Source: Chryseobacterium sp. Leaf405
Lineage (GTDB): Bacteria; Bacteroidota; Bacteroidia; Flavobacteriales; Weeksellaceae
Length of the DNA: 64,000 nt
Assembly (NCBI RefSeq): GCF_001425355.1
Contig: NZ_LMQN01000015.1
Coordinates: forward strand, 1,066,702 to 1,130,701
Direction: 5' to 3'
The number at the start of each line of letters is the position of its first letter. Position 1 is the first letter of the stretch. Made by a program: the position numbers and the translations under genes. This document shows, piece by piece, positions 1 through 64,000 of the stretch. The notes beneath the pieces were generated by a model that was given only the letters and a program-made list of their open reading frames with translations, was not told the origin of the DNA and made no database searches.

Positions 1-302
1 GTTTTCTGTTTTTCAACAGTAAAAAAAAGATCTTTCTTCAGATTGTCTGAGGGAACTCTTTCAATATTGGTCTCTGGTTGAATAAAATTCCATAGCTTAA
101 TCCTTTTTTTTAGTTCGGTATCCGTTAATTTAAGATGATTAAATTCAAAAGCTGTTTTTTCGGCGATTGTTTTATTATGCTCATCAAGCTCGCTTTTCCA
201 GATCGCATCAACGACCAGAAAATATACGGGAATGCTTATGACGAGGATAATCAGGACATAAATAAGAAAAGGTCTTGTGGTTTTGCTTAATAGAGGTTTC
301 AA
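1..302 (-). CDS. Sensor histidine kinase, N-terminal part (cut by window edge)
   Basis: Only the first 100 or so codons lie in the window. The reading frame opens with a probable TTG start (MKPLLSKTTRPF), because the in-frame upstream codons contain no ATG before the response regulator stop. A hydrophobic segment (about residues 11-31, PFLIYVLIILVISIPVYFLV) is followed by a charged periplasmic-type region. Kinase domains would lie outside the window. It follows the response regulator gene by about 25 bases in the same direction, the usual layout of a two-component operon. The kinase assignment rests on this context and the membrane topology, not on visible catalytic motifs. Confidence 0.7.
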   Translation of the reverse strand, partial: MKPLLSKTTRPFLIYVLIILVISIPVYFLVVDAIWKSELDEHNKTIAEKTAFEFNHLKLTDTELKKRIKLWNFIQPETNIERVPSDNLKKDLFFTVEKQK

Positions 303-327
303 TATGTTACTTACCGATTTTTCATTA

Positions 328-1005
328 TTATGAAACTTCCCATTTATATCCAGTTCCGTACACCGTTCTTAAATAATGTTCGCAACCCGAATCATAAAGT
401 TTCTTTTTGAGATTTTTAACGTGCGCATATACAAAATCATGATTGTCGAGCATATCTGCAAAATCGCCGGATAAATGTTCTGCCAACGTACTTTTAGAAA
501 TAACTTTATTTTTATTTCCAATGAAATAAATGAGCAGATCAAATTCTTTTTTAGTCAAGGTAATCATTTGATTATTAATGCTTACGGTTTTTGCCAACAA
601 ATCAATCTGAAGTTCATTCTGAGTGATAATATTTGAATTATTGAATTGTTTCCGTCGAATAATCGAATAAATCCTTGCCATCAGTTCAGAAAGATGAAAG
701 GGCTTGGTAAGATAATCATCTGCCCCCATTTGCAGTCCTTTTATTTTATCGTCCAATGCATTTTTGGCAGAAACAATGATCACTCCGTCCTGCTTGTTTT
801 GATTTTTTAATTCTTCTAAAATTTTAAATCCGTTTCCATCCGGAAGCATGATGTCCAAGATGATACAGGCGTAATCAAAGATTTCTATTTTGTGCATTGC
901 TTCCTGAAATGTCGCGGCAAATTCACACAAATAATTTTCTTCCGAAAGATATTCTGCAATACTTTTGGATAATTCTGTTTCGTCTTCAATGATTAACACT
1001 TTCAT
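328..1005 (-). CDS. OmpR/PhoB-family two-component response regulator
   Basis: A 225-residue DNA-binding response regulator. The receiver domain spans residues 1-115, with the acidic pocket at E7/D8, phosphoacceptor D51 (in IILDIMLPDG), a Ser at 79 in the Thr/Ser position and conserved K101 (LTKPF). A winged-helix effector domain fills residues 125-225 and ends in the typical GTGYKWEVS. The gene is first in a two-gene operon with the partial sensor kinase downstream. The signal sensed cannot be told from the sequence. Confidence 0.93.
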   Translation of the reverse strand: MKVLIIEDETELSKSIAEYLSEENYLCEFAATFQEAMHKIEIFDYACIILDIMLPDGNGFKILEELKNQNKQDGVIIVSAKNALDDKIKGLQMGADDYLTKPFHLSELMARIYSIIRRKQFNNSNIITQNELQIDLLAKTVSINNQMITLTKKEFDLLIYFIGNKNKVISKSTLAEHLSGDFADMLDNHDFVYAHVKNLKKKLYDSGCEHYLRTVYGTGYKWEVS

Positions 1006-1075
1006 ACGGCGAATGTATTGATGAATTTTGAAGAAATTTTGAAGAAAAAATTAAAAATTAAACCAAAATATGCTA

Positions 1076-1450
1076 TTATTTAGGTTCCCACAACTCAATT
1101 TTATTTCCTTCCGAATCAAGAATATGAATAAATTTTCCGAAATCATACACGGCAATTTCGTCAAGAATTTCTACCCCTTCTTTCTTTAATTCTTCTACCA
1201 AAGCTTCAAGATCTGCAACCGTATAATTGATCATAAATTCTCTGGTTGATGGTTCAAAATAATTGGTTGTTTCCGGTGAAGGGCTCCACGTCAAAGAGCC
1301 TTTTGGGTTAGATTCTGCAACTTCTTTCCAGTCGAAAGTAGCACCATAATCATTAACGTTAATTCCAAGATGGGTTTTATACCATTCTTTCAATGCTTTC
1401 GGATCTTTACATTTAAAGAATATTCCTCCGATACCTGTTACTTTTTTCAT
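1076..1450 (-). CDS. VOC-family (glyoxalase/bleomycin-resistance-like) protein
   Basis: A 124-residue single-domain protein of the vicinal oxygen chelate superfamily. It opens with VTGIGGIFFKCKDPKALKEWY, contains the second beta-alpha repeat around residues 70-110 (FMINYTVADLEALVEELKKEGVEI), and ends HILDSEGNKIELWEPK, where the Glu of the last strand is a usual metal ligand. Members act as dimers in glyoxalase, dioxygenase or antibiotic-binding roles. The substrate cannot be assigned. It lies about 30 bases downstream of uvrB on the same strand. Confidence 0.85.
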   Translation of the reverse strand: MKKVTGIGGIFFKCKDPKALKEWYKTHLGINVNDYGATFDWKEVAESNPKGSLTWSPSPETTNYFEPSTREFMINYTVADLEALVEELKKEGVEILDEIAVYDFGKFIHILDSEGNKIELWEPK

Positions 1451-1480
1451 TGTACTGATGTGATTTATTGAGATTAAAAT

Positions 1481-3472
1481 TTATTCTTTTAAAGCAACGA
1501 TTTCATCTCTCAATTTTGCGGCTTTAATGAAATCGAGATTTTTTGCGGCAGCTTCCATTTCTTTCTGCTTTTGCTGAATTACTTTTTCGATGTCTTCGCT
1601 GGTGTAACTTGCCTTTGTTTCTGCAACTTTCTGAAGAATTTCCTTTTGCGTATATTTTTCATCAGGGAAATCTTTGCTTCTTCCGACCAGATTTTCTGAT
1701 ATTTTTTTATTTAAAGCCACAGGAACTTTTCCGTGCTCTTCGTTGTACTGCATCTGTTTTGCACGGCGATATTCTGTTTCATTGATGGTTGACTGCATAG
1801 ATTTTGTCATCTTATCGGCGTATAATATTGCTTTTCCGTTGAGGTTTCTTGCAGCACGGCCAACCGTCTGAATCATTGATCTTCTGCTTCTTAGCATTCC
1901 TTCTTTATCGGCATCAAGAATCGCAACTAATGAAACTTCAGGTAAATCCAACCCTTCTCTCAACAAGTTTACTCCAATTAATACATCAAAAAGACCGATA
2001 CGTAAATCGTGCATAATCTGGATACGTTCCAGTGTTTCTACATCTGAGTGAATATATCTTGTCCTGATTCCGAATTTTGTAAAATATTTGGTTAATTCTT
2101 CCGCCATTTTCTTTGTTAAAGTCGTCACCAGAACTCTTTCATCAACATCAGCTCTTTTCTGAATTTCTTCCATTAAATCATCAATCTGATTCAACGACGG
2201 ACGAACCTCAATAATTGGATCTAAAAGTCCTGTCGGTCGAATAATTTGTTCAATATAAGCCCCTCCCGTTTTCTCCAGTTCATAATCTGCAGGTGTCGCC
2301 GAAACATAAATCACCTGATTCTGCATGGCTTCGAATTCCTCAAACTTCAAAGGTCGGTTATCCATCGCTGCGGGAAGTCTGAAACCATATTCCACCAAAG
2401 CTTCTTTTCTGCTGCGGTCACCTCCGTACATCGCATGAACCTGTGGAACAGTAACATGGCTTTCATCAATCACCATCAGAAAATCTTTTGGGAAATAATC
2501 AATCAGACAGAAAGGTCTTGTTCCCGGTAATCTTCCGTCCAAATATCTTGAATAATTCTCAATTCCTGAGCAATATCCCAATTCTTTAATCATTTCCAAA
2601 TCGAGCTCTGTTCTTTCCTGAAGTCGTTTTGCTTCTAAAGGTCTCTCAATGGAAGAGAAAAAGTCAACCTGTTTTACCAAATCATCCTGAATGTCTTTAA
2701 TTGCACCATTAAGTGTTTCTTTTGAAGTCACAAACAGATTGGCTGGATATATCTGAATCTGATCGAAATTGGCAGTCACATTCCCTGAAACAGGATCAAA
2801 ACTTTGGATTTTTTCAATCTCATCTCCGAAAAACTGAATCCTGACTGCATTATCTGCATAAGCCGGAAAAACGTCAATAACATCTCCTTTCACACGAAAG
2901 GTACCTCGTTGGAACTCATTTAATGTTCTGGAATAAAGTGCGTTAACTAATGAATGTAATAAAGCCGTCCTGGTTACTTTTTCTCCGGTTGCTATTGAAA
3001 TTAATGATTTGTGAAATTCATTTGGGTTTCCGATACCGTAAATACAAGAAACTGAAGCTACGATCAATACATCTCTTCTTCCTGAAAGCAAACTTGCTGT
3101 TGCAGAAAGTCTTAATTTTTCTACTTCTTCGTTAATGCTAAGATCTTTTTCAATATAAGTTCCGGAAGTTGCAATGTAGGCTTCGGGCTGGTAATAATCA
3201 TAGTAACTTACAAAATATTCTACTGCATTATCTGGAAAAAATTCTTTAAATTCCATGAAAAGCTGCGCAGCCAACGTTTTATTATGCGCTAAAACTAAAG
3301 TCGGTCTTTGGACATTGTGAACAACATTGGCAACGGTAAAGGTTTTCCCAGATCCGGTAACCCCCAATAATGTCTGATATTTCTCACCAATTTCGATTCC
3401 TTCGGTAAGTTTCTCAATAGCAGTGGGTTGATCGCCGGTTGGTTTATATTCTGAGTGAAGTTTAAATTCCAT
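1481..3472 (-). CDS. uvrB: UvrABC excinuclease subunit B
   Basis: A full-length 663-residue UvrB, the damage-verifying helicase-like subunit of nucleotide excision repair. The sequence shows Walker A (GVTGSGKTF, 37-45), the beta-hairpin aromatic motif ([10 protein letters not shown], 91-100) that clamps damaged DNA, the DESH Walker B box (337-340), a later helicase motif VGRAARN, and a C-terminal UVR coiled-coil (about 625-663) that contacts UvrC. The start [16 protein letters not shown] is the family N-terminus. The gene appears to be monocistronic or cotranscribed with the VOC gene downstream. Confidence 0.98.
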
Positions 3473-3683
3473 AGAAAAGTGATCTTGTACAACAAAAATA
3501 CGAAAGAAATTTTTGGATTATACTATCAGAATTTTTAATTGATGATTTAATAAATAAATGTTACAGCAATCGATTGCGCAAATTTAATGTGTTTTTACCC
3601 ATTTATTGTTTCGTTTTTGATTTATTTTGAATAATTATTCTTATTTATTATGGAGTTTATAATTTTAATACCATAATTTAAAT

Positions 3684-3691
3684 TATATTTG
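3684..3691 (+). promoter_or_regulatory. Probable Bacteroidota -7 promoter element (TATATTTG)
   Basis: TATATTTG followed by CA matches the Bacteroidota housekeeping -7 consensus TAnnTTTG and lies 22 bases before the start of the PNGase F-like gene. A clear TTG -33 element at the expected distance is not obvious. Confidence 0.55.
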
Positions 3692-3713
3692 CATTAAATC
3701 TATAAAAAGTGAT

Positions 3714-5066
3714 ATGAAGCAAAATTTACTTACTTTAATTCTATTGAGTTTTTTCGGTTCCGTATTCGGAAAAAATAATTCCGGAACTGTACTTCCGCCG
3801 ACAACAATTTCTCTTTATCAGGATGCTGTTTTTTATGATATGTATGCGTCCACGGTTTCTCAGCCTTTACCGACAGATGCGGTTCGTTTGAGCAATAGTA
3901 CTTATACGAGAAAAATGACAGATACACAATTAAATGCTTTTGGTAATGTTGTAACCATGAATATTACCATCGGAGCATTGTGTGACAATTATGACAGATT
4001 AGCCCACGTTTTTCTTGCCTTTGCTCCAAAAGGGGCGACTTCTTATGATACCAACACTGTGAAAAAACTGGAAATAGGAAGATTTGTAACGCCTTTTATG
4101 AATAAAAATATTTCTCCGACTACGGTTCCTTATACTTTTCAGATCGATAATTTAGGAGCAATATTTAAAGATCCAAATTTACGTGCTCAATTTGATTTTT
4201 GGGTTGAATTTTCTGTTTACGGTGTTCCTTATGCTGCACAGACGCAGGTTTCAGGTTGTGCTTCAAGAATAGATACTTTCAAAGGTTCATTAAGTTTTAC
4301 AACAGATACCAATACGGCAATTCCTGCAGTTAATAATTTCCTTTTAACAATGGCAACAGTCAAAAGCATGAATAATTACAGTGCTACTGATGAACCGGGA
4401 ACTACCATGAGAATTTTATCTTTTGAATTGCTGAATACGATTAATAATGCCAATTTTTATCTAATTACTTCCAATCACGGGGCAAATTCCGGAGGAGAAG
4501 AATATGTGAGAAGACAACATTATGTTTATCTGAACGATGCACAGATTTTTACGTACAGACCTGGTGGAATCTCTTGTGAGCCTTTCCGTCAGTACAATAC
4601 ACAAGGAAATGGGATCTATGGAGGTACGCCACAATCTACAGCTTGGTGGACTTCATGGAATAACTGGTGTCCGGGAAATTCAATTCCGATCAGAAAAATA
4701 AGTGTAGGAAATTTGGAAGCTGGAAATCATGCTTTTACTATCACAGTTCCGGAAGCGCAGTTTGTTGATCAGCAGGGAGATTTTCCACTTTCTGTATATC
4801 TTCAGGGAGAGGCTACGAACATATTAGGAACAAAAGAAATGACCGTTACAGACGTTAAAATTTATCCTAATCCTGCTTCGGAGTTTATTAAAATCTCCAG
4901 CACAAAAAAAGTAAAAGAATCTGAAATCTATTCTATGGAAGGAAGATTGGTAAAAAGCTTTAAAGGGGGAGAGTCTGAAATTCGTGATCTGCAAACGGGT
5001 GCTTATATTTTAAAAGTGACGTTTGAAGATCTAACTTCTATGAAACATAAAATCATTAAAAAATAA
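3714..5066 (+). CDS. Secreted PNGase F-like peptide:N-glycosidase with T9SS sorting domain
   Basis: A 450-residue exported protein with a signal peptide (1-19). Residues about 75-350 align by eye with the two-jelly-roll peptide-N-glycosidase F of Elizabethkingia, which cleaves the Asn-GlcNAc bond of N-glycans. DNYDRLAHVF...EIGRFVTPF matches its DEWDRYANVY...EIGRFITPY, putting D94 at the place of catalytic D60. E165 (FWVEFSVYG) lies at the place of E118 and E263 (GGEEYVRRQH) at E206. WNNWCPGNSIPIR matches the WCPG segment. The paired cysteines around the first two sites in PNGase F are largely missing. Residues about 378-450 (VKIYPNPASEFIKI... to KHKIIKK) form a type A T9SS sorting domain, so the enzyme should cross the outer membrane. 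Activity is inferred. Confidence 0.82.
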   Translation: MKQNLLTLILLSFFGSVFGKNNSGTVLPPTTISLYQDAVFYDMYASTVSQPLPTDAVRLSNSTYTRKMTDTQLNAFGNVVTMNITIGALCDNYDRLAHVFLAFAPKGATSYDTNTVKKLEIGRFVTPFMNKNISPTTVPYTFQIDNLGAIFKDPNLRAQFDFWVEFSVYGVPYAAQTQVSGCASRIDTFKGSLSFTTDTNTAIPAVNNFLLTMATVKSMNNYSATDEPGTTMRILSFELLNTINNANFYLITSNHGANSGGEEYVRRQHYVYLNDAQIFTYRPGGISCEPFRQYNTQGNGIYGGTPQSTAWWTSWNNWCPGNSIPIRKISVGNLEAGNHAFTITVPEAQFVDQQGDFPLSVYLQGEATNILGTKEMTVTDVKIYPNPASEFIKISSTKKVKESEIYSMEGRLVKSFKGGESEIRDLQTGAYILKVTFEDLTSMKHKIIKK

Positions 5067-5081
5067 ATCATTTATAAAACG

Positions 5082-5112
5082 AAACAGCACTCCTATTGAG
5101 TGCTGTTTTTAT
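5082..5112. terminator. Bidirectional rho-independent terminator
   Basis: A perfect 11-bp stem (AAACAGCACTC paired with GAGTGCTGTTT) with a 5-base loop and a T tract on both strands. It lies between the PNGase F-like gene and the convergent M56 peptidase gene and can serve both. Confidence 0.9.
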
Positions 5113-6957
5113 TTATTGAAATGACATCATTAAAGGAATTCTCATTCTGTATCGAATCGGTTTTCCATCTTTTTCAGCAGGTTTCCACGTTATGTTTTCA
5201 TTTGCTTTTCTAAATGAGATAACGGTCTCATTATTAAATTGTTCATTACTGCCGGATGCTTTTATATCTGTTACATTTCCATCTTCAGTAACCGTATATG
5301 AAAGATCGGTTCTACGTATTTCTTTGGTTTTATTAGATTCTAATCTTGAACCGTCAAATGATTTCGCAATTTTGGTTCTTAATTCATTGATACCTCCGGG
5401 ATATTGAGGAACGAGAATATTTTCATCTTTTGTTGCTGTAACCTCTTTTGTGGTCTGTACGACTTCCTGATCTATTTTTGTGTTTTTACCTTCTTTTGGG
5501 CGAATGGTATCCATAACTTTTTTAGTCTCGGTTATTATTTTTTTAGACTCTGTTTTTACTGTTTTCAAATATTCCTCATATTCACTGTTGTCAGTTTGTT
5601 TGAAGCTTACAGCAATATTCTTCTGGCTATTGAATTTCTTGGCATATTGTGGTGTATATAAAGTCACTGAGTAATCAAATTTTCCATAATCAGGATTTTT
5701 AGGATGAATTTTGAGAACATAGACACTGTAAAAATCGGTTGTTTTATAGTTTTTCAAAATACTGTTTTCTACAGTATTTCCATCAAGAGTTACATTGAAT
5801 TTGGTGTCAAGAAATTGATTTAACTGTTTTTGAGTTGGAATCTGTTTGTTGATTTCATCATAATGAATCCAAATTGGCAGATTTAGTCTGTTTTTAATCT
5901 CTATTTTATCAAACAATTCAACCAGTTTTACCTGCTCAGCTCTCGGAACTTCTGTTTTAAATCTTTCAAAATCTTTATTATCAATAATATCTTTATACTT
6001 CTCTGTAATTTTGATAAATTCCTCATAAGCTTCAGAATTATTTTTTTGATCTGATGTTGATGTCTGAAATCTTTCAGTTCCTTTACTCGTCATTTCAGTA
6101 GGATTATTGGCGTATACTTTTTCAGCGAAAACAAATATTAGTCCGAGAAAAATAGGGATCGAAAGATACTTTTTTACTGGTGCAAATTTTGAATTTTTAG
6201 TTGTCATCATAATAAATCGTTTTTTGGTGTTATCGAAATTGAATGGATGTATTAAATCAAGGTTTTGCTGCTTTAAAATTTCACTTAGAATGAGTTGCTG
6301 ATAGCTTTTGATGTCATTGTTTCTGCCAATTACCTTTTCATCAGCCAAGAATTCGTGATTGGTAGCAATCGCTTTCTTGTAGACATAAATAAACGGATTA
6401 AACCACATCAGGATTTTCAGAATTTCAACGAAGAAAATATCCAGAGAATGTTTTTGGTCGACGTGAATTTGTTCGTGGAGAAACATATTTTCGTCTATTC
6501 TGCTACTTTTTAAATAGCTTTTAGCAAAATAAATGGTGTTCATAAAACTGAAAGGAGCCATTTCCTTTTTCAGTAAAATGATCTTTTTGTTGTTATAAAT
6601 GATTTTTTCCCCTTTAAGTTTTTTAATTTTAATAATAGAATAGATGAATTTTAATAAAAAGAAAACTGCAACAATTGCATAAACGATAATAAACAGATTT
6701 TCATAATTAAAAGTTTCTTTTGCCGGAGCCATTATTTCCGAAGCTGGCTGTTGGGTAATTGTCTCAAAAACAAATGTAGGTTTGTCGCCTTCTGGTGCTT
6801 CTTTTTCAATCGTTACGAAAGGAATACTATAAGAAAATCCTAGTCCGAAAAGCAGATAAAACCTATTAAATGTAAAGGTTTTTTCCTTTGCTAAGAATAT
6901 ATAATATAACCCAAGCAAAAGTCCTGAACACAGGATTATTTTGAATAAGATTATCAT
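5113..6957 (-). CDS. BlaR1-type M56 membrane peptidase with TonB-like C-terminal domain
   Basis: A 614-residue membrane sensor-protease. Hydrophobic helices lie at about 1-20, 33-50, 86-108 and 266-285. The M56 zinc motif HEQIH is at 161-165, in MFLHEQIHVDQKHSLD. The long periplasmic part has no visible penicillin-binding domain. Instead it ends (about 520-614) in a TonB C-terminal-like domain, VPQYPGGINELR... to ITWKPAEKDGKPIRYRMRIPL. The family senses an envelope signal and triggers cleavage of its BlaI partner. The gene overlaps blaI by 4 bases, so translation is probably coupled. The ligand is unknown. The TonB-like domain may bind a periplasmic partner. Confidence 0.88.
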   Translation of the reverse strand: MIILFKIILCSGLLLGLYYIFLAKEKTFTFNRFYLLFGLGFSYSIPFVTIEKEAPEGDKPTFVFETITQQPASEIMAPAKETFNYENLFIIVYAIVAVFFLLKFIYSIIKIKKLKGEKIIYNNKKIILLKKEMAPFSFMNTIYFAKSYLKSSRIDENMFLHEQIHVDQKHSLDIFFVEILKILMWFNPFIYVYKKAIATNHEFLADEKVIGRNNDIKSYQQLILSEILKQQNLDLIHPFNFDNTKKRFIMMTTKNSKFAPVKKYLSIPIFLGLIFVFAEKVYANNPTEMTSKGTERFQTSTSDQKNNSEAYEEFIKITEKYKDIIDNKDFERFKTEVPRAEQVKLVELFDKIEIKNRLNLPIWIHYDEINKQIPTQKQLNQFLDTKFNVTLDGNTVENSILKNYKTTDFYSVYVLKIHPKNPDYGKFDYSVTLYTPQYAKKFNSQKNIAVSFKQTDNSEYEEYLKTVKTESKKIITETKKVMDTIRPKEGKNTKIDQEVVQTTKEVTATKDENILVPQYPGGINELRTKIAKSFDGSRLESNKTKEIRRTDLSYTVTEDGNVTDIKASGSNEQFNNETVISFRKANENITWKPAEKDGKPIRYRMRIPLMMSFQ

Positions 6958-7328
6958 TTTTCATCAATTTGCTTGTCAATAATTTCTCGGAGTTCTTTCA
7001 GTTGTTTTTGTGAAAGTTTTGCATTGGATGTAAAAAATGATGCAAACTGCGTCACCGAACTGTTGAAAAAACGGTCAATCATAGAAGACATTTCTTCCTT
7101 AAAATATTCTCCTTTCGCTACTTTTGGGTAGTATTCACGGGAGTTTCCATACAATATGTAGCCTACAAGATCTTTGTTCTGCATTCTTTTTAAAAGAGTA
7201 GCAATGGTTGTGGTTGCAGGTTTCGGTTCCTGGTAAGATTCTAAAATATCTTTCATGAAAACTTTTTCTTTTGCCCAGAGGATTTCCATGAGATCTTTTT
7301 CGGTATCGGTAAGTTTTACTTCTTTCAT
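6954..7328 (-). CDS. BlaI/MecI/CopY-family transcriptional repressor
   Basis: A 124-residue winged-helix repressor. The N-terminal DNA-binding domain (about 1-75: KLTDTEKDLMEILWAKEKVFMKDILESY and the TTTIATLLKRMQNKDLVGY recognition helix) is followed by a C-terminal dimerisation segment that holds the proteolysis region in this family. It is cotranscribed with the M56 peptidase, whose start overlaps its stop. A perfect palindrome containing TACA/TGTA half-sites lies about 20 bases upstream, so autoregulation is likely. Confidence 0.93.
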   Translation of the reverse strand: MKEVKLTDTEKDLMEILWAKEKVFMKDILESYQEPKPATTTIATLLKRMQNKDLVGYILYGNSREYYPKVAKGEYFKEEMSSMIDRFFNSSVTQFASFFTSNAKLSQKQLKELREIIDKQIDEK

Positions 7329-7348
7329 ATTCTACGTGTTGTTATTTT

Positions 7349-7366
7349 ATTCTACAAATGTAGAAT
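7349..7366. promoter_or_regulatory. Predicted BlaI operator palindrome
   Basis: ATTCTACA-AA-TGTAGAAT is a perfect inverted repeat of 8-bp arms with the TACA/TGTA core known from BlaI/MecI operators. It lies in the 108-bp gap between the blaI-like gene (minus) and the PQQ-type dehydrogenase gene (plus), so it could affect either. A further half-site (TTCTAC) lies at about 7330-7335. Confidence 0.75.
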
Positions 7367-7436
7367 AATAATTTAAATTACCAAATTTTATGGCATTATT
7401 TTTCCATGTTATTCATTATCACTAAATCGTATTTAT

Positions 7437-8657
7437 ATGAAAATCAATAAATTTTATATTCCAACGTTGAGTCTTTTTTTATTTTTAACATCTTGTAAGG
7501 ATGGTAATGCAAATGCCCAGCAACTTGGAAAAGACGGAAGCGTAGAAACGGAAAAGCCAAATTCGCCTGAATATAAACCAGCATTTGCCGGACAAACAAG
7601 AATAAAAGCAGTAAAAACGACAGCGCCGTATACTGTTGAAGTTTTGAGTACTGATCTTGGGAAACCGTGGGGAATTATCAACCTGCCGGACGGGAGATTT
7701 TTAATCACCGATAAAAGAGGGTACATGAATGTAGTTTCGGCAGACGGAAAACTGATCTCTAAAATTGAGGGATTCCCGAAAGTGGATTCAAAAGGTCAGG
7801 GCGGAATGCTTGATGTGGCGCTAGATCCCGATTTTAAAACAAATAATATTATTTATTTCAGTTTTTCTGAACCTTACGAGAAAGGAAATCATACAGCAGT
7901 TGGAAAAGGAATGCTTTCTTCTGATTTAAAGAATATTTCTGACATAAAAGTTATTTTTAGAGCGACTCCAACATATGATGGTGATAAACATTACGGAAGT
8001 CGACTGGCATTTGATAAAAATGGAAATCTGTTTGTAAGTACGGGCGAAAGATCTGATAAAGAAACAAGAGTCTACGCTCAAAGAACAGATAATTATTTGG
8101 GTAAAATTTTAAAAATTACCAAAGACGGAAAACCTGCACCGGGAAATCCTTTTGTCGGAAAAGCTGGATTTAAACCTGAAATATACGCCTATGGAATCAG
8201 AAATCCTCAGGGAATGGCGATTGATCCAAACGGAACTTTGTGGGATGTTGAAATGGGACCAAGAGGAGGTGATGAAATCAATTTAATTCAAACCGGAAAA
8301 AACTACGGTTGGGGAGATGTTACTTATGGAATTGAATATTCCGGCAGCAAAATCAATAATGGAACAACGCAAAAAGCAGGAACAGAACAACCTGTTTATT
8401 ATTGGGATCCGGTGATTTCTCCAAGTGGAGTCACGTTTTATACAGGAAATATTGATGAGTGGAAAGGTAATTTAATGATTGGATGTCTCAGCGGCGAACA
8501 TATCAACCGAATCGTTATGAAAGACAATAAAGTTGTCGGTGAAGAAAGACTTTTAGCAGATCAGAAAGAAAGATTTCGTGATGTTTTGAATGGAAGTGAC
8601 GGAAATTTGTATGCAGTGACGGACAGCGGAAAACTGTATAAAATTTCTAAGAAATAA
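7437..8657 (+). CDS. PQQ-dependent aldose/sorbosone-type sugar dehydrogenase lipoprotein
   Basis: A 406-residue lipoprotein (lipobox FLTSC, C20) with a six-bladed beta-propeller of the glucose/sorbosone dehydrogenase family. Typical segments are DLGKPWGIINLPDGRFLITDK (substrate-side His replaced in this stretch), GGMLDVALDPDF, YGSRLAFDKNGNLFVSTGER, NYLGKILKITKDG, YGIRNPQGMAIDP and EMGPRGGDEINLI. Members oxidise sugars in the periplasm using pyrroloquinoline quinone. No PQQ biosynthesis genes occur in the window, so the cofactor would be scavenged or made elsewhere. Activity and substrate are inferred from family. Confidence 0.88.
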   Translation: MKINKFYIPTLSLFLFLTSCKDGNANAQQLGKDGSVETEKPNSPEYKPAFAGQTRIKAVKTTAPYTVEVLSTDLGKPWGIINLPDGRFLITDKRGYMNVVSADGKLISKIEGFPKVDSKGQGGMLDVALDPDFKTNNIIYFSFSEPYEKGNHTAVGKGMLSSDLKNISDIKVIFRATPTYDGDKHYGSRLAFDKNGNLFVSTGERSDKETRVYAQRTDNYLGKILKITKDGKPAPGNPFVGKAGFKPEIYAYGIRNPQGMAIDPNGTLWDVEMGPRGGDEINLIQTGKNYGWGDVTYGIEYSGSKINNGTTQKAGTEQPVYYWDPVISPSGVTFYTGNIDEWKGNLMIGCLSGEHINRIVMKDNKVVGEERLLADQKERFRDVLNGSDGNLYAVTDSGKLYKISKK

Positions 8658-8676
8658 TTCTTTAAAATAAGCGATT

Positions 8677-8717
8677 AAAAAGTTTGGGGCAATCGAAGAT
8701 TTTGCCCCAAACTTTTT
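8677..8717. terminator. Strong bidirectional terminator
   Basis: A perfect 16-bp stem (8677-8692 with 8702-8717) built on AGTTTGGGGCAA / TTGCCCCAAACT, a 9-base loop, and A/T tracts on either side. It separates the convergent dehydrogenase and aminotransferase genes and reaches the stop codon of the latter. Confidence 0.93.
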
Positions 8718-9874
8718 TAAAAACTATTAATTAATCTATTCAAACCTTCAATCAGAATTTCCTGTGAAGTAGAGAAACAGATTCTCACATGACCTTCGGC
8801 GCCTTTTCCGAACCATCTTTCTGAACCGGGAACAATGGCTACTTTTCCTTGTTTTAAAACATGCTGAGCAAATTCATCACTCGACATTCCGTTTTCAATT
8901 TTAGGGAAAATAACGAATGTAGCTTCCGGTAAATTTGGTGTTAAAACTCCGGAATTACTTAATATTGTATGAGCTAAATCTCTGTTATGCTGTAAATGAG
9001 TTAAAAAATCATTAAACCAAGGTTTTGCTTTGTCAATAGCGACGCTTGCAGCAATTTGCGACAACGTAGAAACACCTTCAATAGTAGAATTAAAATGAGA
9101 TTTCTCCGTGAAATCATCCATCAATTCCTGATCGTTACATAAAACGGCTCCAATTCTCAAGCCGGCAATTCCAAACGATTTTGAAAATCCGAAAACCGTG
9201 AAACTTTTCTTTTTTGCATGCTCAGAAACAGAAGAATACGTGTTAAATTCTTTTTTATCATACACAATATCGCTCCAGATTTCGTCACTCATTACCCAAA
9301 GATCGTGGGCAGCGGCAATTTCAGCAATTTTTTGTAAAATTTCTTTAGAATAGACTCTTCCCACAGGATTGTGAGGGTTACAAATGCTAATCAATTTTGT
9401 TTTTGGTGAAATTAAAGAGACTAACATTTCAAAATCAATATCTCCGGTCTGAGAATCTACGGCACATAATTTAATATTTCCGCCAACTGCATCTACCGTT
9501 TTTTTAAACAGAAAATCTACCGGATCAAAAATGATAGCTTCATCTCCAGGATTTAAAACGTATTTTGCAACCATAAACATTCCCATTGCAGCACTGTTTA
9601 CTGCCAACACGTTATCAGAAGTAAAGCTTCCTTTTTTTTCAGTATTAAAATGTTCCGAAACACTTTTTTTGAACTCAGGAAGTCCGGAGAATGGACCGTA
9701 ACTTAAATATCCGTCCTTAATATATTCAATAATACCCTGTTCGATTTCTGTTGACATTCTGAAATCCGGATCTGCTGCCGTTAAAGGAATTATTCCGTCT
9801 TCTAAAGTTGCCCATCTGCCATTGAAAGCTTTTCTTTTCAGGGCTTCGAAATTAATATCGTTGTTTGTAAACAT
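8717..9874 (-). CDS. PatB/MalY-family PLP-dependent aminotransferase or C-S lyase
   Basis: A 385-residue fold-type I PLP enzyme. Visible features are the N-terminal WATLEDGIIPLTAADPDF motif typical of MalY/PatB cystathionine beta-lyases, the NPHNPVGR segment, SDEIWSDIVY with the PLP-contacting Asp, the Schiff-base lysine in FGFSKSFGIAGLRIG, and the C-terminal carboxylate-binding Arg in GHVRICFST. It starts 3 bases after the upstream monooxygenase gene, so the two form a tight operon. The reaction could be C-S cleavage or transamination; the sequence does not decide. Confidence 0.87.
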   Translation of the reverse strand: MFTNNDINFEALKRKAFNGRWATLEDGIIPLTAADPDFRMSTEIEQGIIEYIKDGYLSYGPFSGLPEFKKSVSEHFNTEKKGSFTSDNVLAVNSAAMGMFMVAKYVLNPGDEAIIFDPVDFLFKKTVDAVGGNIKLCAVDSQTGDIDFEMLVSLISPKTKLISICNPHNPVGRVYSKEILQKIAEIAAAHDLWVMSDEIWSDIVYDKKEFNTYSSVSEHAKKKSFTVFGFSKSFGIAGLRIGAVLCNDQELMDDFTEKSHFNSTIEGVSTLSQIAASVAIDKAKPWFNDFLTHLQHNRDLAHTILSNSGVLTPNLPEATFVIFPKIENGMSSDEFAQHVLKQGKVAIVPGSERWFGKGAEGHVRICFSTSQEILIEGLNRLINSF

Positions 9875-9876
9875 TT

Positions 9877-10962
9877 TTATTTGTATGAAATTGGTAATGT
9901 ATTTTTCGGTTGTTCGCTCAGCGGTAAAAGGAATTGCTCTAATAAAGCTCTTCCATTTTTGATGTGAATATCGATTTCAGGTCGTCTTTCCTCTTCATAT
10001 TTTCTGAATGTTTCCTGAAGATCATTGCCTTCAACTAAAAGATTCGTTAATGTAAAAGAATCTTTCAATGCAGAAGTTACGCCCTGACTTGTAAAAGGGA
10101 TCAAAGGATGAGCTGCATCACCGATAAAAACGACATTCTCGTGATAAAAAGGATTTAGCTTTTCCAGTTCATAAACTCTCCAAATGTGAGCATTGTTGTA
10201 GCTTGAGCCTTCAATGATAGATGAAATCAAAGGATTCCAATCACCGAAATTATCCAGCATAAATTGTCTGATGCAATCCGGTGTATAATCTTCATTAATA
10301 AAGAATTTAGTAATGTCAAACTGACAATACCAAAGGATTTTATAGGCAGATAATTTTAAAACTCCAAAGGTCAATCCACCGTTTTCATGATGATATTTTA
10401 GAAAATTACTTTCAATCTGACTTGCCAATTCTTCATTTTCGATAATATTCACAACTTCATTTTCCAGAACAGCTTTCATTACTTCATCCTGAAAAATATT
10501 CCTTCTGATTCTGCTTCTGGAACCGTCGGAAGCAATAACTAAATCAGCTTCTAGGGTTGTGGTTTCATCAAGCATGATATTGGCTTTTCCCTCTGAAAAT
10601 CCATTAAAATTCACCGTTTTTTCATAAGAAATTTTTTCGGCAGGAACTCCTTTTGCCAGAATTTCTATCAATGCACTTCTGGAAACCACAAAAACATCAT
10701 CAAGGTCTTTCTCAGAAATAACTTCTCCGCTTTGACTGTAATGAATATATTTTTTAAGGAAACTTCCTTTTTCGTAAAGATCATCAATGTTTATAATGCT
10801 TGACAGAAACTCAATGCCTTCTTTGGGAAGAATAAATCCGTGTCCTTTCAGGTCATTTGGGGTTCTTCTTTCGTAGAGATGGTAATTGATATTATTATTT
10901 TCCAAATAATTTGCCATGCTCAATCCTGAAACTCCAGCTCCTATGATTGCAACTTTGCTCAT
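9877..10962 (-). CDS. FAD-dependent monooxygenase (UbiH/salicylate hydroxylase type)
   Basis: A 361-residue group A flavoprotein hydroxylase. The dinucleotide-binding motif IGAGVSGLSMANYLE is at residues 6-20, the DG motif is ADLVIASDGSRSRIR, and the GD motif is VVFIGDAAHPLIPFTSQGVTSAL. It is slightly short for the family but has all three signatures. It is the first gene of a two-gene operon with a PatB-like PLP enzyme, which suggests joint action on an amino-acid-derived or aromatic substrate. That pairing is the only clue to the pathway. Confidence 0.88.
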   Translation of the reverse strand: MSKVAIIGAGVSGLSMANYLENNNINYHLYERRTPNDLKGHGFILPKEGIEFLSSIINIDDLYEKGSFLKKYIHYSQSGEVISEKDLDDVFVVSRSALIEILAKGVPAEKISYEKTVNFNGFSEGKANIMLDETTTLEADLVIASDGSRSRIRRNIFQDEVMKAVLENEVVNIIENEELASQIESNFLKYHHENGGLTFGVLKLSAYKILWYCQFDITKFFINEDYTPDCIRQFMLDNFGDWNPLISSIIEGSSYNNAHIWRVYELEKLNPFYHENVVFIGDAAHPLIPFTSQGVTSALKDSFTLTNLLVEGNDLQETFRKYEEERRPEIDIHIKNGRALLEQFLLPLSEQPKNTLPISYK

Positions 10963-11156
10963 TCTATTAATTTAGTCGTTGTTAGTTTTATTAAAATGTG
11001 AAATTTTCAATCACTAAAATTTAAAAAAACGGTGAAATATCCGCATTGTTATTTTAGTCGATATGAAGTAGTCTCTTTAATTGATTGTATATTATCAATA
11101 AAGAAAATATAAGTGATAATATCTGAATTTGATATTAAATGAAAGTAAGAGAAATA

Positions 11157-11774
11157 TTATTCCGGTGCTTTGAAAATATTGTCATCAGAATGGAATCCTG
11201 CAACACCTCCACTTACTGCAAATTTCATGGCAGAAGCGGCCGTCATACCTACTACAGGTTTGATATTTTTTTCTTCCGTTACAATTACCCAACCGGAAAT
11301 TGCGTAAGAATGCGGAAGATAAACAGCAACGTAATTGTGTTTTTCTACGTCGGCCATTTCTTTTTGTGTTAAAAACCCAATTCTCCAGATTTCCGGATTT
11401 TCATTGGTTTTTACCCAAACAGGATCGTTGAATTTCTTCTTATCGCCTACAAATGAAGACATTACATCTTTTGTAGGGGTGTAAATATGTTTTACTCCGG
11501 GAGTTTTTTCCAACAGCCGATCCATAGAATCGAAGAAGAATTTTCCAAGAACGAATTTGTTTCCTAAAAATCCTAAAATTGCTGTTATTAAAATGGTAGA
11601 AATAAAAACTAATCCCGGAATTTCCTTTGCCACAGACGGAATGATGTTGTCAATAGAAGTAACAACATACCATATTACAGAAATTGTCAGCCCGATCGGA
11701 CCGATAATTACTAATCCCTGAAAGAAGTTTTTCAGGAAGAAATTTGTAATATTTTCAAACGTCAGTTTTTTCAA
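11157..11774 (-). CDS. DUF502-family membrane protein
   Basis: A 205-residue protein with two hydrophobic segments near the N-terminus (about 19-40 and 50-68: GLVIIGPIGLTISVIWYVVTSI and LVFISTILITAILGFLGN) and the family hallmarks IYTPTKDVMSSF and VAVYLPHSYAISGWVIVT. DUF502 proteins are widespread inner-membrane proteins without an agreed biochemical role. It lies 12 bases after miaE on the same strand, probably cotranscribed. Confidence 0.87.
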   Translation of the reverse strand: MKKLTFENITNFFLKNFFQGLVIIGPIGLTISVIWYVVTSIDNIIPSVAKEIPGLVFISTILITAILGFLGNKFVLGKFFFDSMDRLLEKTPGVKHIYTPTKDVMSSFVGDKKKFNDPVWVKTNENPEIWRIGFLTQKEMADVEKHNYVAVYLPHSYAISGWVIVTEEKNIKPVVGMTAASAMKFAVSGGVAGFHSDDNIFKAPE

Positions 11775-11786
11775 TGCAAATATTTT

Positions 11787-12368
11787 TTATCCGTGAATGG
11801 TTTCACTTTTTCCGTAAGACTGAATGACTTTAGCTTCGTATTCCAGCCATTCTTCCCAACGTTTGTTTACTTTTTCCTCGTCTCCAAGCTGTCTTGCAAA
11901 CCCGATGAAAGTGGTGTAATGATTCGCTTCAGAAATCATTAATTCTCTGTAAAAAGTTTTAAGTTCTTCGTCTTTGATATTTTCAGTCAAAACTTTAAAT
12001 CGTTCACAGCTTCTTGCTTCAATTATCGCTGCAAAAAGCATTTTGTCGACAATTAAAGTATCTCTATGCCCTCCTTTCTGAATGAAATTAACCAGTTCGT
12101 TCACGTAATCGTCTTTTCGTGTACGTCCAAAAGTATAACCTCGTTTCTTGATAATTTCAAGCACCTGACCAAAATGTTCCAATTCTTCCTGAGCAATCAT
12201 CAAAAGTTCACTGATAATGTCGGGACGTTCTGGAAGCATTGTAATCAATCCGATGGCATTGGTTGCTGCTTTTTGCTCACACCACGCATGATCCGTCAAA
12301 ATTTCCTGAATGTTTCCTTCTGCAATATTTGCCCATCTCGGATCGGTCGTGAGCTTCAACTTAAACAT
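11787..12368 (-). CDS. miaE: tRNA-(ms2io6A37) hydroxylase MiaE
   Basis: A 193-residue ferritin-like non-haem diiron enzyme that hydroxylates the isopentenyl group of ms2i6A37 in tRNA. Diiron ligands are visible in the helical motifs DHAWCEQKAA, EELEHFGQ, EARSCERF and SEANHYTTF. MiaB, which makes the 2-methylthio precursor, is encoded at 33877 in this window, so both late steps of the modification are present. The start MFKLKLTTDPRWA is the family N-terminus. Confidence 0.93.
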   Translation of the reverse strand: MFKLKLTTDPRWANIAEGNIQEILTDHAWCEQKAATNAIGLITMLPERPDIISELLMIAQEELEHFGQVLEIIKKRGYTFGRTRKDDYVNELVNFIQKGGHRDTLIVDKMLFAAIIEARSCERFKVLTENIKDEELKTFYRELMISEANHYTTFIGFARQLGDEEKVNKRWEEWLEYEAKVIQSYGKSETIHG

Positions 12369-12518
12369 ATTTGTAAATTTTTTGTAAAATTAAAATAATT
12401 TGTGATATGATTGGATTTTATTTATACTGTAAGCCTCCTTACATATAAATTTTTTCAAATAGTAAGATGCTGGTATTTTTTTTGTTATTGTCTTTATAAC
12501 CAAATAAATATTAAAAAA

Positions 12519-12764
12519 ATGAAAACAATTACAAATTTTAAATCAAAAGTAAATCGTTCATTAGTATTGCTGTTCACTATGTGTATGTCTTTTTTTGCTT
12601 TTGCCCAGGATACTGCTGGAGGAGTAGTTACTAAAGAAAATACGAGCACAAGTACAACTACAACTGAATGGTATGCAGATCCCATGTATCTAATTGGCGG
12701 TGGGATTTTATTGTTAATTATCATTGCACTTTTCGTGAGAGGAGGAAGAAGAGGGGAAAATTAA
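12519..12764 (+). CDS. Small secreted/membrane protein with signal peptide and C-terminal anchor
   Basis: An 81-residue protein read from the ATG at 12519 (MKTITNFKSKVNRSLVL), which gives a clean signal peptide ending FAFAQ. A Thr/Ser-rich stretch (TSTSTTTTEW) follows, then a transmembrane helix (about 54-70, YLIGGGILLLIIIALFV) and a basic tail (RGGRRGEN). An in-frame ATG exists at 12411, but the extension has no signal character. No function is recognised. Its stop codon overlaps that of the convergent acyltransferase gene. Confidence 0.75.
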   Translation: MKTITNFKSKVNRSLVLLFTMCMSFFAFAQDTAGGVVTKENTSTSTTTTEWYADPMYLIGGGILLLIIIALFVRGGRRGEN

Positions 12765-13858
12765 ACGGTTTTATTGGCAGTTTTTCTTCTTAGAAACTCA
12801 AGGATATTCCATCCGAGATGATCTATTTTTTTCAATCCTAATGAAATGAGGAAAGCTAACATAATATTAACACCGTAAATTATAATCATTAAGATCCACC
12901 AAGGCATATATTCTTTTAACGGAACTACTAAAAAATAAACCAATGATGAACTTATGCCTTGTCCAAAATAAAAGAAAATGGCATTTTTACCGACATGGGT
13001 AATGAAACTTTCTCTGGAAATTTTTAATCTGTTGTAAAATACAAATAATGTTACCAGTGAAAAGAATGTCCAGATAATATAAGGAATCTGGGGAGGGAAT
13101 TTATTTTTATTGATTTTATAAAAAATATCTGCTCCGTAATACCAAGACATTCCTATTAAAGCTGCTGCTACGGTTGCATACAACACAGGAATTATTTTTG
13201 TGGGAATTTTTTTGCCTCGCAATTTGTTGGCGGCTAAGAAAATTGTCATATAAAAAGCAACGTAGCCAACTTGTCCTGTGGGATACATTTCAGGAAAAAT
13301 ATTAAATAAAAATGTCAAAACGATACAAAGTCCGATGAACCAATTGATATGTTTCGGGAAAAATCTTAAAATTAAAACACCAAAGACTGTTAGTATAAAA
13401 TATACTTTCAAATACCAGAAACTTCCCATCACAACAGGAAAAGTATCTGCGTTTGTATATTGATGAAGATACCAATTTCCAAGATTTTGCCATTGTGGGA
13501 TATTTGAAATACTGGTGGTTGCATATTTTGACCCGAATGTTGAGTAAAAACTTTGCAGCCATTCTAACGAGAAAAAAGTTAGTCCAAAAACTTTAAAAAA
13601 GTAATCTGCAAAGAATAGAAACGTAACGAAAATCATGTACGTAATCTGTAATTTCAATAATCTGTAAAATGTTTTTTCGATATTTGAACCTGAAGTAATT
13701 CCGCTTAAAGCATAAAATAAGGCAACATCAAAAACCAAGGAAAATACCCGGATTTCTACCGGAATATAAAACTGTCCCGACCAAAAAGCGGTGTGAATAA
13801 ATATGATGGAAAGGGTTGCCAATCCTTTTGCGAAATCAATATAAAGGTCTCTTTTCAT
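12761..13858 (-). CDS. Acyltransferase family 3 membrane protein
   Basis: About 365 residues with roughly ten hydrophobic helices. The N-terminus MKRDLYIDFAKGLATLSIIFIHTAFWSG is the standard opening of acyltransferase-3 proteins, with the catalytic-type His in helix 1. I chose the ATG at 13858; the frame stays open to 13942, but that extension adds a polar, non-family segment. Members O-acylate extracytoplasmic glycans, peptidoglycan or lipids. The acceptor is unknown. It converges on and overlaps the stop of the small membrane protein gene. Confidence 0.85.
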   Translation of the reverse strand: MKRDLYIDFAKGLATLSIIFIHTAFWSGQFYIPVEIRVFSLVFDVALFYALSGITSGSNIEKTFYRLLKLQITYMIFVTFLFFADYFFKVFGLTFFSLEWLQSFYSTFGSKYATTSISNIPQWQNLGNWYLHQYTNADTFPVVMGSFWYLKVYFILTVFGVLILRFFPKHINWFIGLCIVLTFLFNIFPEMYPTGQVGYVAFYMTIFLAANKLRGKKIPTKIIPVLYATVAAALIGMSWYYGADIFYKINKNKFPPQIPYIIWTFFSLVTLFVFYNRLKISRESFITHVGKNAIFFYFGQGISSSLVYFLVVPLKEYMPWWILMIIIYGVNIMLAFLISLGLKKIDHLGWNILEFLRRKTANKTV

Positions 13859-13967
13859 TTTTTTGCTATGATTTTCAAAAGTAATTAAACTTTGTGAATA
13901 TTTATTAAACAAAAAGAGGCAAGACAAACGCCTTACCTCCATGAGAAAGATATATCAAAAATGAATT

Positions 13968-14855
13968 TTATTTAAGGTCTTTAAATTCTTCCGCAGAGAT
14001 TTCTCCGTTCTGAATTTTTCTCAATTCGTCTGTATATTGGCTCATGTAAGCGTCAATTTCAGGATATTGAGAATTTTTGCCCATTTTATAAGTTCCGTTT
14101 AAAACTCCCTGATAATAATAGAAGAAGTTATAATCAAATGAAGAAGCTGTAAGATCGTACTGACCTAGTAAAAATCCTAAACGAACGGCAGATCTTCTTT
14201 GTGGCGGAGTTCCGTGATGCCCTGCACTTGTTGTCTGATAATCTCCGATGCTTTGTGCGAATTCGTAAGCAGCTGCAATCTGCGCAAACGTTGTTTGATT
14301 GTAACCGTTTGGTCTTCTCAGATAATATCCTGCAAAACCGTCTGCTTCCAGTTCATTTGGTCTTGCGGTTGATTCACTTACAGAAGGTAATCCGAATATA
14401 TACTGAAGCTGATGACCGTATTCGTGAGCCAAAATCATGGCATTAACAATATTTCCGCCCTTATTTTTGGCATCTGCATAGATGGCATATCCATAATAAA
14501 TTTTCCCTGTAGAATAAGAAATTGCGTTGTAGGTAGAGTTTGGACTTGAAGGATCATTGACAAATCTCAGCGTTGGACTGGTTCTTCCCCATAAACCTGC
14601 GATCTGTGTCATTTGAGAATTCATGAAGTTGGTATCAGCAGAATTTGGAAGTGATGTGGTAAGAACTGCCGTAGAATTCCAGTATTGATCTACGTAATAA
14701 CATACTTTTTCCAATGCATTGGGCTGTTCGATCTTGAGATTTTCCGGTTGTTGTTCTGTTTGTGCAGGACTGTCCATTGAATCGTCGTTACAAGCTGACA
14801 ATGAGAGTGCAGCAATGGCTCCCACAAGGAGTGGAAAATAGATGTTTCTTTTCAT
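13968..14855 (-). CDS. Zinc metallopeptidase-like lipoprotein
   Basis: A 295-residue lipoprotein (lipobox LSLSAC, C22). The zinc motif HEYGH is at 144-148 in MILAHEYGHQLQYIFG, followed by ELEADGFAGYYLRR (from about 168), where E170 fits the third ligand in the YpfJ-like neutral zinc metallopeptidase arrangement. The C-terminal third is helical and unassigned. Substrate unknown. It lies about 110 bases upstream of the acyltransferase in the same orientation. Confidence 0.82.
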   Translation of the reverse strand: MKRNIYFPLLVGAIAALSLSACNDDSMDSPAQTEQQPENLKIEQPNALEKVCYYVDQYWNSTAVLTTSLPNSADTNFMNSQMTQIAGLWGRTSPTLRFVNDPSSPNSTYNAISYSTGKIYYGYAIYADAKNKGGNIVNAMILAHEYGHQLQYIFGLPSVSESTARPNELEADGFAGYYLRRPNGYNQTTFAQIAAAYEFAQSIGDYQTTSAGHHGTPPQRRSAVRLGFLLGQYDLTASSFDYNFFYYYQGVLNGTYKMGKNSQYPEIDAYMSQYTDELRKIQNGEISAEEFKDLK

Positions 14856-14998
14856 ATAAATAAATTTAGGTGTTAACGAATGTATAACTTTAAACGCAAT
14901 TTATTGTCACTTTATTGTGAGATAATATTCAAAACATAGTTAATTTTTAAAATAATAAAAAGATTGTTTTGATTGTAAGGTATTTAGAAATTTATTCT

Positions 14999-15006
14999 TA
15001 TATTTG
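14999..15006 (+). promoter_or_regulatory. Probable -7 promoter element for rplU-rpmA
   Basis: TATATTTG followed by CACC matches TAnnTTTG and lies 31 bases before rplU. A TTG occurs at 14973-14975, but its spacing (23 bases) is longer than the usual 17-20. Confidence 0.6.
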
Positions 15007-15036
15007 CACCTCGAAATAACTAAAAATTTATAAACA

Positions 15037-15417
15037 ATGTTTGCAATTGTAGAAATAGCAGGGCTTCAATATAAAGTTGAGCAAGACCAGAAGTTGTTTG
15101 TGAACCGTTTGAAAGGAGACAAAGGAGGAAAAGTATCTTTCGATAAAGTACTTCTTACTGTAAACGGAGCAATCACTGTAGGCGCCCCAGCTGTAAGCGG
15201 AATCACTGTGGAAGCCGAGATCCTTGATCATGTAAAAGCTGATAAAGTAATCGTTTTCAAAAAGAAAAGAAGAAAAGGTTATCAGGTAAAGAATGGTCAC
15301 AGACAATCTTTAACTCAAATTCAGATTACTGGTATTACAGGATTTGAAGGAGCTAAAAAAGCAGAAAAGCCTGCTAAGAAAACAACTAAAAAAGCTGACG
15401 CTGAAAGCGCAGAATAA
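15037..15417 (+). CDS. rplU: 50S ribosomal protein L21
   Basis: A 126-residue L21 of the large ribosomal subunit. The core (MFAIVEIAGLQYKVEQDQKLFV... GYQVKNGHRQSLTQIQITGI) spans about 1-102 and is followed by a Lys/Ala-rich tail of about 24 residues, an extension commonly seen in flavobacterial L21. It is transcribed with rpmA, 26 bases downstream, the near-universal L21-L27 pair. Confidence 0.98.
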   Translation: MFAIVEIAGLQYKVEQDQKLFVNRLKGDKGGKVSFDKVLLTVNGAITVGAPAVSGITVEAEILDHVKADKVIVFKKKRRKGYQVKNGHRQSLTQIQITGITGFEGAKKAEKPAKKTTKKADAESAE

Positions 15418-15443
15418 TTTAAACCAAAAAACCTTAAAATAAA

Positions 15444-15701
15444 ATGGCACATAAGAAAGGAGTTGGTAGTTCCAAAAACGGTAGAGAATCTCATTCTAAA
15501 AGATTAGGTGTTAAGATTTTCGGAGGACAAGAAGCTATTGCCGGTAATATTATTATCAGACAAAGAGGTACGCAACACCACCCGGGTACTAACGTGGGAA
15601 TGGGTAAAGACCACACTTTGTTTGCTTTAGTAGACGGTAAAGTAGTTTTCAGAAAGAAAGCAAACAACAGGTCTTTTGTATCTGTAGAGCCGAACGCTTA
15701 A
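15444..15701 (+). CDS. rpmA: 50S ribosomal protein L27
   Basis: An 85-residue L27, full length for the family: [24 protein letters not shown], then [29 protein letters not shown]. Its N-terminal tail reaches the peptidyl transferase centre. There is no Firmicutes-type N-terminal cleavage extension. It is the second gene of the rplU-rpmA operon, closed by the hairpin at 15723. Confidence 0.98.
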
Positions 15702-15722
15702 TTGTAGCGTTTCATAAAAATT

Positions 15723-15755
15723 AAAATCCTCAGCATTGATGTTGAGGATTTTTTG
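15723..15755 (+). terminator. Terminator after rplU-rpmA
   Basis: A stem of AAAATCCTCA paired with TGAGGATTTT, extended by about three more pairs with one wobble, around a short loop. It is followed by a T run at 15749-15754. Confidence 0.88.
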
Positions 15756-15820
15756 TTGTGCCCAATTTTATTTAAAAAGTTAAATTTTTATAATTTATTC
15801 TATATGTGGTGAAATGTTTT

Positions 15821-15828
15821 TATATTTG
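15821..15828 (+). promoter_or_regulatory. Probable -7 element of the first Gly-Gly peptide gene
   Basis: TATATTTG lies about 75 bases upstream of the peptide start at 15904, implying a 5' leader of roughly 65-70 bases. No strong -33 match is seen. Confidence 0.5.
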
Positions 15829-15903
15829 GTAACAATCAAATAACAAATTAGTTGCGGAAGCCGAAAAGCAAATAGAGTAGGCGACAAATTAAAACAAAAT
15901 ATT

Positions 15904-16068
15904 ATGAAAAATCTAAAAAAACTAACGAAGAAAAATTTGAAAAATATTAATGGTGGAGCAGAAAGATGTCCTCCTTTGGCAAATTGGTGTGCTGAATGGT
16001 GTACTTGGTCTGCCTGGCAAAAAGCGCATTGTTTAAATGCTGTTCTTGACACACCTTGTGATTGCTAA
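15904..16068 (+). CDS. Cys-rich bacteriocin-like peptide with Gly-Gly leader (peptide 1)
   Basis: A 54-residue peptide. The leader is basic and amphipathic (MKNLKKLTKKNLKNINGG), ending in a double glycine at 17-18, the classic site cut by peptidase-containing ABC exporters. The predicted core (19-54) has five cysteines (C22, C29, C33, C43, C52) plus C54, so six in 36 residues, and three tryptophans (W28, W32 and W35, with W38 close by). The leader type is common in Chryseobacterium proteins called bacteriocin-like. No exporter or modification enzyme lies nearby. Function is unknown. Confidence 0.8.
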   Translation: MKNLKKLTKKNLKNINGGAERCPPLANWCAEWCTWSAWQKAHCLNAVLDTPCDC

Positions 16069-16091
16069 ATATCACATTACTCATTATATCT

Positions 16092-16118
16092 AAGCCTCAG
16101 TTTTATGGGGCTTTTTTA
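16092..16118 (+). terminator. Probable terminator after peptide 1
   Basis: AAGCCTC pairs with GGGGCTT (one wobble) around a TTTTAT-type loop and is followed by six T residues. The stem is short but the T run is good. It suggests peptide 1 is a separate transcript from peptide 2. Confidence 0.65.
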
Positions 16119-16179
16119 TGAAATCCTGATAAAATATTATTCCTTACATTTATCAAACGTCAAATTAAAATCAATTACT

Positions 16180-16365
16180 ATGAAAAATTTAAAGAAAATC
16201 AACAGAAACGAACTTAAAAATGTAATGGGAGGAGCACTTCCTGTAAAAGACTGTCTGCCTTGCGATATTTATTGTAAAATTCCTGAAGGGCAAAGACCTT
16301 CTTGCGGTATTGTGTATATTGTTGCTCACTGTAATAGCTGTAAAGATTATCCGGCAGAATCTTAA
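16180..16365 (+). CDS. Cys-rich bacteriocin-like peptide with Gly-Gly leader (peptide 2)
   Basis: A 61-residue peptide starting at the ATG at 16180; an in-frame ATG at 16105 lies in the preceding terminator and is not a plausible start. The leader MKNLKKINRNELKNVMGG closely matches that of peptide 1, and the Gly-Gly is at 17-18. The core (19-61) contains cysteines at 24, 27, 31, 41, 50 and 53 but is otherwise unlike peptide 1. The pair therefore shares an export signal and diverges in cargo. Function unknown. Confidence 0.8.
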   Translation: MKNLKKINRNELKNVMGGALPVKDCLPCDIYCKIPEGQRPSCGIVYIVAHCNSCKDYPAES

Positions 16366-16372
16366 AATGAAA

Positions 16373-16402
16373 AAATCTCCTTCAAATTTGAAGGAGATTT
16401 AT
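16373..16402. terminator. Bidirectional terminator
   Basis: A 28-base perfect palindrome (AAATCTCCTTCAAA / TTTGAAGGAGATTT, positions 16373-16400) with flanking A and T tracts. It separates peptide 2 from the convergent DUF5686 gene. Confidence 0.88.
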
Positions 16403-16405
16403 ATT

Positions 16406-18931
16406 TTAAAAACCAACTTGGAATCCGGCTTTAATGCCGAAAGTGGAAATATCCGGTCTGTCAAGATAATTTCCTCTCCAGTTGAAATCTACTCGGAAAA
16501 TTCTAAGATTCCCGAAACCTATATTTTCAATTCCTACTCCGTATTCATAATAAATATGTTCGCTGGGCGCAGAATATTTAATTCCTTCCACATTAATTGC
16601 TTTAGATGCATCGCTCAACGTTCCGTAAGCTCCTCTTATGAATGCGATTTCCCTCAATTTTAATTTCTTAATCAAAGGGATGTAGGAAAGGATTTTACCG
16701 TTAAAATGATGCTCTAAATGAAGCGTTGTGTAAGTGTCTGCTACAAACTCATAATAATTAAGCTGTGCAAAAGTATTTTGAGCCAAACTGTAAGACTGGT
16801 TTCCGGGGATTACATTCTGTAATGCCAATGGAACGGTATCGAAATTTTTTCCTGCTTCAAAACTAACCAATGTTTTACCCCAACTTCCGATCAGCATCGG
16901 TTTGTAGAACATAAACTGTAATTTATTATAACTGAAATCAGATCCGAATAAGCCTTCAACGCCTTTTGTATATTTTAAAACAATGGTTGGTGCCAATGTT
17001 CCGTGTTCGTATCTGTCGATTCCGGTTTGTGAGAATTTAGCGCCTGGTCTTGCGATTAAACTAAACGTAAAGTGCGAATCGTTCGTTGTTTGTCTTAGAG
17101 CTCCGTTTTTGTAATACATTAAATTGAACCCTGCCGGATTAGCAGATTTAATACTTTGCATAGTACCGTCTAACCTTACCTGAAAGTTTTTCCAGGGTTC
17201 GATAGACGTGAAAACGTTGGTTTGATTTACCGAACTTAATGAAGCATTCTCTCCTCTTGCAAAAAGCGTGGAAGAAGCGAAGGTTCTCGCCATAATTCCG
17301 TCGTCGTTGGTTAATTGAACTCCCAACTGAAGAATGTCTCTTCGTGTTCCTGCTCCAACAGTGAATCTATTGACTCTGTTAAACATAAATCGACCTTCAG
17401 CACCATATTTTACCTGTTGATCTTTAAATCCGTAAGCCGTATAAAACTGAAGTCTCCAAGGGTCATTTCTTGTGAAATAAGTTCTCGCTCCCAGTCGAAT
17501 TCTGTCTCCTTCCACTTCATTTTTTCCATAAATTGAGAATATTGGACCAATATCAATAGCTTTAAAAACGTTATAATAGCCTGAGCCCAACGTTTCATAT
17601 ATTTTTACAATTCTGTTGAATTTAGGAGTCTGCTGTAATTTATCAAGCATCTCATAGACTCCCTGTTCGGTTTTTGATAATGAATCAGGTCTTGCCTTTA
17701 CCCAGAAAGCATCATCTTTATCTGTGAATGCATCGTCATATTCTTCCTCTTTTCGTACAAAAACTTTATCATCAAGAGGCTTATTAAATTCATACTCAGA
17801 ATAATCGACTGATCTTTTTGCTACAATACTTTTTGCTGATTTCTTTTTAGAAAAAGGGGTCATTTCTATCTCTGTGACGAATTTTCTTGGTAAGAAAGTA
17901 TTTTCATCGGGATTGTCGTACTCCAATTCAGTAGAAATTCCATTAATGAAATTAACATTGATTTTTTGTGTCGATTTCAATGTTGCTCCCAAAACGGCAT
18001 AGCTGTCTGTATCAATAAAAAGATAGCCCTGAAAAGCTAAAACTTCGGTTCTTTTTGGCTGATAGCGGATTTTGTAGGCTTTTTCTCCTCTTACCGAAAT
18101 CGTATCAATAAGGTTATAGTCGTAGGTGCTGAATCCTGTTTCTCCAACTGGACTTGGAAAACCGATATCAAAATAATTTAACGTATTGTCATAAATATTA
18201 ATATCACGATAAAGATTTTTCGCCGTTAAAGTAACAATCTGATTGTCCTGAAATCCTGATGTTTTCTGCGCAACAAGCAGTTTTTTTGTTTTTTTGCCAG
18301 GTTTATTTTCTCCGTAATTTTCGTAAATAGCTTCGTTCAAAAAGATCGGAAGTCCAATCTTTCCGCTTGCGGTAGAATCTGTGTAATCAAAAATGAAATC
18401 CATCTTGTTAAAGATTTTTCTCTTCATGAAAACACTATCCAGATTATTGGCATCAAACTGAATTTTTTCGTATTCTTTGAAAGTATATGTATCAAATTTG
18501 TCTAAACCGTTGTTCCTTTTTCTTTCCCAGACTTTCTGCATGATAGCATATGCCGGATTCTCTTTCTTATTTTTGTATTTTGGTTTTTCGTTGTGAATGA
18601 CAACTTCTTCAATGCTGCTGACTTTTTCTTGAGCTAATTTTACAAAAATATTTTCTGCATTTTCAGAAGTTACATTCACGAATTCTAGCGCATAGCTTTT
18701 TCTCTGGAATTTTAATTTATAAATAATACTGTCAGACTGAATGCTAAAATTCCCTGAAGCCGTTGTTTGTGATGGCTTGTCATTTTCATTAATGAAAATA
18801 TCAACACCGGAGATTTCTTTATTGGTTTTCGAGTCTACAATTCTGCCTTTTGCTGAGTTCTGCGCACAGATAAAGTCGGAAAAAAAGATAAGAAGGAAAA
18901 GAGGATAATATTTCGAGTTATTAATTAACAT
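16406..18931 (-). CDS. DUF5686 outer-membrane protein with carboxypeptidase-like regulatory domain
   Basis: About 841 residues from the ATG at 18931 (MLINNSKYYPLFLLIFF), which starts a signal peptide ending ICAQ. A carboxypeptidase regulatory-like beta-sandwich (KGRIVDSKTNKEISGVDIFI... GNFSI) lies just after it, as in many Bacteroidota surface proteins. The DUF5686 region follows, with YAIMQKVWERK, and the C-terminal half is rich in alternating beta strands ending in aromatic GIKAGFQVGF, consistent with an outer-membrane barrel. The frame stays open upstream to 19024, but that extension lacks a better signal. Role unknown. Confidence 0.88.
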   Translation of the reverse strand: MLINNSKYYPLFLLIFFSDFICAQNSAKGRIVDSKTNKEISGVDIFINENDKPSQTTASGNFSIQSDSIIYKLKFQRKSYALEFVNVTSENAENIFVKLAQEKVSSIEEVVIHNEKPKYKNKKENPAYAIMQKVWERKRNNGLDKFDTYTFKEYEKIQFDANNLDSVFMKRKIFNKMDFIFDYTDSTASGKIGLPIFLNEAIYENYGENKPGKKTKKLLVAQKTSGFQDNQIVTLTAKNLYRDINIYDNTLNYFDIGFPSPVGETGFSTYDYNLIDTISVRGEKAYKIRYQPKRTEVLAFQGYLFIDTDSYAVLGATLKSTQKINVNFINGISTELEYDNPDENTFLPRKFVTEIEMTPFSKKKSAKSIVAKRSVDYSEYEFNKPLDDKVFVRKEEEYDDAFTDKDDAFWVKARPDSLSKTEQGVYEMLDKLQQTPKFNRIVKIYETLGSGYYNVFKAIDIGPIFSIYGKNEVEGDRIRLGARTYFTRNDPWRLQFYTAYGFKDQQVKYGAEGRFMFNRVNRFTVGAGTRRDILQLGVQLTNDDGIMARTFASSTLFARGENASLSSVNQTNVFTSIEPWKNFQVRLDGTMQSIKSANPAGFNLMYYKNGALRQTTNDSHFTFSLIARPGAKFSQTGIDRYEHGTLAPTIVLKYTKGVEGLFGSDFSYNKLQFMFYKPMLIGSWGKTLVSFEAGKNFDTVPLALQNVIPGNQSYSLAQNTFAQLNYYEFVADTYTTLHLEHHFNGKILSYIPLIKKLKLREIAFIRGAYGTLSDASKAINVEGIKYSAPSEHIYYEYGVGIENIGFGNLRIFRVDFNWRGNYLDRPDISTFGIKAGFQVGF

Positions 18932-19124
18932 TTGTTGTTTCTTCAAGCTATTGCATAAACAAAAAGTATGCAGATTTATTGTAATAAGTAAATAATATTT
19001 AAATTTTAATGCATTTAAATACAAAACTGCAAATGTAACGAAATAACATCATCATTTTAACGTGTTATAGTTATTGTTTTGTTAAAGTCTAGACTTAAAT
19101 ATGAATAAAACGATATAAAATAAA

Positions 19125-19150
19125 AAAGACCTACATTTCTGTAAGTCTTT
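19125..19150 (-). terminator. Terminator of tRNA-Asn copy 1
   Basis: AAAGACCTACA / TGTAAGTCTTT hairpin with one C-A mismatch and a TTTC loop, read on the minus strand just after the tRNA 3' end, ending in a T run on that strand. Confidence 0.75.
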
Positions 19151-19153
19151 TAG

Positions 19154-19227
19154 CTCCTCCTGCTGGGCTCGAACCAGCGACCCTCTGATTAACAGTCAGA
19201 TGCTCTAACCAACTGAGCTAAGGAGGA
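19154..19227 (-). tRNA. tRNA-Asn (GTT), copy 1
   Basis: A 74-base cloverleaf on the minus strand. The acceptor stem is TCCTCCT/AGGAGGA, the D arm GCTC...GAGC, the anticodon arm TCTGA-CTGTTAA-TCAGA with anticodon GTT, and the T arm GCTGG-TTCGAGC-CCAGC. No CCA is encoded. Its 5' end is followed, in the upstream direction, by a 15-bp tandem repeat of its own first bases (19229-19243). The promoter and terminator are those shared with the second copy. Confidence 0.97.
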
Positions 19228-19228
19228 A

Positions 19229-19243
19229 TGAGCTAAGGAGGAA
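19229..19243. repeat. 15-bp tandem duplication of the tRNA-Asn 5' end
   Basis: TGAGCTAAGGAGGAA at 19214-19228 (inside the tRNA) is repeated immediately at 19229-19243, so the precursor 5' leader carries a second copy of the acceptor-stem 5' strand and start of the D arm. The second tRNA-Asn copy lacks this insertion. Confidence 0.9.
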
Positions 19244-19264
19244 TGTCCTTTGTTTTAAGTGGTG

Positions 19265-19272
19265 CAAATATA
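19265..19272 (-). promoter_or_regulatory. Probable -7 element of tRNA-Asn copy 1
   Basis: On the minus strand it reads TATATTTG followed by CACC, matching TAnnTTTG. It lies about 38 bases upstream of the tRNA 5' end. The same block occurs upstream of copy 2. Confidence 0.65.
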
Positions 19273-19419
19273 ATATGAAAAATAATAGTATGCAACTATT
19301 TATTTTAAAAATATTGAATTTTTTCGTGTGGTAGCGGGTGTTTTAAGGCTATTTAATTATTTATCAGTGATTTAAATTTAGAGAAATTAAAGCTGATTTT
19401 TAGAATTTTGAAAATAAAA

Positions 19420-19445
19420 AAAGACTTACATTTCTGTAAGTCTTT
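19420..19445 (-). terminator. Terminator of tRNA-Asn copy 2
   Basis: A perfect 11-bp stem AAAGACTTACA / TGTAAGTCTTT with a TTTC loop, directly after the tRNA on the minus strand and ending in a T tract on that strand. Confidence 0.82.
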
Positions 19446-19448
19446 TAG

Positions 19449-19522
19449 CTCCTCCTGCTGGGCTCGAACCAGCGACCCTCTGATTAACAGTCAGATGCTC
19501 TAACCAACTGAGCTAAGGAGGA
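19449..19522 (-). tRNA. tRNA-Asn (GTT), copy 2
   Basis: Identical in sequence to copy 1 over the 74-base cloverleaf, with anticodon GTT. The flanking terminator hairpin on one side and about 30 bases of promoter region on the other are also nearly identical, so the unit of roughly 145 bases was duplicated as a whole. The two copies are 221 bases apart. Confidence 0.97.
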
Positions 19523-19547
19523 ATAATGTCCTTTGTTTTAAGTGGTG

Positions 19548-19555
19548 CAAATATA
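19548..19555 (-). promoter_or_regulatory. Probable -7 element of tRNA-Asn copy 2
   Basis: TATATTTG on the minus strand, in the duplicated block GTCCTTTGTTTTAAGTGGTG that also precedes copy 1. Confidence 0.65.
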
Positions 19556-19606
19556 GGACGAATATTTATACCCTACAAATATTTTTATTGAAAAATTTCA
19601 AAAATA

Positions 19607-20956
19607 TTATAACTTATTGGTAAAGATCTTGAATATGTCACTTCCGAAGATCAGTAACATCAAGCCTAACAGGAAGATAACCCCAATCATCTGGGCGTTT
19701 TCCAATACTTTTTGAGGAACAGGTTTTCCAACAATCATTTCATATAATGTGAAAATTACGTGTCCACCATCCAATCCCGGGATAGGAATTAGGTTCAAAA
19801 ATGCCAACCAGATAGAAAACATTGCTGTAAAACTCCAGAAAGCTGCCCAATTGATTCCGATACTTCCGTCAGCAGCTCTGTCAACCGGCATATTTTTTAC
19901 AATAGCAATCGGCCCACCAACATTTTTATATCCTTGAATTTTTGAGTTGAACATGATTTTAAATTGTTTAACCTGCATAGTCAAGGCTTCAATCGTTCTT
20001 TCTAAACCTCTTGGAATAGACTCTCCGAAAGAATACTGTTTGTTTGTTACTACACTTGCCAATGCTTTCTGATCAACGCCAACACCTAATTTTCCGTCTT
20101 CATCAACAGCAATTGAAATCGTTTCCGGTTTTCCGTTTCTTACGACATCAATAGCAATTGTTTTTCCCTTGTTTTCTAATAGTGTAGAACTTACTTCATC
20201 GAAGAAAGGTGTCTGTTTTCCATTTACTGCGATTACTTTATCGCCTTTCATCAAGCCTGAAGCTTTTGAAGCCGGACTTACTAAAGTATCAATAATCATT
20301 GGAAATCTTGGAGAAATGTATAATTTTGCCTCTTTCTGTTTTAAAACATCTGCAACACCGTCTTTATTTACTGGAAAAGTAACTTCTTTTCCGTTTCTTA
20401 CTACTGTTACGTTATCTCCTAAAAGGATATTGATAGAAGCATTTTCTAATCTTTCGGCAGGTTTTCCGTCGATAGTAACGATTTTATCACCGTTCTGGAA
20501 TCCCATTTTTTTTCCTGCTTCACTTACACCGATACCATTGTTGAATTTAGTAAGATCAGTATACATTTCTCCGTTAAAGAAAGAAAGACAACCATAGATC
20601 AACCAAGCTAAGAAAAAGTTTACCGTAACTCCACCCAACATGATGATTAATCTCTGCCAAGCCGGTTTTGCTCTGAATTCCCAAGGTTGTGCAGGTTGTT
20701 TCAATTGCTCGGTATCCATACTTTCGTCTACCATTCCTGCGATTTTTACATATCCACCAAAAGGAAGCCATCCGATTCCATATTCCGTTTCGCCGATTTT
20801 TTTCTTGGCGATGGAAAACCATGGATCAAAGAAAAGGTAGAATTTTTCAACTTTGGTCTTAAAATATTTTGCTGGTAAGAAATGCCCAAGTTCGTGAAGG
20901 ATTACCAAGATAGAAATGCTCAATATAAATTGAAACAGTTTGATTGCTATTTCCAT
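19607..20956 (-). CDS. rseP: Site-2 intramembrane zinc protease RseP
   Basis: A 449-residue M50 protease of the inner membrane that cleaves anti-sigma factors and remnant signal peptides. HELGH is at 21-25 in the first helix, the third zinc ligand lies in the late LIPIPGLDGGH motif, and two PDZ-like domains lie between (about 130-300, each with the DGKPAE or VNGKQTPF type pocket). The last helices are at about 380-445. Length and order match E. coli RseP. An ECF sigma with a predicted anti-sigma is encoded at 53.2 kb, a possible but untested client. Confidence 0.95.
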   Translation of the reverse strand: MEIAIKLFQFILSISILVILHELGHFLPAKYFKTKVEKFYLFFDPWFSIAKKKIGETEYGIGWLPFGGYVKIAGMVDESMDTEQLKQPAQPWEFRAKPAWQRLIIMLGGVTVNFFLAWLIYGCLSFFNGEMYTDLTKFNNGIGVSEAGKKMGFQNGDKIVTIDGKPAERLENASINILLGDNVTVVRNGKEVTFPVNKDGVADVLKQKEAKLYISPRFPMIIDTLVSPASKASGLMKGDKVIAVNGKQTPFFDEVSSTLLENKGKTIAIDVVRNGKPETISIAVDEDGKLGVGVDQKALASVVTNKQYSFGESIPRGLERTIEALTMQVKQFKIMFNSKIQGYKNVGGPIAIVKNMPVDRAADGSIGINWAAFWSFTAMFSIWLAFLNLIPIPGLDGGHVIFTLYEMIVGKPVPQKVLENAQMIGVIFLLGLMLLIFGSDIFKIFTNKL

Positions 20957-21060
20957 TAATGCTTTTTATGTTTAATTTGCAAAGGTAACAATTATCAAAA
21001 CTATGCCAAATAAAAAAACTCCTCGAAACGAGAAGCTTTGTCATATAATGTGATGATTTC

Positions 21061-21501
21061 TTATAAATTGATGGAAACTCCAAGGCTGCCATTGTTTCCG
21101 ACTTCTGCAAAAACACCTATTTTCTCTGTAAAAAAGTATCTTGCACCAATATGAGCGCCCAATCCGAAATTTTTTCCGACAATACCAACATCAACACCGG
21201 GATAGATATCTAATTTTTCAGGCAATTGTAAAGTTTCTTTCAAATGAAAATTCACTCTTCCGAAAACAAAAGCACGGTTTTTATCATCATTATCTTTATA
21301 ATTATCAAAGTAAACATTGAGTCCTGCTCCCACGGAAATCAAATTATTTAAACCATAATCATACGTTCCTGTAATTCCTGTTCCATATCCCCAGGCGCTT
21401 AATCCTGCGTTTATTTTCTGATCTCCTGCTCCTGTCCACGCTTGTGCATTTACGGAAACTCCTGCGAAAATCACCATCACCATAAAAAACAATTTCTTCA
21501 T
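21061..21501 (-). CDS. Small outer-membrane beta-barrel-like protein (DUF6646 type)
   Basis: A 146-residue secreted protein with a signal peptide (MKKLFFMVMVIFAGVSVNAQ) and eight or so amphipathic strands (ITGTYDYGLNNLISVGAGLNVYF, AFVFGRVNFHLKE, YPGVDVGIVGKNFGLGAHIGARYFF), ending in GNNGSLGVSINL. The size fits a small eight-stranded barrel. I recall this as DUF6646, but that label is less sure than the barrel-like character. Function unknown. Confidence 0.78.
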   Translation of the reverse strand: MKKLFFMVMVIFAGVSVNAQAWTGAGDQKINAGLSAWGYGTGITGTYDYGLNNLISVGAGLNVYFDNYKDNDDKNRAFVFGRVNFHLKETLQLPEKLDIYPGVDVGIVGKNFGLGAHIGARYFFTEKIGVFAEVGNNGSLGVSINL

Positions 21502-21604
21502 AAATTTTTATTCTTTACTATTGTTACTAAAAAATATCCTCAACAAAAATAGAACCGAAATCACAGGAAAATCGTATTTTTATTGAAGTTTTTTAACAAA
21601 GTTT

Positions 21605-22363
21605 ATGAAGATCATAGGACTTAATTTAGATATCATCTGGAAAAATAAAACGGAAAACTTTCAACTAATAGAAAAGGAATTACAGAATCAGGAAAGTGAT
21701 ATTTTCCTTTTACCTGAAATGTTTTCTACGGGTTTTTGCATGGATGCCGATGAAGTTGCCGACAAAAATCTGGAATCGTTGGAATTTTTAAAGAAAATTT
21801 CAAAAGAAAAAAATGCTGCTTTCTGCGGAAGTGCGCCTGTGGAAGAAAATGGAAAGTTTTTCAACAGAATGTATTTCTTACAACCGGATTCTCAAGTTGA
21901 TTTTTATGATAAGAGACATTTGTTTTCATTTTCGGGAGAAGATAAAGTATATACTCCAGGAAAAGAAAGAGTGATTGTGAATTATAAAGGTTTCAGAATT
22001 TTATTACAGGTTTGTTATGACCTTCGTTTTCCTGTTTTTGCAAGAAATAATGATGATTATGACGCTATTTTATATGTTGCCAACTGGCCTGAAAAAAGAG
22101 TGGGAGCATGGGAGCATTTGTTAAAAGCAAGAGCAATTGAAAACTTATCTTTTGTTTTTGGCTTAAACAGAATCGGAACCGATGGAAATGATTTATTTTA
22201 TCAGGAAAGTTCGCACTGTTTTTTTGCGGATGGAAAAGAAATTTCAGATAAAAACGGAAATCTCGTAACTGGGGAATTGAGTCTGGATGAATTGAAAGAC
22301 TTTAGAAATCATTTTCAGTTTTTGAATGACCGTGACGATTTTAAGATTTTTGGTTTAGACTAA
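21605..22363 (+). CDS. Nitrilase-superfamily amidase (YafV/omega-amidase type)
   Basis: A 252-residue C-N hydrolase. The catalytic triad is visible as E38 (LLPEMFSTGF), K103 (FYDKRHLFSF) and C137 (LLQVCYDLRFPVF). The sequence is closest to the YafV/Nit2 branch, which hydrolyses 2-oxoglutaramate and 2-oxosuccinamate made by transaminases in metabolite repair. The pattern LPEMFSTGF with YDKRHLF supports that branch. The neighbours give no extra clue. Confidence 0.88.
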   Translation: MKIIGLNLDIIWKNKTENFQLIEKELQNQESDIFLLPEMFSTGFCMDADEVADKNLESLEFLKKISKEKNAAFCGSAPVEENGKFFNRMYFLQPDSQVDFYDKRHLFSFSGEDKVYTPGKERVIVNYKGFRILLQVCYDLRFPVFARNNDDYDAILYVANWPEKRVGAWEHLLKARAIENLSFVFGLNRIGTDGNDLFYQESSHCFFADGKEISDKNGNLVTGELSLDELKDFRNHFQFLNDRDDFKIFGLD

Positions 22364-22370
22364 AATAAAA

Positions 22371-22428
22371 ACTTCTGCAGATTTTCATAAATAATTTTTT
22401 AAAATCATCCGTGAAAATCTGCAGAAGT
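22371..22428. repeat. Long inverted repeat after the amidase gene, probable terminator
   Basis: A perfect 17-bp stem (ACTTCTGCAGATTTTCA, 22371-22387, with TGAAAATCTGCAGAAGT, 22412-22428) around a 24-base loop. It sits between the convergent amidase and thioredoxin genes. Its right arm resembles the sequence at 42107-42131, so it may also be a dispersed element. Confidence 0.7.
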
Positions 22429-22454
22429 ATAGTTTTATATCTATTAAGTAAGAA

Positions 22455-22754
22455 TTAAATATACTGCTTCAAAAGTTGCGTCAGTCGATTAACATCATGA
22501 ACACCGCTTTCCTTATACAATAATTCTCCCTTTTTGAATACCGCCAAAGTCGGAACACCACGTACGCCATATTGTGAGGCAATTGCGGGATATTGATCCA
22601 CATCTACCTTGATGATTCTTGCGTTTTCACCAACGTTTTCTTTTACAGTATTTAAAACCGAAGACTGCACTTTGCAGGGTTGGCACCAGGTTGCAAAAAA
22701 GTCGATTAAGACCGGTTTTTCGGAATCTATGATTTCCTGAAATTTTTGTGACAT
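22455..22754 (-). CDS. trxA: Thioredoxin
   Basis: A 99-residue single-domain thioredoxin with the active site WCQPCK (Gln where the usual motif has Gly) and the cis-proline motif GVRGVPTLAVF. The preceding ATWC segment and DVDQYPAIASQYGV are typical. There is no signal peptide, so it is cytoplasmic. It lies about 130 bases downstream of the persulfide dioxygenase gene on the same strand. Thioredoxin reduces persulfides, so a shared role in sulfur handling is plausible but inferred. Confidence 0.92.
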   Translation of the reverse strand: MSQKFQEIIDSEKPVLIDFFATWCQPCKVQSSVLNTVKENVGENARIIKVDVDQYPAIASQYGVRGVPTLAVFKKGELLYKESGVHDVNRLTQLLKQYI

Positions 22755-22883
22755 AGTTTTATGTATTAATAAACTAAAGTGTATTGACTTATTGTTTTGT
22801 TATTGAAATCATTAAGATTTTGCTTGAAAATAAACCCTAATATGTTGAATTTAAAGCAAGAATGATTCCAAAATACTTTTATA

Positions 22884-24293
22884 TTATAATGTTTTTGAAT
22901 GGCACATGAAGTCTGTCGTCGGAAATTTTTCAGTTTTTTTGATTCCGTTGAAACCTCCGTCGATTTCTGTAAAGTTTCTGATTCCATGTGAATTAAGAAT
23001 GCTTGCGGCAATCATGCTTCTGTAACCTCCTGCACAATGAAGGAAAAAATGCTCAGAATCATCGATTGTTTTTACCCAATCACTTATTAAATCCAAAGGT
23101 TTGTTATATGCATTATCAATATGCTCCGCAGAATATTCTGAAATCTTACGAACATCAATAACTTTAGATTCTTCATTAAATTGTTCTGCAAATTCAGCCG
23201 GAGAAATTCTTTTCACTTCATCTGTTTCTTTGCCTGCATTTTTCCATGCTTCAAAACCGCCGTTCAGATATCCTACAACATTGTCAAAACCAACTCTGCT
23301 TAGTCTTGTAATTGCTTCTTCTTCAGTTCCTTCGTCAACGATTAATAACAAAGGATGTTTAACATCAACAATTAAACTTCCTACCCATGGTGCAAAATCT
23401 CCTTTTAACCCAATATTTACAGAATTGGGAACAAATCCTTTGTAAAATTCTCCAGGACTTCTTGTATCTAAAATTAATGCTCCGGTTTCTTCTGCATATG
23501 CTTCAAAATCATCCACAGAAATTGGTGATAAACCTTTATCCATAACAGTGTCAAGACTTTCATAACCACCTTTATTCATGGCAACATTCATCCCAAAATA
23601 CTTTGGCGGAGCAGTCAGTCCGTCCAGAACTTCTCTGATAAATGATTCTTTATCTGGTTGGTTCAGCGCATAATTGGTTCTTTTTTGATTTCCTAAAATA
23701 TCGACTGTTTCCTTTTGCATATTTTTTCCGCAAGCTGAGCCTGCACCGTGAGCTGGGTAAACAGTGATACTGTCGTCTAATGGTAATATTTTAGAATGTA
23801 AACTTTCGTAAAGAATCCCAGCAAGATCTTCCTGTGTGATGCTTCCTGCCTTTTGAGCAAGATCAGGTCTTCCAACATCTCCTAAAAACAGTGTATCTCC
23901 CGTGAAAATTGCCGTTTCTACACCGTTTTCGTCAATCAAAAGAAAAGTGGTACTTTCCATAGTATGACCAGGCGTGTGAAGGATTTTTATTTTTATTTTT
24001 CCTATTTCAAAAATCTGATTGTCTTCTGCAATAATTGCATCAAATTCAGGTTGCGCCGTCGGTCCGTAAACTATTGGAGCACCTGTTTTTTTGCTTAAAT
24101 CTAAATGTCCCGAGACAAAATCTGCGTGAAAGTGTGTTTCAAAAATATATTTTAGAGTAACGTTGTCTTTTTCCAGTCGGTCAAGATAAGGTTTTACTTC
24201 TCTTAATGGATCTATAATCAATGCTTCATTCTCAGATACCACATAATATGCGCCCTGAGCCAGACATCCTGTATATATTTGTTCAACTTTCAT
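22884..24293 (-). CDS. CstB-like persulfide dioxygenase with two rhodanese domains
   Basis: A 469-residue three-domain enzyme. The metallo-beta-lactamase-fold persulfide dioxygenase (1-245) has HFHADFVSGH (54-63), HTPGH (106-110), TGDTLFLGDVGRPDL and HGAGSACGK. A first rhodanese domain (about 260-355) has no cysteine in its active loop (VDEGTEE, 319-325), so it is a pseudo-rhodanese. The second (about 365-455) carries C420 in HCAGGYRS. This is the order described for Staphylococcus CstB, which oxidises persulfides to thiosulfate. It is likely to detoxify sulfide. No persulfide-sensing CsoR-type regulator is adjacent. Confidence 0.9.
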   Translation of the reverse strand: MKVEQIYTGCLAQGAYYVVSENEALIIDPLREVKPYLDRLEKDNVTLKYIFETHFHADFVSGHLDLSKKTGAPIVYGPTAQPEFDAIIAEDNQIFEIGKIKIKILHTPGHTMESTTFLLIDENGVETAIFTGDTLFLGDVGRPDLAQKAGSITQEDLAGILYESLHSKILPLDDSITVYPAHGAGSACGKNMQKETVDILGNQKRTNYALNQPDKESFIREVLDGLTAPPKYFGMNVAMNKGGYESLDTVMDKGLSPISVDDFEAYAEETGALILDTRSPGEFYKGFVPNSVNIGLKGDFAPWVGSLIVDVKHPLLLIVDEGTEEEAITRLSRVGFDNVVGYLNGGFEAWKNAGKETDEVKRISPAEFAEQFNEESKVIDVRKISEYSAEHIDNAYNKPLDLISDWVKTIDDSEHFFLHCAGGYRSMIAASILNSHGIRNFTEIDGGFNGIKKTEKFPTTDFMCHSKTL

Positions 24294-24550
24294 TGCGTGA
24301 TTGTAAACTTTAATGTTTTATTTGAATTACAAAAATCGTGTTTATTTTTTTAAAATCGACTAAAAATAAAAATCTATATTAATAGAGTAAATCTATAAAG
24401 TTTTTATTTGTTCTAATTAATTATTTCAGTCTTGAAAAATTTAAATCCAAGCATTAAATTTACAGATTCTCTATGATTACTTAATTAAAATTAAACATGA
24501 CATTCGAATATTTTCCAAAAACATTTATATTTATAATTTAAAAAAATCAA

Positions 24551-26077
24551 ATGACCGATAAAAATAGTTTTGTTGAAGAATTAAATAAAAGATACACTCC
24601 AAAAGGAGATCATATTATCCTGGGAAAAGGAATGTTGGATGGGGAAGTTGTTCCTGAAGTCAACGTAACCATTCCTTTGAAGACAATTAACCGTCATGGC
24701 TTGATTGCCGGAGCTACCGGAACGGGTAAAACGAAAACATTGCAGGTTTTTGCCGAACAGCTTTCTCATCAGGGAATTCCATCTTTGGTTTTGGATATTA
24801 AAGGAGATTTTTCAGGAATTGCAGAGGCTGGTAAAATGAATGCTGTGATTGAAGAAAGATATTCAAAAACGCAGCTTCCTTACAATCCGCAGCCATTTCC
24901 TGTAGAGTTAATGACTATTTCAGGAGAAAAAGGTGTAAAGTTAAGAGCTACCGTTACCGAATTTGGACCTGTCTTATTGAGTAAAATTTTAGAATTGAAT
25001 GATACCCAGCAAAGTATTATGTCAATTGTTTTTAAATATAGTGACGATAAAGGATTGCCTTTAATTGATTTGAACGACCTTAAAAAAGTCCTTCAGTATG
25101 TTACTGAAAATCCGCAAGGGAAAGCGGAACTTTCATCTAATTACGGTTCGATTGCCTCGGCTTCTTTGGGAGCAATTCTGAGATCAATTGTTGCTTTGGA
25201 ACAGCAGGGAGCTGCAAGCTTCTTTGGCGAATTAAGTTTTGACGTTCACGATTTGCTTGAGACGAGAGATGGAAAAGGCGTTGTGAATATTTTGAGAGTG
25301 GCGGATATTCAAAGCAAGCCACAATTATTTTCTACGTTTATGCTTTCGCTTTTTGCGGAAATTTACATGACTTTTCCGGAAGAGGGCGACAGCGGAAAAC
25401 CTAAATTAGTTCTTTTCATTGATGAGGCGCATTTAATTTTTGATGAATCCTCAAAAGCTTTGGTTTCCCAGATTGAAACTATGGTAAAACTGATTCGTTC
25501 AAAAGGAGTGGGGATTTATTTTATTACACAAATTCCGGGCGATGTTCCTGAAGCGGTACTTTCTCAGTTAGGACTGAAAATTCAGCACGCGTTGAGAGGT
25601 TTTACGGCAAAAGATAAAAAAGAAATTTCGAAAGCGGTAGAAAATTATCCTACAACTGATTTTTATGATGCGTCAACGTTGATCCAGAATTTAGGAATCG
25701 GGGAAGCATTTATAACGGCTTTAGATGAAAAAGGAATTCCTACGCCATTAGTTCATACTTATTTAATTTCTCCGGAATCGAGAATGGATGTTTTGAACGA
25801 ATCCGAAATTTCAGAATTAACATCTAGATCAGCTTTAGTCGCTAAATATGAGAAAGTTATAGACAGTGAATCAGCTTACGAAATATTAGTAAAAAGAATG
25901 GAGCAGGCGGCACAAAATGCGGCTCCTACCCAAAAAACAAAACCTGTAAAAGAAGAACCCGGAATGTTGCAGCAGGTATTGGAAAGCAAAGCGGGACGAA
26001 CTTTTACAACAACATTATTGCGTGAAGGAGCAAAAGCTATCCTTGGAATGTTAGGTTTAGGTGGCAGAAAGAGGTAA
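24551..26077 (+). CDS. HerA-like ATPase (DUF853/YjgR family)
   Basis: A 508-residue P-loop ATPase. Walker A is GATGTGKTKTLQ (about 53-64), Walker B is LVLFIDEAHLIFDE, followed by a sensor-type ITQIPGDVPEAVLSQLGLKIQHALR and the C-terminal region DVLNESEISELTSRSAL. There is no NurA-type nuclease partner in the window, and the family (YjgR) normally stands alone. DNA translocation or unwinding is the family expectation; the actual role is unclear. Confidence 0.88.
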   Translation: MTDKNSFVEELNKRYTPKGDHIILGKGMLDGEVVPEVNVTIPLKTINRHGLIAGATGTGKTKTLQVFAEQLSHQGIPSLVLDIKGDFSGIAEAGKMNAVIEERYSKTQLPYNPQPFPVELMTISGEKGVKLRATVTEFGPVLLSKILELNDTQQSIMSIVFKYSDDKGLPLIDLNDLKKVLQYVTENPQGKAELSSNYGSIASASLGAILRSIVALEQQGAASFFGELSFDVHDLLETRDGKGVVNILRVADIQSKPQLFSTFMLSLFAEIYMTFPEEGDSGKPKLVLFIDEAHLIFDESSKALVSQIETMVKLIRSKGVGIYFITQIPGDVPEAVLSQLGLKIQHALRGFTAKDKKEISKAVENYPTTDFYDASTLIQNLGIGEAFITALDEKGIPTPLVHTYLISPESRMDVLNESEISELTSRSALVAKYEKVIDSESAYEILVKRMEQAAQNAAPTQKTKPVKEEPGMLQQVLESKAGRTFTTTLLREGAKAILGMLGLGGRKR

Positions 26078-26208
26078 ATTATATAAATTTTATTATTTTA
26101 GCAGGATTGCCTGAATTTTTTTAGATTTATTGGCATAAGTTATGTAATTTAATGATCAGGATTTAATGAAGATCGATAGTAATCTAAATAGAAAGTGTAG
26201 AAAATCAG

Positions 26209-27432
26209 ATGTATTCAATAATTGATATAGAAAGTAATGGTGCAGGTTACAGGAAAGAATGCATTATAGATATCGCCATTTACAAATATGATGGTCAGAA
26301 AATTGTGGATCAGTTTATCTCTTTTGTAAATCCTGAAAGTGATATTACGCCTTTTGTACAGAAATTGACCAATATTACTCCGAAAATGGTTAAAACAGCA
26401 CCAAAATTCCATGAAATTGCCAAAAGAGTCATCGAAATTACCGCCAATACAACGCTTGTTGGTCATAATATAGATTTTGATTACAGAATGCTTCGCCAAT
26501 CGTTTCAAAGGCTTGGTTATGATTTCAAAACCAATACATTAGATACAATTCCTTTAGCGAAAAAACTGATTCCGGATGAAGCAAGCTATTCTCTTCAGAA
26601 ATTAGTGAAATCTCTGGGTATCCCGTTGTTGAATGCACATAGGGCAGAAGGCGATGCTCTCGCAACGTTGGAATTATTCAAACTTTTGGTTTCAAAAGAT
26701 ACTGAAAATGAGATTGTTCAAAAGCAGTATGATGAGACGAATGCGAAGACGTATATTAATAAAATCAAAGTACTTACGCAGGATATTCCGAATGAAAAAG
26801 GATTTGTCTATTTCCAAAATGAGCAGGGAAAAATTATTTTCTCGGATCATGTTCAGGATATTAATAAATTTTCCAAGAAGGTTTTCAATTCAAAATCAAA
26901 AAAGTGGGAAACTATTCAAAGGGAGGTTGAACAGATTAATTATGAGCTTACCGGAACAGATATTATTGCGAAATTGATCTTAAATTCTAAAGGAATTAAA
27001 AAAAGAGATCCCTTAGCTTTCGGGCTTTATCATAGGAATAATAAATATATTGTTGAAAAAAATCAACTGAATAAAGTAGAAAAACCGATTCTGAAATTCA
27101 GGTCTTTTACACAGGGTTCCAAAGCGGTTCAGTTTATAGAGAATATTGAAGAATACAAAGATATTGAGGCTTTTAAAAAGAAGATAGATTTCAAAAAAAG
27201 AAGTGAACTCTGGCTTGGACAGGGAAGAAAGTTGGGTGAGAAATTATTCTTAATCATTGAAAACGGAAAAATAATGTCCTACGGGTTTTATGAACTTTTT
27301 ACACAAATTCAAACTTTAAGCAAATTATCAAAATTAAAAATCGATCTGCTTTCTCAGTCTTCAGAGCTGAACAATGAATTGCAGCTGGCACTTATCCGTG
27401 GTGACTTTGAAACGTTACCTTTACCGAAATAA
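26209..27432 (+). CDS. DnaQ-like DEDDh exonuclease with degenerate GIY-YIG-like C-terminal part
   Basis: A 407-residue protein. Residues 1-165 form a DEDDh 3'-5' exonuclease domain: YSIIDIESNG (Asp, Glu), GHNIDFDYRML (Asp) and HRAEGDALATLEL (His, Asp). Residues about 190-280 follow the pattern of the UvrC-like GIY-YIG domain often fused to flavobacterial epsilon-like exonucleases (GFVYFQNEQGKIIFSDHVQDINKF... ELTGTDIIAKLIL), but the GIY-YIG tyrosine-glycine, the arginine and the catalytic glutamate are not in place. The exonuclease is probably active. The second part is probably a structural or DNA-binding remnant. Confidence 0.83.
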   Translation: MYSIIDIESNGAGYRKECIIDIAIYKYDGQKIVDQFISFVNPESDITPFVQKLTNITPKMVKTAPKFHEIAKRVIEITANTTLVGHNIDFDYRMLRQSFQRLGYDFKTNTLDTIPLAKKLIPDEASYSLQKLVKSLGIPLLNAHRAEGDALATLELFKLLVSKDTENEIVQKQYDETNAKTYINKIKVLTQDIPNEKGFVYFQNEQGKIIFSDHVQDINKFSKKVFNSKSKKWETIQREVEQINYELTGTDIIAKLILNSKGIKKRDPLAFGLYHRNNKYIVEKNQLNKVEKPILKFRSFTQGSKAVQFIENIEEYKDIEAFKKKIDFKKRSELWLGQGRKLGEKLFLIIENGKIMSYGFYELFTQIQTLSKLSKLKIDLLSQSSELNNELQLALIRGDFETLPLPK

Positions 27433-27540
27433 GAGAATATTCAAAAATTCTGTCGGTTTTTATTAAAAAAGCCCCTTTTTTGATCAATTTTTCTAAAAAT
27501 AAAAAAGAATTAGTACTTTTACAAAAAAATAAAGGAAGCA

Positions 27541-27612
27541 ATGCAAAATTTTAAACAACATAAAACCGGTAAAAAGGGAACTGTAAAGTTTTCTAAGGTT
27601 TGGAACATTTAA
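27541..27612 (+). CDS. Short Lys-rich leader ORF upstream of lysA
   Basis: A 23-codon frame (MQNFKQHKTGKKGTVKFSKVWNI; given here because it is short) with six lysines (K5, K8, K11, K12, K16, K19). It is preceded at a suitable distance by AAAGGAAGCA, a fair ribosome-binding site. The part KKGTVKFSK also resembles the first strand of cold-shock proteins, so it could be a gene remnant. High Lys content is partly expected in AT-rich DNA. Confidence 0.35.
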   Translation: MQNFKQHKTGKKGTVKFSKVWNI

Positions 27613-27643
27613 AAGAGTTGTCTTGCATAAAAATAATTATGAT

Positions 27644-27678
27644 GGCAGGCTCTTTTTCCGAAGAATCTGCCTTTTTTT
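27644..27678 (+). terminator. Hairpin terminator directly before lysA
   Basis: GGCAGGCTCTT pairs with AAGAATCTGCC (one wobble and one mismatch) and is followed by seven T residues. It ends 16 bases before the lysA ATG, so transcripts reaching lysA from upstream must read through it. Confidence 0.75.
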
Positions 27679-27694
27679 ATGTTAAAATTAAATT

Positions 27695-28897
27695 ATGAAT
27701 TCACAAGAATTATTAAAGATCGCCCAAGAATTTGGCACACCGGTGTATGTTTACGATGCGGAATCGATTAAAACTCAATACGAAAAACTTACATCTTCTT
27801 TTTTAAAACACACAAAGTTCTTCTACGCTGCAAAGGCGTTGACCAACATTAATATTCTAAAGTATGTGAAGAACTTAGGTGCTTCTTTGGATTGTGTATC
27901 AATAAATGAAGTGAAGCTTGGTTTAAAAGCGGGCTTTCCAAAAGAAAAAATACTATTTACTCCCAATTGTGTTGATCTTGCTGAAATCGAGGAAGCAATG
28001 ACTCATGGAGTTCACATCAATATCGATAATATCTCAATTCTTGAACAGTTCGGAAACAAATATGGAAATACATATCCGATTTTGGTAAGAATCAATCCGC
28101 ATATCTTTGCAGGTGGGAATTATAAAATTTCGACGGGTCATATCGACAGCAAATTCGGTATTTCTATTCATCAGGTTCGTCATATTGAAAGAGTGATGAA
28201 ATCTACAAACTTGAATGTAGAAGGACTTCACATGCATACAGGAAGTGAAATCAAAGATCCGGATGTTTTCCTTCAGGCTTTGGATATTATGTTAGAATTA
28301 TCTGAACATTTTCCGAATTTAAAATATTTGGATATGGGAAGCGGATTCAAAATTCCTTATCAAGACAGCGAAGAAGAGACTGATGTAAAAACATTAGGAA
28401 AAAAGGTTGAAAAGGTAATTTCAGAATTCTCAAAATCAACAGGAAAAAAATTCGAATTATGGTTTGAGCCAGGGAAATTCTTAGTTGGTAAAAGCGGATA
28501 TTTATTGGTGAAGGCTAATGTTATCAAGCAGACAACGGCTACGGTTTTTGTTGGAGTAAACTCAGGTTTCAACCATCTGATCCGTCCGATGTTCTACGAT
28601 TCTTATCACCAAATCGAAAATTTATCCAATCCAAAAGGGGCAGAAAGAATTTATACTGTCGTAGGAAATATTTGTGAAACAGATACTTTCGCATGGGACA
28701 GAAAACTGAATGAAGTGAGAGAAGGCGATGTTTTGGCATTCCATAATGCGGGAGCTTACGGTTTTGAAATGAGTTCAAACTTTAATTCAAGACTAAAACC
28801 TGCCGAAGTTCTTTTCTTAGACGGAAAAGCGCATTTAATCAGAAAAAGAGATGAATTTGAAGATCTTTTGAGAAATCAGATTGAAGTCATCAATTAA
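27695..28897 (+). CDS. lysA: Diaminopimelate decarboxylase
   Basis: A 400-residue fold-type III PLP enzyme that makes L-lysine from meso-diaminopimelate. The Schiff-base lysine is K47 (FFYAAKALTN), the catalytic His region is GLHMHTGSEI, the phosphate-binding glycines are DMGSGFKIPY, and the Cys of the second active-site half is in VVGNICETDTFAWDR. AYGFEMSSNFNSR is the typical C-terminal motif. The gene stands alone, closed by a good terminator. A short Lys-rich ORF and hairpin lie just upstream. Confidence 0.96.
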   Translation: MNSQELLKIAQEFGTPVYVYDAESIKTQYEKLTSSFLKHTKFFYAAKALTNINILKYVKNLGASLDCVSINEVKLGLKAGFPKEKILFTPNCVDLAEIEEAMTHGVHINIDNISILEQFGNKYGNTYPILVRINPHIFAGGNYKISTGHIDSKFGISIHQVRHIERVMKSTNLNVEGLHMHTGSEIKDPDVFLQALDIMLELSEHFPNLKYLDMGSGFKIPYQDSEEETDVKTLGKKVEKVISEFSKSTGKKFELWFEPGKFLVGKSGYLLVKANVIKQTTATVFVGVNSGFNHLIRPMFYDSYHQIENLSNPKGAERIYTVVGNICETDTFAWDRKLNEVREGDVLAFHNAGAYGFEMSSNFNSRLKPAEVLFLDGKAHLIRKRDEFEDLLRNQIEVIN

Positions 28898-28905
28898 AAT
28901 AGAAG

Positions 28906-28935
28906 AACTCTGCAAGAAATTGCAGAGTTTTTTAT
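28906..28935 (+). terminator. Terminator after lysA
   Basis: A perfect 10-bp stem AACTCTGCAA / TTGCAGAGTT with a GAAA tetraloop and a following run of T residues. Confidence 0.93.
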
Positions 28936-29077
28936 GAGATTAAGTAAATTTTAATATTCAGAAATCTTAAACATATTTATTATTCCTTAAATTTGGTAGA
29001 GATTAGAATCTTTTTAAAAGATCTTAGTTCATTCCTATTCCAACATTCCATATAAACAACCATCAAAAATATTAATT

Positions 29078-30811
29078 ATGGCTAAAAATGTAGCTGAGCA
29101 AATCGTTGAAATGCTCGAAAGTGCAAATGTGAAAAGAATTTATGCAGTAACGGGCGACAGCCTCAATCATTTAAATATTGCTGTTAAAAAAAGTAGTATT
29201 GAATGGATTCATGTGAGACATGAGGAGGTGGGAGCGTATGCGGCGGCGGCGGAAGCTGAGCTTGATGGTTTTGCGGTTTGTGCCGGAAGTTGCGGTCCGG
29301 GGCACGTTCATTTAATTAATGGAGTGTATGAAGCGCACCGTTCTCATGTTCCAATGTTGGTGATTGCGTCTACTATTCCAAGTGATGAAATGGGAATGGA
29401 TTATTTTCAGGAAACCAATACGATAAAATTATTCGATGATTGCAGTCATTACAATCAGATGATTACAAGACCGGAACAGGTTCAAAGAACATTGCAGACA
29501 GCAATTCAGCATGCGATTTCTAAAAAAGGAGTGGCGGTGATTGGTCTTCCGGGTGATGTTTCGGAACTGGATGCTGAAGAAGCGACAACTTCCAATAAAA
29601 TATTTAAAACAAATCCTGTTATTCGACCTTCTGATGAAGAATTGAACCAATTGGCCACTTTAATCAACGAAAGCGAAAAAGTAACAATCTATTGCGGAAT
29701 TGGTGCTGAAAAAGCCAATGCAGAAGTTGTACAGCTTTCAAAATATCTAAAATCTCCTGTAGGATATTCTTTCCGGGGGAAAATGGCAATTCAGCCAAAT
29801 AATCCGAATGAAGTCGGTTTGACAGGACTTTTGGGACTTCCTTCTGCCTATCATGCGATGCACGAAGCTGATCTGTTGATTCTTTTGGGAACAGATTTCC
29901 CGTATCAGAAATTTATGCCTGTTAAAAATAAAATCGTTCAGATCGATGAAAGTCCTGAAAGATTGGGTAGAAGAGCCAAGTTAGAATTAGGATTAACGGG
30001 TGATGTGAAAGAAACGATCAAAGCTTTATTGCCTTTATTAAAAGAAAAAACAGACGTTCATTTCTTGAATCAGCAATTGGAATTTTATGAAAAAGTAAAA
30101 GAAACCCAATTGACTTATGTAAAAGATCCTGGAACAGAAAATGCCATTCAGCCGGAATTTGTAGCGCATACTTTAGATAAATTAGCACAAAATAATGCCA
30201 TTTTTACTGTAGATACAGGAATGTGTTGCGTTTGGGGAGCAAGATTTATTACAGGAACGGGCGAAAGAAAAATGTTAGGCTCATTTAACCACGGTTCGAT
30301 GGCGAATGCAATGCCAATGGCGATTGGTGCTTCTTTGGCTCATCCGGACAGACAAGTGATTGCAATGTGCGGAGACGGAGGATTATCGATGCTATTGGGA
30401 GATATGGCAACTATTTTTCAGTATAAATTACCGGTAAAACTGATTGTTTTCAATAACAGAGCATTGGGAATGGTAAAATTGGAAATGGAAGTTGGTGGAA
30501 TGCCCGACAATGAAACAGATATGATCAATCCTGATTTTGGAATGATCGCTCATGCAATGGGCTATCCCGGAAAAAATGTTCACAAACCAGAGGAAGTTGA
30601 AGCAGCCATCAAAGAATGTCTTGATTATAACGGACCTTATTTACTAAATATTTTCACAAATCCAAATGCGTTAGCTTTACCTCCAAAAATTGAATTCGAT
30701 CAGGTGATCGGAATGACAAAATCTATGGCTCAACTAATGCTTGGCGGAAAAATGGAAGAAGCTTTAGATACGGTAAAAACAAACTACAAACATATTAAAG
30801 GGTTGCTATAA
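29078..30811 (+). CDS. poxB: Pyruvate dehydrogenase (quinone)/pyruvate oxidase, ThDP-dependent
   Basis: A 577-residue thiamine-diphosphate enzyme matching E. coli PoxB along its length: ESANVKRIYAVTGDSLNHLN at the start, the cofactor-activating Glu in HVRHEEVGAYAAAAEAEL, CAGSCGPGHVHLINGVYEAHRSHVP, GSFNHGSMANAMP, and the ThDP motif CGDGGLSMLLGDMATIFQYKLPVKLIVFNN. PoxB decarboxylates pyruvate to acetate and passes electrons via FAD to quinones. The C-terminal segment that binds lipid in E. coli is present in length but diverged. Its stop overlaps the start of an MFS transporter gene. Confidence 0.9.
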   Translation: MAKNVAEQIVEMLESANVKRIYAVTGDSLNHLNIAVKKSSIEWIHVRHEEVGAYAAAAEAELDGFAVCAGSCGPGHVHLINGVYEAHRSHVPMLVIASTIPSDEMGMDYFQETNTIKLFDDCSHYNQMITRPEQVQRTLQTAIQHAISKKGVAVIGLPGDVSELDAEEATTSNKIFKTNPVIRPSDEELNQLATLINESEKVTIYCGIGAEKANAEVVQLSKYLKSPVGYSFRGKMAIQPNNPNEVGLTGLLGLPSAYHAMHEADLLILLGTDFPYQKFMPVKNKIVQIDESPERLGRRAKLELGLTGDVKETIKALLPLLKEKTDVHFLNQQLEFYEKVKETQLTYVKDPGTENAIQPEFVAHTLDKLAQNNAIFTVDTGMCCVWGARFITGTGERKMLGSFNHGSMANAMPMAIGASLAHPDRQVIAMCGDGGLSMLLGDMATIFQYKLPVKLIVFNNRALGMVKLEMEVGGMPDNETDMINPDFGMIAHAMGYPGKNVHKPEEVEAAIKECLDYNGPYLLNIFTNPNALALPPKIEFDQVIGMTKSMAQLMLGGKMEEALDTVKTNYKHIKGLL

Positions 30812-32046
30812 TGAGTGCATCTTTGAAGAAATTCTACATCATTGCCTGGATTTTCGGGCTTATCTTTTACTTTTTGGATTATGTAATTCGCTCGGCACCG
30901 GCGGTAATGATTCCTGAATTGGTTAATAATTTTAATACTACAGAATTGAAGCTAATCAGCATGGTCGGAACATATTATTACACTTATTCCACCTGTAGCT
31001 TGATTGCCGGAATTGCTTTAGACAAATTTGGAGGTAAAAAATCTCTTTTTGTCGGAACACTCATTTTAGGAATCGGATGTTTATTATTCTTAATTTCAAG
31101 TCAGGTTGCCGGAGTTTCCGGTAGATTACTTCAAGGAGCCGGTTGTGCTTTTGCATTTCCCGGTTGTGTGTATCTGGCGAGTAAAGGTTTTTCTTCAAAG
31201 TCTTTGGCAACGGCAATAGGTTTTACTCAATGTATCGGAATGCTGGGCGGAACGGCAGGTCAGTTTATCGTTGGGCCGTGGGTTGAAGAAGGGGTAAATA
31301 TCAATACCTTTTGGCTTTGGTCAGGAATTTTTACCATTATCACTGCGTTTGCACTATTTTTTGTGATTCCTAAAGAAGATAAATCTGAAGATTCTCAGGA
31401 GAATAAAACGCATCATTTAGGATATTTAGAACCCTATAAAATTGTTTTTAAAAATCCACAATCATGGTTGTGCGGAATTATTTCAGGATTATTGTTTGCT
31501 CCGACTACCATTTTTGCCATGACTTGGGCGGTTGCTTTTTTCCAAAAAGATAAAGGATTTATTTTTCATGAAGCAGCGATTACCAGTGCAATGGTTGCCT
31601 TCGGGTGGGTTTTTGGGTGTCCGCTTTTAGGTTTTATTACAGATAAAATCGGTCGCAGAAAACCTGTTTTAATTGCTGGAGCGGTTTTGATGATTGTAAG
31701 TTTATTACAATTAATTTATTTGCCTGAATTGTATCCTGCAAAAATCAGTATGTTTATTCTTGGTTTGGGTTCTGGGGCAGCAATGATTCCGTACTCTGTA
31801 ATTAAAGAAACTAATCCGGATTTCGTGAAAGGAAGCGCCACGGGAGCGATTAATTTTATCACTTTCGGAGTAACAACTTTATTAAGTCCTATTTTTAGCA
31901 GATGGTTTGGGAAAAGCCTTGAGGCATCTTCCGGAGATATTCATTTTCAGCAGTCAATATTATTTTGGATTGTAGGAATTGTATTGGCAATTTTAGTTTC
32001 GTTACTATTGAAAGAAACAGGTAGCAAAGCTCAGTCAGAGATTTAA
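30811..32046 (+). CDS. MFS transporter
   Basis: A 411-residue, 12-helix major facilitator. The loop motif between helices 2 and 3 is LDKFGGKKSLFVG, the second half repeats it as ITDKIGRRKPVLIAGA, and the first helix contains DYVIRSAPAVM, an arrangement seen in the anion:cation symporter-like branch. It is fused in translation terms to the poxB gene by TAATG overlap, so it may carry pyruvate, acetate or a related organic acid. That substrate is inferred from context only. Confidence 0.88.
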   Translation: MSASLKKFYIIAWIFGLIFYFLDYVIRSAPAVMIPELVNNFNTTELKLISMVGTYYYTYSTCSLIAGIALDKFGGKKSLFVGTLILGIGCLLFLISSQVAGVSGRLLQGAGCAFAFPGCVYLASKGFSSKSLATAIGFTQCIGMLGGTAGQFIVGPWVEEGVNINTFWLWSGIFTIITAFALFFVIPKEDKSEDSQENKTHHLGYLEPYKIVFKNPQSWLCGIISGLLFAPTTIFAMTWAVAFFQKDKGFIFHEAAITSAMVAFGWVFGCPLLGFITDKIGRRKPVLIAGAVLMIVSLLQLIYLPELYPAKISMFILGLGSGAAMIPYSVIKETNPDFVKGSATGAINFITFGVTTLLSPIFSRWFGKSLEASSGDIHFQQSILFWIVGIVLAILVSLLLKETGSKAQSEI

Positions 32047-32066
32047 TTTTAAACATAAATATTTAT

Positions 32067-32104
32067 AAGAAACTTCGCTATTCAGTGAGGTTTCTTTGTT
32101 TTTT
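32067..32104 (+). terminator. Terminator after the poxB-MFS operon
   Basis: A 12-bp stem AAGAAACTTCGC / GTGAGGTTTCTT (two wobble pairs) with a short loop, followed by TTGTTTTTT. Confidence 0.78.
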
Positions 32105-32143
32105 GGTTGTAATTTTGCGGTATTATTTCAAATAATTAAGCGT

Positions 32144-32632
32144 ATGAAAACACTGATATTATTTACAGCACTTTTGGTATCAACTTTTGCATGGGCTCAA
32201 AATAATGATGTTGAGGAAAGAGATGATAATATGATCACTGAAAACAACAAAAATATTTTAAAAATAGATATTAAAGAACCTTTGCTTCAGGTTGCGGTTA
32301 AGAATTGTAATGATTTTAAAACGGCAAATTTCGAAGGTGGAATTCCAGCATATAAAGAAACATTGAGAAAATATATGTATGTCTATCTGAATACAGATTT
32401 TTATGTCCTTAATGGTGATTTTACCTTCACACTTACAATAGATCAAAAAGGAAAAATTACGAATATAGAAGGTTCTCCGAAGGTTTCTAACAGCCAGATT
32501 TTCTTTGAGGATATGAAATATGTGGTAAGAAGAATTAAGAAAAACTGGATTCCTGCAACGCGTAACGGACAGCCTGTAACTTCACAGGTTAAAATTAAAA
32601 TGAACCTTTCTTCTATCGCAACCGATGTTTAA
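32144..32632 (+). CDS. Secreted TonB C-terminal-domain-like protein 1
   Basis: A 162-residue protein from the ATG at 32144 (MKTLILFTALLVSTFAWAQ signal peptide); the frame is open from 32096 but without signal character. The C-terminal part (about 58-160) follows the TonB C-terminal fold pattern: NFEGGIPAYKETLRKYMY, FTLTIDQKGKITNIEG, VVRRIKKNWIPATRNGQPVTSQVKIKMNL. It has no TonB membrane anchor or Pro-rich linker, so it is not a canonical energy transducer. It is the first of three tandem paralogues. Confidence 0.75.
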   Translation: MKTLILFTALLVSTFAWAQNNDVEERDDNMITENNKNILKIDIKEPLLQVAVKNCNDFKTANFEGGIPAYKETLRKYMYVYLNTDFYVLNGDFTFTLTIDQKGKITNIEGSPKVSNSQIFFEDMKYVVRRIKKNWIPATRNGQPVTSQVKIKMNLSSIATDV

Positions 32633-32658
32633 AAAAAAACGATTTCTTATTAATAACC

Positions 32659-33075
32659 ATGAAAAAATATCTATTAATTCTCCCTTTGTTACTTTTGAGC
32701 GGTAAAAGTTTTTTGCAGGAAACTGCAGTTCAAGTTCAACATACATCAGAAAATTATCAGAAAGCAGAATTTCCGGGTGGAGACGAAGCTTTCCAGAAAG
32801 AGTTCATGAATATGGTTCATGCTTATATTGATATGGCTTTATATACGATTCAAGGGAAGGTAACTTTTGTTTTTAATATTGATCCTAAAGGAAAATTCAA
32901 CAATATTGATGTCCTTCCGAAATTCAAAAACAATGAAATGTTTATTGATGATATGAAATATGCCACAAAAAAAGTAAAAGGAAAATGGAAGCCTGCGACA
33001 AAAAACGGTGTTGCAGTAGATTCTAAATTTGTAATGAGAGTTAATTTTGATAATAACGGATATGATCATGATTAA
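32659..33075 (+). CDS. Secreted TonB C-terminal-domain-like protein 2
   Basis: A 138-residue protein with signal sequence MKKYLLILPLLLLSGKSFLQ and one TonB-C-like domain: EFPGGDEAFQKEFMNMVHAYIDM, VTFVFNIDPKGKFNNIDVLP, VKGKWKPATKNGVAVDSKFVMRVNF. It is clearly related to the genes on either side and starts 27 bases after the first. The end overlaps the start of the third gene. Role unknown; probably a periplasmic protein. Confidence 0.75.
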   Translation: MKKYLLILPLLLLSGKSFLQETAVQVQHTSENYQKAEFPGGDEAFQKEFMNMVHAYIDMALYTIQGKVTFVFNIDPKGKFNNIDVLPKFKNNEMFIDDMKYATKKVKGKWKPATKNGVAVDSKFVMRVNFDNNGYDHD

Positions 33076-33790
33076 GAAAATTGTATTGTTGTGCCTAATT
33101 TGTATTTTATTCATTTCTAATGCACAAATCCTTGAAAGTTATCCTAATGGAATGGAATTTTATAAAGGAGGCAGAGTCGAATTTTACAAACAATTCCATA
33201 AAATTCTTTTAGAAAAAAAGCTTAAGCCTTGTGATGATAAAAATGAATTTTATGATTTGGAAATAGTTGTATACCCTGATTCTACAATAAAATTTGTAAA
33301 ACAGGATAGTGCTAAAATTTCCAATTCTAAGTGTACGTTTGATCTCATAAGAATTGTTTTAAAATATATGAAAGATTGGAGTCCTGCTGAGGTTGATGGT
33401 AAAAAAGAAGCAGCTTTAGTAAAAATTCCAATCTTCGCTGATGATTTGTTTGAAAAATATGTAGATTCTTATCTTCCGGAAATGTATTCTAAAGATCCGG
33501 AATTCGAAGGTGGAATTCAGGAGTTCAGAAAAAAAGTTGCAAACAGTATAGATACAAGAAGATTTTCAACAAAAACTTCCGTCAGATTTACTGTTGAGGC
33601 AACCTTTGCTATAAATTCAGAAGGAAAAATAGAAGATGTAAAATTATCAAAAGAAACCGATAGCAAAGATTTTAATGAAATGATTTTAGCATCAATAAAA
33701 TCTATTAAAAAGAAATGGAAACCTGCAACTTATCATGATATTCCTGTGAAATATCATTTTAGAATTCCTTTAACATTTAACTTCGATTAA
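33068..33790 (+). CDS. Secreted protein with one or two TonB C-terminal-like domains (protein 3)
   Basis: A 240-residue protein from the ATG at 33068 (MIKKIVLLCLICILFISNAQ signal peptide); the frame is open to 33047. It has two related halves: an N-terminal one (about 23-130, YKGGRVEFYKQFHKILL... MKDWSPAEVDGKKEAALVKIPIF) and a better-matching C-terminal one (about 145-240, PEFEGGIQEFRKKVANSI... KKKWKPATYHDIPVKYHFRIPLTF). The start overlaps the end of protein 2 by 8 bases, so the trio is likely one operon. Confidence 0.75.
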   Translation: MIKKIVLLCLICILFISNAQILESYPNGMEFYKGGRVEFYKQFHKILLEKKLKPCDDKNEFYDLEIVVYPDSTIKFVKQDSAKISNSKCTFDLIRIVLKYMKDWSPAEVDGKKEAALVKIPIFADDLFEKYVDSYLPEMYSKDPEFEGGIQEFRKKVANSIDTRRFSTKTSVRFTVEATFAINSEGKIEDVKLSKETDSKDFNEMILASIKSIKKKWKPATYHDIPVKYHFRIPLTFNFD

Positions 33791-33818
33791 TCTCCTGACA
33801 ATCTGTCACAATATTTTG

Positions 33819-33826
33819 TATCTTTG
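33819..33826 (+). promoter_or_regulatory. Probable -7 element for miaB
   Basis: TATCTTTG followed by CAAA matches TAnnTTTG and lies 51 bases before the miaB start. Confidence 0.6.
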
Positions 33827-33876
33827 CAAATTCAATAAGTTCAAAAATTTAAATTTATCATTTATAACCTTGAATT

Positions 33877-35337
33877 TTGAACCTTAAACAGACTATCGTG
33901 CAGGAAAAATATATAGACGAAACAAAGCAGGGAGAAGCTTTTGCGATTGCTGAAAAAGATGGAAATTCCAAGAAATTGTTTTTGGAAAGTTATGGCTGTC
34001 AGATGAATTTTTCTGATTCTGAGATCGTTGCGTCAATTCTTAATGAGCAGGGCTATAATACAACGCTAAAAGTAGAAGAAGCCGATCTTATTCTTTTAAA
34101 TACATGTTCAATTCGTGAAAAAGCGGAGCAAACGGTGAGAATGCGTCTTGCACAATTCAAAAATCTTAAAAAAGAAAGACCAAACATGACGGTTGGTGTT
34201 TTGGGATGTATGGCTGAAAGATTGAAAACCAAATTCTTAGAAGAAGAACAGTTGGTTGATCTTGTTGTTGGTCCGGATGCATACCGAGATTTACCCAACT
34301 TGTTAAAAGAAACGGAAGACGGAAGAGATGCGATTAACGTAATTCTTTCAAAAGAAGAGACTTACGCAGATATTAATCCTGTTCGTTTAGGTGGAAATGG
34401 TGTTACGGCATTTGTTACGATTACCAGAGGTTGTGATAATATGTGTACGTTCTGCGTAGTTCCGTTTACAAGAGGGAGAGAAAGAAGCCGTGATCCGCAT
34501 TCCATTTTGGAAGAATGCAAAAACCTTTGGGAAAACGGGTACAAAGAAATTACATTATTAGGTCAAAACGTTGATTCCTACCTTTGGTATGGAGGCGGTC
34601 CGAAAAAAGATTTCGCCAAAGCATCTGAAATGCAGAAGGCAACAGCGGTTAATTTTTCTCAATTGCTTGATTTGGTGGCGAAATCAATTCCAAAAATGAG
34701 AATCAGATTCTCAACTTCAAATCCCCAGGACATGGATTTGGAGGTGTTCAGAATGATTGCAAAACATGATAATATCTGTAATTATGTGCATTTACCAGTT
34801 CAGAGTGGAAGCAATAAAATGCTGGCAGCTATGAATAGACAGCATACCCGTGAAGAATATTTAGATTTAATTAAAAAAGCGAAAGAAATAGTTCCTGATA
34901 TTTCTTTTTCACAAGATATGATTATTGGTTTCTGCGATGAATCAGAAGAAGACCACCAAGATACATTGAGCTTAATGAGAGAGGTTGAGTTCGACTACGG
35001 TTATATGTTCTCTTACTCAGAAAGACCGGGAACTCCTGCTCATAAGAAGATGGAAGACAATATTCCTGCTGATGTTAAACAGAGACGTTTAGCAGAAGTA
35101 ATTGCTTTACAGGGCGAACTGTCAAGAAAAAGAATGGAAGGTTATGTTGGAAGAGTGCATGAGGTTTTGATTGAAGGAATTTCCAAGAAGAATAAAAATC
35201 AGTGGAAAGGAAGAAATTCTCAAAATGCTGTTTGTGTATTCGATATGCAGGAAGGTCAGAAAATGGGTGACATTGTGAACGTTTTTGTTTTTGATAACAC
35301 ACAAGGCACACTTTTAGGGGAAACTGTAAAAAATTAA
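33877..35337 (+). CDS. miaB: tRNA-2-methylthio-N6-dimethylallyladenosine synthase MiaB
   Basis: A 486-residue radical-SAM methylthiotransferase. The N-terminal UPF0004 domain has the auxiliary-cluster cysteines C41, C77 and C111. The radical-SAM cluster is C186-x3-C190-x2-C193 (RGCDNMCTFCVVPF). A TRAM domain closes the protein (about 410-480). It adds the 2-methylthio group to i6A37, and the downstream enzyme MiaE is at 11787. The start is followed by an unusual 30-residue extension before the family core, and an alternative start further in cannot be excluded. Confidence 0.96.
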   Translation: MNLKQTIVQEKYIDETKQGEAFAIAEKDGNSKKLFLESYGCQMNFSDSEIVASILNEQGYNTTLKVEEADLILLNTCSIREKAEQTVRMRLAQFKNLKKERPNMTVGVLGCMAERLKTKFLEEEQLVDLVVGPDAYRDLPNLLKETEDGRDAINVILSKEETYADINPVRLGGNGVTAFVTITRGCDNMCTFCVVPFTRGRERSRDPHSILEECKNLWENGYKEITLLGQNVDSYLWYGGGPKKDFAKASEMQKATAVNFSQLLDLVAKSIPKMRIRFSTSNPQDMDLEVFRMIAKHDNICNYVHLPVQSGSNKMLAAMNRQHTREEYLDLIKKAKEIVPDISFSQDMIIGFCDESEEDHQDTLSLMREVEFDYGYMFSYSERPGTPAHKKMEDNIPADVKQRRLAEVIALQGELSRKRMEGYVGRVHEVLIEGISKKNKNQWKGRNSQNAVCVFDMQEGQKMGDIVNVFVFDNTQGTLLGETVKN

Positions 35338-35410
35338 TTTGCTTATTGATTTAAAGCATATTTATCATAATTATATAAAATTATTATCAATTAACAATTC
35401 AACTCAGACA

Positions 35411-35842
35411 ATGGAAAAATTTCATAAATATTGCCTCAGTGTTTTATTGGTAATCATCTGCAGTAATGTTTCGACACAGACAAGCAACGGATCTTTCAAA
35501 AGTGAAGACTGCAAAAAGCTGTATGAAATTTACAGTCAGTTTTTAAGTCACGAATGTGAAATCTTTCAAAATTCTTTTTTAAAGGAAAAAGAGGGACATC
35601 ATTTTGCGATAAATCATAAGCAAAATGCGGTTGATCTTATTGAAAAATTTTTCTCGGGAAAACAACAGAATAACTTTTTTAAAAATAAATCGGGAATAGA
35701 TTTTTCTGAAAAAGAAAAGCACAATCAACTCCTGACAAACTTCGAAAAAAACGGTAAAGAAAATCTCTTTGCGGATATTTTATATTTTAAAACAAAAGTT
35801 TCAAAAGTAAGAAACAAAGATTATTTAAGTGCAATTGGTTAG
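35411..35842 (+). CDS. Small secreted hypothetical protein
   Basis: A 143-residue protein from the ATG at 35411 (MEKFHKYCLSVLLVIICSNVSTQ), which gives a signal peptide; the frame opens at 35339 but that segment is not signal-like. The mature part is short, polar and Lys/Phe-rich (FKSEDCKKLYEIYSQFLSHECEIFQ) and ends in ADILYFKTKVSKVRNKDYLSAIG. Two cysteines (C34 and C49 or so) could form a disulfide. I recognise no family. It lies between miaB and the sigma-54 activator and may be cotranscribed with either. Confidence 0.6.
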   Translation: MEKFHKYCLSVLLVIICSNVSTQTSNGSFKSEDCKKLYEIYSQFLSHECEIFQNSFLKEKEGHHFAINHKQNAVDLIEKFFSGKQQNNFFKNKSGIDFSEKEKHNQLLTNFEKNGKENLFADILYFKTKVSKVRNKDYLSAIG

Positions 35843-35938
35843 TTGGATGAAATAAAATTTAAAATCATTTTTAACAAATTAACTAAAATTTTACAGCTAA
35901 AAAATATAACTGTAAAAAAATAATCTAAAAAATAACTT

Positions 35939-37228
35939 ATGAGTATCGAGTTACAAAATATAAAAAACCGTTTCGGAATTATCGGTAATTTTCCTGCCTT
36001 AAACCGTGCGTTAGAAAAATCTATTCAGGTCGCACCTACGGATATTTCAGTCCTTGTGATTGGAGAAAGTGGTGTCGGGAAAGAGTTTATTCCTAAAATA
36101 ATTCATTCAGAATCCAAAAGAAAACATCAGCCATATATCGTTGTAAACTGTGGCGCAATTCCTGAGGGAACCATTGATTCCGAATTGTTTGGGCACGAAA
36201 AAGGTGCATTTACAGGAGCTACGGCAACCAGAAAAGGATATTTTGAGGTGGCAGATGGCGGTACAATTTTCTTGGATGAGGTTGGTGAATTACCTTTACA
36301 GACACAGGTTCGTTTGCTAAGAGTTCTTGAAAGTGGTGAATTCATGAAAGTAGGTTCGTCTCAGGTTCAGAAAACCAATGTAAGAATCGTTGCGGCAACA
36401 AACGTTAATATGATGAAAGCAATTCATGACGGAAGATTTCGTGAAGATTTGTATTATCGTCTGAATACGGTGCAGATTGATATGCCACCTCTGAGAGAAA
36501 GAAAAGGGGATATTCATTTGCTTTTCAGAAAGTTTGCTATCGATTTTGCGGAAAAATACAGAATGCCGGAACTGGAGCTTGAGCCGAGTGCAGTTCATTA
36601 TATTGAAAATTATACTTTCCCCGGAAATATTCGTCAGTTGAGAAATCTGGTCGAACAGATGACTGTTGTTGAAAGAAACAGACACGTCACAGTTGAGAAA
36701 TTGGCAGAATATATCCCGATGGAAACGCATCTTCCGATGGTGGTAAATACACCGAATTCTCAAAAACAAGGCGACTTTGGCAGTGAAAGAGAAATTATGT
36801 ATAAAATTCTCTTTGATATGCGAAACGATATTAATGATTTAAAATCCTTAACTTCGGAATTGATAAAAAACCGTGGTGCAGGAGATTTAAGCAATCAGGA
36901 GAAAAACTTAATCAACAGAATTTATACTCCGGAACCGCAGCAGAATGTGCCGCAGAATTCGTTGTTGTATTTTGAAAACAATAATAATTCTCCTGTGGTA
37001 CAGAATCCGACGATTATTTCATCTCCGGAAGAAAGCTATGAAGATTTTGAGGATATTGAAATTGAAGAAAACAGACCCGAATCACTATCGCTTCAGAATA
37101 ATGAAAAAGATTTGATTATCAAAGCGTTGGAGAAGCATAAAGGACGTAGAAATAAAGCTGCGGACGAGTTAGGAATTTCACAAAGAACGTTATACAGAAA
37201 AATAAAACAATATAACTTAGAAGAATAA
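35939..37228 (+). CDS. Sigma-54-dependent transcriptional activator (AAA+ with Fis HTH)
   Basis: A 429-residue enhancer-binding protein with no receiver or sensory domain ahead of the ATPase. Walker A is GESGVGKE (42-49), the sigma-54-contacting loop GAFTGA is at 89-94, and the Walker B region is GGTIFLDEVGELPL. A linker of about 120 residues follows, then the C-terminal Fis-type helix-turn-helix (KAADELGISQRTLYRKIKQYNL). Without a regulatory domain it may be controlled by abundance or a partner. The next genes (membrane protein, lptE) begin 10 bases after it. Confidence 0.93.
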   Translation: MSIELQNIKNRFGIIGNFPALNRALEKSIQVAPTDISVLVIGESGVGKEFIPKIIHSESKRKHQPYIVVNCGAIPEGTIDSELFGHEKGAFTGATATRKGYFEVADGGTIFLDEVGELPLQTQVRLLRVLESGEFMKVGSSQVQKTNVRIVAATNVNMMKAIHDGRFREDLYYRLNTVQIDMPPLRERKGDIHLLFRKFAIDFAEKYRMPELELEPSAVHYIENYTFPGNIRQLRNLVEQMTVVERNRHVTVEKLAEYIPMETHLPMVVNTPNSQKQGDFGSEREIMYKILFDMRNDINDLKSLTSELIKNRGAGDLSNQEKNLINRIYTPEPQQNVPQNSLLYFENNNNSPVVQNPTIISSPEESYEDFEDIEIEENRPESLSLQNNEKDLIIKALEKHKGRRNKAADELGISQRTLYRKIKQYNLEE

Positions 37229-37238
37229 ACTATTAACA

Positions 37239-37931
37239 ATGAATTTTGATTTAATTACGAACAAAGGCTACGATTTAAATATCGGAAAATATATCTCTGA
37301 AGGTTTTGAGATTTTTAAAAAAGACATTGGCGGTTTCATACTAGCAACTTTATTGGCTGTTGTGATGAGTATTATTCCGTTCTGCGGAATTCTGGCAATG
37401 GGAAATTTTTATAAAATCTGCAAAAAAGCAGATCAGGGACAAAAAGTAGAGGCGGGAGATATTTTCGATTTTACAGACTTTTGGGTGTATTTTAAATTAA
37501 TGATCTTGGTTACCATTGTTGTTATGATTTTAATGATACCATTAGGCTTTACCATAATTCCCGTTATTGTAGCAGCAAATGCAGGAGGAGAATATATAGA
37601 TCCTGTTGTAGTGATGGGTGGTATGGGAATCTGGTTTTTCTTATATATTCTGTTTATGATAGCTTTTTCGGTATCACTTTTCTTTGTACAGCCTCTTATT
37701 TCTTTGTACAGAGTTCAAAGTGTGAGATTGGCATATTCACTATCTTGGAAGATTGCTAAAAAGAATTTTCTTATGATTTTCATATTTTCAATCGTAGTAG
37801 GTATTATTTCTCAGTTGGGAATTATTGCCTGTGGGATTGGATTATTTTTCACAATTCCATTAGGAATCTGCATCAGATATGCAGCTTATAAAGACGTCTT
37901 GGAGACGCAAAATCAAAAAGTAGGTTTATGA
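37239..37931 (+). CDS. Multi-pass membrane protein of unknown function
   Basis: A 230-residue protein with about four to five hydrophobic segments (near 33-55, 80-105, 125-150 and 175-205), beginning with NIGKYISEGFEIFKKDIGGFILATLLAVVMSIIPFCG. The motif SLSWKIAKKNFLMIFIFSIVVG resembles the DUF975/glycerophosphodiesterase-membrane-domain type of small helical bundle, but I cannot assign a family firmly. It starts 10 bases after the sigma-54 activator and its end overlaps lptE by 4 bases. Confidence 0.72.
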   Translation: MNFDLITNKGYDLNIGKYISEGFEIFKKDIGGFILATLLAVVMSIIPFCGILAMGNFYKICKKADQGQKVEAGDIFDFTDFWVYFKLMILVTIVVMILMIPLGFTIIPVIVAANAGGEYIDPVVVMGGMGIWFFLYILFMIAFSVSLFFVQPLISLYRVQSVRLAYSLSWKIAKKNFLMIFIFSIVVGIISQLGIIACGIGLFFTIPLGICIRYAAYKDVLETQNQKVGL

Positions 37932-38452
37932 GTAAGATAAAATTGATCTTTGGATTTATTATTCTTTCATTGTTTCAGCAATGTTATTCTTTTACGGGCT
38001 CGTCTTTAACGGATGAGAAAACTATTAAGATCAGTGAGTTTCCCAATAATGCACCTTTGGTAAACCCCACGTTGTCTCAGCAGTTTTCTACGGATATTCA
38101 GAACCGTTTTTTACAGAGAACTACTTTAAAAGGCACGAAAGAAAATCCGGATATTTTAGTGGAAGGTGAGATCACAGATTATTCAATCACACCGACTACC
38201 ATTGGTTCCAATACAGTCACCAATCAAAACACCGGAGGAGTGATTAATGAATCTCAAAACAAACTTACAATCACCGTAAAGGTGCATTATGAAAATAAAC
38301 TTCATCCGGATTTTAGTTTCGACAGAACGTATTCTGATGAGGCTGTTTTCAACAGTAATTTGTCTCAGTCGGAAATAGAATCTTCTCAGGTGAAGATTGC
38401 GACAGACAGGATTATAAATAAAATTTTTAACGATATTGTAGCGAACTGGTAA
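37928..38452 (+). CDS. lptE: LptE-family LPS assembly lipoprotein
   Basis: A 174-residue lipoprotein (cysteine C19 in LFQQCYSF). Flavobacterial LptE motifs are visible: YSFTGSSL, IKISEFPNNAPLVNPTLSQQFSTDIQNRFLQRTTL and the long beta stretch NKLTITVKVHYENK. LptE plugs the LptD barrel that inserts lipopolysaccharide in the outer membrane. It starts inside the preceding gene and is followed 1 base later by a large acidic protein gene, so it lies in the middle of a compact operon. Confidence 0.85.
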   Translation: MSKIKLIFGFIILSLFQQCYSFTGSSLTDEKTIKISEFPNNAPLVNPTLSQQFSTDIQNRFLQRTTLKGTKENPDILVEGEITDYSITPTTIGSNTVTNQNTGGVINESQNKLTITVKVHYENKLHPDFSFDRTYSDEAVFNSNLSQSEIESSQVKIATDRIINKIFNDIVANW

Positions 38453-38453
38453 G

Positions 38454-40712
38454 ATGAATCATAGAGTTTTAGAATTATTAAAGGCCCCAAAAAATATTCA
38501 GTCAGAGGATCTAAATCTTCTGAGAGAAGAAATTAATTCTTTTCCCTATGTTCAGAATATCAGAGCGTTGTATCTATATGGGGTAAATCTTTACGATAAA
38601 GAAAATTATCAGAAAGTACTCTCTACCACAGCAGCTTATACTACCGATAAGAAGATTTTGTATCAGCTTATTAATGGTAAAATTCAGCAGAAGCCTCAAT
38701 CTGAAATAGTAAAAGTGAAACCTGATTATCCAGAAAATCCGCTTAAAAAACTATATCAGTCAAAAGTCACTAATTTTCCGATCAAACGAGAAGATGATTT
38801 AATTGATGATATTGAAACAGAAAAAGCTGATCTTTTAGTGGATGAAACTTCATTGCCAAGAGAAGTAATTCTTCCCACTCCTTTACCTGAAATAAAGCAT
38901 TTGTATGTGAACGGGGAACGAAACAGGATTTTGTTTGAGGGCGAAGAAAATTTCCTTGAAGATGATCAGGTGGAAACAATTGACCTTGAATCTACTTTAG
39001 AATCAGGATCAATTATTACTCAAAAAACTGAAAAGAAAGAATATAATGTTCCGATTGTTGAAGAAAATTCGGAAACAGAAGAGCTTTCTACAGAAATTCA
39101 GGATCAAAAAGTGGTTGAGGAAATCGAAGAATCAGAATTTACTCCAGAAACAATCATTGAAGAAGAAAATGGTTTTTCTGAGGCAGAACAAGAAGAAGTT
39201 TTAGATGAATCAAAATTAAATTTCCAAGAAACTGAGTTTTTAGTTCCTGAAAATCAGAATGATAATATTGAAGAAAATAATGAAGAGGAAATTACAGATC
39301 ATGAATCTGAAGCGTCAGAAGAATTCACACCGGAGACAATTATAGAAGAAGAAAATATCAGCTCTGAAACAGAAAAAGAAGAAATTTTAGATGAATCAGA
39401 AGTCAGTTTTCATGAAACTGAATCTTTTGCGTTAAAGATTCAAAATGATGAAGTTGAAGAAAATCTTAATGAAGAAGAGTCTGAACAGTTAAATGAAGTA
39501 GAGGAAACGGCAGAATTTACTCCGGAAAAAATCATTAATGAAGATAAAATTTCTTCTGAAAAAGAACAAAAATCTGTTAATGATTCATCAGAATTGAGTT
39601 TCCACGGAACAGAATCATTTCTTCCAGATGTAAAAATTCAGCCGAATAATTCAGATCAAATAAAAGAAGAAACCGTTGAATCCAACATCAACAAGCATGA
39701 GGATGAAATGCGTCGTCTGATTGAAGAGGTTGAGAAAAAGATGAGGGAAAAAGCAGATTCTGAGGAAATCAAAAAAGCAGAAGAGCCTGAAACTGAAACA
39801 TTAAGTCATGATATTAGCTTTGCCGAAACTCAAAGTTTTGAGGTAAAACCGGTAGAGAAAAATGCTGAGAAAGAAACTCAGGATTCCGATCCTGACCCTG
39901 AAATTATTGATGAGCAAAAAGAAGATACTGCAAAGTCAGAAGAAGTACAAACTTCATGGAAACCTATGTCTTTTGAGGCTCATATTCCCGATTCTATGAT
40001 TAATAAATCGGTAGAAATTCCTCAACCAAAGGTTGAAGAAAAGACCAAGACGACTGAAGAAATTAAAAAAGAAACCCCTGTAACGGAAGAGATTTTACCG
40101 GCTGTAGAAGAAATTCCTGAATTGATTCAAGATAAATCCAATGAATTTGGAAATCAGACTGACGAACTTCAAATTGATCCCGAAGCTCCGATTAATGAAG
40201 AGTTAATTGAAGAAAAAAAGGATGCTCCTGTGATGAATGTTTCTTTCTTCGGATCTGATATTTCAAAATTAAAATCTACAGAATCTCAACAAGAAACTAA
40301 AGAAGAAGTTGTAACTCCTGCTCAAAAAGCAATTTCAAATCCTCTCGATAGCAATGTTCCAGGATTTATCAATACTTGGCAAAGTTGGCTGAAGATTGAT
40401 AGAGCAGAAGAAACTGAACAGATTAAGGGTATTGAAGAAGATGTAACGGAAGTCAAAAATAAGGTGATTGAAACCTTTATCGAAAATAATCCGAAAATCA
40501 GCCAGTTAAGGGATGAAAGCAGTTATATTGTCAAAGAAAAGAATGATGATATTTCACATTTAATGACCGAAACGCTGGCAAGTCTTTATTTTGAGCAAAA
40601 ACTGTATACAAAAGCGGTAAAAGCGTTTGAAATCCTAATCAAAAAAAATCCGGAAAAGAAAGAATATTTTGAAGGTAAAATTCAGGAAATAAAGGATTTT
40701 AGAAGCAGATAA
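38454..40712 (+). CDS. Large acidic repeat protein with C-terminal TPR-like segment
   Basis: A 752-residue, strongly acidic, Glu/Lys-rich protein. There is no signal peptide and the N-terminal 80 residues are helical (MNHRVLELLKAPKNIQSEDLNLLREEINSF). Three tandem repeats of 62-64 residues start at 228, 290 and 354 (EFTPETIIEEEN in the first two, EFTPEKIINEDK in the third), and a short SFHETESF-like motif recurs up to about 480. The last 60 residues (SHLMTETLASLYFEQKLYTKAVKAFEILIKKNPEKKEYF) look like a TPR. It is probably a largely disordered scaffold. It follows lptE by 1 base. Confidence 0.85.
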   Translation: MNHRVLELLKAPKNIQSEDLNLLREEINSFPYVQNIRALYLYGVNLYDKENYQKVLSTTAAYTTDKKILYQLINGKIQQKPQSEIVKVKPDYPENPLKKLYQSKVTNFPIKREDDLIDDIETEKADLLVDETSLPREVILPTPLPEIKHLYVNGERNRILFEGEENFLEDDQVETIDLESTLESGSIITQKTEKKEYNVPIVEENSETEELSTEIQDQKVVEEIEESEFTPETIIEEENGFSEAEQEEVLDESKLNFQETEFLVPENQNDNIEENNEEEITDHESEASEEFTPETIIEEENISSETEKEEILDESEVSFHETESFALKIQNDEVEENLNEEESEQLNEVEETAEFTPEKIINEDKISSEKEQKSVNDSSELSFHGTESFLPDVKIQPNNSDQIKEETVESNINKHEDEMRRLIEEVEKKMREKADSEEIKKAEEPETETLSHDISFAETQSFEVKPVEKNAEKETQDSDPDPEIIDEQKEDTAKSEEVQTSWKPMSFEAHIPDSMINKSVEIPQPKVEEKTKTTEEIKKETPVTEEILPAVEEIPELIQDKSNEFGNQTDELQIDPEAPINEELIEEKKDAPVMNVSFFGSDISKLKSTESQQETKEEVVTPAQKAISNPLDSNVPGFINTWQSWLKIDRAEETEQIKGIEEDVTEVKNKVIETFIENNPKISQLRDESSYIVKEKNDDISHLMTETLASLYFEQKLYTKAVKAFEILIKKNPEKKEYFEGKIQEIKDFRSR
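39135..39626 (+). repeat. Three in-frame protein repeats of about 63 codons
   Basis: Each unit runs EFTPETIIEEEN, then SE.E.E..LDES..nF.ETE.F, then an acidic spacer. Units start at residues 228, 290 and 354 of the acidic protein. The third is the most diverged. Confidence 0.75.
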
Positions 40713-40730
40713 TTAACTTAATTAAGAATA

Positions 40731-40922
40731 ATGAATATTTTAATTATTACACCGTTTCAGATATTATTTGCTGGAATAATGACTATGGCATTGTATATTT
40801 CGGCAATCATGATTTTATTGAAAACAAAATCAGGTATTTTACCTTATTTCATAGTTATTCTTTTTCCAATAATAGGTCCTTTAGGTATTCTTTTTGGAAA
40901 TTATAATAAAAAAATAAAATAA
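40731..40922 (+). CDS. Small two-helix membrane protein
   Basis: A 63-residue protein with two hydrophobic helices (about 8-28 and 37-55) and a basic tail (GNYNKKIK). The second half, KTKSGILPYFIVILFPIIGPLGILFG, resembles the small phospholipase-D N-terminal-like membrane domain seen in many bacteria, with a proline pair and glycine in the last helix. It follows the acidic protein gene by 18 bases. Function unknown. Confidence 0.6.
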   Translation: MNILIITPFQILFAGIMTMALYISAIMILLKTKSGILPYFIVILFPIIGPLGILFGNYNKKIK

Positions 40923-40953
40923 AAAACGGCGGAAATTATTTCTGCCGTTTCTA
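40923..40953. terminator. Bidirectional terminator
   Basis: AAACGGCGGAA pairs with TTCTGCCGTTT (one wobble) around a short loop, with A and T tracts outside. It closes both the lptE operon and the convergent DUF4126 gene. Confidence 0.82.
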
Positions 40954-40955
40954 TT

Positions 40956-41564
40956 TTAAGTATGATTAACTATATTTTTATTTTTTCTCAGTTTTTGCCA
41001 GGCTTTTCTGCCTAAAAATATAATCAGAATAATTAAGATGATGGTACAAACTGCGGCAATAATCGGAGCTATCATTGCCAAAATAGCCATAATTCCTGCT
41101 CCTGCTGTTTCCGTTGTTCCAACTGCCGAGTTCCCTAATCCGCCTGTCGTTGCCGTTGATGCTGCCCGAATTCCTGCAAATCCTGAACTGATCGTGGCTG
41201 CTGTTCCTCCGCCGGCAATCAACGCCAATGCCCATTGTGGAAACGTTCCTAAATCAACAAACTGACTGGCAAATAAAACAGAACCTGCAATAGTCGCCAT
41301 TGGAATCGAAATGGTATCTAAAAGATTATCGATAAGCGGAATATAATACGAAATGATTTCTACAATTGTTGCAATTCCGGTGATGATGAGTGTGGGTAAA
41401 CCTGCAAGCCAGTCAAAATGATCATTCATTGGGATCCATTGAAAATAGGAAGCAAGACTCACAGCAAAAATCGGGAGAAAAACCCGGAAACCGCTTGCTG
41501 CGGCTAAACCGATTCCAATTAATGCACTCAGTACATAAGGTAAATAGGGAACATTGTCTAACAT
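40956..41564 (-). CDS. DUF4126-family membrane protein
   Basis: A 202-residue inner-membrane protein with about five hydrophobic segments, opening YVLSALIGIGLAAASGFRVFLPIFAVSLASYF, the family signature. Glycine/alanine-rich helices follow (LIAGGGTAATISSGFAGIRAASTATTGG). The tail is basic (GRKAWQKLRKNKN). No function is established for the family. It lies downstream of rnpA on the same strand, 82 bases apart. Confidence 0.87.
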   Translation of the reverse strand: MLDNVPYLPYVLSALIGIGLAAASGFRVFLPIFAVSLASYFQWIPMNDHFDWLAGLPTLIITGIATIVEIISYYIPLIDNLLDTISIPMATIAGSVLFASQFVDLGTFPQWALALIAGGGTAATISSGFAGIRAASTATTGGLGNSAVGTTETAGAGIMAILAMIAPIIAAVCTIILIILIIFLGRKAWQKLRKNKNIVNHT

Positions 41565-41590
41565 TAGTTTTCAGATTTATTGTTTTGCTG

Positions 41591-41629
41591 AAAGTTACAA
41601 AAAGTTAGACAAACAAAAGTTAGATAAAT
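41591..41629. repeat. Short direct repeats between rnpA and DUF4126
   Basis: AAAAGTTAGACAAAC (41600-41614) is followed directly by AAAAGTTAGATAAAT (41615-41629), and a further AAAGTTA occurs at 41591-41597. The arrangement may be a promoter or protein-binding region for the DUF4126 gene on the minus strand. Confidence 0.45.
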
Positions 41630-41646
41630 TATTGAAAGAAAGAAAA

Positions 41647-42021
41647 TTAAGGTTTTTTCTGAGCCTGACAAAGCTTTATAAACTGCTCTTCAACATTTTG
41701 AAATTTTTCCGGTATTTCAGAGGATGCCCAAAAAAGCATGGCTATTGTTTTATCTCCAAAAGCTTCTTTAAATAGATCTTTATTCAATCGATAAGATTCT
41801 CTTAGAAGTCTTTTGATACGATTTCTATGGACGGCTTTTTTGAAATACTTTTTAGAAACCGAAACGGCAAATTTTGTGCTTTCAACGGGTGCAGTTGGCT
41901 TATTTTTAAGGATAATAATTCTCAAATTCCCATTCGTTCTCCACTTACCTTTTTCGAAAAGTAAAGAGATCTCGGTGTTTTTTTTGAGTTTTTCTGCTCT
42001 GGGATATTTGAAGTTTGTCAT
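41647..42021 (-). CDS. rnpA: Ribonuclease P protein component
   Basis: A 124-residue RnpA, the protein cofactor of RNase P that matures tRNA 5' ends. The central RNA-binding motif is KKYFKKAVHRNRIKRLLRESYRL, matching the RNR signature. The N-terminus is KYPRAEKLKKNTEISLLFEKGKW. In most bacteria rnpA lies beside rpmH; here rpmH is not adjacent. Confidence 0.95.
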   Translation of the reverse strand: MTNFKYPRAEKLKKNTEISLLFEKGKWRTNGNLRIIILKNKPTAPVESTKFAVSVSKKYFKKAVHRNRIKRLLRESYRLNKDLFKEAFGDKTIAMLFWASSEIPEKFQNVEEQFIKLCQAQKKP

Positions 42022-42133
42022 TTACGGAATGTAAATATAGTATTTGTTTTATGTTTTTCCCACAGATTTCAGGATTACGACGGAAAATATTTCTCAATCA
42101 TCTTTAAAATCAGTGAAACCTGCGGGGAATTTT

Positions 42134-42859
42134 TTAATCTTTAGTCAATAAATGGTTAATCACTTCTGAAGCACAATACAACCCGAAAATGGCAGGCATA
42201 TAACTTATCGTTCCATAGAAAGATCTTTTGTAGTTGCTGCCGTCAGTCATTTTTAAGCTGTCTTCATCCTGAATATCATTGGCAAAAACACAACGAACAC
42301 CTTTGTCGATTTTCACTTTTTTAAGCCTTTTTCTTACTTGTCTCGCAAGGTGGCAATGTTCGGTTTTGCTGATGTCTTTTACCATTACTTTGCTAGGATC
42401 CATTTTTCCGCCGGCTCCCATCGAGCTTACGGTTTTTATCCTTCTTCTTTTAGCAGCAATAATTAAAGTAAGTTTAGGAGTTACACTGTCGATACAGTCT
42501 AAAACATAATCAAATGGTGCAGAATCTAATACTTCATCCATTCTTTCAGGATTCAGAAATTCATTGATTTTGGTTAAATTAAGATCAGGATTAATGTCTA
42601 AAAGTCGTTCGGCAACCACTTCTACTTTGTGTTTTCCTATGGTTGAGTGCAAAGCAGGTAACTGTCTGTTGATGTTGGTGATGTCAACGGTGTCTCCATC
42701 TACGATTGTCATATTTCCGACTCCGGCTCTTGCTAAAAATTCGGCAGCAAAAGAACCTACGCCGCCCAATCCTACCACCAAAACGGTCGCTTTATTCAAT
42801 TTTTCCAATCCTTCTTCTTTGATGAGAAGTTCCGTTCTTTCCAACCAGTATTTATCCAT
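42134..42859 (-). CDS. tcdA: tRNA threonylcarbamoyladenosine dehydratase (TcdA/CsdL)
   Basis: A 241-residue E1-like ThiF-superfamily ATPase that cyclises t6A37 of tRNA to ct6A. The nucleotide-binding motif is VLVVGLGGVGSFAAEFLARAGVG, then TIVDGDTVDITNINRQLPAL with the adenylation Arg/Gln pair, DYVLDCIDSVTPKL, and GSMGAGGKMDPSKV. It overlaps the preceding TatD gene by 8 bases, so the pair is one operon. Confidence 0.9.
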   Translation of the reverse strand: MDKYWLERTELLIKEEGLEKLNKATVLVVGLGGVGSFAAEFLARAGVGNMTIVDGDTVDITNINRQLPALHSTIGKHKVEVVAERLLDINPDLNLTKINEFLNPERMDEVLDSAPFDYVLDCIDSVTPKLTLIIAAKRRRIKTVSSMGAGGKMDPSKVMVKDISKTEHCHLARQVRKRLKKVKIDKGVRCVFANDIQDEDSLKMTDGSNYKRSFYGTISYMPAIFGLYCASEVINHLLTKD

Positions 42860-43478
42860 TTTTTATCGTCTCTAAATTTTCTATTATTTGTTTATTCAAA
42901 CTTTCCAGCGAAATTTCCTTTATTTCCGAAACTTTCAGATATAGTTCTTCAATATCAAAATCATCATTATCGGTTTCCAGAAAGATTTTGTCTAAAGGAG
43001 TAATTTTCAAAGTATTTTGCAAAGATAAATTATACAAAACGGCTTTTCCAAAACTCAGATAAAAATTATTTTTGAGGAGATCTTCAGCAATGCTTTGTTT
43101 TTTATTAAAACCATGAATAATCATCGGCTGTTTCGCATATTTCTTACATGAAATCACTTCATAAAACTTTCTGACACAATGAATAATGACGGGTTTTTTA
43201 ATGTCATTAGCAAATTTAATCTGTCTTAAAAAAACTTCCTCCTGAATCTTCTGATCAATTTCCACAAAAGAATCCAACCCACATTCTCCAATCGCAAAAC
43301 AGTTTTCGGAAATATTTGATTCTAGCCAATTAAACTGATTTTCAATAGAATTCATATTAATATCTTTCGGATGAATCCCGATTGAATAGGGGGAATCTGT
43401 AGGAATACTTTCTAAATCAAGATTGTAAATTCCATACGAGATATTTTTATGGTGATGATGAAAATTAAAAAATTCCAT
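42852..43478 (-). CDS. TatD-family hydrolase
   Basis: About 208 residues starting MEFFNFHHHH (an ATG two codons earlier is also possible). The family metal-binding features are HHHH near the N-terminus (HxH motif), GIHP, the catalytic GECGLD, VIIHCVRKF and the late ETDNDDF aspartate. Members are metal-dependent nucleases or hydrolases. The protein is about 50 residues shorter than E. coli TatD, normal for this flavobacterial branch. It overlaps tcdA. Confidence 0.85.
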   Translation of the reverse strand: MEFFNFHHHHKNISYGIYNLDLESIPTDSPYSIGIHPKDINMNSIENQFNWLESNISENCFAIGECGLDSFVEIDQKIQEEVFLRQIKFANDIKKPVIIHCVRKFYEVISCKKYAKQPMIIHGFNKKQSIAEDLLKNNFYLSFGKAVLYNLSLQNTLKITPLDKIFLETDNDDFDIEELYLKVSEIKEISLESLNKQIIENLETIKNG

Positions 43479-43575
43479 AGTCAAAAATACTATTAATTTA
43501 GATTTAATGCGATTTCTTAAACGAACGTTTATAAATTTGTTAAAAATTTCTTAACTTTACCTGAAACGCTGCTTC

Positions 43576-44205
43576 ATGAGAAAAAAATTTACGGATAAAC
43601 AAATTCATATTTTAGATATAGCTGAAGAGCTGATCGCCAGGAAAGGCTACGAAGGAACATCGGTAAGAGATATTTCTTCAAAAGCAAATATTAATGTCGC
43701 TATGATCTCTTATTATTTTGGGTCTAAAGAAAAAATGATGTCTTATCTCTATCAGTATAGAGTACTGAAAACTAGAGAAAATTTCTCCGAATTTGCTGAT
43801 ACCATCAAAGAAGGAAAACCGGAAATGCAGATGAAAGAAATTATTAAATATATTGTAGCTCAATTGTTTAAATATAATTATTTCCACGGATTTGTTACAC
43901 AGGAACTTCGGCATACAGAAAATTTAAAAGATGAATTGCTGGATTTTTATCAGCTTTTTGTAAAAAAACTGGATGATGTTATCAAAAAAGGCGTGGCTTC
44001 CGGAGTTTTTACCTTTACCCCGAAGCCTGAAGATGTTTTAACAACCATTATTGGCTCTACATTATTTGTGATCAGAAACAGAAATTTCTACGAGTTGTAT
44101 GTTCCGAATAAAAACGAAGAAACCTACACCAAAGAAGCAGAAAAAAAGGTAAGAATGAATCTCTTAATGAGCGTTTTTGCCATTTTGGGATACGCTGCGG
44201 ACTAA
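43576..44205 (+). CDS. TetR/AcrR-family transcriptional regulator
   Basis: A 209-residue regulator. The N-terminal helix-turn-helix (about 10-55) reads HILDIAEELIARKGYEGTSVRDISSKANINVAMISYYFGSKEKMM, the standard TetR pattern. The C-terminal ligand domain (about 60-205) is helical and not informative about its ligand. It faces away from the tcdA operon and lies upstream of bamD on the same strand, about 100 bases apart. No efflux genes are adjacent. Confidence 0.92.
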   Translation: MRKKFTDKQIHILDIAEELIARKGYEGTSVRDISSKANINVAMISYYFGSKEKMMSYLYQYRVLKTRENFSEFADTIKEGKPEMQMKEIIKYIVAQLFKYNYFHGFVTQELRHTENLKDELLDFYQLFVKKLDDVIKKGVASGVFTFTPKPEDVLTTIIGSTLFVIRNRNFYELYVPNKNEETYTKEAEKKVRMNLLMSVFAILGYAAD

Positions 44206-44252
44206 ATTTACGTTAAATAATCATAAAAAAAAATCTATTGACAAAAAAGTTA

Positions 44253-44260
44253 TATTTTTG
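44253..44260 (+). promoter_or_regulatory. Probable -7 element for bamD
   Basis: TATTTTTG followed by CAAA, 49 bases before the bamD start. A TTGACA-like sequence precedes it at 44238-44243, but the spacing (12) is short for the Bacteroidota consensus. Confidence 0.55.
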
Positions 44261-44308
44261 CAAATTAGTAAATCGGCTATAGTATCCGAAAACTGTTGAA
44301 TTTTTTAT

Positions 44309-45304
44309 ATGAAAAAATATATTTTAGGCATTTTTGCTGTAGCAGTAGTGGCATCGTGCGTAAGTAAGCAGGAAAGAGCAATGAAAAGTGCGGACAAAAC
44401 CCTCATTTTAAAAACTGCTAACGAAAATTTTGCTAAAAAGAAGTGGAAAAATGCCTTAGCTTTATATGACAGGCTTCCAAATCTTGTGGCAGGAACGGAT
44501 GATGCACCGAACGTGGTTTTTAATTCTGCGTATGCCAATTATTATGATAAAAACTTCAGACTGGCAGGAAATCAGTTCAAAAACTTCTCAATAAGTTTCC
44601 CTCAGGATAAGAGAAAAGAAGAGGCTGCCTATATGTCTGCTTTGTGTTACTATGAAGGATCTATGGATTATAACTTGGATCAGTCTACAACCGAAACGGC
44701 AATTAATGAGCTTCAGGATTTCTTAAATAATTATCCGAACTCAGAAAGATCAAAAAATATCAATACGCTTATCGAAGAGCTGTCTTATAAAATGGAGTTC
44801 AAGTCTTACGAAAATGCGAGACAGTACTTCAAAATGGGTGAGTACAAAGCTGCAAACACCTCTTTAGAAAATGTGTTGGATGATTTTCCAGGTACAAAAC
44901 TTCGTCCGAAAATTTATGATTATATCGTAAAATCTCGTTATGAATTGGCAATAAAATCGGTTTACGACCTTAAAGACGAGCGTATCGAAAGTGCATTAGC
45001 TTTCACAAGACAGATTGAAAAGGAAATGCCGAATACGGATGTTGCAAAAACAGCTTTAGACATCAGAGAAAAACTTGAAAAAGAAAAGAAAGATTTTGTA
45101 GTTGTTAAAAAACAAACAGAAGCGAGAATTGCAGCGTTAACGGAAAGACAGAAAAAGCTTGCAGCACAGAACGCCGAAAAGACAAAAACTGAACAACAAG
45201 TGAAAGATCAGATCGATGCTGAGAAGAAAGCAATGCAGATCCAGAGGGACAGTGCAGCGATTAATACACCTCCTCCAGCGGCGACTTTCAAAATTCAAAG
45301 ATAA
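44309..45304 (+). CDS. bamD: Outer-membrane assembly lipoprotein BamD
   Basis: A 331-residue lipoprotein (lipobox VVASC, C17) with about five TPR-type helical repeats (WKNALALYDRLPNLVAG, NYYDKNFRLAGNQFKNFSISFP, EAAYMSALCYYEGS, AINELQDFLNNYPNSERS, YFKMGEYKAANTSLENVLDDFPGT, IYDYIVKSRYELAI). It is part of the BAM machine that inserts beta-barrels. The C-terminal 80 residues are a Lys/Gln-rich coiled region beyond the core, common in flavobacterial BamD. It leads the bamD-rpoZ-coaBC-DUF4835-recN group. Confidence 0.93.
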   Translation: MKKYILGIFAVAVVASCVSKQERAMKSADKTLILKTANENFAKKKWKNALALYDRLPNLVAGTDDAPNVVFNSAYANYYDKNFRLAGNQFKNFSISFPQDKRKEEAAYMSALCYYEGSMDYNLDQSTTETAINELQDFLNNYPNSERSKNINTLIEELSYKMEFKSYENARQYFKMGEYKAANTSLENVLDDFPGTKLRPKIYDYIVKSRYELAIKSVYDLKDERIESALAFTRQIEKEMPNTDVAKTALDIREKLEKEKKDFVVVKKQTEARIAALTERQKKLAAQNAEKTKTEQQVKDQIDAEKKAMQIQRDSAAINTPPPAATFKIQR

Positions 45305-45308
45305 TTCG

Positions 45309-45316
45309 TAAATTTG
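45309..45316 (+). promoter_or_regulatory. Probable -7 element for rpoZ
   Basis: TAAATTTG followed by CGAA matches TAnnTTTG and lies 30 bases before the rpoZ start, right after the bamD stop. Confidence 0.6.
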
Positions 45317-45345
45317 CGAACTTAAATAAAATTAATATTCTCAAA

Positions 45346-45669
45346 ATGAGTGTAAAAGATACAAAAGCAGAAGTAAATACCATTACTTATGATAAGGATA
45401 AGATTGAAGACAAAGTAGGCTCAATCTACGAAGCGATTGTTATCATGGGAAAGAGAGCAGAGCAGATCAACGCTGAAATTCGTACAGAACTTCATAACAA
45501 GTTAGACGAGTTTGCTGTTCACAATTCTACATTAGAAGAAGTTTTCGAAAACAGAGAGCAGATTGAAATCTCTAAACATTACGAAAAACTTCCAAAGCCA
45601 ACTTCTATTGCAATCGAAGAATGGTTAAACGGAGACGTATACTTCAGAAAGACTGAAGAAAGAAAATAA
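45346..45669 (+). CDS. rpoZ: RNA polymerase omega subunit
   Basis: A 107-residue omega subunit of the Bacteroidota type. The conserved helix is GSIYEAIVIMGKRAEQINAEIRTELHNKLDEF, corresponding to the RpoZ/RPB6 core (KxGxxYEA-type and R-A-x-Q). The C-terminal part, PKPTSIAIEEWLNGDVYFRK, is lineage-specific. It helps assemble beta-prime. Placement between bamD and coaBC is the usual flavobacterial order. Confidence 0.92.
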   Translation: MSVKDTKAEVNTITYDKDKIEDKVGSIYEAIVIMGKRAEQINAEIRTELHNKLDEFAVHNSTLEEVFENREQIEISKHYEKLPKPTSIAIEEWLNGDVYFRKTEERK

Positions 45670-45693
45670 AAACCATTAGTGTTTTTTATATAT

Positions 45694-45735
45694 AAGGGTC
45701 ATAAGGGAAATCTTTTCTTTATGACCCTTGTTGTT
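45694..45735 (+). terminator. Terminator between rpoZ and coaBC
   Basis: An 11-bp perfect stem AAGGGTCATAA / TTATGACCCTT with a 14-base loop, followed by GTTGTTT. The T run is weak, so read-through into coaBC is possible. Confidence 0.65.
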
Positions 45736-45791
45736 TAAATGGTTTGTGAGAAAAATTAAGTAATTTAGTATTCTTAAAAAATTAAATCTAA

Positions 45792-46994
45792 ATGAGTCTT
45801 TCCGGGAAAAAAATTCTCATCGCAGTTTCTGGAGGAATTGCCGCTTATAAAATTCATTTTCTGATCAGAGATTTTGTAAAAAAAGGAGCGGAAATTCAGG
45901 TAATTATGACTCCGGATGCGGAAAATTTTGTAACCAAGCTGAGTATTTCCACATTGTCTAAAAAACCTGTTTATACAGATTTTTACAGTGACAACGGAAC
46001 ATGGAACAGTCATGTGGAGATGGCGTTATGGGCAGATGTAATGATTGTTACACCTTGTACAGCCAATACATTAGCGAAAATGGTTCACGGAATGTGTGAT
46101 AATTTGGTGATTGCAACCTATATGTCTGCAAAATGCCCTGTGTTCATCGCACCTGCAATGGATTTAGATATGTATGCACATCCTTCTACAAAGAAAAATC
46201 TAGAACTGGCTGAAAGTTTCAAACACATTATTATTCCTGCAGAAAATGGCGAACTGGCGAGCGGATTAATCGGGCAGGGAAGAATGGCGGAACCGGAAAC
46301 TATAGCTAAGCGTATTGAAGATTTTTTCAATTCAACGATTGAAAAAACATTGGAAGGAAAAACGGTTTTAATTACAGCCGGACCAACCTATGAAGCGCTT
46401 GACCCTGTAAGATTTATCGGAAACCATTCTTCAGGGAAAATGGGGTTTTCTTTGGCAGAAGAGGCTTCAAAAAGAGGAGCGAAAGTAATTTTAATTTCCG
46501 GACCGAGTTCTCAAATTATTAATGATAAAAATGTTGAGCTGCATAAAGTAACCTCAGCAAAAGAAATGTTGGCAAAGGTTTTTGAGTTTTATGATACCAT
46601 CGACATCGGAATTGCAAGTGCCGCGGTGGCAGATTATGCTCCGAAAGAAGTTGCTAAAGAAAAAATAAAAAAAAATGATGATAATCCGACGATTGAATTG
46701 ATCAAAAATCCGGATATTCTTAAAACAATGGGCGAAAAGAAAACCCATCAGTTTTTGGTAGGTTTTGCATTAGAAACTCAGAATGAGGAAGAAAATGCAA
46801 AAGGAAAATTAGAAAAGAAAAATCTGGATATGATTGTTTTAAACTCACTTCGTGATGAAGGTGCAGGTTTTAAAAATGACACCAATAAAATAAAAATATT
46901 TACCAAAACGGGAAAAAAGGAATTTACTCTGAAATCTAAAGAGGATGTTGCAAAAGATATTTTGGATTTCGTTGAGGTTCAACTTTTAAAATAA
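45792..46994 (+). CDS. coaBC: Bifunctional phosphopantothenoylcysteine decarboxylase / phosphopantothenate-cysteine ligase
   Basis: A 400-residue fusion for coenzyme A synthesis. The FMN-dependent CoaC half (1-180) has ISGGIAAYK-type motif (AVSGGIAAYKIHFLIRD), the catalytic His region GTWNSHVEMALWAD and PAMDLDMYAHPS. The CoaB half (185-400) has ITAGPTYEALDPVRFIGNHSSGKMGFSLAEEA and the lysine-containing AAVADYAPKEVAKEKIKK. It shows the normal bacterial length. Confidence 0.96.
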   Translation: MSLSGKKILIAVSGGIAAYKIHFLIRDFVKKGAEIQVIMTPDAENFVTKLSISTLSKKPVYTDFYSDNGTWNSHVEMALWADVMIVTPCTANTLAKMVHGMCDNLVIATYMSAKCPVFIAPAMDLDMYAHPSTKKNLELAESFKHIIIPAENGELASGLIGQGRMAEPETIAKRIEDFFNSTIEKTLEGKTVLITAGPTYEALDPVRFIGNHSSGKMGFSLAEEASKRGAKVILISGPSSQIINDKNVELHKVTSAKEMLAKVFEFYDTIDIGIASAAVADYAPKEVAKEKIKKNDDNPTIELIKNPDILKTMGEKKTHQFLVGFALETQNEEENAKGKLEKKNLDMIVLNSLRDEGAGFKNDTNKIKIFTKTGKKEFTLKSKEDVAKDILDFVEVQLLK

Positions 46995-47030
46995 TTTTAA
47001 TAAATTTCCGTTCTCAATCTTTAATAGAAA

Positions 47031-47939
47031 ATGAAAAAAATTTTAAGCATATTTTTACTTCTGTTTTTGTTCAATCTCAGTTTTTCTCAGGAGTTATTAG
47101 CGACGGTTCAGGTGAATTCCCAACAGATTGGGGGGAGTAATCAGGCTGCCTATAAAGCATTGGAGAAAAGTTTAAGAGATTTCATCAACAATACGAGCTG
47201 GACAGGAAAAAGACTTCAGAATTTTGAAAAAATAAAGTCAAATTTTGCCATCGTTATTAAGGCGAGAGAGGGGAATAGATTTACCGCAAATATTGTTGTC
47301 CAGTCAGTACGTCCTGTTTTTAATACAACGTATGAATCTCCTTTACTCAATCTTCAGGATCAAAGGTTTTCTTTCGATTATGTTGAAAATGAGAATCTTA
47401 TTTTTAATGAAAGACAATTTTCAGGTAAGAATTTAATTGATGTCATCAGCTTTTATGTATATGTAATTTTGGGTTATGATGCCGACAGTTTCCAATCAAT
47501 GGGCGGAACTCAATGGTTTCAGAAAGCTCAGCAAATTGCACAAAACGGTGAATCTCAAAATACGTACGACGGCTGGAAACAGATTAACGAACCAAGAAGC
47601 CGTTCGATTTTAATTAAAGAAATCATGAGCCCAAACTGGAGTCAGGTTCGTGCGACGATGTATTCTTATCACAGAGCTGGTTTGGATAACTTATTTAATC
47701 AGGATCAGACGAATGGCAAAAAAGTGATTTTTGATGCTTTAATGCAGTTGAAGCAGTATGAAAACTCTTTCCAGCAATCTTATTATTTTAATCTTTTCTT
47801 AGATAATAAGGCAGACGAAATCTTCAATATTTTTAATTCAGGGAATAATGGGGGAATTGTTTTAGGTGATCTTAAAAATCTGATGACCATGCTTTCTCCT
47901 AAAAATACAGAGTCTAAGTGGAGTAAATGGAAACAATAA
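47031..47939 (+). CDS. DUF4835-family secreted protein
   Basis: A 302-residue exported protein (signal MKKILSIFLLLFLFNLSFSQ). The family core is visible as LLATVQVNSQQIGGSN, ALEKSLRDFINNTSWTGKRL, FDYVENENLIFNERQFSGKNLIDVISFYVYVILGYDADSF and GGTQWFQKAQQIAQNGE. DUF4835 proteins sit next to recN throughout the Bacteroidota. No function is established. It probably belongs to the coaBC transcription unit, 36 bases after it. Confidence 0.9.
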   Translation: MKKILSIFLLLFLFNLSFSQELLATVQVNSQQIGGSNQAAYKALEKSLRDFINNTSWTGKRLQNFEKIKSNFAIVIKAREGNRFTANIVVQSVRPVFNTTYESPLLNLQDQRFSFDYVENENLIFNERQFSGKNLIDVISFYVYVILGYDADSFQSMGGTQWFQKAQQIAQNGESQNTYDGWKQINEPRSRSILIKEIMSPNWSQVRATMYSYHRAGLDNLFNQDQTNGKKVIFDALMQLKQYENSFQQSYYFNLFLDNKADEIFNIFNSGNNGGIVLGDLKNLMTMLSPKNTESKWSKWKQ

Positions 47940-47968
47940 CTTCACTTGAATTCTGAAATCTAAAGTTC

Positions 47969-47976
47969 TATATTTG
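47969..47976 (+). promoter_or_regulatory. Probable promoter for recN
   Basis: -7 element TATATTTG followed by CAAT, with TTG at 47946-47948 and a 20-base spacer. It lies 28 bases before the recN start. Confidence 0.65.
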
Positions 47977-48003
47977 CAATAGCTACGTAATCTGCTACTA
48001 TCA

Positions 48004-49653
48004 ATGCTTTCGAGAATTTATATTAAAAACTTTGCCCTTATTGATACGCTTGAAGTGTCATTACAAAACGGGTTGCAGGTAATCACTGGGGAAACCGGTG
48101 CCGGAAAATCTATTATTTTAGGTGCTTTACGACTGATTCTCGGAGAAAGGGCAGATTTAAAATCCATTTCGAAAGCGGAAGAAAAAAGTATTGTAGAAAC
48201 AGAGTTTTCTTTAAACAATCAGTTTAAAAAATTCTTTATCGAAAATGATCTGGATTACGAACATCAGACGATTATCCGCAGAGAGATTCTGCCATCCGGA
48301 AAATCGAGAGCATTTATTAATGATGTTCCCGTGACGTTGGATATTCTCAGAGAATTATCTTCTCAATTGATTGATATTCATTCTCAGTTTGAAACGTCGA
48401 ATCTTTTTACTCCGGAATATCAGTTTAAAATTATCGACGGGCTTTCAGAAAACAAACAGCTTGTTGAAGAATATTATAATGAATTTTTTAATTTTCAGAG
48501 CTTAAAAACTCAATTAAAAAAGCTTCAGACACAACTTTCCGAAAATAATAAAGAAAGTGACTACAAAGCATTTCTACTGAACGAGCTTGAAGATTTGAAG
48601 CTGGATGATGTGCATTATGAAGAATTACAGAATCAGCTTTCTATTCAGGAAAATGCAGAAATGATCTCCGAAAATCTCGCACAGGTATTGTCGAGGTTTC
48701 ATCAGGAAGAAGTGGGCATTTTATCATTTTTTAATGAAGCCAAAAACAAGCTTTCAAAAATTGCAGAAGTCTCCAACGGCTTTGCAGAACTTGATGAAAG
48801 ACTGGAAACTTCTTTTGTGGAGCTGAAAGATATCATTGCCGAGCTTGAGAATGAATCTGAGAAAATTGAAATTAATCCCGGAAATTTATCGACTCTTATT
48901 GATTTAAATAACAGAATTAATAATCTTTTCGTAAAGCACAATGTTGCTGATATTACGGAATTAAAAGATATCAGAGACCAGCTGGCTGGCGATCAGCAAG
49001 GGGCTTCCGAACTGGAAGCTTCGATTGCGGAGATTGAAGAAAATATTTCCAAAAAAACGGTAAAACTTCAAAGTCTTGCTGATAAACTTTCCAAAAACAG
49101 AAAAAAAAGCATTCCTGTTTTCATTAAAAAGGCAGAAACATTACTTAAAAAATTAGGTCTTGAAAAAGCAAGAGTAGATATCGAATTGCATGATTCTGCG
49201 GAGTTCAATCCTTTCGGTAAAGAAAATATTCAACTGTTGTTTCAGGCAAATTCAGGGTTTCCTTTAAAACCGATTCAGACCGCCATTTCGGGTGGTGAAA
49301 GATCGAGAGTGATGTTGGCGGTAAAGAAAATTATTGCAGAAAGCGATGAACTTCCTACATTGATTTTAGATGAAATCGACACCGGAGTTTCAGGAAAAGT
49401 GGCCGAAGAAATCGGAAATCTGATGCGTGAGATGTCCGAAGATATGCAGTTGATCGTTATTTCTCACTTAGCGCAGGTTGCTGCAAAAGGAAATAATAAT
49501 TATAAAGTGGTAAAACAGGATGTTGCTGGAAAAACGCAATCGACGATTATTGCATTAAGCGACGAAGAAAAATTAAACGAAATCGCTCAGTTACTTTCCG
49601 GGAGTAAGATTACCGAAGCGGCTTTGGCGCAGGCAAAAGAGTTGATGGGATAA
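48004..49653 (+). CDS. recN: DNA repair protein RecN
   Basis: A 549-residue SMC-like ATPase for double-strand break repair. Walker A is GETGAGKS (29-36), the ABC signature ISGGERSRVMLAVKKI lies near 430, and Walker B is PTLILDEIDTGVSG. The middle (about 150-370) is coiled coil with EDLKLDDVHYEELQNQLS. The length is typical. It follows DUF4835 as usual in this phylum and ends the conserved group. Confidence 0.96.
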   Translation: MLSRIYIKNFALIDTLEVSLQNGLQVITGETGAGKSIILGALRLILGERADLKSISKAEEKSIVETEFSLNNQFKKFFIENDLDYEHQTIIRREILPSGKSRAFINDVPVTLDILRELSSQLIDIHSQFETSNLFTPEYQFKIIDGLSENKQLVEEYYNEFFNFQSLKTQLKKLQTQLSENNKESDYKAFLLNELEDLKLDDVHYEELQNQLSIQENAEMISENLAQVLSRFHQEEVGILSFFNEAKNKLSKIAEVSNGFAELDERLETSFVELKDIIAELENESEKIEINPGNLSTLIDLNNRINNLFVKHNVADITELKDIRDQLAGDQQGASELEASIAEIEENISKKTVKLQSLADKLSKNRKKSIPVFIKKAETLLKKLGLEKARVDIELHDSAEFNPFGKENIQLLFQANSGFPLKPIQTAISGGERSRVMLAVKKIIAESDELPTLILDEIDTGVSGKVAEEIGNLMREMSEDMQLIVISHLAQVAAKGNNNYKVVKQDVAGKTQSTIIALSDEEKLNEIAQLLSGSKITEAALAQAKELMG

Positions 49654-49963
49654 AATGTAATACATTAAAATATAGTAAGACTTCTGAGAAATTGGAGGTC
49701 TTTTTTGTTGCTTTAGAATCTAAACAAAGTGTTTGAAATAAAACAGAATTATATTTCAGTTGAAACAATCTGCTGGAACCCAAAAAGATTTCTATTTTTG
49801 TCCAAACAAGTTGTTTTAATTAAATCAGAAATTATTTTTAATCTAAACATCATGTTTAAGCTTTTCAAGAGTTTTGTTTTTGTTTAAACAGAATTTCTTA
49901 AGCTGTCATCAAAATTCCTGTAACATTTTTATCTTTACAATCACTAATGTAAAAAAGATAAGT
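49654..49963. other. 310-bp intergenic region between recN and the DUF5687 gene
   Basis: It contains a recN terminator (49677-49706, an 8-bp stem AAGACTTC/GAGGTCTT with a wobble, then six T residues), a possible -7 element TATTTTTG at 49793-49800, and TGTAAC followed by ATTTTTA at 49919-49931, resembling the -35 motif before the ECF sigma gene at 53183. A 29-codon in-frame extension of the next gene covers 49874-49963 but has no family character. Nothing else is recognised. Confidence 0.6.
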
Positions 49964-51430
49964 ATGTTTTTAAAGTTTCTGAGATTAGAAATCAAAAGTT
50001 TTTTCCGCGGTACTTCTTTAGGGATCAATCTCACGATGAAGATTCTCCGTTTTATCGGGATTCTCTATTTTATGGGATGTCTGGCAGGAGGTGCTTTTGT
50101 CGCATTTTTTTACGTTCAAGAAGAAATGCATCAGAATCCTGTAAAGATTGTTTCTCGATTTTTATTGGTAGCCTGGGCGGTAGATCTCATCCTGAAATAT
50201 ATCTGGCAGCAAATGCCGACACAGAACATCAAACCGTTTCTCACACTGAATATTCCTAAGAAAACGTTAGTCAATTATATGTTGATCAAAACATTTATCA
50301 GTGCGTTAAGCTGGCTTAACTCTTTGTTTTTAATTACGTTTTCTGTTATTGCAATATTTAATGGGTACGATGTTTTAGGTATTCTTGCGTGGTTTATCGG
50401 GGTTTCTCTGTTGTTTTATTTAAATAATTTCATCAATATTCTTGTTAATAATAAAGAAAATATAGCCATTGTTTTTGCGTGCATTTTTGGCGGAGTGGCA
50501 GCATTGGTATACTTTAATATAGTTCCGGTTTTTTCTTATTCTGAGAAGTTTTTCTTTAATTTTTATGAAAGACCTTATTTTTTAGTTATTTCTATTCTTT
50601 TGTTTTCAGCATTATGGAAAGTGAGTTTTAATTATATCTATCAGGTATTTTATCTGGATGAAGGCTTGGAGGCTAAAAAAGAAGTCGGCAGAACAGAAAA
50701 TATTGCCTTTCTGAATAAATACGGAGCTATAGGAACTTTCATCAATAATGATATTAAGATGCTTCGAAGAAATAAAGTGACAAAAGGTGTGATGCTGGGC
50801 AGTGTGATGTTTCTTTTTTACGGGCTGCTGATGTTTTCTTCCCCAATTTATAAAACTCCGGCAATGATGATGGCGATGGGATTGTTTGTGACGGGAGGTT
50901 TTCAGTTTATGTTTGGGCAAAGGGTTCCGGCGTTCGACAGTTCGTATTATCCGTTGATGATGACTTTAAATGTTCCGTACAAAGAATATTTAAAAGCAAA
51001 ATGGTGGCTGATGAATATCGTGACGGCATTTTCTATGATTCTTGCAGTTTGCTATGCCTATTTTGGCTGGGATATCTACCTTACCTTTATCGCTGCGGGA
51101 CTTTATAATATAGGAGTAAATTCCCAGTTTACACTCTGGTCAGGAGCTTTCAACAAAATGCAGATTGATCTTAATTCTAAGGAAAAAAGATTCGGACAGA
51201 AAAACTCTTTAAATCTGAAATCTATGTTGCTACTGATTCCTAAAATGCTGTTACCGATGATCGTTTTCGCACTGATGCAGCGTTACTTTACTATTACAGG
51301 AGGAGTTATCAGCATTGGCGTTTTAGGATTAATCGGGTTTATTTTTAGAGAGAAAATATTCGACATCATCGTAAAGCATTATAAAGTAGAAAAGTACAGT
51401 ACAATAGACGCATTCAAAAACAAAGATTAA
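49964..51430 (+). CDS. DUF5687-family membrane protein (ABC permease-like)
   Basis: About 488 residues starting at MFLKFLRLEIKSFFRGTSLG, with roughly 10-12 hydrophobic helices. The first part resembles the DUF5687 family, IKSFFRGTSLGINLTMKILRFIGILYFMGC. The ATG at 49874 gives a polar, improbable N-terminus. A partner ABC ATPase starts 3 bases after the stop, and these two genes form the expected permease/ATPase pair. The transported substance is unknown. Confidence 0.85.
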   Translation: MFLKFLRLEIKSFFRGTSLGINLTMKILRFIGILYFMGCLAGGAFVAFFYVQEEMHQNPVKIVSRFLLVAWAVDLILKYIWQQMPTQNIKPFLTLNIPKKTLVNYMLIKTFISALSWLNSLFLITFSVIAIFNGYDVLGILAWFIGVSLLFYLNNFINILVNNKENIAIVFACIFGGVAALVYFNIVPVFSYSEKFFFNFYERPYFLVISILLFSALWKVSFNYIYQVFYLDEGLEAKKEVGRTENIAFLNKYGAIGTFINNDIKMLRRNKVTKGVMLGSVMFLFYGLLMFSSPIYKTPAMMMAMGLFVTGGFQFMFGQRVPAFDSSYYPLMMTLNVPYKEYLKAKWWLMNIVTAFSMILAVCYAYFGWDIYLTFIAAGLYNIGVNSQFTLWSGAFNKMQIDLNSKEKRFGQKNSLNLKSMLLLIPKMLLPMIVFALMQRYFTITGGVISIGVLGLIGFIFREKIFDIIVKHYKVEKYSTIDAFKNKD

Positions 51431-51433
51431 TAT

Positions 51434-52162
51434 ATGATCACAATTAATAATTTATCAAAAACATACGGGCAGGCAACTGTTCTCAATATAGAAAACCTTG
51501 AAATTCCTAAGGGAGAAACTTTCGGTTTGGTGGGAAATAACGGCGCAGGGAAAACGACACTTTTCAGTTTAATGTTAGATTTAATTCAGCCAACGACAGG
51601 TTTTGTTAGCATTGATGAGATTAAGGTAAACGAATCTGAAGCCTGGAAAAATAAAGTTTCAGCTTTTGTGGATGATTCTTTTCTGATAGGATATTTAACG
51701 CCTGAAGAATATTTTTATTTTATTGGTGAACTGAGAGGTCAGAACAAAACTTCTGTTGATGAATTTTTGAAACAGTTTCATGATCTTTTTAATGGAGAAA
51801 TTTTAAATTCCGGGAAATATGTTCGTGATCTCTCAAAGGGAAATCAGAAAAAAGTAGGAATTATCGGTGCCATCATCGGAAATCCGGAAATTATTATTCT
51901 GGATGAACCTTTTGCCAATTTAGATCCTTCCACGCAAATTAAACTGAAGAATTTAATCAAAGAATTATCAAAACAGGAAGGCGTTACTTTTCTTATTTCG
52001 AGCCACGATCTTTCGCACACCACGGAAGTCTGCAACAGAATTGTGGTTGTGAATAAAGGTCAGTTGGTGAAAGATATTCAGACCAATCCAGAAACACTGA
52101 AAGATCTGGAGCAGTATTTTGCAGATCAGGTATCTTCTACAGCTTCTGCGGAAATTATTTAA
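51434..52162 (+). CDS. ABC transporter ATP-binding protein
   Basis: A 242-residue ATPase. Walker A is GNNGAGKTT (about 35-43), the signature is LSKGNQKKVGIIGA (a SKGNQ variant in place of LSGGQ, as in multi-drug and NatA-type exporters), Walker B is IIILDEPFANLDP, and the H-loop is ISSHDLSH. It is encoded 3 bases after the DUF5687 gene, so it very probably energises that permease. Efflux is likely by type. Confidence 0.92.
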   Translation: MITINNLSKTYGQATVLNIENLEIPKGETFGLVGNNGAGKTTLFSLMLDLIQPTTGFVSIDEIKVNESEAWKNKVSAFVDDSFLIGYLTPEEYFYFIGELRGQNKTSVDEFLKQFHDLFNGEILNSGKYVRDLSKGNQKKVGIIGAIIGNPEIIILDEPFANLDPSTQIKLKNLIKELSKQEGVTFLISSHDLSHTTEVCNRIVVVNKGQLVKDIQTNPETLKDLEQYFADQVSSTASAEII

Positions 52163-52184
52163 TTAAAATTAGAAACTAATAACC

Positions 52185-53108
52185 ATGAATATTGAATCTC
52201 AAAATGTAACCGATTACCCGAATACCAATACCATTTTTATGGTTTGGAAATTAATTGATGATCCAAAACTAAAAGATGTCTTTCAGCAGTTATGTGCGTT
52301 AGTTTTAAATCTTAATAATTCTGTATTTAACAGATTTCCCGACAGCAGAGCGAGTTGCGTGATGGGAATTGGTCATAATGCATGGAATATTTTGGATCTT
52401 CCGACTCCGCTTCCCAAAGAATTGGTGAATTTTGAAGAGATTAAAGGTGAAAAACATACTGCCGTTTCTACTCCGGGAGATCTGCATTTTCATTTAAGAG
52501 CCGATGATAAAAGCATTATTTTCGATATGACGATTGAGATTTCGAAACTCTTGAGTTCTGTGGCAGAAAGTATATTGGAAATTCACGGATTTAAATATTG
52601 GGATGACCGTTCAATTCTGGGTTTCGTAGATGGTACAGAAAATCCGCATAACGAAGACCGGGATTTTTTCGCTAAGATAGGTGATGAAGATACTGATTAT
52701 AAAGGCGGAAGTTATCTTTTTACTCAAAAATACCTTCATAATATGGATGCTTGGCGAGGTCTCTCGACTGAAGAACAAGAGAAAGTCATCGGAAGATCCA
52801 AAGAAAACGATATTGAAATGTCGGATGACGTAAAACCTGCCAACTCGCATATCGCATTGGCAAATATCGGTGACGAACTGAAAATTGTAAGAGACAACAT
52901 GCCTTTCGGAAGTCCTTCTACAAAAGAATTCGGAACGTATTTTATTTCCTATGCCAATACATTTAGCACGACAAAAAAAATGCTTACCAATATGTTCATT
53001 GGAGATCCTGTAGGAAATTACGACAGGATTTTAGATTTCAGCACGGCAGCTACGGGAACTTTGTTCTTTGTCCCGACAAGAAATATGCTGGATGATTTTT
53101 CAGGATAA
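52185..53108 (+). CDS. Dyp-type haem peroxidase
   Basis: A 307-residue dye-decolourising peroxidase. The GxxDG motif is GFVDG with catalytic D149 (LGFVDGTENPHNE), the proximal haem His is H222 (PANSHIALAN) and the distal Arg is R236 (KIVRDNMPFG). The start MNIESQNVTDYPNTNTIFMVW is typical of the short P-type branch. There is no signal peptide, so it is cytoplasmic or encapsulated. No encapsulin gene is present in the window. It follows the ABC ATPase by 22 bases. Confidence 0.92.
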   Translation: MNIESQNVTDYPNTNTIFMVWKLIDDPKLKDVFQQLCALVLNLNNSVFNRFPDSRASCVMGIGHNAWNILDLPTPLPKELVNFEEIKGEKHTAVSTPGDLHFHLRADDKSIIFDMTIEISKLLSSVAESILEIHGFKYWDDRSILGFVDGTENPHNEDRDFFAKIGDEDTDYKGGSYLFTQKYLHNMDAWRGLSTEEQEKVIGRSKENDIEMSDDVKPANSHIALANIGDELKIVRDNMPFGSPSTKEFGTYFISYANTFSTTKKMLTNMFIGDPVGNYDRILDFSTAATGTLFFVPTRNMLDDFSG

Positions 53109-53124
53109 TTACTCTTTATCAAGC

Positions 53125-53156
53125 AAAAGACAGAAATAAGTTTCTGTCTTTTTTCA
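53125..53156 (+). terminator. Terminator after the Dyp peroxidase gene
   Basis: A perfect 12-bp stem AAAAGACAGAAA / TTTCTGTCTTTT with a TAAG loop and T run. Confidence 0.92.
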
Positions 53157-53182
53157 TTATTAAATAAAAAAATATTTTTTTG

Positions 53183-53210
53183 TGTAACCTTTTTACAAAT
53201 TTGTTGTCTT
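53183..53210 (+). promoter_or_regulatory. Candidate ECF-sigma promoter (autoregulatory)
   Basis: TGTAAC (53183-53188) with a T run, then TTGTCTT (53204-53210) after a spacer of about 16 bases, upstream of the sigma gene at 53232. This is the general -35 AAC / -10 GTC layout of ECF promoters. The leader to the sigma start is short. Confidence 0.5.
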
Positions 53211-53231
53211 TAAGATAGAAACAGAATAACC

Positions 53232-53792
53232 ATGAAGCTTTTGTTCAAAAATAAAAACGAAGATATATTGAGTCGCCTGAAAAAACAGGATCCGGTTGCT
53301 CAGAAAAATTTTTATGATCAGAATGTCAGGAAATTTTTGAGTGTGGCAAAAAGTTACATCAGCGATTTGTACCAGGCAGAAGATTGTGTAATAAAAGCTT
53401 TCTGTAAAATTTTCAAACATATTGAAAGTTTTCGTGGTGATGGTAATCTGGAAGGATGGGCGAGGAGAATTGTAGTAAATGAATGTCTGAATTTTATCAA
53501 AAGTCATAAGACGGTTTTTTACCTCGATGATGTTCATGCTTCAGTTTTAGAAGAAATTCATGATGAGCAGACTGTTTTTGATTTTAATGCGCAGGAGCTT
53601 TTAGATCAGCTTCCGGATGCCTACAGAATGGTTTTCAACCTATATGTAATCGAAGAATATTCGCACCAGGAAATTGCGGATACCTTGCAGATTTCTTTGG
53701 CAGTAAGTAAAACCCAACTGTTCAGAGCAAAAGAAAAACTGAGAAAGATCTACTTTCAACAACAAAAAAAATTAAAAAATGAACACGTTTAA
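53232..53792 (+). CDS. ECF-type RNA polymerase sigma factor
   Basis: A 186-residue group IV sigma factor. Region 2 is about 20-90 (KNFYDQNVRKFLSVAKSYISDLYQAEDCVIKAFCKIFKHIESFRGDGNLEGWARRIVVNECLNF) and region 4 about 115-175 (LLDQLPDAYRMVFNLYVIEEYSHQEIADTLQISLAVSKTQLFRAKEKLRK). It overlaps the next gene by 14 bases, a typical sigma/anti-sigma coupling. Confidence 0.93.
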   Translation: MKLLFKNKNEDILSRLKKQDPVAQKNFYDQNVRKFLSVAKSYISDLYQAEDCVIKAFCKIFKHIESFRGDGNLEGWARRIVVNECLNFIKSHKTVFYLDDVHASVLEEIHDEQTVFDFNAQELLDQLPDAYRMVFNLYVIEEYSHQEIADTLQISLAVSKTQLFRAKEKLRKIYFQQQKKLKNEHV

Positions 53793-54390
53793 AGATAATT
53801 TTGAAATTCAGGTAAAAAAACAGATCGATGAAAGAGAAATTACTCCTTCCAGAGATCTTTGGTCTGAAATAGAATTTCAGTTACAAAATAATGTGCCTCC
53901 AAAATCCCGCCTGAACTGGTATTTGGTTGCAGCCTGCCTTGTACTGACATTTAGTCTTGGAGCTGTTTTGTTTTTCTTTACAGAAACTTCAAAAGACAGT
54001 CCGAAAATGGTTCAGGAAAAGATAAAACCTACGGTGAATGAAAATGTGAAAACGGCTGAAAGTATACATCAACCTATAACGATAGAGAATCCTAAAGTTC
54101 AGGAAGTAAAAACGCTTGCGGTTAAGGAAAAAAAAGGAAATCAGCAGATTCAGACTGCACCGGATGAGGTGAAAGTTGTACCAAAAGAAAATATTTCTGA
54201 AAAAATAACGGAAAAAATTCAAATTTCAGAGCCGAAAGTTTTAGCTCAAATAGATTCTTCGAAAGTTCCTGCTAAAAAGAAAAGATACGTAGATCCTTCT
54301 ACATTGCTTTTCTCTGTCGAGCATAAAGACGTTATTGAAAAAACCAAAGAAGGAAGCAACGTTGCTACGATCGATCTGAATATAAAATAA
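53779..54390 (+). CDS. Predicted membrane anti-sigma factor
   Basis: A 203-residue protein with a short cytoplasmic N-terminus containing DLWSEIEFQLQNN (residues 23-37 or so, the usual anti-sigma entry), a single transmembrane helix (about 46-68, YLVAACLVLTFSLGAVLFFF), and a Lys/Val-rich periplasmic tail ending in the motif DPSTLLFSVEHKDVIEKTKEG. No anti-sigma zinc motif is present. The role rests on overlap with the sigma gene and topology; the closing segment resembles periplasmic parts of other such proteins. Confidence 0.7.
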   Translation: MNTFKDNFEIQVKKQIDEREITPSRDLWSEIEFQLQNNVPPKSRLNWYLVAACLVLTFSLGAVLFFFTETSKDSPKMVQEKIKPTVNENVKTAESIHQPITIENPKVQEVKTLAVKEKKGNQQIQTAPDEVKVVPKENISEKITEKIQISEPKVLAQIDSSKVPAKKKRYVDPSTLLFSVEHKDVIEKTKEGSNVATIDLNIK

Positions 54391-54419
54391 ACCAATTTTT
54401 AACGATAAAAAACAATTAT

Positions 54420-55460
54420 ATGATCAAGAAATTTATCCTGACGGGATTTGTGTGCCTTTTTTCGGCATCTACTTATGCACAAAGAGGCTTGAAAATCAGC
54501 CTTAATTCTAAAAAAGAAACAGAGGTAAGCCCCATCGTCAAAGAAAAAGTGGAAGAATATGCGTCTAAAATCAATACGATTATTCAGGAAGAAAAAAAAC
54601 TAATGGAAGCAGAATTGCTTGTACTTCAGGCAAAAAATCTGGATAAAATGGAATTTGATAAGCAAAAAGCTCAGGTTGCTGACCGTTATTCCGAGAAAAT
54701 AGACCAAAGAATAGAAGAATTAGGATTCGATCTGGATAATGTTATTCAGAAGCAGGTGAAGTATTCGCTCCTTAATTCAGATGTGACTTCTAATGAAGAA
54801 ATCAAAGCAAAATTATTAAAGAAATTCCGCCCGGCAAGAAGTGTTACAGGATATTTCTCTTACGGAATCATGACACTTACCAATGATCTTCCGGACAATG
54901 AATTGGATAAAAATATCGGATACGCCAACAATCTTGAATTTGGATTAAAACTTCATTATCAATTCAGCAGAACAAGCCCGTGGGCACTGACTTCAGGTTT
55001 GGGATTCGCTTGGAGAACCCTTCGTACAGATAATGATATGGTTTTTGCTAAAAATGCAGATAATGGAATTTATTTGGATACATATTCGGGAAGTCTTGAT
55101 AAAAATAAGCTTAGAACGGGATATATAATGGTTCCGCTTGGGATTCAGTATAATTTTTCAAAGGTTAAAGATGCGGGAATGGATATCAAATACAGAAGTT
55201 GTTATGAAGGTTTTAAGATTGGGGCAAGTGTCTATGGCGGTGTACAAATGTCTACCAATAATATCATCAAAGGAAATGATGCAGAGCTTAGAAACAGAGG
55301 AAATTATCAGGTAAATCCTTATGTGTATGGTGCCCAGTTTACGGTATCATACGATAATATCAGTGTTTTTGTAAAGAGAGATTTTAGTAACTATTTCAAA
55401 GACAGCTATTTTAAAAATGATAAAGCTTTGGTATTTGGGATAAGTATTGGATTTGAATAA
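54420..55460 (+). CDS. Outer-membrane beta-barrel protein
   Basis: A 346-residue secreted protein (signal MIKKFILTGFVCLFSASTYAQ). After a helical segment (about 35-115, rich in KVEEYASKINTIIQEEKKLMEAELLVLQ, a coiled coil) come beta strands from about 135 (VTGYFSYGIMTLTNDLP, EFGLKLHYQFSRTSPWALTSGLGFAWRT, MVPLGIQYNF, FKIGASVYGGVQMS), ending FGISIGFE, consistent with an outer-membrane barrel. It is the third gene of the ECF operon and so a probable regulon member. Confidence 0.82.
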   Translation: MIKKFILTGFVCLFSASTYAQRGLKISLNSKKETEVSPIVKEKVEEYASKINTIIQEEKKLMEAELLVLQAKNLDKMEFDKQKAQVADRYSEKIDQRIEELGFDLDNVIQKQVKYSLLNSDVTSNEEIKAKLLKKFRPARSVTGYFSYGIMTLTNDLPDNELDKNIGYANNLEFGLKLHYQFSRTSPWALTSGLGFAWRTLRTDNDMVFAKNADNGIYLDTYSGSLDKNKLRTGYIMVPLGIQYNFSKVKDAGMDIKYRSCYEGFKIGASVYGGVQMSTNNIIKGNDAELRNRGNYQVNPYVYGAQFTVSYDNISVFVKRDFSNYFKDSYFKNDKALVFGISIGFE

Positions 55461-55480
55461 AACATTTTTCATATTAAATG

Positions 55481-55516
55481 GAAAAGCACCGGGAAATTTT
55501 TCTTGGCGCTTTTCGT
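55481..55516. terminator. Terminator between the ECF operon and fumC
   Basis: GAAAAGCACC pairs with GGCGCTTTTC (one mismatch), enclosing a short loop, between convergent genes. Confidence 0.6.
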
Positions 55517-55543
55517 GCATATTTAACAATTAAATCTAATTTT

Positions 55544-56938
55544 TTATTTCAAGCTTCCTACCATATCTTCAGGTTTTACCCACTCATCGAATTGCTCAGC
55601 AGTGACAAGCCCAAGATTGATTGCTTCTTCTTTTAAAGTCGTTCCGTTTTTGTGAGCTGTTTTTGCAATTTTCGCTGCATTTTCATATCCTATATGCGTA
55701 TTCAAAGCGGTTACTAGCATCAAAGATTTGTCCACCAATTCTTTGATCCTCTCGTTATTAGGTTCAATTCCTATAGCACAATGATCATTAAATGAAATAC
55801 ATGCATCAGCAATTAATTGTGCAGATTGTAAGAAATTGTATGCCATCACCGGTTTGAAAACATTAAGCTCGTAATTTCCCTGAGTTCCAGCGAAAGAAAT
55901 TGTTGTGTCATTTCCTAAAACCTGAGCACAAACCATCGTCAGCGCTTCATTTTGAGTAGGATTTACTTTCCCCGGCATGATAGAAGAACCTGGTTCATTT
56001 TCAGGAATGTGAATTTCGCCGATTCCCGAACGAGGTCCTGAAGCCATCAGTCTAATATCCTGAGCAATTTTATATAGAGACACTGCAAGTTGCTTTAGGG
56101 CTCCGTGAGATTCTACAATCGCATCATGAGCGGCCAATGCTTCAAACTTATTTTCTGCCGTTACAAAAGGAAGATTGGTAAATTTTGCAATATATTCAGC
56201 CACTTTTACGTCGTAACCTTGAGGTGTATTTAATCCCGTCCCTACTGCCGTTCCACCTAAAGCCAATTCTGCAAGATGAGGTAACGTGTTTTTTAAAGCT
56301 TTAATTCCGTAATTTAATTGAGCAACATATCCTGAAAACTCTTGTCCTAAAGTCAAAGGCGTTGCATCCATTAAATGCGTTCTCCCAATTTTAACAATAT
56401 CTTTAAATTCAATTGCTTTTTTGTTCAACGTATTTTTTAGTTTCTCAACAGCAGGAATTGTAGTTTCCACCACTTTCTTGTACGCTGCAATGTGCATCGC
56501 CGTTGGATAAGTGTCGTTGGAAGACTGAGATTTATTTACATCATCATTAGCATGAATTTCAGATTTATCACCTAAATTTCCACCATTGTTCACGTTTGCT
56601 TTATTGGAAATTACTTCATTCACATTCATATTCGATTGTGTTCCAGATCCTGTCTGCCATATCACTAAAGGAAACTGATCGTTTAATTTTCCTTCTAAGA
56701 TTTCGTCGCAGACTTTAGCGATCATATCTCTTTTTTCAGCAGGAAGAACTCCTAAATCGGTGTTGGTAAAAGCAGCGGCTTTCTTTAAATACGCAAAAGC
56801 CTCGATAATTTCGTGTGGCATTGAGCCTTCCGGACCGATTTTGAAATTGTTTCTCGAACGTTCCGTCTGTGCGCCCCAAAACTTATCAGCAGGAACCTGC
56901 ACTTCACCCATGGTGTCTTTTTCTATTCTGTAATTCAT
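55544..56938 (-). CDS. fumC: Class II fumarate hydratase
   Basis: A 464-residue iron-independent fumarase of the TCA cycle. Signatures are [44 protein letters not shown], the catalytic loop [16 protein letters not shown], and the [15 protein letters not shown] helix. It stands in a tight unit with the small secreted protein upstream. A class I, iron-sulfur fumarase is encoded 0.6 kb away on the opposite strand. Confidence 0.97.
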
Positions 56939-56939
56939 A

Positions 56940-57383
56940 TTATTTTTCTTTAGTCAATTTTAGATTATTTATATCTGGCATATTCATTATAACATCGTAA
57001 CTCAGAAAACACTTGGGTCCAACTGATTTTAAATTTAATTTCACATCATTTTGTGTTACGTCTGAAATCGTAAGAAGTCCTTGGGTATAGATGCATTTTT
57101 CAAAATTGGGATGAGAAAATTTTGCTTCTTTAATACTGATTACAAATTCATTTTTTTCATTAGTTGCCACATCTGATTTTTGCACAATAAACTTTTCATT
57201 TAAAAAATTAGTAAATGAGAAAACTATAGAATTCATTTTATTCTGTGAAATCTCAAATTTGATTGGGTGTTCTTCAATTGTTCCTGTCCAAATTCCTGAC
57301 AGTTTACCGATATTTTCTGATGTTTTCTGGGCAAAACTATTATTAATAATAGAACAGAAAATTAAGATTAAAATATTTTTCAT
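56940..57383 (-). CDS. Small secreted protein of unknown function
   Basis: A 147-residue protein with signal peptide [19 protein letters not shown]. The mature part is beta-rich ([46 protein letters not shown]), like a small lipocalin-type or copper-resistance-like barrel, with [22 protein letters not shown]. No family is recognised. Its stop lies 1 base before the fumC start, so they are probably cotranscribed, with no obvious functional link. Confidence 0.65.
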
Positions 57384-57517
57384 TGAATTTAATTAAACAT
57401 TTTAAATGCTAATAAGTTTCTATAAAATTACTCATTAATCAAAAACCCTGCAATTTATAATCATTATAAATATCAATCTAAGTGACTGATTTTGCTCATG
57501 CTTTTTTCACGATGTTT

Positions 57518-57525
57518 TATTTTTG
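57518..57525 (+). promoter_or_regulatory. Probable -7 element for the class I fumarase gene
   Basis: TATTTTTG followed by CACC, 19 bases before the start codon at 57544. Confidence 0.55.
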
Positions 57526-57543
57526 CACCAATAAAAAATTGAA

Positions 57544-59151
57544 ATGGAATTTAGATATCAGGATCCGTATCCGATTCAGAAGGATGATACGGTATATAAG
57601 AAGTTGACTTCAGATTATGTGAAAGTTGAAAAACATGGAGAAAGAGAAATTTTAACCATCGATCCAAAAGGGTTAGAACTTTTAGCAGAGGAAGCAATGG
57701 CAGATGTTTCTTTTATGCTCCGTTCTTCACACCTTGAAAGTTTGAGAAGAATCATTGACGATCCTGAAGCTACAGATAACGACAGATTCGTTGCTTATAA
57801 TTTATTGCAAAACGCTGCAGTTGCGGTGGAAGGAGCTTTACCATCTTGTCAGGATACAGGAACTGCGATTGTAATGGGCAAAAAAGGAGAAAACGTTTAC
57901 ACTGGCGTTGAAGATGGTGAATATTTAAGCAAAGGAATTTACAATACCTATCAAAAAAGAAACTTAAGATATTCTCAAGTAGTTCCTTTAACGATGTTTG
58001 ATGAGAAAAATTCCGGATCCAATCTCCCGGCACAGATTGATATTTATGCTAAAAAAGGAGATTATTATGAGTTTTTATTCTTAACAAAAGGAGGGGGTTC
58101 AGCCAACAAAACTTTCCTATATCAAAAGACAAAATCTTTGTTGAACGAAAAGTCTCTTGAAGCATTTGTAAAAGAAAGAATTTCGGACTTGGGAACTGCG
58201 GCTTGCCCACCTTATCATTTGGCTTTAGTGATCGGAGGAACTTCTGCTGAAGCCAATTTAGCAGCAGTAAAAAAAGCATCCGCAAAATATTACGATAATT
58301 TACCGACAGAAGGAAATGAAGCTGGACAGGCATTCAGAGATTTGGAGTGGGAGGCAAAAGTTCAGAAAATCTGTCAGGAAAGTTCAATCGGAGCACAATT
58401 TGGTGGAAAATATTTAACACACGATGTTCGAGTAATCAGATTGCCTCGTCACGCTGCTTCTTGCCCGGTCGGGATGGGAGTTTCCTGTTCGGCAGACAGA
58501 AATATTAAAGGTAAAATTACCAAAGAAGGTATTTTTTTAGAGCAGTTAGAAGAAAATCCGAAGAGATTTTTACCGGCAACTCCGCCACATTTGGAAGAAG
58601 CGGTAGAGATTAATTTGAATAAACCAATGCCGGAAGTCTTGGCTGAACTTTCAAAATATCCCATAAAAACAAGATTAAAATTAAACGGAACGTTGATCGT
58701 TGCAAGAGATATTGCCCACGCAAAAATCAAAGAATTGTTGGATGCAGGACAGCCAATGCCTGAATATTTCAAAAATCACCCGATTTATTATGCGGGTCCT
58801 GCAAAAACTCCGGAAGGAATGGCTTCGGGAAGTTTCGGACCGACAACGGCGGGAAGAATGGATGTTTACGTTGACGAATTCCAAAGCCACGGAGGAAGTA
58901 TGGTAATGCTGGCAAAGGGAAACAGAACAGCAGATGTTACCAATGCATGTCATAAATACGGCGGTTTCTATATCGGTTCTATCGGTGGTCCTGCTGCAAT
59001 TTTGGCAAAAGATAATATTTTGTCAGTTGAGGTCGTAGATTTCCCTGAATTAGGAATGGAAGCAGTAAGAAAAATTGAAGTAAAAGATTTCCCTGCATTC
59101 ATTATTACAGATGATAAAGGAAATGATTTCTTTGCGAATCTTGCTCATTAA
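57544..59151 (+). CDS. Class I (iron-sulfur) fumarate hydratase
   Basis: A 535-residue [4Fe-4S] enzyme of the FumA/FumB type. The three cluster cysteines fit [29 protein letters not shown] and [33 protein letters not shown] is the typical N-terminus, and [31 protein letters not shown] the C-terminal half. It is oxygen-sensitive by family and catalyses the same step as the adjacent fumC. Confidence 0.93.
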
Positions 59152-59166
59152 AAATATATAAAATAA

Positions 59167-59226
59167 ATACTACTTTGTATTGCATGGTACTTTAATTAAT
59201 AGTATTTTTGCAATACAAAATAGTAT
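59167..59226. promoter_or_regulatory. 18-bp inverted repeat embracing the promoter of the beta-lactamase-like gene
   Basis: Arms at 59167-59184 and 59209-59226 are inverted copies with a single mismatch (ATACTAcTTTGTATTGCA versus ATACTAtTTTGTATTGCA), separated by 24 bases. The -7 element TATTTTTG lies at 59203-59210 inside the right side, and the right arm ends just before the ATG at 59228. A regulator bound to both arms would block or bend the promoter. No regulator gene is adjacent. Confidence 0.7.
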
Positions 59227-59227
59227 C

Positions 59228-60295
59228 ATGAAAAATATTTTACTTACCTTAATATTCAGCACAATTGGTTTCAATTTTTCTTTTGCTCAAACTGAAGCCA
59301 AAATTGACAGTATAATACAGACAGAATTTAAAGATCACAATGCTCCGGGCGGAGTTGTTCTTGTTTCAAAAAAAGGAAAGATTATTTACGAGAAAGCTTT
59401 TGGAAAAGCTAATTTGGAATTAAACGTGGATATGACTCCAAAAAACGTTTTTCAGATTGGCTCCATGACCAAACAATTTACGGCTGTTTCTATTTTAATT
59501 CTTGAATCTCAGGGGAAATTAAATGTAAATGATCCTGTTTCAAAATATATTCCAGATTATCCTTCGGGAAATTCTATTACGATTCATCAGCTTTTAACAC
59601 ATACTTCAGGCATCAAAGATTTTACAAAAATGAAATCTATTTCAGAAATTGCCCAGAAAGAAATGTCTCCAAAAATGATGGTTGATTTCTTTAAAAATGA
59701 ACCTGTTGATTTTAAACCGGGAGAAAAATTTGATTATAACAATTCCGGCTATGTTTTGCTTGGACATTTAATTGAACAAATTACGGGTGAAAAATATGAA
59801 GATTTTATCAGGAAAAATATCTTTGAAAAAGCTGGGATGGATAATTCTTTTTACGCTTCAGACAGGAAAATAATTAAGAACAGGGCTTACGGATATCACC
59901 AGAAAAGTGATGGTTATGTTAATAAAACGGTGATTAATTTTAGTGTTCCGTTTGCTTCAGGATCGCTGATGTCTACAGTAGAAGATATGTTGAAATGGCA
60001 AAATGTACTCAATAAAAATATTATTTTGAATAAGGAAGAGGGTAAAAAAGCTTTCACAAAATATCACCTTAATAACAGTGAAGAATATACCTATGGCTAC
60101 GGATGGCATTTGAAAGATATAGACGGAATCTCTACAAGAGAGCATGGAGGAAGTATTTTTGGCTTTAAATCGATGGGTGTTTATATTCCGGATGAGGATA
60201 TTTATGTAATAGGATTCAGTAATTGTGATTGCCATTCGCCTACACAGATTACGAGAGATATTGCTAAATTGGTTTTGATTAACTCAAATAAATAA
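59228..60295 (+). CDS. Serine beta-lactamase-like hydrolase (class C/PBP4*-type)
   Basis: About 355 residues from the ATG at 59228 (signal MKNILLTLIFSTIGFNFSFAQ). The active site follows the beta-lactamase/D-peptidase pattern: S79-M-T-K82 (GSMTKQFTA), the Tyr-Asn element Y170-N-N172 (FDYNNSGY) and HGG in the KTG position (HGGSIFGF). It lacks the core sequence of true AmpC enzymes, so esterase or D-aminopeptidase activity is as likely as penicillin hydrolysis. The frame is open from 59180, but the signal peptide supports this start. Confidence 0.87.
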   Translation: MKNILLTLIFSTIGFNFSFAQTEAKIDSIIQTEFKDHNAPGGVVLVSKKGKIIYEKAFGKANLELNVDMTPKNVFQIGSMTKQFTAVSILILESQGKLNVNDPVSKYIPDYPSGNSITIHQLLTHTSGIKDFTKMKSISEIAQKEMSPKMMVDFFKNEPVDFKPGEKFDYNNSGYVLLGHLIEQITGEKYEDFIRKNIFEKAGMDNSFYASDRKIIKNRAYGYHQKSDGYVNKTVINFSVPFASGSLMSTVEDMLKWQNVLNKNIILNKEEGKKAFTKYHLNNSEEYTYGYGWHLKDIDGISTREHGGSIFGFKSMGVYIPDEDIYVIGFSNCDCHSPTQITRDIAKLVLINSNK

Positions 60296-60379
60296 AGCAA
60301 AATAGTTTCAAACTAGTTTAAAATCAAAATAAATAATAAAATAGGACATATATCTTTTGTGTAAAAAAATAAAAAGCCC

Positions 60380-60387
60380 TACTTTTG
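60380..60387 (+). promoter_or_regulatory. Probable promoter of the His-tailed membrane protein gene
   Basis: TACTTTTG (-7 consensus) at 60380-60387 with TTTG at 60356-60359, a 20-base spacer, 19 bases before the start codon. Confidence 0.6.
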
Positions 60388-60406
60388 CCTAAAATCTATA
60401 AGAAAA

Positions 60407-60703
60407 ATGATAACGATTTTATCAGCATTTTGGCCGTTTTACCAGTTCCTTTGGACTATTTTCTTCATTACAATGTTCTTGGTGGGGTTCTGGTGTATTT
60501 TCATGTTCTTCGGATTGGTAATTCCTATGTGGTTGACTGAAGGTTTGAAAGAGTATTTTGGAAAAATTAAACCTTTTGATCCTGAGGATATTAGAAGCAA
60601 AATGGTTTACGAGCAGGAAGGAGTAGAGGTTATCTACAACGAGCCGAAAGGTCACGGTCCTTTTATACATGACCACAGCCACGATAGTCACGGACATCAT
60701 TAA
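60407..60703 (+). CDS. Small membrane protein with His-rich tail
   Basis: A 98-residue protein. A hydrophobic segment occupies about 10-45 (FLWTIFFITMFLVGFWCIFMFFGLVIPMWL), and the polar C-terminal half ends in a run of histidines (FIHDHSHDSHGHH). The histidine tail could bind a transition metal. No family is recognised. It is a single-gene unit with its own promoter and a terminator at 60768. Confidence 0.7.
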   Translation: MITILSAFWPFYQFLWTIFFITMFLVGFWCIFMFFGLVIPMWLTEGLKEYFGKIKPFDPEDIRSKMVYEQEGVEVIYNEPKGHGPFIHDHSHDSHGHH

Positions 60704-60767
60704 TTGATTGTCATTACTTTTTCACCTGAATTCTGAAAAAGTAATATCAAAGCAAAACAACATATAT

Positions 60768-60799
60768 AAAACCACTTAATTATTTTAAGTGGTTTTTAC
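60768..60799. terminator. Bidirectional terminator
   Basis: A perfect 12-bp stem AAAACCACTTAA / TTAAGTGGTTTT with a 5-base loop and flanking A/T tracts, between the His-tailed gene and the convergent AraC gene. Confidence 0.92.
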
Positions 60800-60803
60800 T
60801 TTT

Positions 60804-61724
60804 TTACCCCAATCGAAGTTTTTCCGGTGAAACTCCGAATTTTTTCTTAAATGCTCTTGTAAAGTTTTGCACGTATTCGTAACCGCATTCAATGGCGATT
60901 TCTTTAATCATGATATTTTTATCGATAATCAGTTTTTTAGCTTTAAGCATTCTGAGTTCCGAAATATAATCGCTCACGGTAATATGGTATTGTGCCTTAA
61001 ATTCTTTTCGTATTTTATTCTGATTGATTCCGATGATTTTTCCGATTTCCTCCACTTTTATGTTTTTGTGATAGTTTTCGTCCACAAATTTTTTAATCAT
61101 TGCCGGAGTTTGTGGAGTTTCCTTTATGATATTTTTTTCATTGAATTGTTCGAAAATTAATATCAGAAGTTTAATAATTTTAGCTTCAATAAATAATTTC
61201 TGCATCACTCCTTTTCGGGAATATCCTGTAATTTCACGTAATATCATATGCATTTCCACTGTCATATGAGGCGGTGTCTGCTTGTGGAGAAAAATATAAT
61301 TATTTTTTATCATACTTTCCAGAATGTCAGAACTTTCTTTATTGGAATCAGGATTAATAAGGTTGAATATATAATCATATCCTATTTGAATCTGAAGATA
61401 TTTTAAAACTTCCTGATGCTCCGTCCAGAGTTCTGCTACACTTTCTTCTGAAGAATAATGAAGGATGTATTGGTTTTTTTTAAATAAAAGATTGATGCCA
61501 CAATCATTAGCTTCCAGATGAATATTTGGGCTTAGCAGAAAGAGAAGGTTAAAACTCGATTTGCTTTCGATCATGCTCGACTTTTGAAACTTTTCTGTCA
61601 CAAAGTCCTCGTGAAAAATAACTTTTATATCCTCCGATCTGAATAACAATCCTCTTTTTACATGTTTCATCATACTCCCTGATTTTGTATTCATAAATAG
61701 TGTTATTGTAAAAAAAGCCTGCAT
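60804..61724 (-). CDS. AraC-family transcriptional regulator
   Basis: A 306-residue regulator. The C-terminal 100 residues hold the two helix-turn-helix units (KVEEIGKIIGINQNKIRKEFKAQYHITVSDYISELRMLKAKKLI, then KEIAIECGYEYVQNFTRAFKKKFGVSPEKLRLG). The N-terminal 190 residues are helical with no recognisable cupin core. The start is uncertain: later Met codons at about residues 11, 18 and 19 are also possible. It stands divergent from the FISUMP protein gene. Confidence 0.88.
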   Translation of the reverse strand: MQAFFTITLFMNTKSGSMMKHVKRGLLFRSEDIKVIFHEDFVTEKFQKSSMIESKSSFNLLFLLSPNIHLEANDCGINLLFKKNQYILHYSSEESVAELWTEHQEVLKYLQIQIGYDYIFNLINPDSNKESSDILESMIKNNYIFLHKQTPPHMTVEMHMILREITGYSRKGVMQKLFIEAKIIKLLILIFEQFNEKNIIKETPQTPAMIKKFVDENYHKNIKVEEIGKIIGINQNKIRKEFKAQYHITVSDYISELRMLKAKKLIIDKNIMIKEIAIECGYEYVQNFTRAFKKKFGVSPEKLRLG

Positions 61725-61773
61725 CAGATAATCGATAGTTTGATAATGATAAGTAAGAATTTCAGATGTCAGC

Positions 61774-61781
61774 TAATTTTG
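61774..61781 (+). promoter_or_regulatory. Probable -7 element of the FISUMP protein gene
   Basis: TAATTTTG followed by CACA, 46 bases before the start codon, in the divergent gap with the AraC gene. Confidence 0.5.
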
Positions 61782-61826
61782 CACAAAAATAAATATAATT
61801 TAGAATAAATAAAAATAATAATCGTT

Positions 61827-63911
61827 ATGTTTAAAAATTTATATTCTGTTATAACTAAAATCAGCATTGGAGCTATTGTGGTATCGGTTACAGGAAATAA
61901 TTTTGCTACTGCACAACAATGGCAAAATGTAGGTTCTTCTGAAAATGTATCTGCAGGAGGAAGCAGTTATAATAATTTATTGGTTGATAATGTAGGAAAT
62001 TACTATCTGTCTTACTATGATGTCTCGGTTGGCAAAGGATCTGTTCAGAAGTTTGACGGTACAAATTGGTCGTACGTCGGTGGAAGTGCCGGAATTACAA
62101 ACAGTTTTGCAACTTTTAATTCGTTGTCAATAAATGCGGCAGGCAATAGTCTTTATTATACAAATCAAGGAACGGGACTGGAAGTTCGTCAGTTTAACGG
62201 TGTTTCTTGGACGCAGTTGCAAAGTCCAGTAACAAGTACAATTAATTATCAGGCATCCGCGGTTTCATCTTCAAATGTTTTGTTTACGTATTCAATTCAT
62301 AATTCGGGAACGGTTCAGCGTTATGTAAACGGAGCTTGGGAACAAGTTGGAAATACGGGATTTTCTAACGGAGCAGCTTTTGCAGAAATGGTAATCGGAT
62401 CAAATAATAAGGTGTATACTTGTAATTTATCCGGCGGAGTAAGGGTTTACGAAAATTCTACGAATGCAGGTACATCCGACAATTGGAATTTAGTGGGTGG
62501 AAATATTGTTGATGCTGCGACTTCCGGTGAACAGTATACGTCTGATATTGCTATTGATGCGAATAATAATTTATATGTTGCGTATGTTTCAAACTCAGCA
62601 AACGGAACAAAATTAAATGTTAAAAAATTTGACGGAACTTCTTGGATTCAGGTTGGAAACCCATATTTTTCTACAGGGAAAGTTCAGCATGTTGCACTCG
62701 CTGTTACTGCGGCAGGAGATCCTTATGTTGTAGCAAGCCGTTGGGAAAATGATGATTTATTAAAAAATACAGCATATAAATTAGACAATACAACAAATAC
62801 TTGGGGAACTTTCGGAGGAGATTTTATTTCTGACGGTCAGGCGATGTATAATGATGTTGTGGTAGATAATGTTAATAATTATTTGGTATTGGCATATTCT
62901 CAAGGAACCACAAGAGTGAAGAGAATTGCATTACCGGTTCCGCCTCAGACTTGTACCAATACAGATCCGGGAAATAATACAGGTGATTTGGGTTGTATAA
63001 CCTTCAATTACAGAGGTCAGTCGGTAACGTATACAACAGTAAGAGGTGCAGACGGGAAAATCTGGCTTCAGCAAAATTTAGGAAGTACAAAAGTGGCGAC
63101 TTCTCTTACAGATGAAGATTCTTACGGAGATCTTTTCCAGTGGGGAAGGTGGGATGACGGTCATCAAAAAAGAAATTCTACATTAATCGCTGCTCCTTCA
63201 GCAAATGATCCATCGGGATTAGCCGGAGGTAGTGCTTCTTTTTATTCTGCAGGTTATAATTCTTCATCAAACTGGTGGAAAAATGGGATAACTTCGGATA
63301 AATGGGAGGCTGAAAATGCTGCTGCTTCAACCTCAACAAACGGGGCTGATCCTTGTCGGGCAATTGCTGCAAACTGGAGGCTTCCGAATGTTGATGAAAT
63401 AAATGCTGCCATGACTGCTGAAAATATTACTGAATTTAATTCTGCTCTTTCAAGCAATTTAAAATTAGTTCCTGCAGGAATGAAAGATTATAACGGAATT
63501 TTCTCTCCGGGAACCAGATTATATCTTTGGTCTTCATCTTCATCTTCGTATACAGGAAACGGTCAGCATTTATACATCAGTCAGTTTTCTACTTTAACCA
63601 ATAGTGCGGGAAGAGATGCCGGTATGTCGGTAAGATGCATTAAAGACATTACAATGGGTTTAGGTACTAACGATATTAAAAAGACGATAACGGTAGGAGT
63701 ATACCCAAATCCAACCAATGCAATTTTAAATATTAAAACAGATACTGCAATTGATACTGTAAATGTGACCAATGTGGTCGGTCAGAGAATTAATACGATT
63801 AAGTTTTCTAATAACCAGATTAATATGCAGGGACTTCCAAACGGAATGTATATCGTAGAATTATTCTTAAAAAACGGACAGAAAATTTCTAAAAAAGTGA
63901 TTAAAAATTAG
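61827..63911 (+). CDS. T9SS-exported protein with repeated beta-propeller-like region and FISUMP domain
   Basis: A 694-residue secreted protein (signal peptide ends FATAQ). Residues about 30-370 contain repeated units of the type FDGTSWIQVGNPYFS...VALAVTAAGDPYVVA, a propeller-like layout. A FISUMP (Fibrobacter succinogenes major paralogous) domain follows at about 385-605 (FNYRGQSVTYTTVRGADGKIWLQQNLG, DEDSYGDLFQWGRWDDGHQ, WRLPNVDEINAAM, LYLWSSSSSSYTG, SVRCIKD). A type A T9SS sorting domain ends it (about 622-694, VGVYPNPTNAILNI to KNGQKISKKVIKN). It is likely anchored on or released from the surface. Ligand unknown. Confidence 0.85.
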   Translation: MFKNLYSVITKISIGAIVVSVTGNNFATAQQWQNVGSSENVSAGGSSYNNLLVDNVGNYYLSYYDVSVGKGSVQKFDGTNWSYVGGSAGITNSFATFNSLSINAAGNSLYYTNQGTGLEVRQFNGVSWTQLQSPVTSTINYQASAVSSSNVLFTYSIHNSGTVQRYVNGAWEQVGNTGFSNGAAFAEMVIGSNNKVYTCNLSGGVRVYENSTNAGTSDNWNLVGGNIVDAATSGEQYTSDIAIDANNNLYVAYVSNSANGTKLNVKKFDGTSWIQVGNPYFSTGKVQHVALAVTAAGDPYVVASRWENDDLLKNTAYKLDNTTNTWGTFGGDFISDGQAMYNDVVVDNVNNYLVLAYSQGTTRVKRIALPVPPQTCTNTDPGNNTGDLGCITFNYRGQSVTYTTVRGADGKIWLQQNLGSTKVATSLTDEDSYGDLFQWGRWDDGHQKRNSTLIAAPSANDPSGLAGGSASFYSAGYNSSSNWWKNGITSDKWEAENAAASTSTNGADPCRAIAANWRLPNVDEINAAMTAENITEFNSALSSNLKLVPAGMKDYNGIFSPGTRLYLWSSSSSSYTGNGQHLYISQFSTLTNSAGRDAGMSVRCIKDITMGLGTNDIKKTITVGVYPNPTNAILNIKTDTAIDTVNVTNVVGQRINTIKFSNNQINMQGLPNGMYIVELFLKNGQKISKKVIKN

Positions 63912-63935
63912 AGTTCATATTACATTAGATTTATT

Positions 63936-63967
63936 AAAGATGGGCTGTCCTCACGGGCAGTCTTTTT
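63936..63967 (+). terminator. Probable terminator after the FISUMP protein gene
   Basis: AAAGA...CTGTCC TCAC GGGCAG TCTTTTT forms a stem (with one or two wobbles) closed by a TCAC loop and a T run, 25 bases after the stop. Confidence 0.65.
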
Positions 63968-64000
63968 ATTTTATATGTAACCTTAAATCTGATATGATAA

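Follow-up and report, generated by a model that had tools for sequence, protein, structure and literature searches.

Two small neighbouring genes of Chryseobacterium sp. Leaf405, here called P1 and P2, probably encode precursors of exported, disulfide-bonded, bacteriocin-like peptides which resemble bacteroidetocins in their working and belong to a set of genes dispersed around one export locus. We put the probability of this reading at about 0.6. The precursors each bear a double-glycine (GG) leader of 18 residues. A C39-peptidase ABC exporter, whose single gene is on contig C21, would cut after the Gly-Gly pair while moving the core out of the cytoplasm, with an HlyD-type adaptor alongside. 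A VKOR-thioredoxin fusion and two TlpA-like proteins may then oxidise the Cys pairs and rearrange them on the outer side of the cytoplasmic membrane. One machine of this kind would handle a library of about 20 dispersed peptides here and of as many as 48 in congeners. A DUF805b pseudoknot RNA located approximately 20 nt before the P1 start codon would control P1, probably at translation. The likeliest use of the peptides would be antagonism of related bacteria, as for bacteroidetocins, which likewise have no known immunity protein; an antibacterial action of P1 and P2 is suggested by this analogy, and antagonism is our best guess.

Two tandem peptide genes with double-glycine leaders

Both genes lie in a window of 64,000 nucleotides, the whole stretch of DNA that was analysed. 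P1 (15904..16068, plus strand) encodes 54 amino acids, an 18-residue GG leader followed by a 36-residue core with the pattern C-x6-C-x3-C-x9-C-x8-C-x-C. P2 (16180..16365, plus strand) encodes 61 amino acids, with a GG leader of 18 residues and a 43-residue core of the pattern C-x2-C-x3-C-x9-C-x8-C-x2-C. The first-pass annotation had reported two tandem Cys-rich GG-leader peptides at 15904-16365, and these coordinates hold, as do the six Cys in each core. P2 starts at 16180; a mechanical open reading frame from 16105 is an upstream extension which runs through the P1 terminator. In agreement with the separate terminators that had been claimed, terminator-like hairpins are located 3' of P1 (16092..16113, plus strand) and 3' of P2 (16373..16400, scored on both strands), and four terminator-like sites were found between 15400 and 16600 compared with 0.8 expected from shuffles.

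The leaders, MKNLKKLTKKNLKNINGG in P1 and MKNLKKINRNELKNVMGG in P2, are identical at 11 of 18 positions. The earlier description of one leader type on different cores therefore stands, while 'near-identical' was slightly too strong. Both leaders pass the curated cut-off (23.5 bits) of the NCBIfam model NF047798, leader_Chryseo 'bacteriocin-like protein', with 29.6 bits for P1 and 27.9 bits for P2. The leader type is thus already catalogued and the system cannot be called undescribed, as had been suggested. P1 and P2 belong to NF047798 by their leaders; the model spans the 18-residue leader only, and its one-line entry is silent on exporter, Cys chemistry, RNA element and activity. TIGR01847 (cut-off 15.7 bits) is passed by P1 with 16.7 bits, and P2 stays below with 13.2 bits. 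Both peptides score under the gathering cut-off (27.1 bits) of Pfam Bacteriocin_IIc (PF10439), P1 with 15.0 and P2 with 12.0 bits. The class II double-glycine bacteriocins of Gram-positive bacteria (PF10439, TIGR01847) follow the same logic of GG leader and C39 exporter. P1 and P2 differ from them by the PF10439 scores, by the lack of a linked immunity gene and by their Gram-negative host.

The cores had been called unrelated, which we consider doubtful. They have the Cys spacing 3-9-8 in common, the commonest framework being 6-3-9-8-1 among P1-type peptides (23/56) and 2-3-9-8-2 among P2-type peptides (24/28). This spacing and the same slot (see below) would favour common descent. It is countered by a profile comparison of the two cores, which gave a probability of 1.3% with three Cys in register and did not establish homology, and we therefore leave common ancestry undecided. 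For comparison, the best pair among the ten largest core clusters reached 78.9% and consisted of two clusters other than those of P1 and P2. The predicted structure of the P1 core has two short helices (mean pLDDT 90.7, pTM 0.59), and the AlphaFold model of the P2 core (pLDDT 59.1 from 6 sequences) was too poor for use. The P1 profile had no matches among PDB sequences, and a Foldseek search with the P1 core model gave none either, the query of 36 residues being too short to be informative.

A conserved slot under purifying selection

P1 and P2 occupy a slot between the gene at 15444..15701 (plus strand), which we take to be rpmA (L27), and a gene for a large conserved protein at 16406..19024 (minus strand), presumably DUF5686-like. 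Both border genes are present at 30/30 of the best P1 loci and 30/30 of the best P2 loci, with the own genome counted in both sets. The slot holds one to several tandem peptide genes, and the number of P1-type copies varies between congeners. Genes of both the P1 and the P2 type are also found in the culturable species C. gregarium DSM 19109 (L217). The space between rpmA and the right-hand gene is too small for another gene, such as one for immunity.

In close pairs, dN/dS of the core is 0.13 for P1 (7 pairs) and 0.11 for P2 (83 pairs), and dN/dS of the leader is 0.08 for P1 and 0.33 for P2, so that the P2 leader changes faster than its core. Over pooled pairs the P2 core gives 0.05. Because substitutions are mostly synonymous, we regard P1 and P2 as working genes. 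Purifying selection, the conserved slot and the leader evidence rule out that they are chance open reading frames. Relatives of P1 in the named genome collection come from 27 loci, all in Chryseobacterium records. A phage origin of P1 and P2 is without support: when the P1 alignment was compared with viral contigs, 107 stretches fitted a pattern and none was a relative, and PHROGs gave no family for P1 or P2.

Some P1-type matches of congeners contain a stop codon (e.g. in genomes G141, G077 and G169), as might be expected if P1 and P2 were seldom-expressed passengers of the export system, relics of a once larger arsenal. Against this speak the purifying selection on both genes, their own terminator-like hairpins, the narrowly spaced conserved RNA element described below and the conserved slot, and we consider such a status very improbable.

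Signalling stays the main rival because P2 is so well conserved. The P2 gene has 27 matches with 73-100% identity, its own included, in 173 genomes of the genus, and this strong conservation of the core across species would be as fitting for a signal or a housekeeping function as for a weapon. On this view the peptides would be exported in the same way and act as signals, or form part of the producer's envelope or matrix, instead of being antibacterials. The missing room for an immunity gene fits too, since dozens of toxins without immunity genes would endanger the producer cell. Yet the diversity of cores (51 clusters in 215 peptides) and the varying number of tandem P1-type genes in the slot are unusual for signals, and no receptor-like gene was noticed in passing beside P1 and P2. 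We hold a role of this kind to be unlikely, and continue with the reading of P1 and P2 as bacteriocin-like peptides.

A dispersed library and one export locus

The genome (4.49 Mb, 21 contigs) has 18 leaders over the NF047798 cut-off, spread over eight contigs. From 24 leader matches we took 22 own peptides, including four under the cut-off (L019-L022) and omitting a 421-aa open reading frame (L023) and one of 10 aa (L024). In 14 control genomes the leader model gave matches in 8 at E 10, none of them over the cut-off, and in 0/14 at E 0.001.

As had been noted from the sequence of the window, there is no exporter near P1 and P2: the single C39 peptidase match of the whole genome is located on C21, another contig than theirs. 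The C39-ABC gene is part of a same-strand array with four leader peptides, HlyD, VKOR-Thioredoxin_4 and two TlpA-like genes. In order of transcription (minus strand, coordinates of locus L026) the array starts with a leader peptide (18225-18455), followed by two TlpA-like proteins (17076-18164 and 15944-17044), the VKOR-Thioredoxin_4 fusion (14295-15800), two leader peptides between the fusion and the C39-ABC gene, the C39-ABC exporter itself (11501-13693), a further leader peptide (11235-11429) and the HlyD-type adaptor (9894-11192). A fifth leader peptide is encoded 9 kb from the array on the opposite strand.

The first-pass annotation had proposed a peptide library with one export and maturation system elsewhere and a search of the complete genome for further leaders and a C39-type exporter. 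That search has found both, and the 18 leaders, the one C39-ABC gene and the VKOR-thioredoxin and TlpA-like genes beside it bear the proposal out. The genomic mark of C39-exported double-glycine peptides, a GG leader together with a gene for a C39-peptidase ABC exporter, is present here.

Two features of the locus are of separate interest. The tandem TlpA-like proteins (L026 15944-17044 and 17076-18164) are alike over a large part of the middle and C-terminal regions, pointing to a recent duplication or to gene conversion. Directly 3' of the exporter locus lies a gene for a tyrosine recombinase (L026 8255-9604), and the locus may therefore sit on or beside an integrated element.

We asked how leaders, C39 and VKOR are distributed. 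Of 118 genomes in the genus, with the own one counted, 108 have leaders, 115 have C39 and 110 have VKOR. Genomes with VKOR have leaders in 107 of 110 cases, compared with 1/8 of those without (Fisher p 1.8e-8). In the family outside the genus (147 of 246 genomes), 12 genomes have both, 4 the leader only, 6 VKOR only and 125 neither (p 2.1e-10). Among the C39 matches listed, VKOR lies at most 8 kb from C39 in 102/110 genomes and at most 2.5 kb in 96; the remaining 8/110 have no C39 within 8 kb among the matches listed, some assemblies being split. In twenty-six of the 118, VKOR is accompanied by a single C39 match and by 6-42 leaders, which means that one exporter serves many peptides or that most peptides bypass a model-detectable C39. 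A majority of the genus has more than one C39 match, so a single exporter can be asserted firmly for this genome alone. The maximum number of leaders per genome is 48 (G085).

Three VKOR genomes lack a leader at E 0.001 (G028, G089 and G052). Cys-rich GG peptides with weaker leaders were read in two of them, two in G028 and one in G089. G052 has no leader_Chryseo peptide even at E 10 and either uses a different kind of leader or retains a remnant of the system; its C39 and VKOR genes are on one contig, 4.5 kb apart (C12:93934-98410). Conversely, one leader peptide occurs without any VKOR in G087.

Even cysteine counts and diverse cores

The Cys of the cores were counted in 215 unique peptides from 196 loci, gathered by leader, C39, RNA, P1 and P2 queries and picked with a profile built on 17 own leaders. 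This is not a random sample, and core clusters were counted in addition to lessen sampling bias; the three odd-Cys peptides were kept. The number of core Cys is even in 212/215 peptides, in 49/51 core clusters (p 6e-13 against one half) and in 21/22 own peptides. Six Cys occur in 166 peptides and four in 45, and counts of one, two, five and seven occur in one peptide each. This parity fits the oxidoreductases of the export locus and supports the pairing of Cys as disulfides, a probable use that the first-pass annotation had already named.

The Cys could instead be substrates of a RiPP enzyme that forms thioethers, belongs to the DUF692 type or works in another way. Chryseobacterium is known to produce such a product, the Cys-modified RiPP ChrA, made via a DUF692 enzyme (PMC10214503), and some other genes preceded by DUF805b encode lanthipeptide or TIGR04149 leaders. 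On the other hand, even parity in nearly all core clusters is at odds with this, and a scan of six proteins from the exporter locus gave thiol oxidoreductases and no RiPP modification enzyme. We therefore regard enzymatic modification as improbable and keep to disulfides as the predicted state of the Cys.

One cluster of 16 peptides has a cystine-knot-type framework, C-C-CC-C-C, seen with the core Cys spacing 5-6-0-4-6 at two loci of the same congener, both outside the window (L042 and L162). One core of the knot-type cluster matches Pfam Toxin_12 with 22.6 bits (cut-off 21) and, at a best E of 0.11, has a weak likeness to PDB spider knottins. The knot-type framework likely reflects convergence on a common disulfide frame and implies no activity.

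Comparison with bacteroidetocins

Bacteroidetocins are proposed class IIf bacteriocins that kill Bacteroidetes through BamA, according to two reports (PMC6671954, PMC8546649). The first describes a GG leader, a C39 ABC transporter and a thiol oxidoreductase whose deletion attenuates activity; migration of the peptides differs when they are reduced, and no immunity protein was found (PMC6671954). As far as these descriptions go, P1 and P2 share with bacteroidetocins the GG leader, the C39-ABC exporter, a thiol oxidoreductase, several Cys, the lack of a visible immunity gene and the phylum Bacteroidetes. Size is similar as well, with 42 amino acids given for mature bacteroidetocins and predicted cores of 36 (P1) and 43 (P2). 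Bacteroidetocins are described as having at least two, disulfide-bonded Cys, and P1 and P2 have six each within a library in which 49/51 clusters are even.

The differences are as clear. Bacteroidetocin leaders are given as 15-16 residues (PMC6671954), compared with 18 in P1 and P2. Bacteroidetocin genes are described as lying beside a C39 ABC gene, a transmembrane (TM) protein gene and usually a thiol oxidoreductase gene, whereas P1 and P2 are on another contig than the exporter; other members of the library do sit in a locus comparable to the bacteroidetocin region. In place of the five-TM protein and thiol oxidoreductase reported there, we find a VKOR-thioredoxin fusion, HlyD and TlpA-like genes. 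Unlike the published cases, this genome has many peptide genes, most of them far from the exporter, as a comparison by description shows. Membership of the bacteroidetocins was rejected because leader length and locus, in dispersal and content, differ.

A search for literature on double-glycine leader peptides of Chryseobacterium also returned a report on graspetides (PMC8939145). Searches of the open-licence literature gave nothing on DUF805b, on DUF805 as a riboswitch or RNA motif, on a bacteriocin-like protein of Chryseobacterium or on VKOR linked with a bacteriocin, and they found no publication that tied DUF805b to GG peptides or described the common exporter or the Cys parity.

A pseudoknot RNA upstream of P1

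The first-pass annotation had missed a DUF805b RNA (RF02914) at 15851..15883 (plus strand), a candidate cis-regulatory pseudoknot RNA in the P1 5' UTR (40.4 bits, gathering score 35.6). The promoter-like sequence TATATTTG at 15821..15828 (plus strand) fits TAnnTTTG, the Bacteroidetes -7 promoter motif, and would place DUF805b near the 5' end of the mRNA. TAnnTT[T/A]G occurs at most 45 nt upstream of the element in 49/76 element-bearing peptides, a raw count without chance control.

The DUF805b motif reportedly stems from an original motif-description study. The printed consensus line of the Rfam model consists of a four-pair hairpin only, to which the elements analysed here add a covarying loop-tail pairing (a pseudoknot) and an association with GG-leader peptides. 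In 89/95 unique elements, compared with 38.6 expected, the loop base preceding CCG forms a Watson-Crick pair with the base that follows GAGTAGG, a count reached by 0 of 20000 shuffles, which ignore relatedness; in a diverse subset of 40 elements the figures are 35 and 15.2. Of the four stem pairs, two covary in the same way, a third is nearly invariant and the outermost gives no significant signal (50/95, 43.4 expected).

A search of the own genome gave 11 matches, of which seven are over the gathering score, two just below, and two at E 0.4-0.6 were omitted. Four of the seven precede leader peptides, namely P1, L003 and two of the exporter locus, at a distance of 52-55 nt from the start codon. 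The element thus stands before 4/22 own leader peptides. At E 1 the model matched all 14 control genomes, never over the cut-off, and at E 1e-5 it matched 40/40 genomes of the genus (own included) and 0/14 controls. When the best match of each of 29 genomes was inspected, the downstream gene was of the leader_Chryseo type at 16 of the 29 loci (assigned by eye or with our own leader profile), another GG-leader precursor at 4 and another gene at 9. The four other precursors comprise L172, over the cut-off of the lanthipeptide leader NF038153, L186 and L174, over and under that of TIGR04149, respectively, and L176, which is L172-like by sequence alone.

The motif AGAGTAGG is found within 110 nt upstream of 56/160 peptides gathered ahead of the RNA query. 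The fuller pattern precedes 76/215 peptides, a count which includes loci fetched for the element and scores peptides less than 160 nt from a locus end as without; 4/22 and 56/160 are the less biased frequencies. In these 76 the distance from the end of the element to the start codon is 16-24 nt (median 21). Such narrow spacing suggests that DUF805b would act on P1 at translation.

Taken further, and offered tentatively as a possible wider picture, the library may form a venom-like repertoire. Each genome would encode dozens of disulfide mini-proteins at unlinked sites, some of them of the cystine-knot type, which share one export and oxidation locus, and a subset would be under DUF805b as a 5'-terminal switch that senses a ligand or state and governs antagonism genes such as those for leader_Chryseo peptides and for lanthipeptide and TIGR04149 precursors. 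If the main reading is right, one exporter mutant would strip the cell of its whole secreted arsenal and make the role of dozens of uncharacterised peptides testable in one step. DUF805b, an RNA family for which no function was found, would gain a likely job in the control of GG-leader peptide genes, and this job would be a starting point in the search for its ligand or trigger. The library would also be a natural supply of disulfide-stabilised mini-proteins that are very diverse and mature through a common system.

The remaining DUF805b matches of the own genome lie upstream of a phage-collar-domain protein, a small DUF6520-like protein (weak, under cut-off) and family-less proteins, one of them not directly. 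The element was seen upstream of phage-tail-collar-domain proteins, at L149 and L175 by Pfam and at L183 by sequence likeness, and of a caspase-domain protein (L163). Its position before collar-domain and caspase-domain genes indicates that the regulon is wider than the peptide library.
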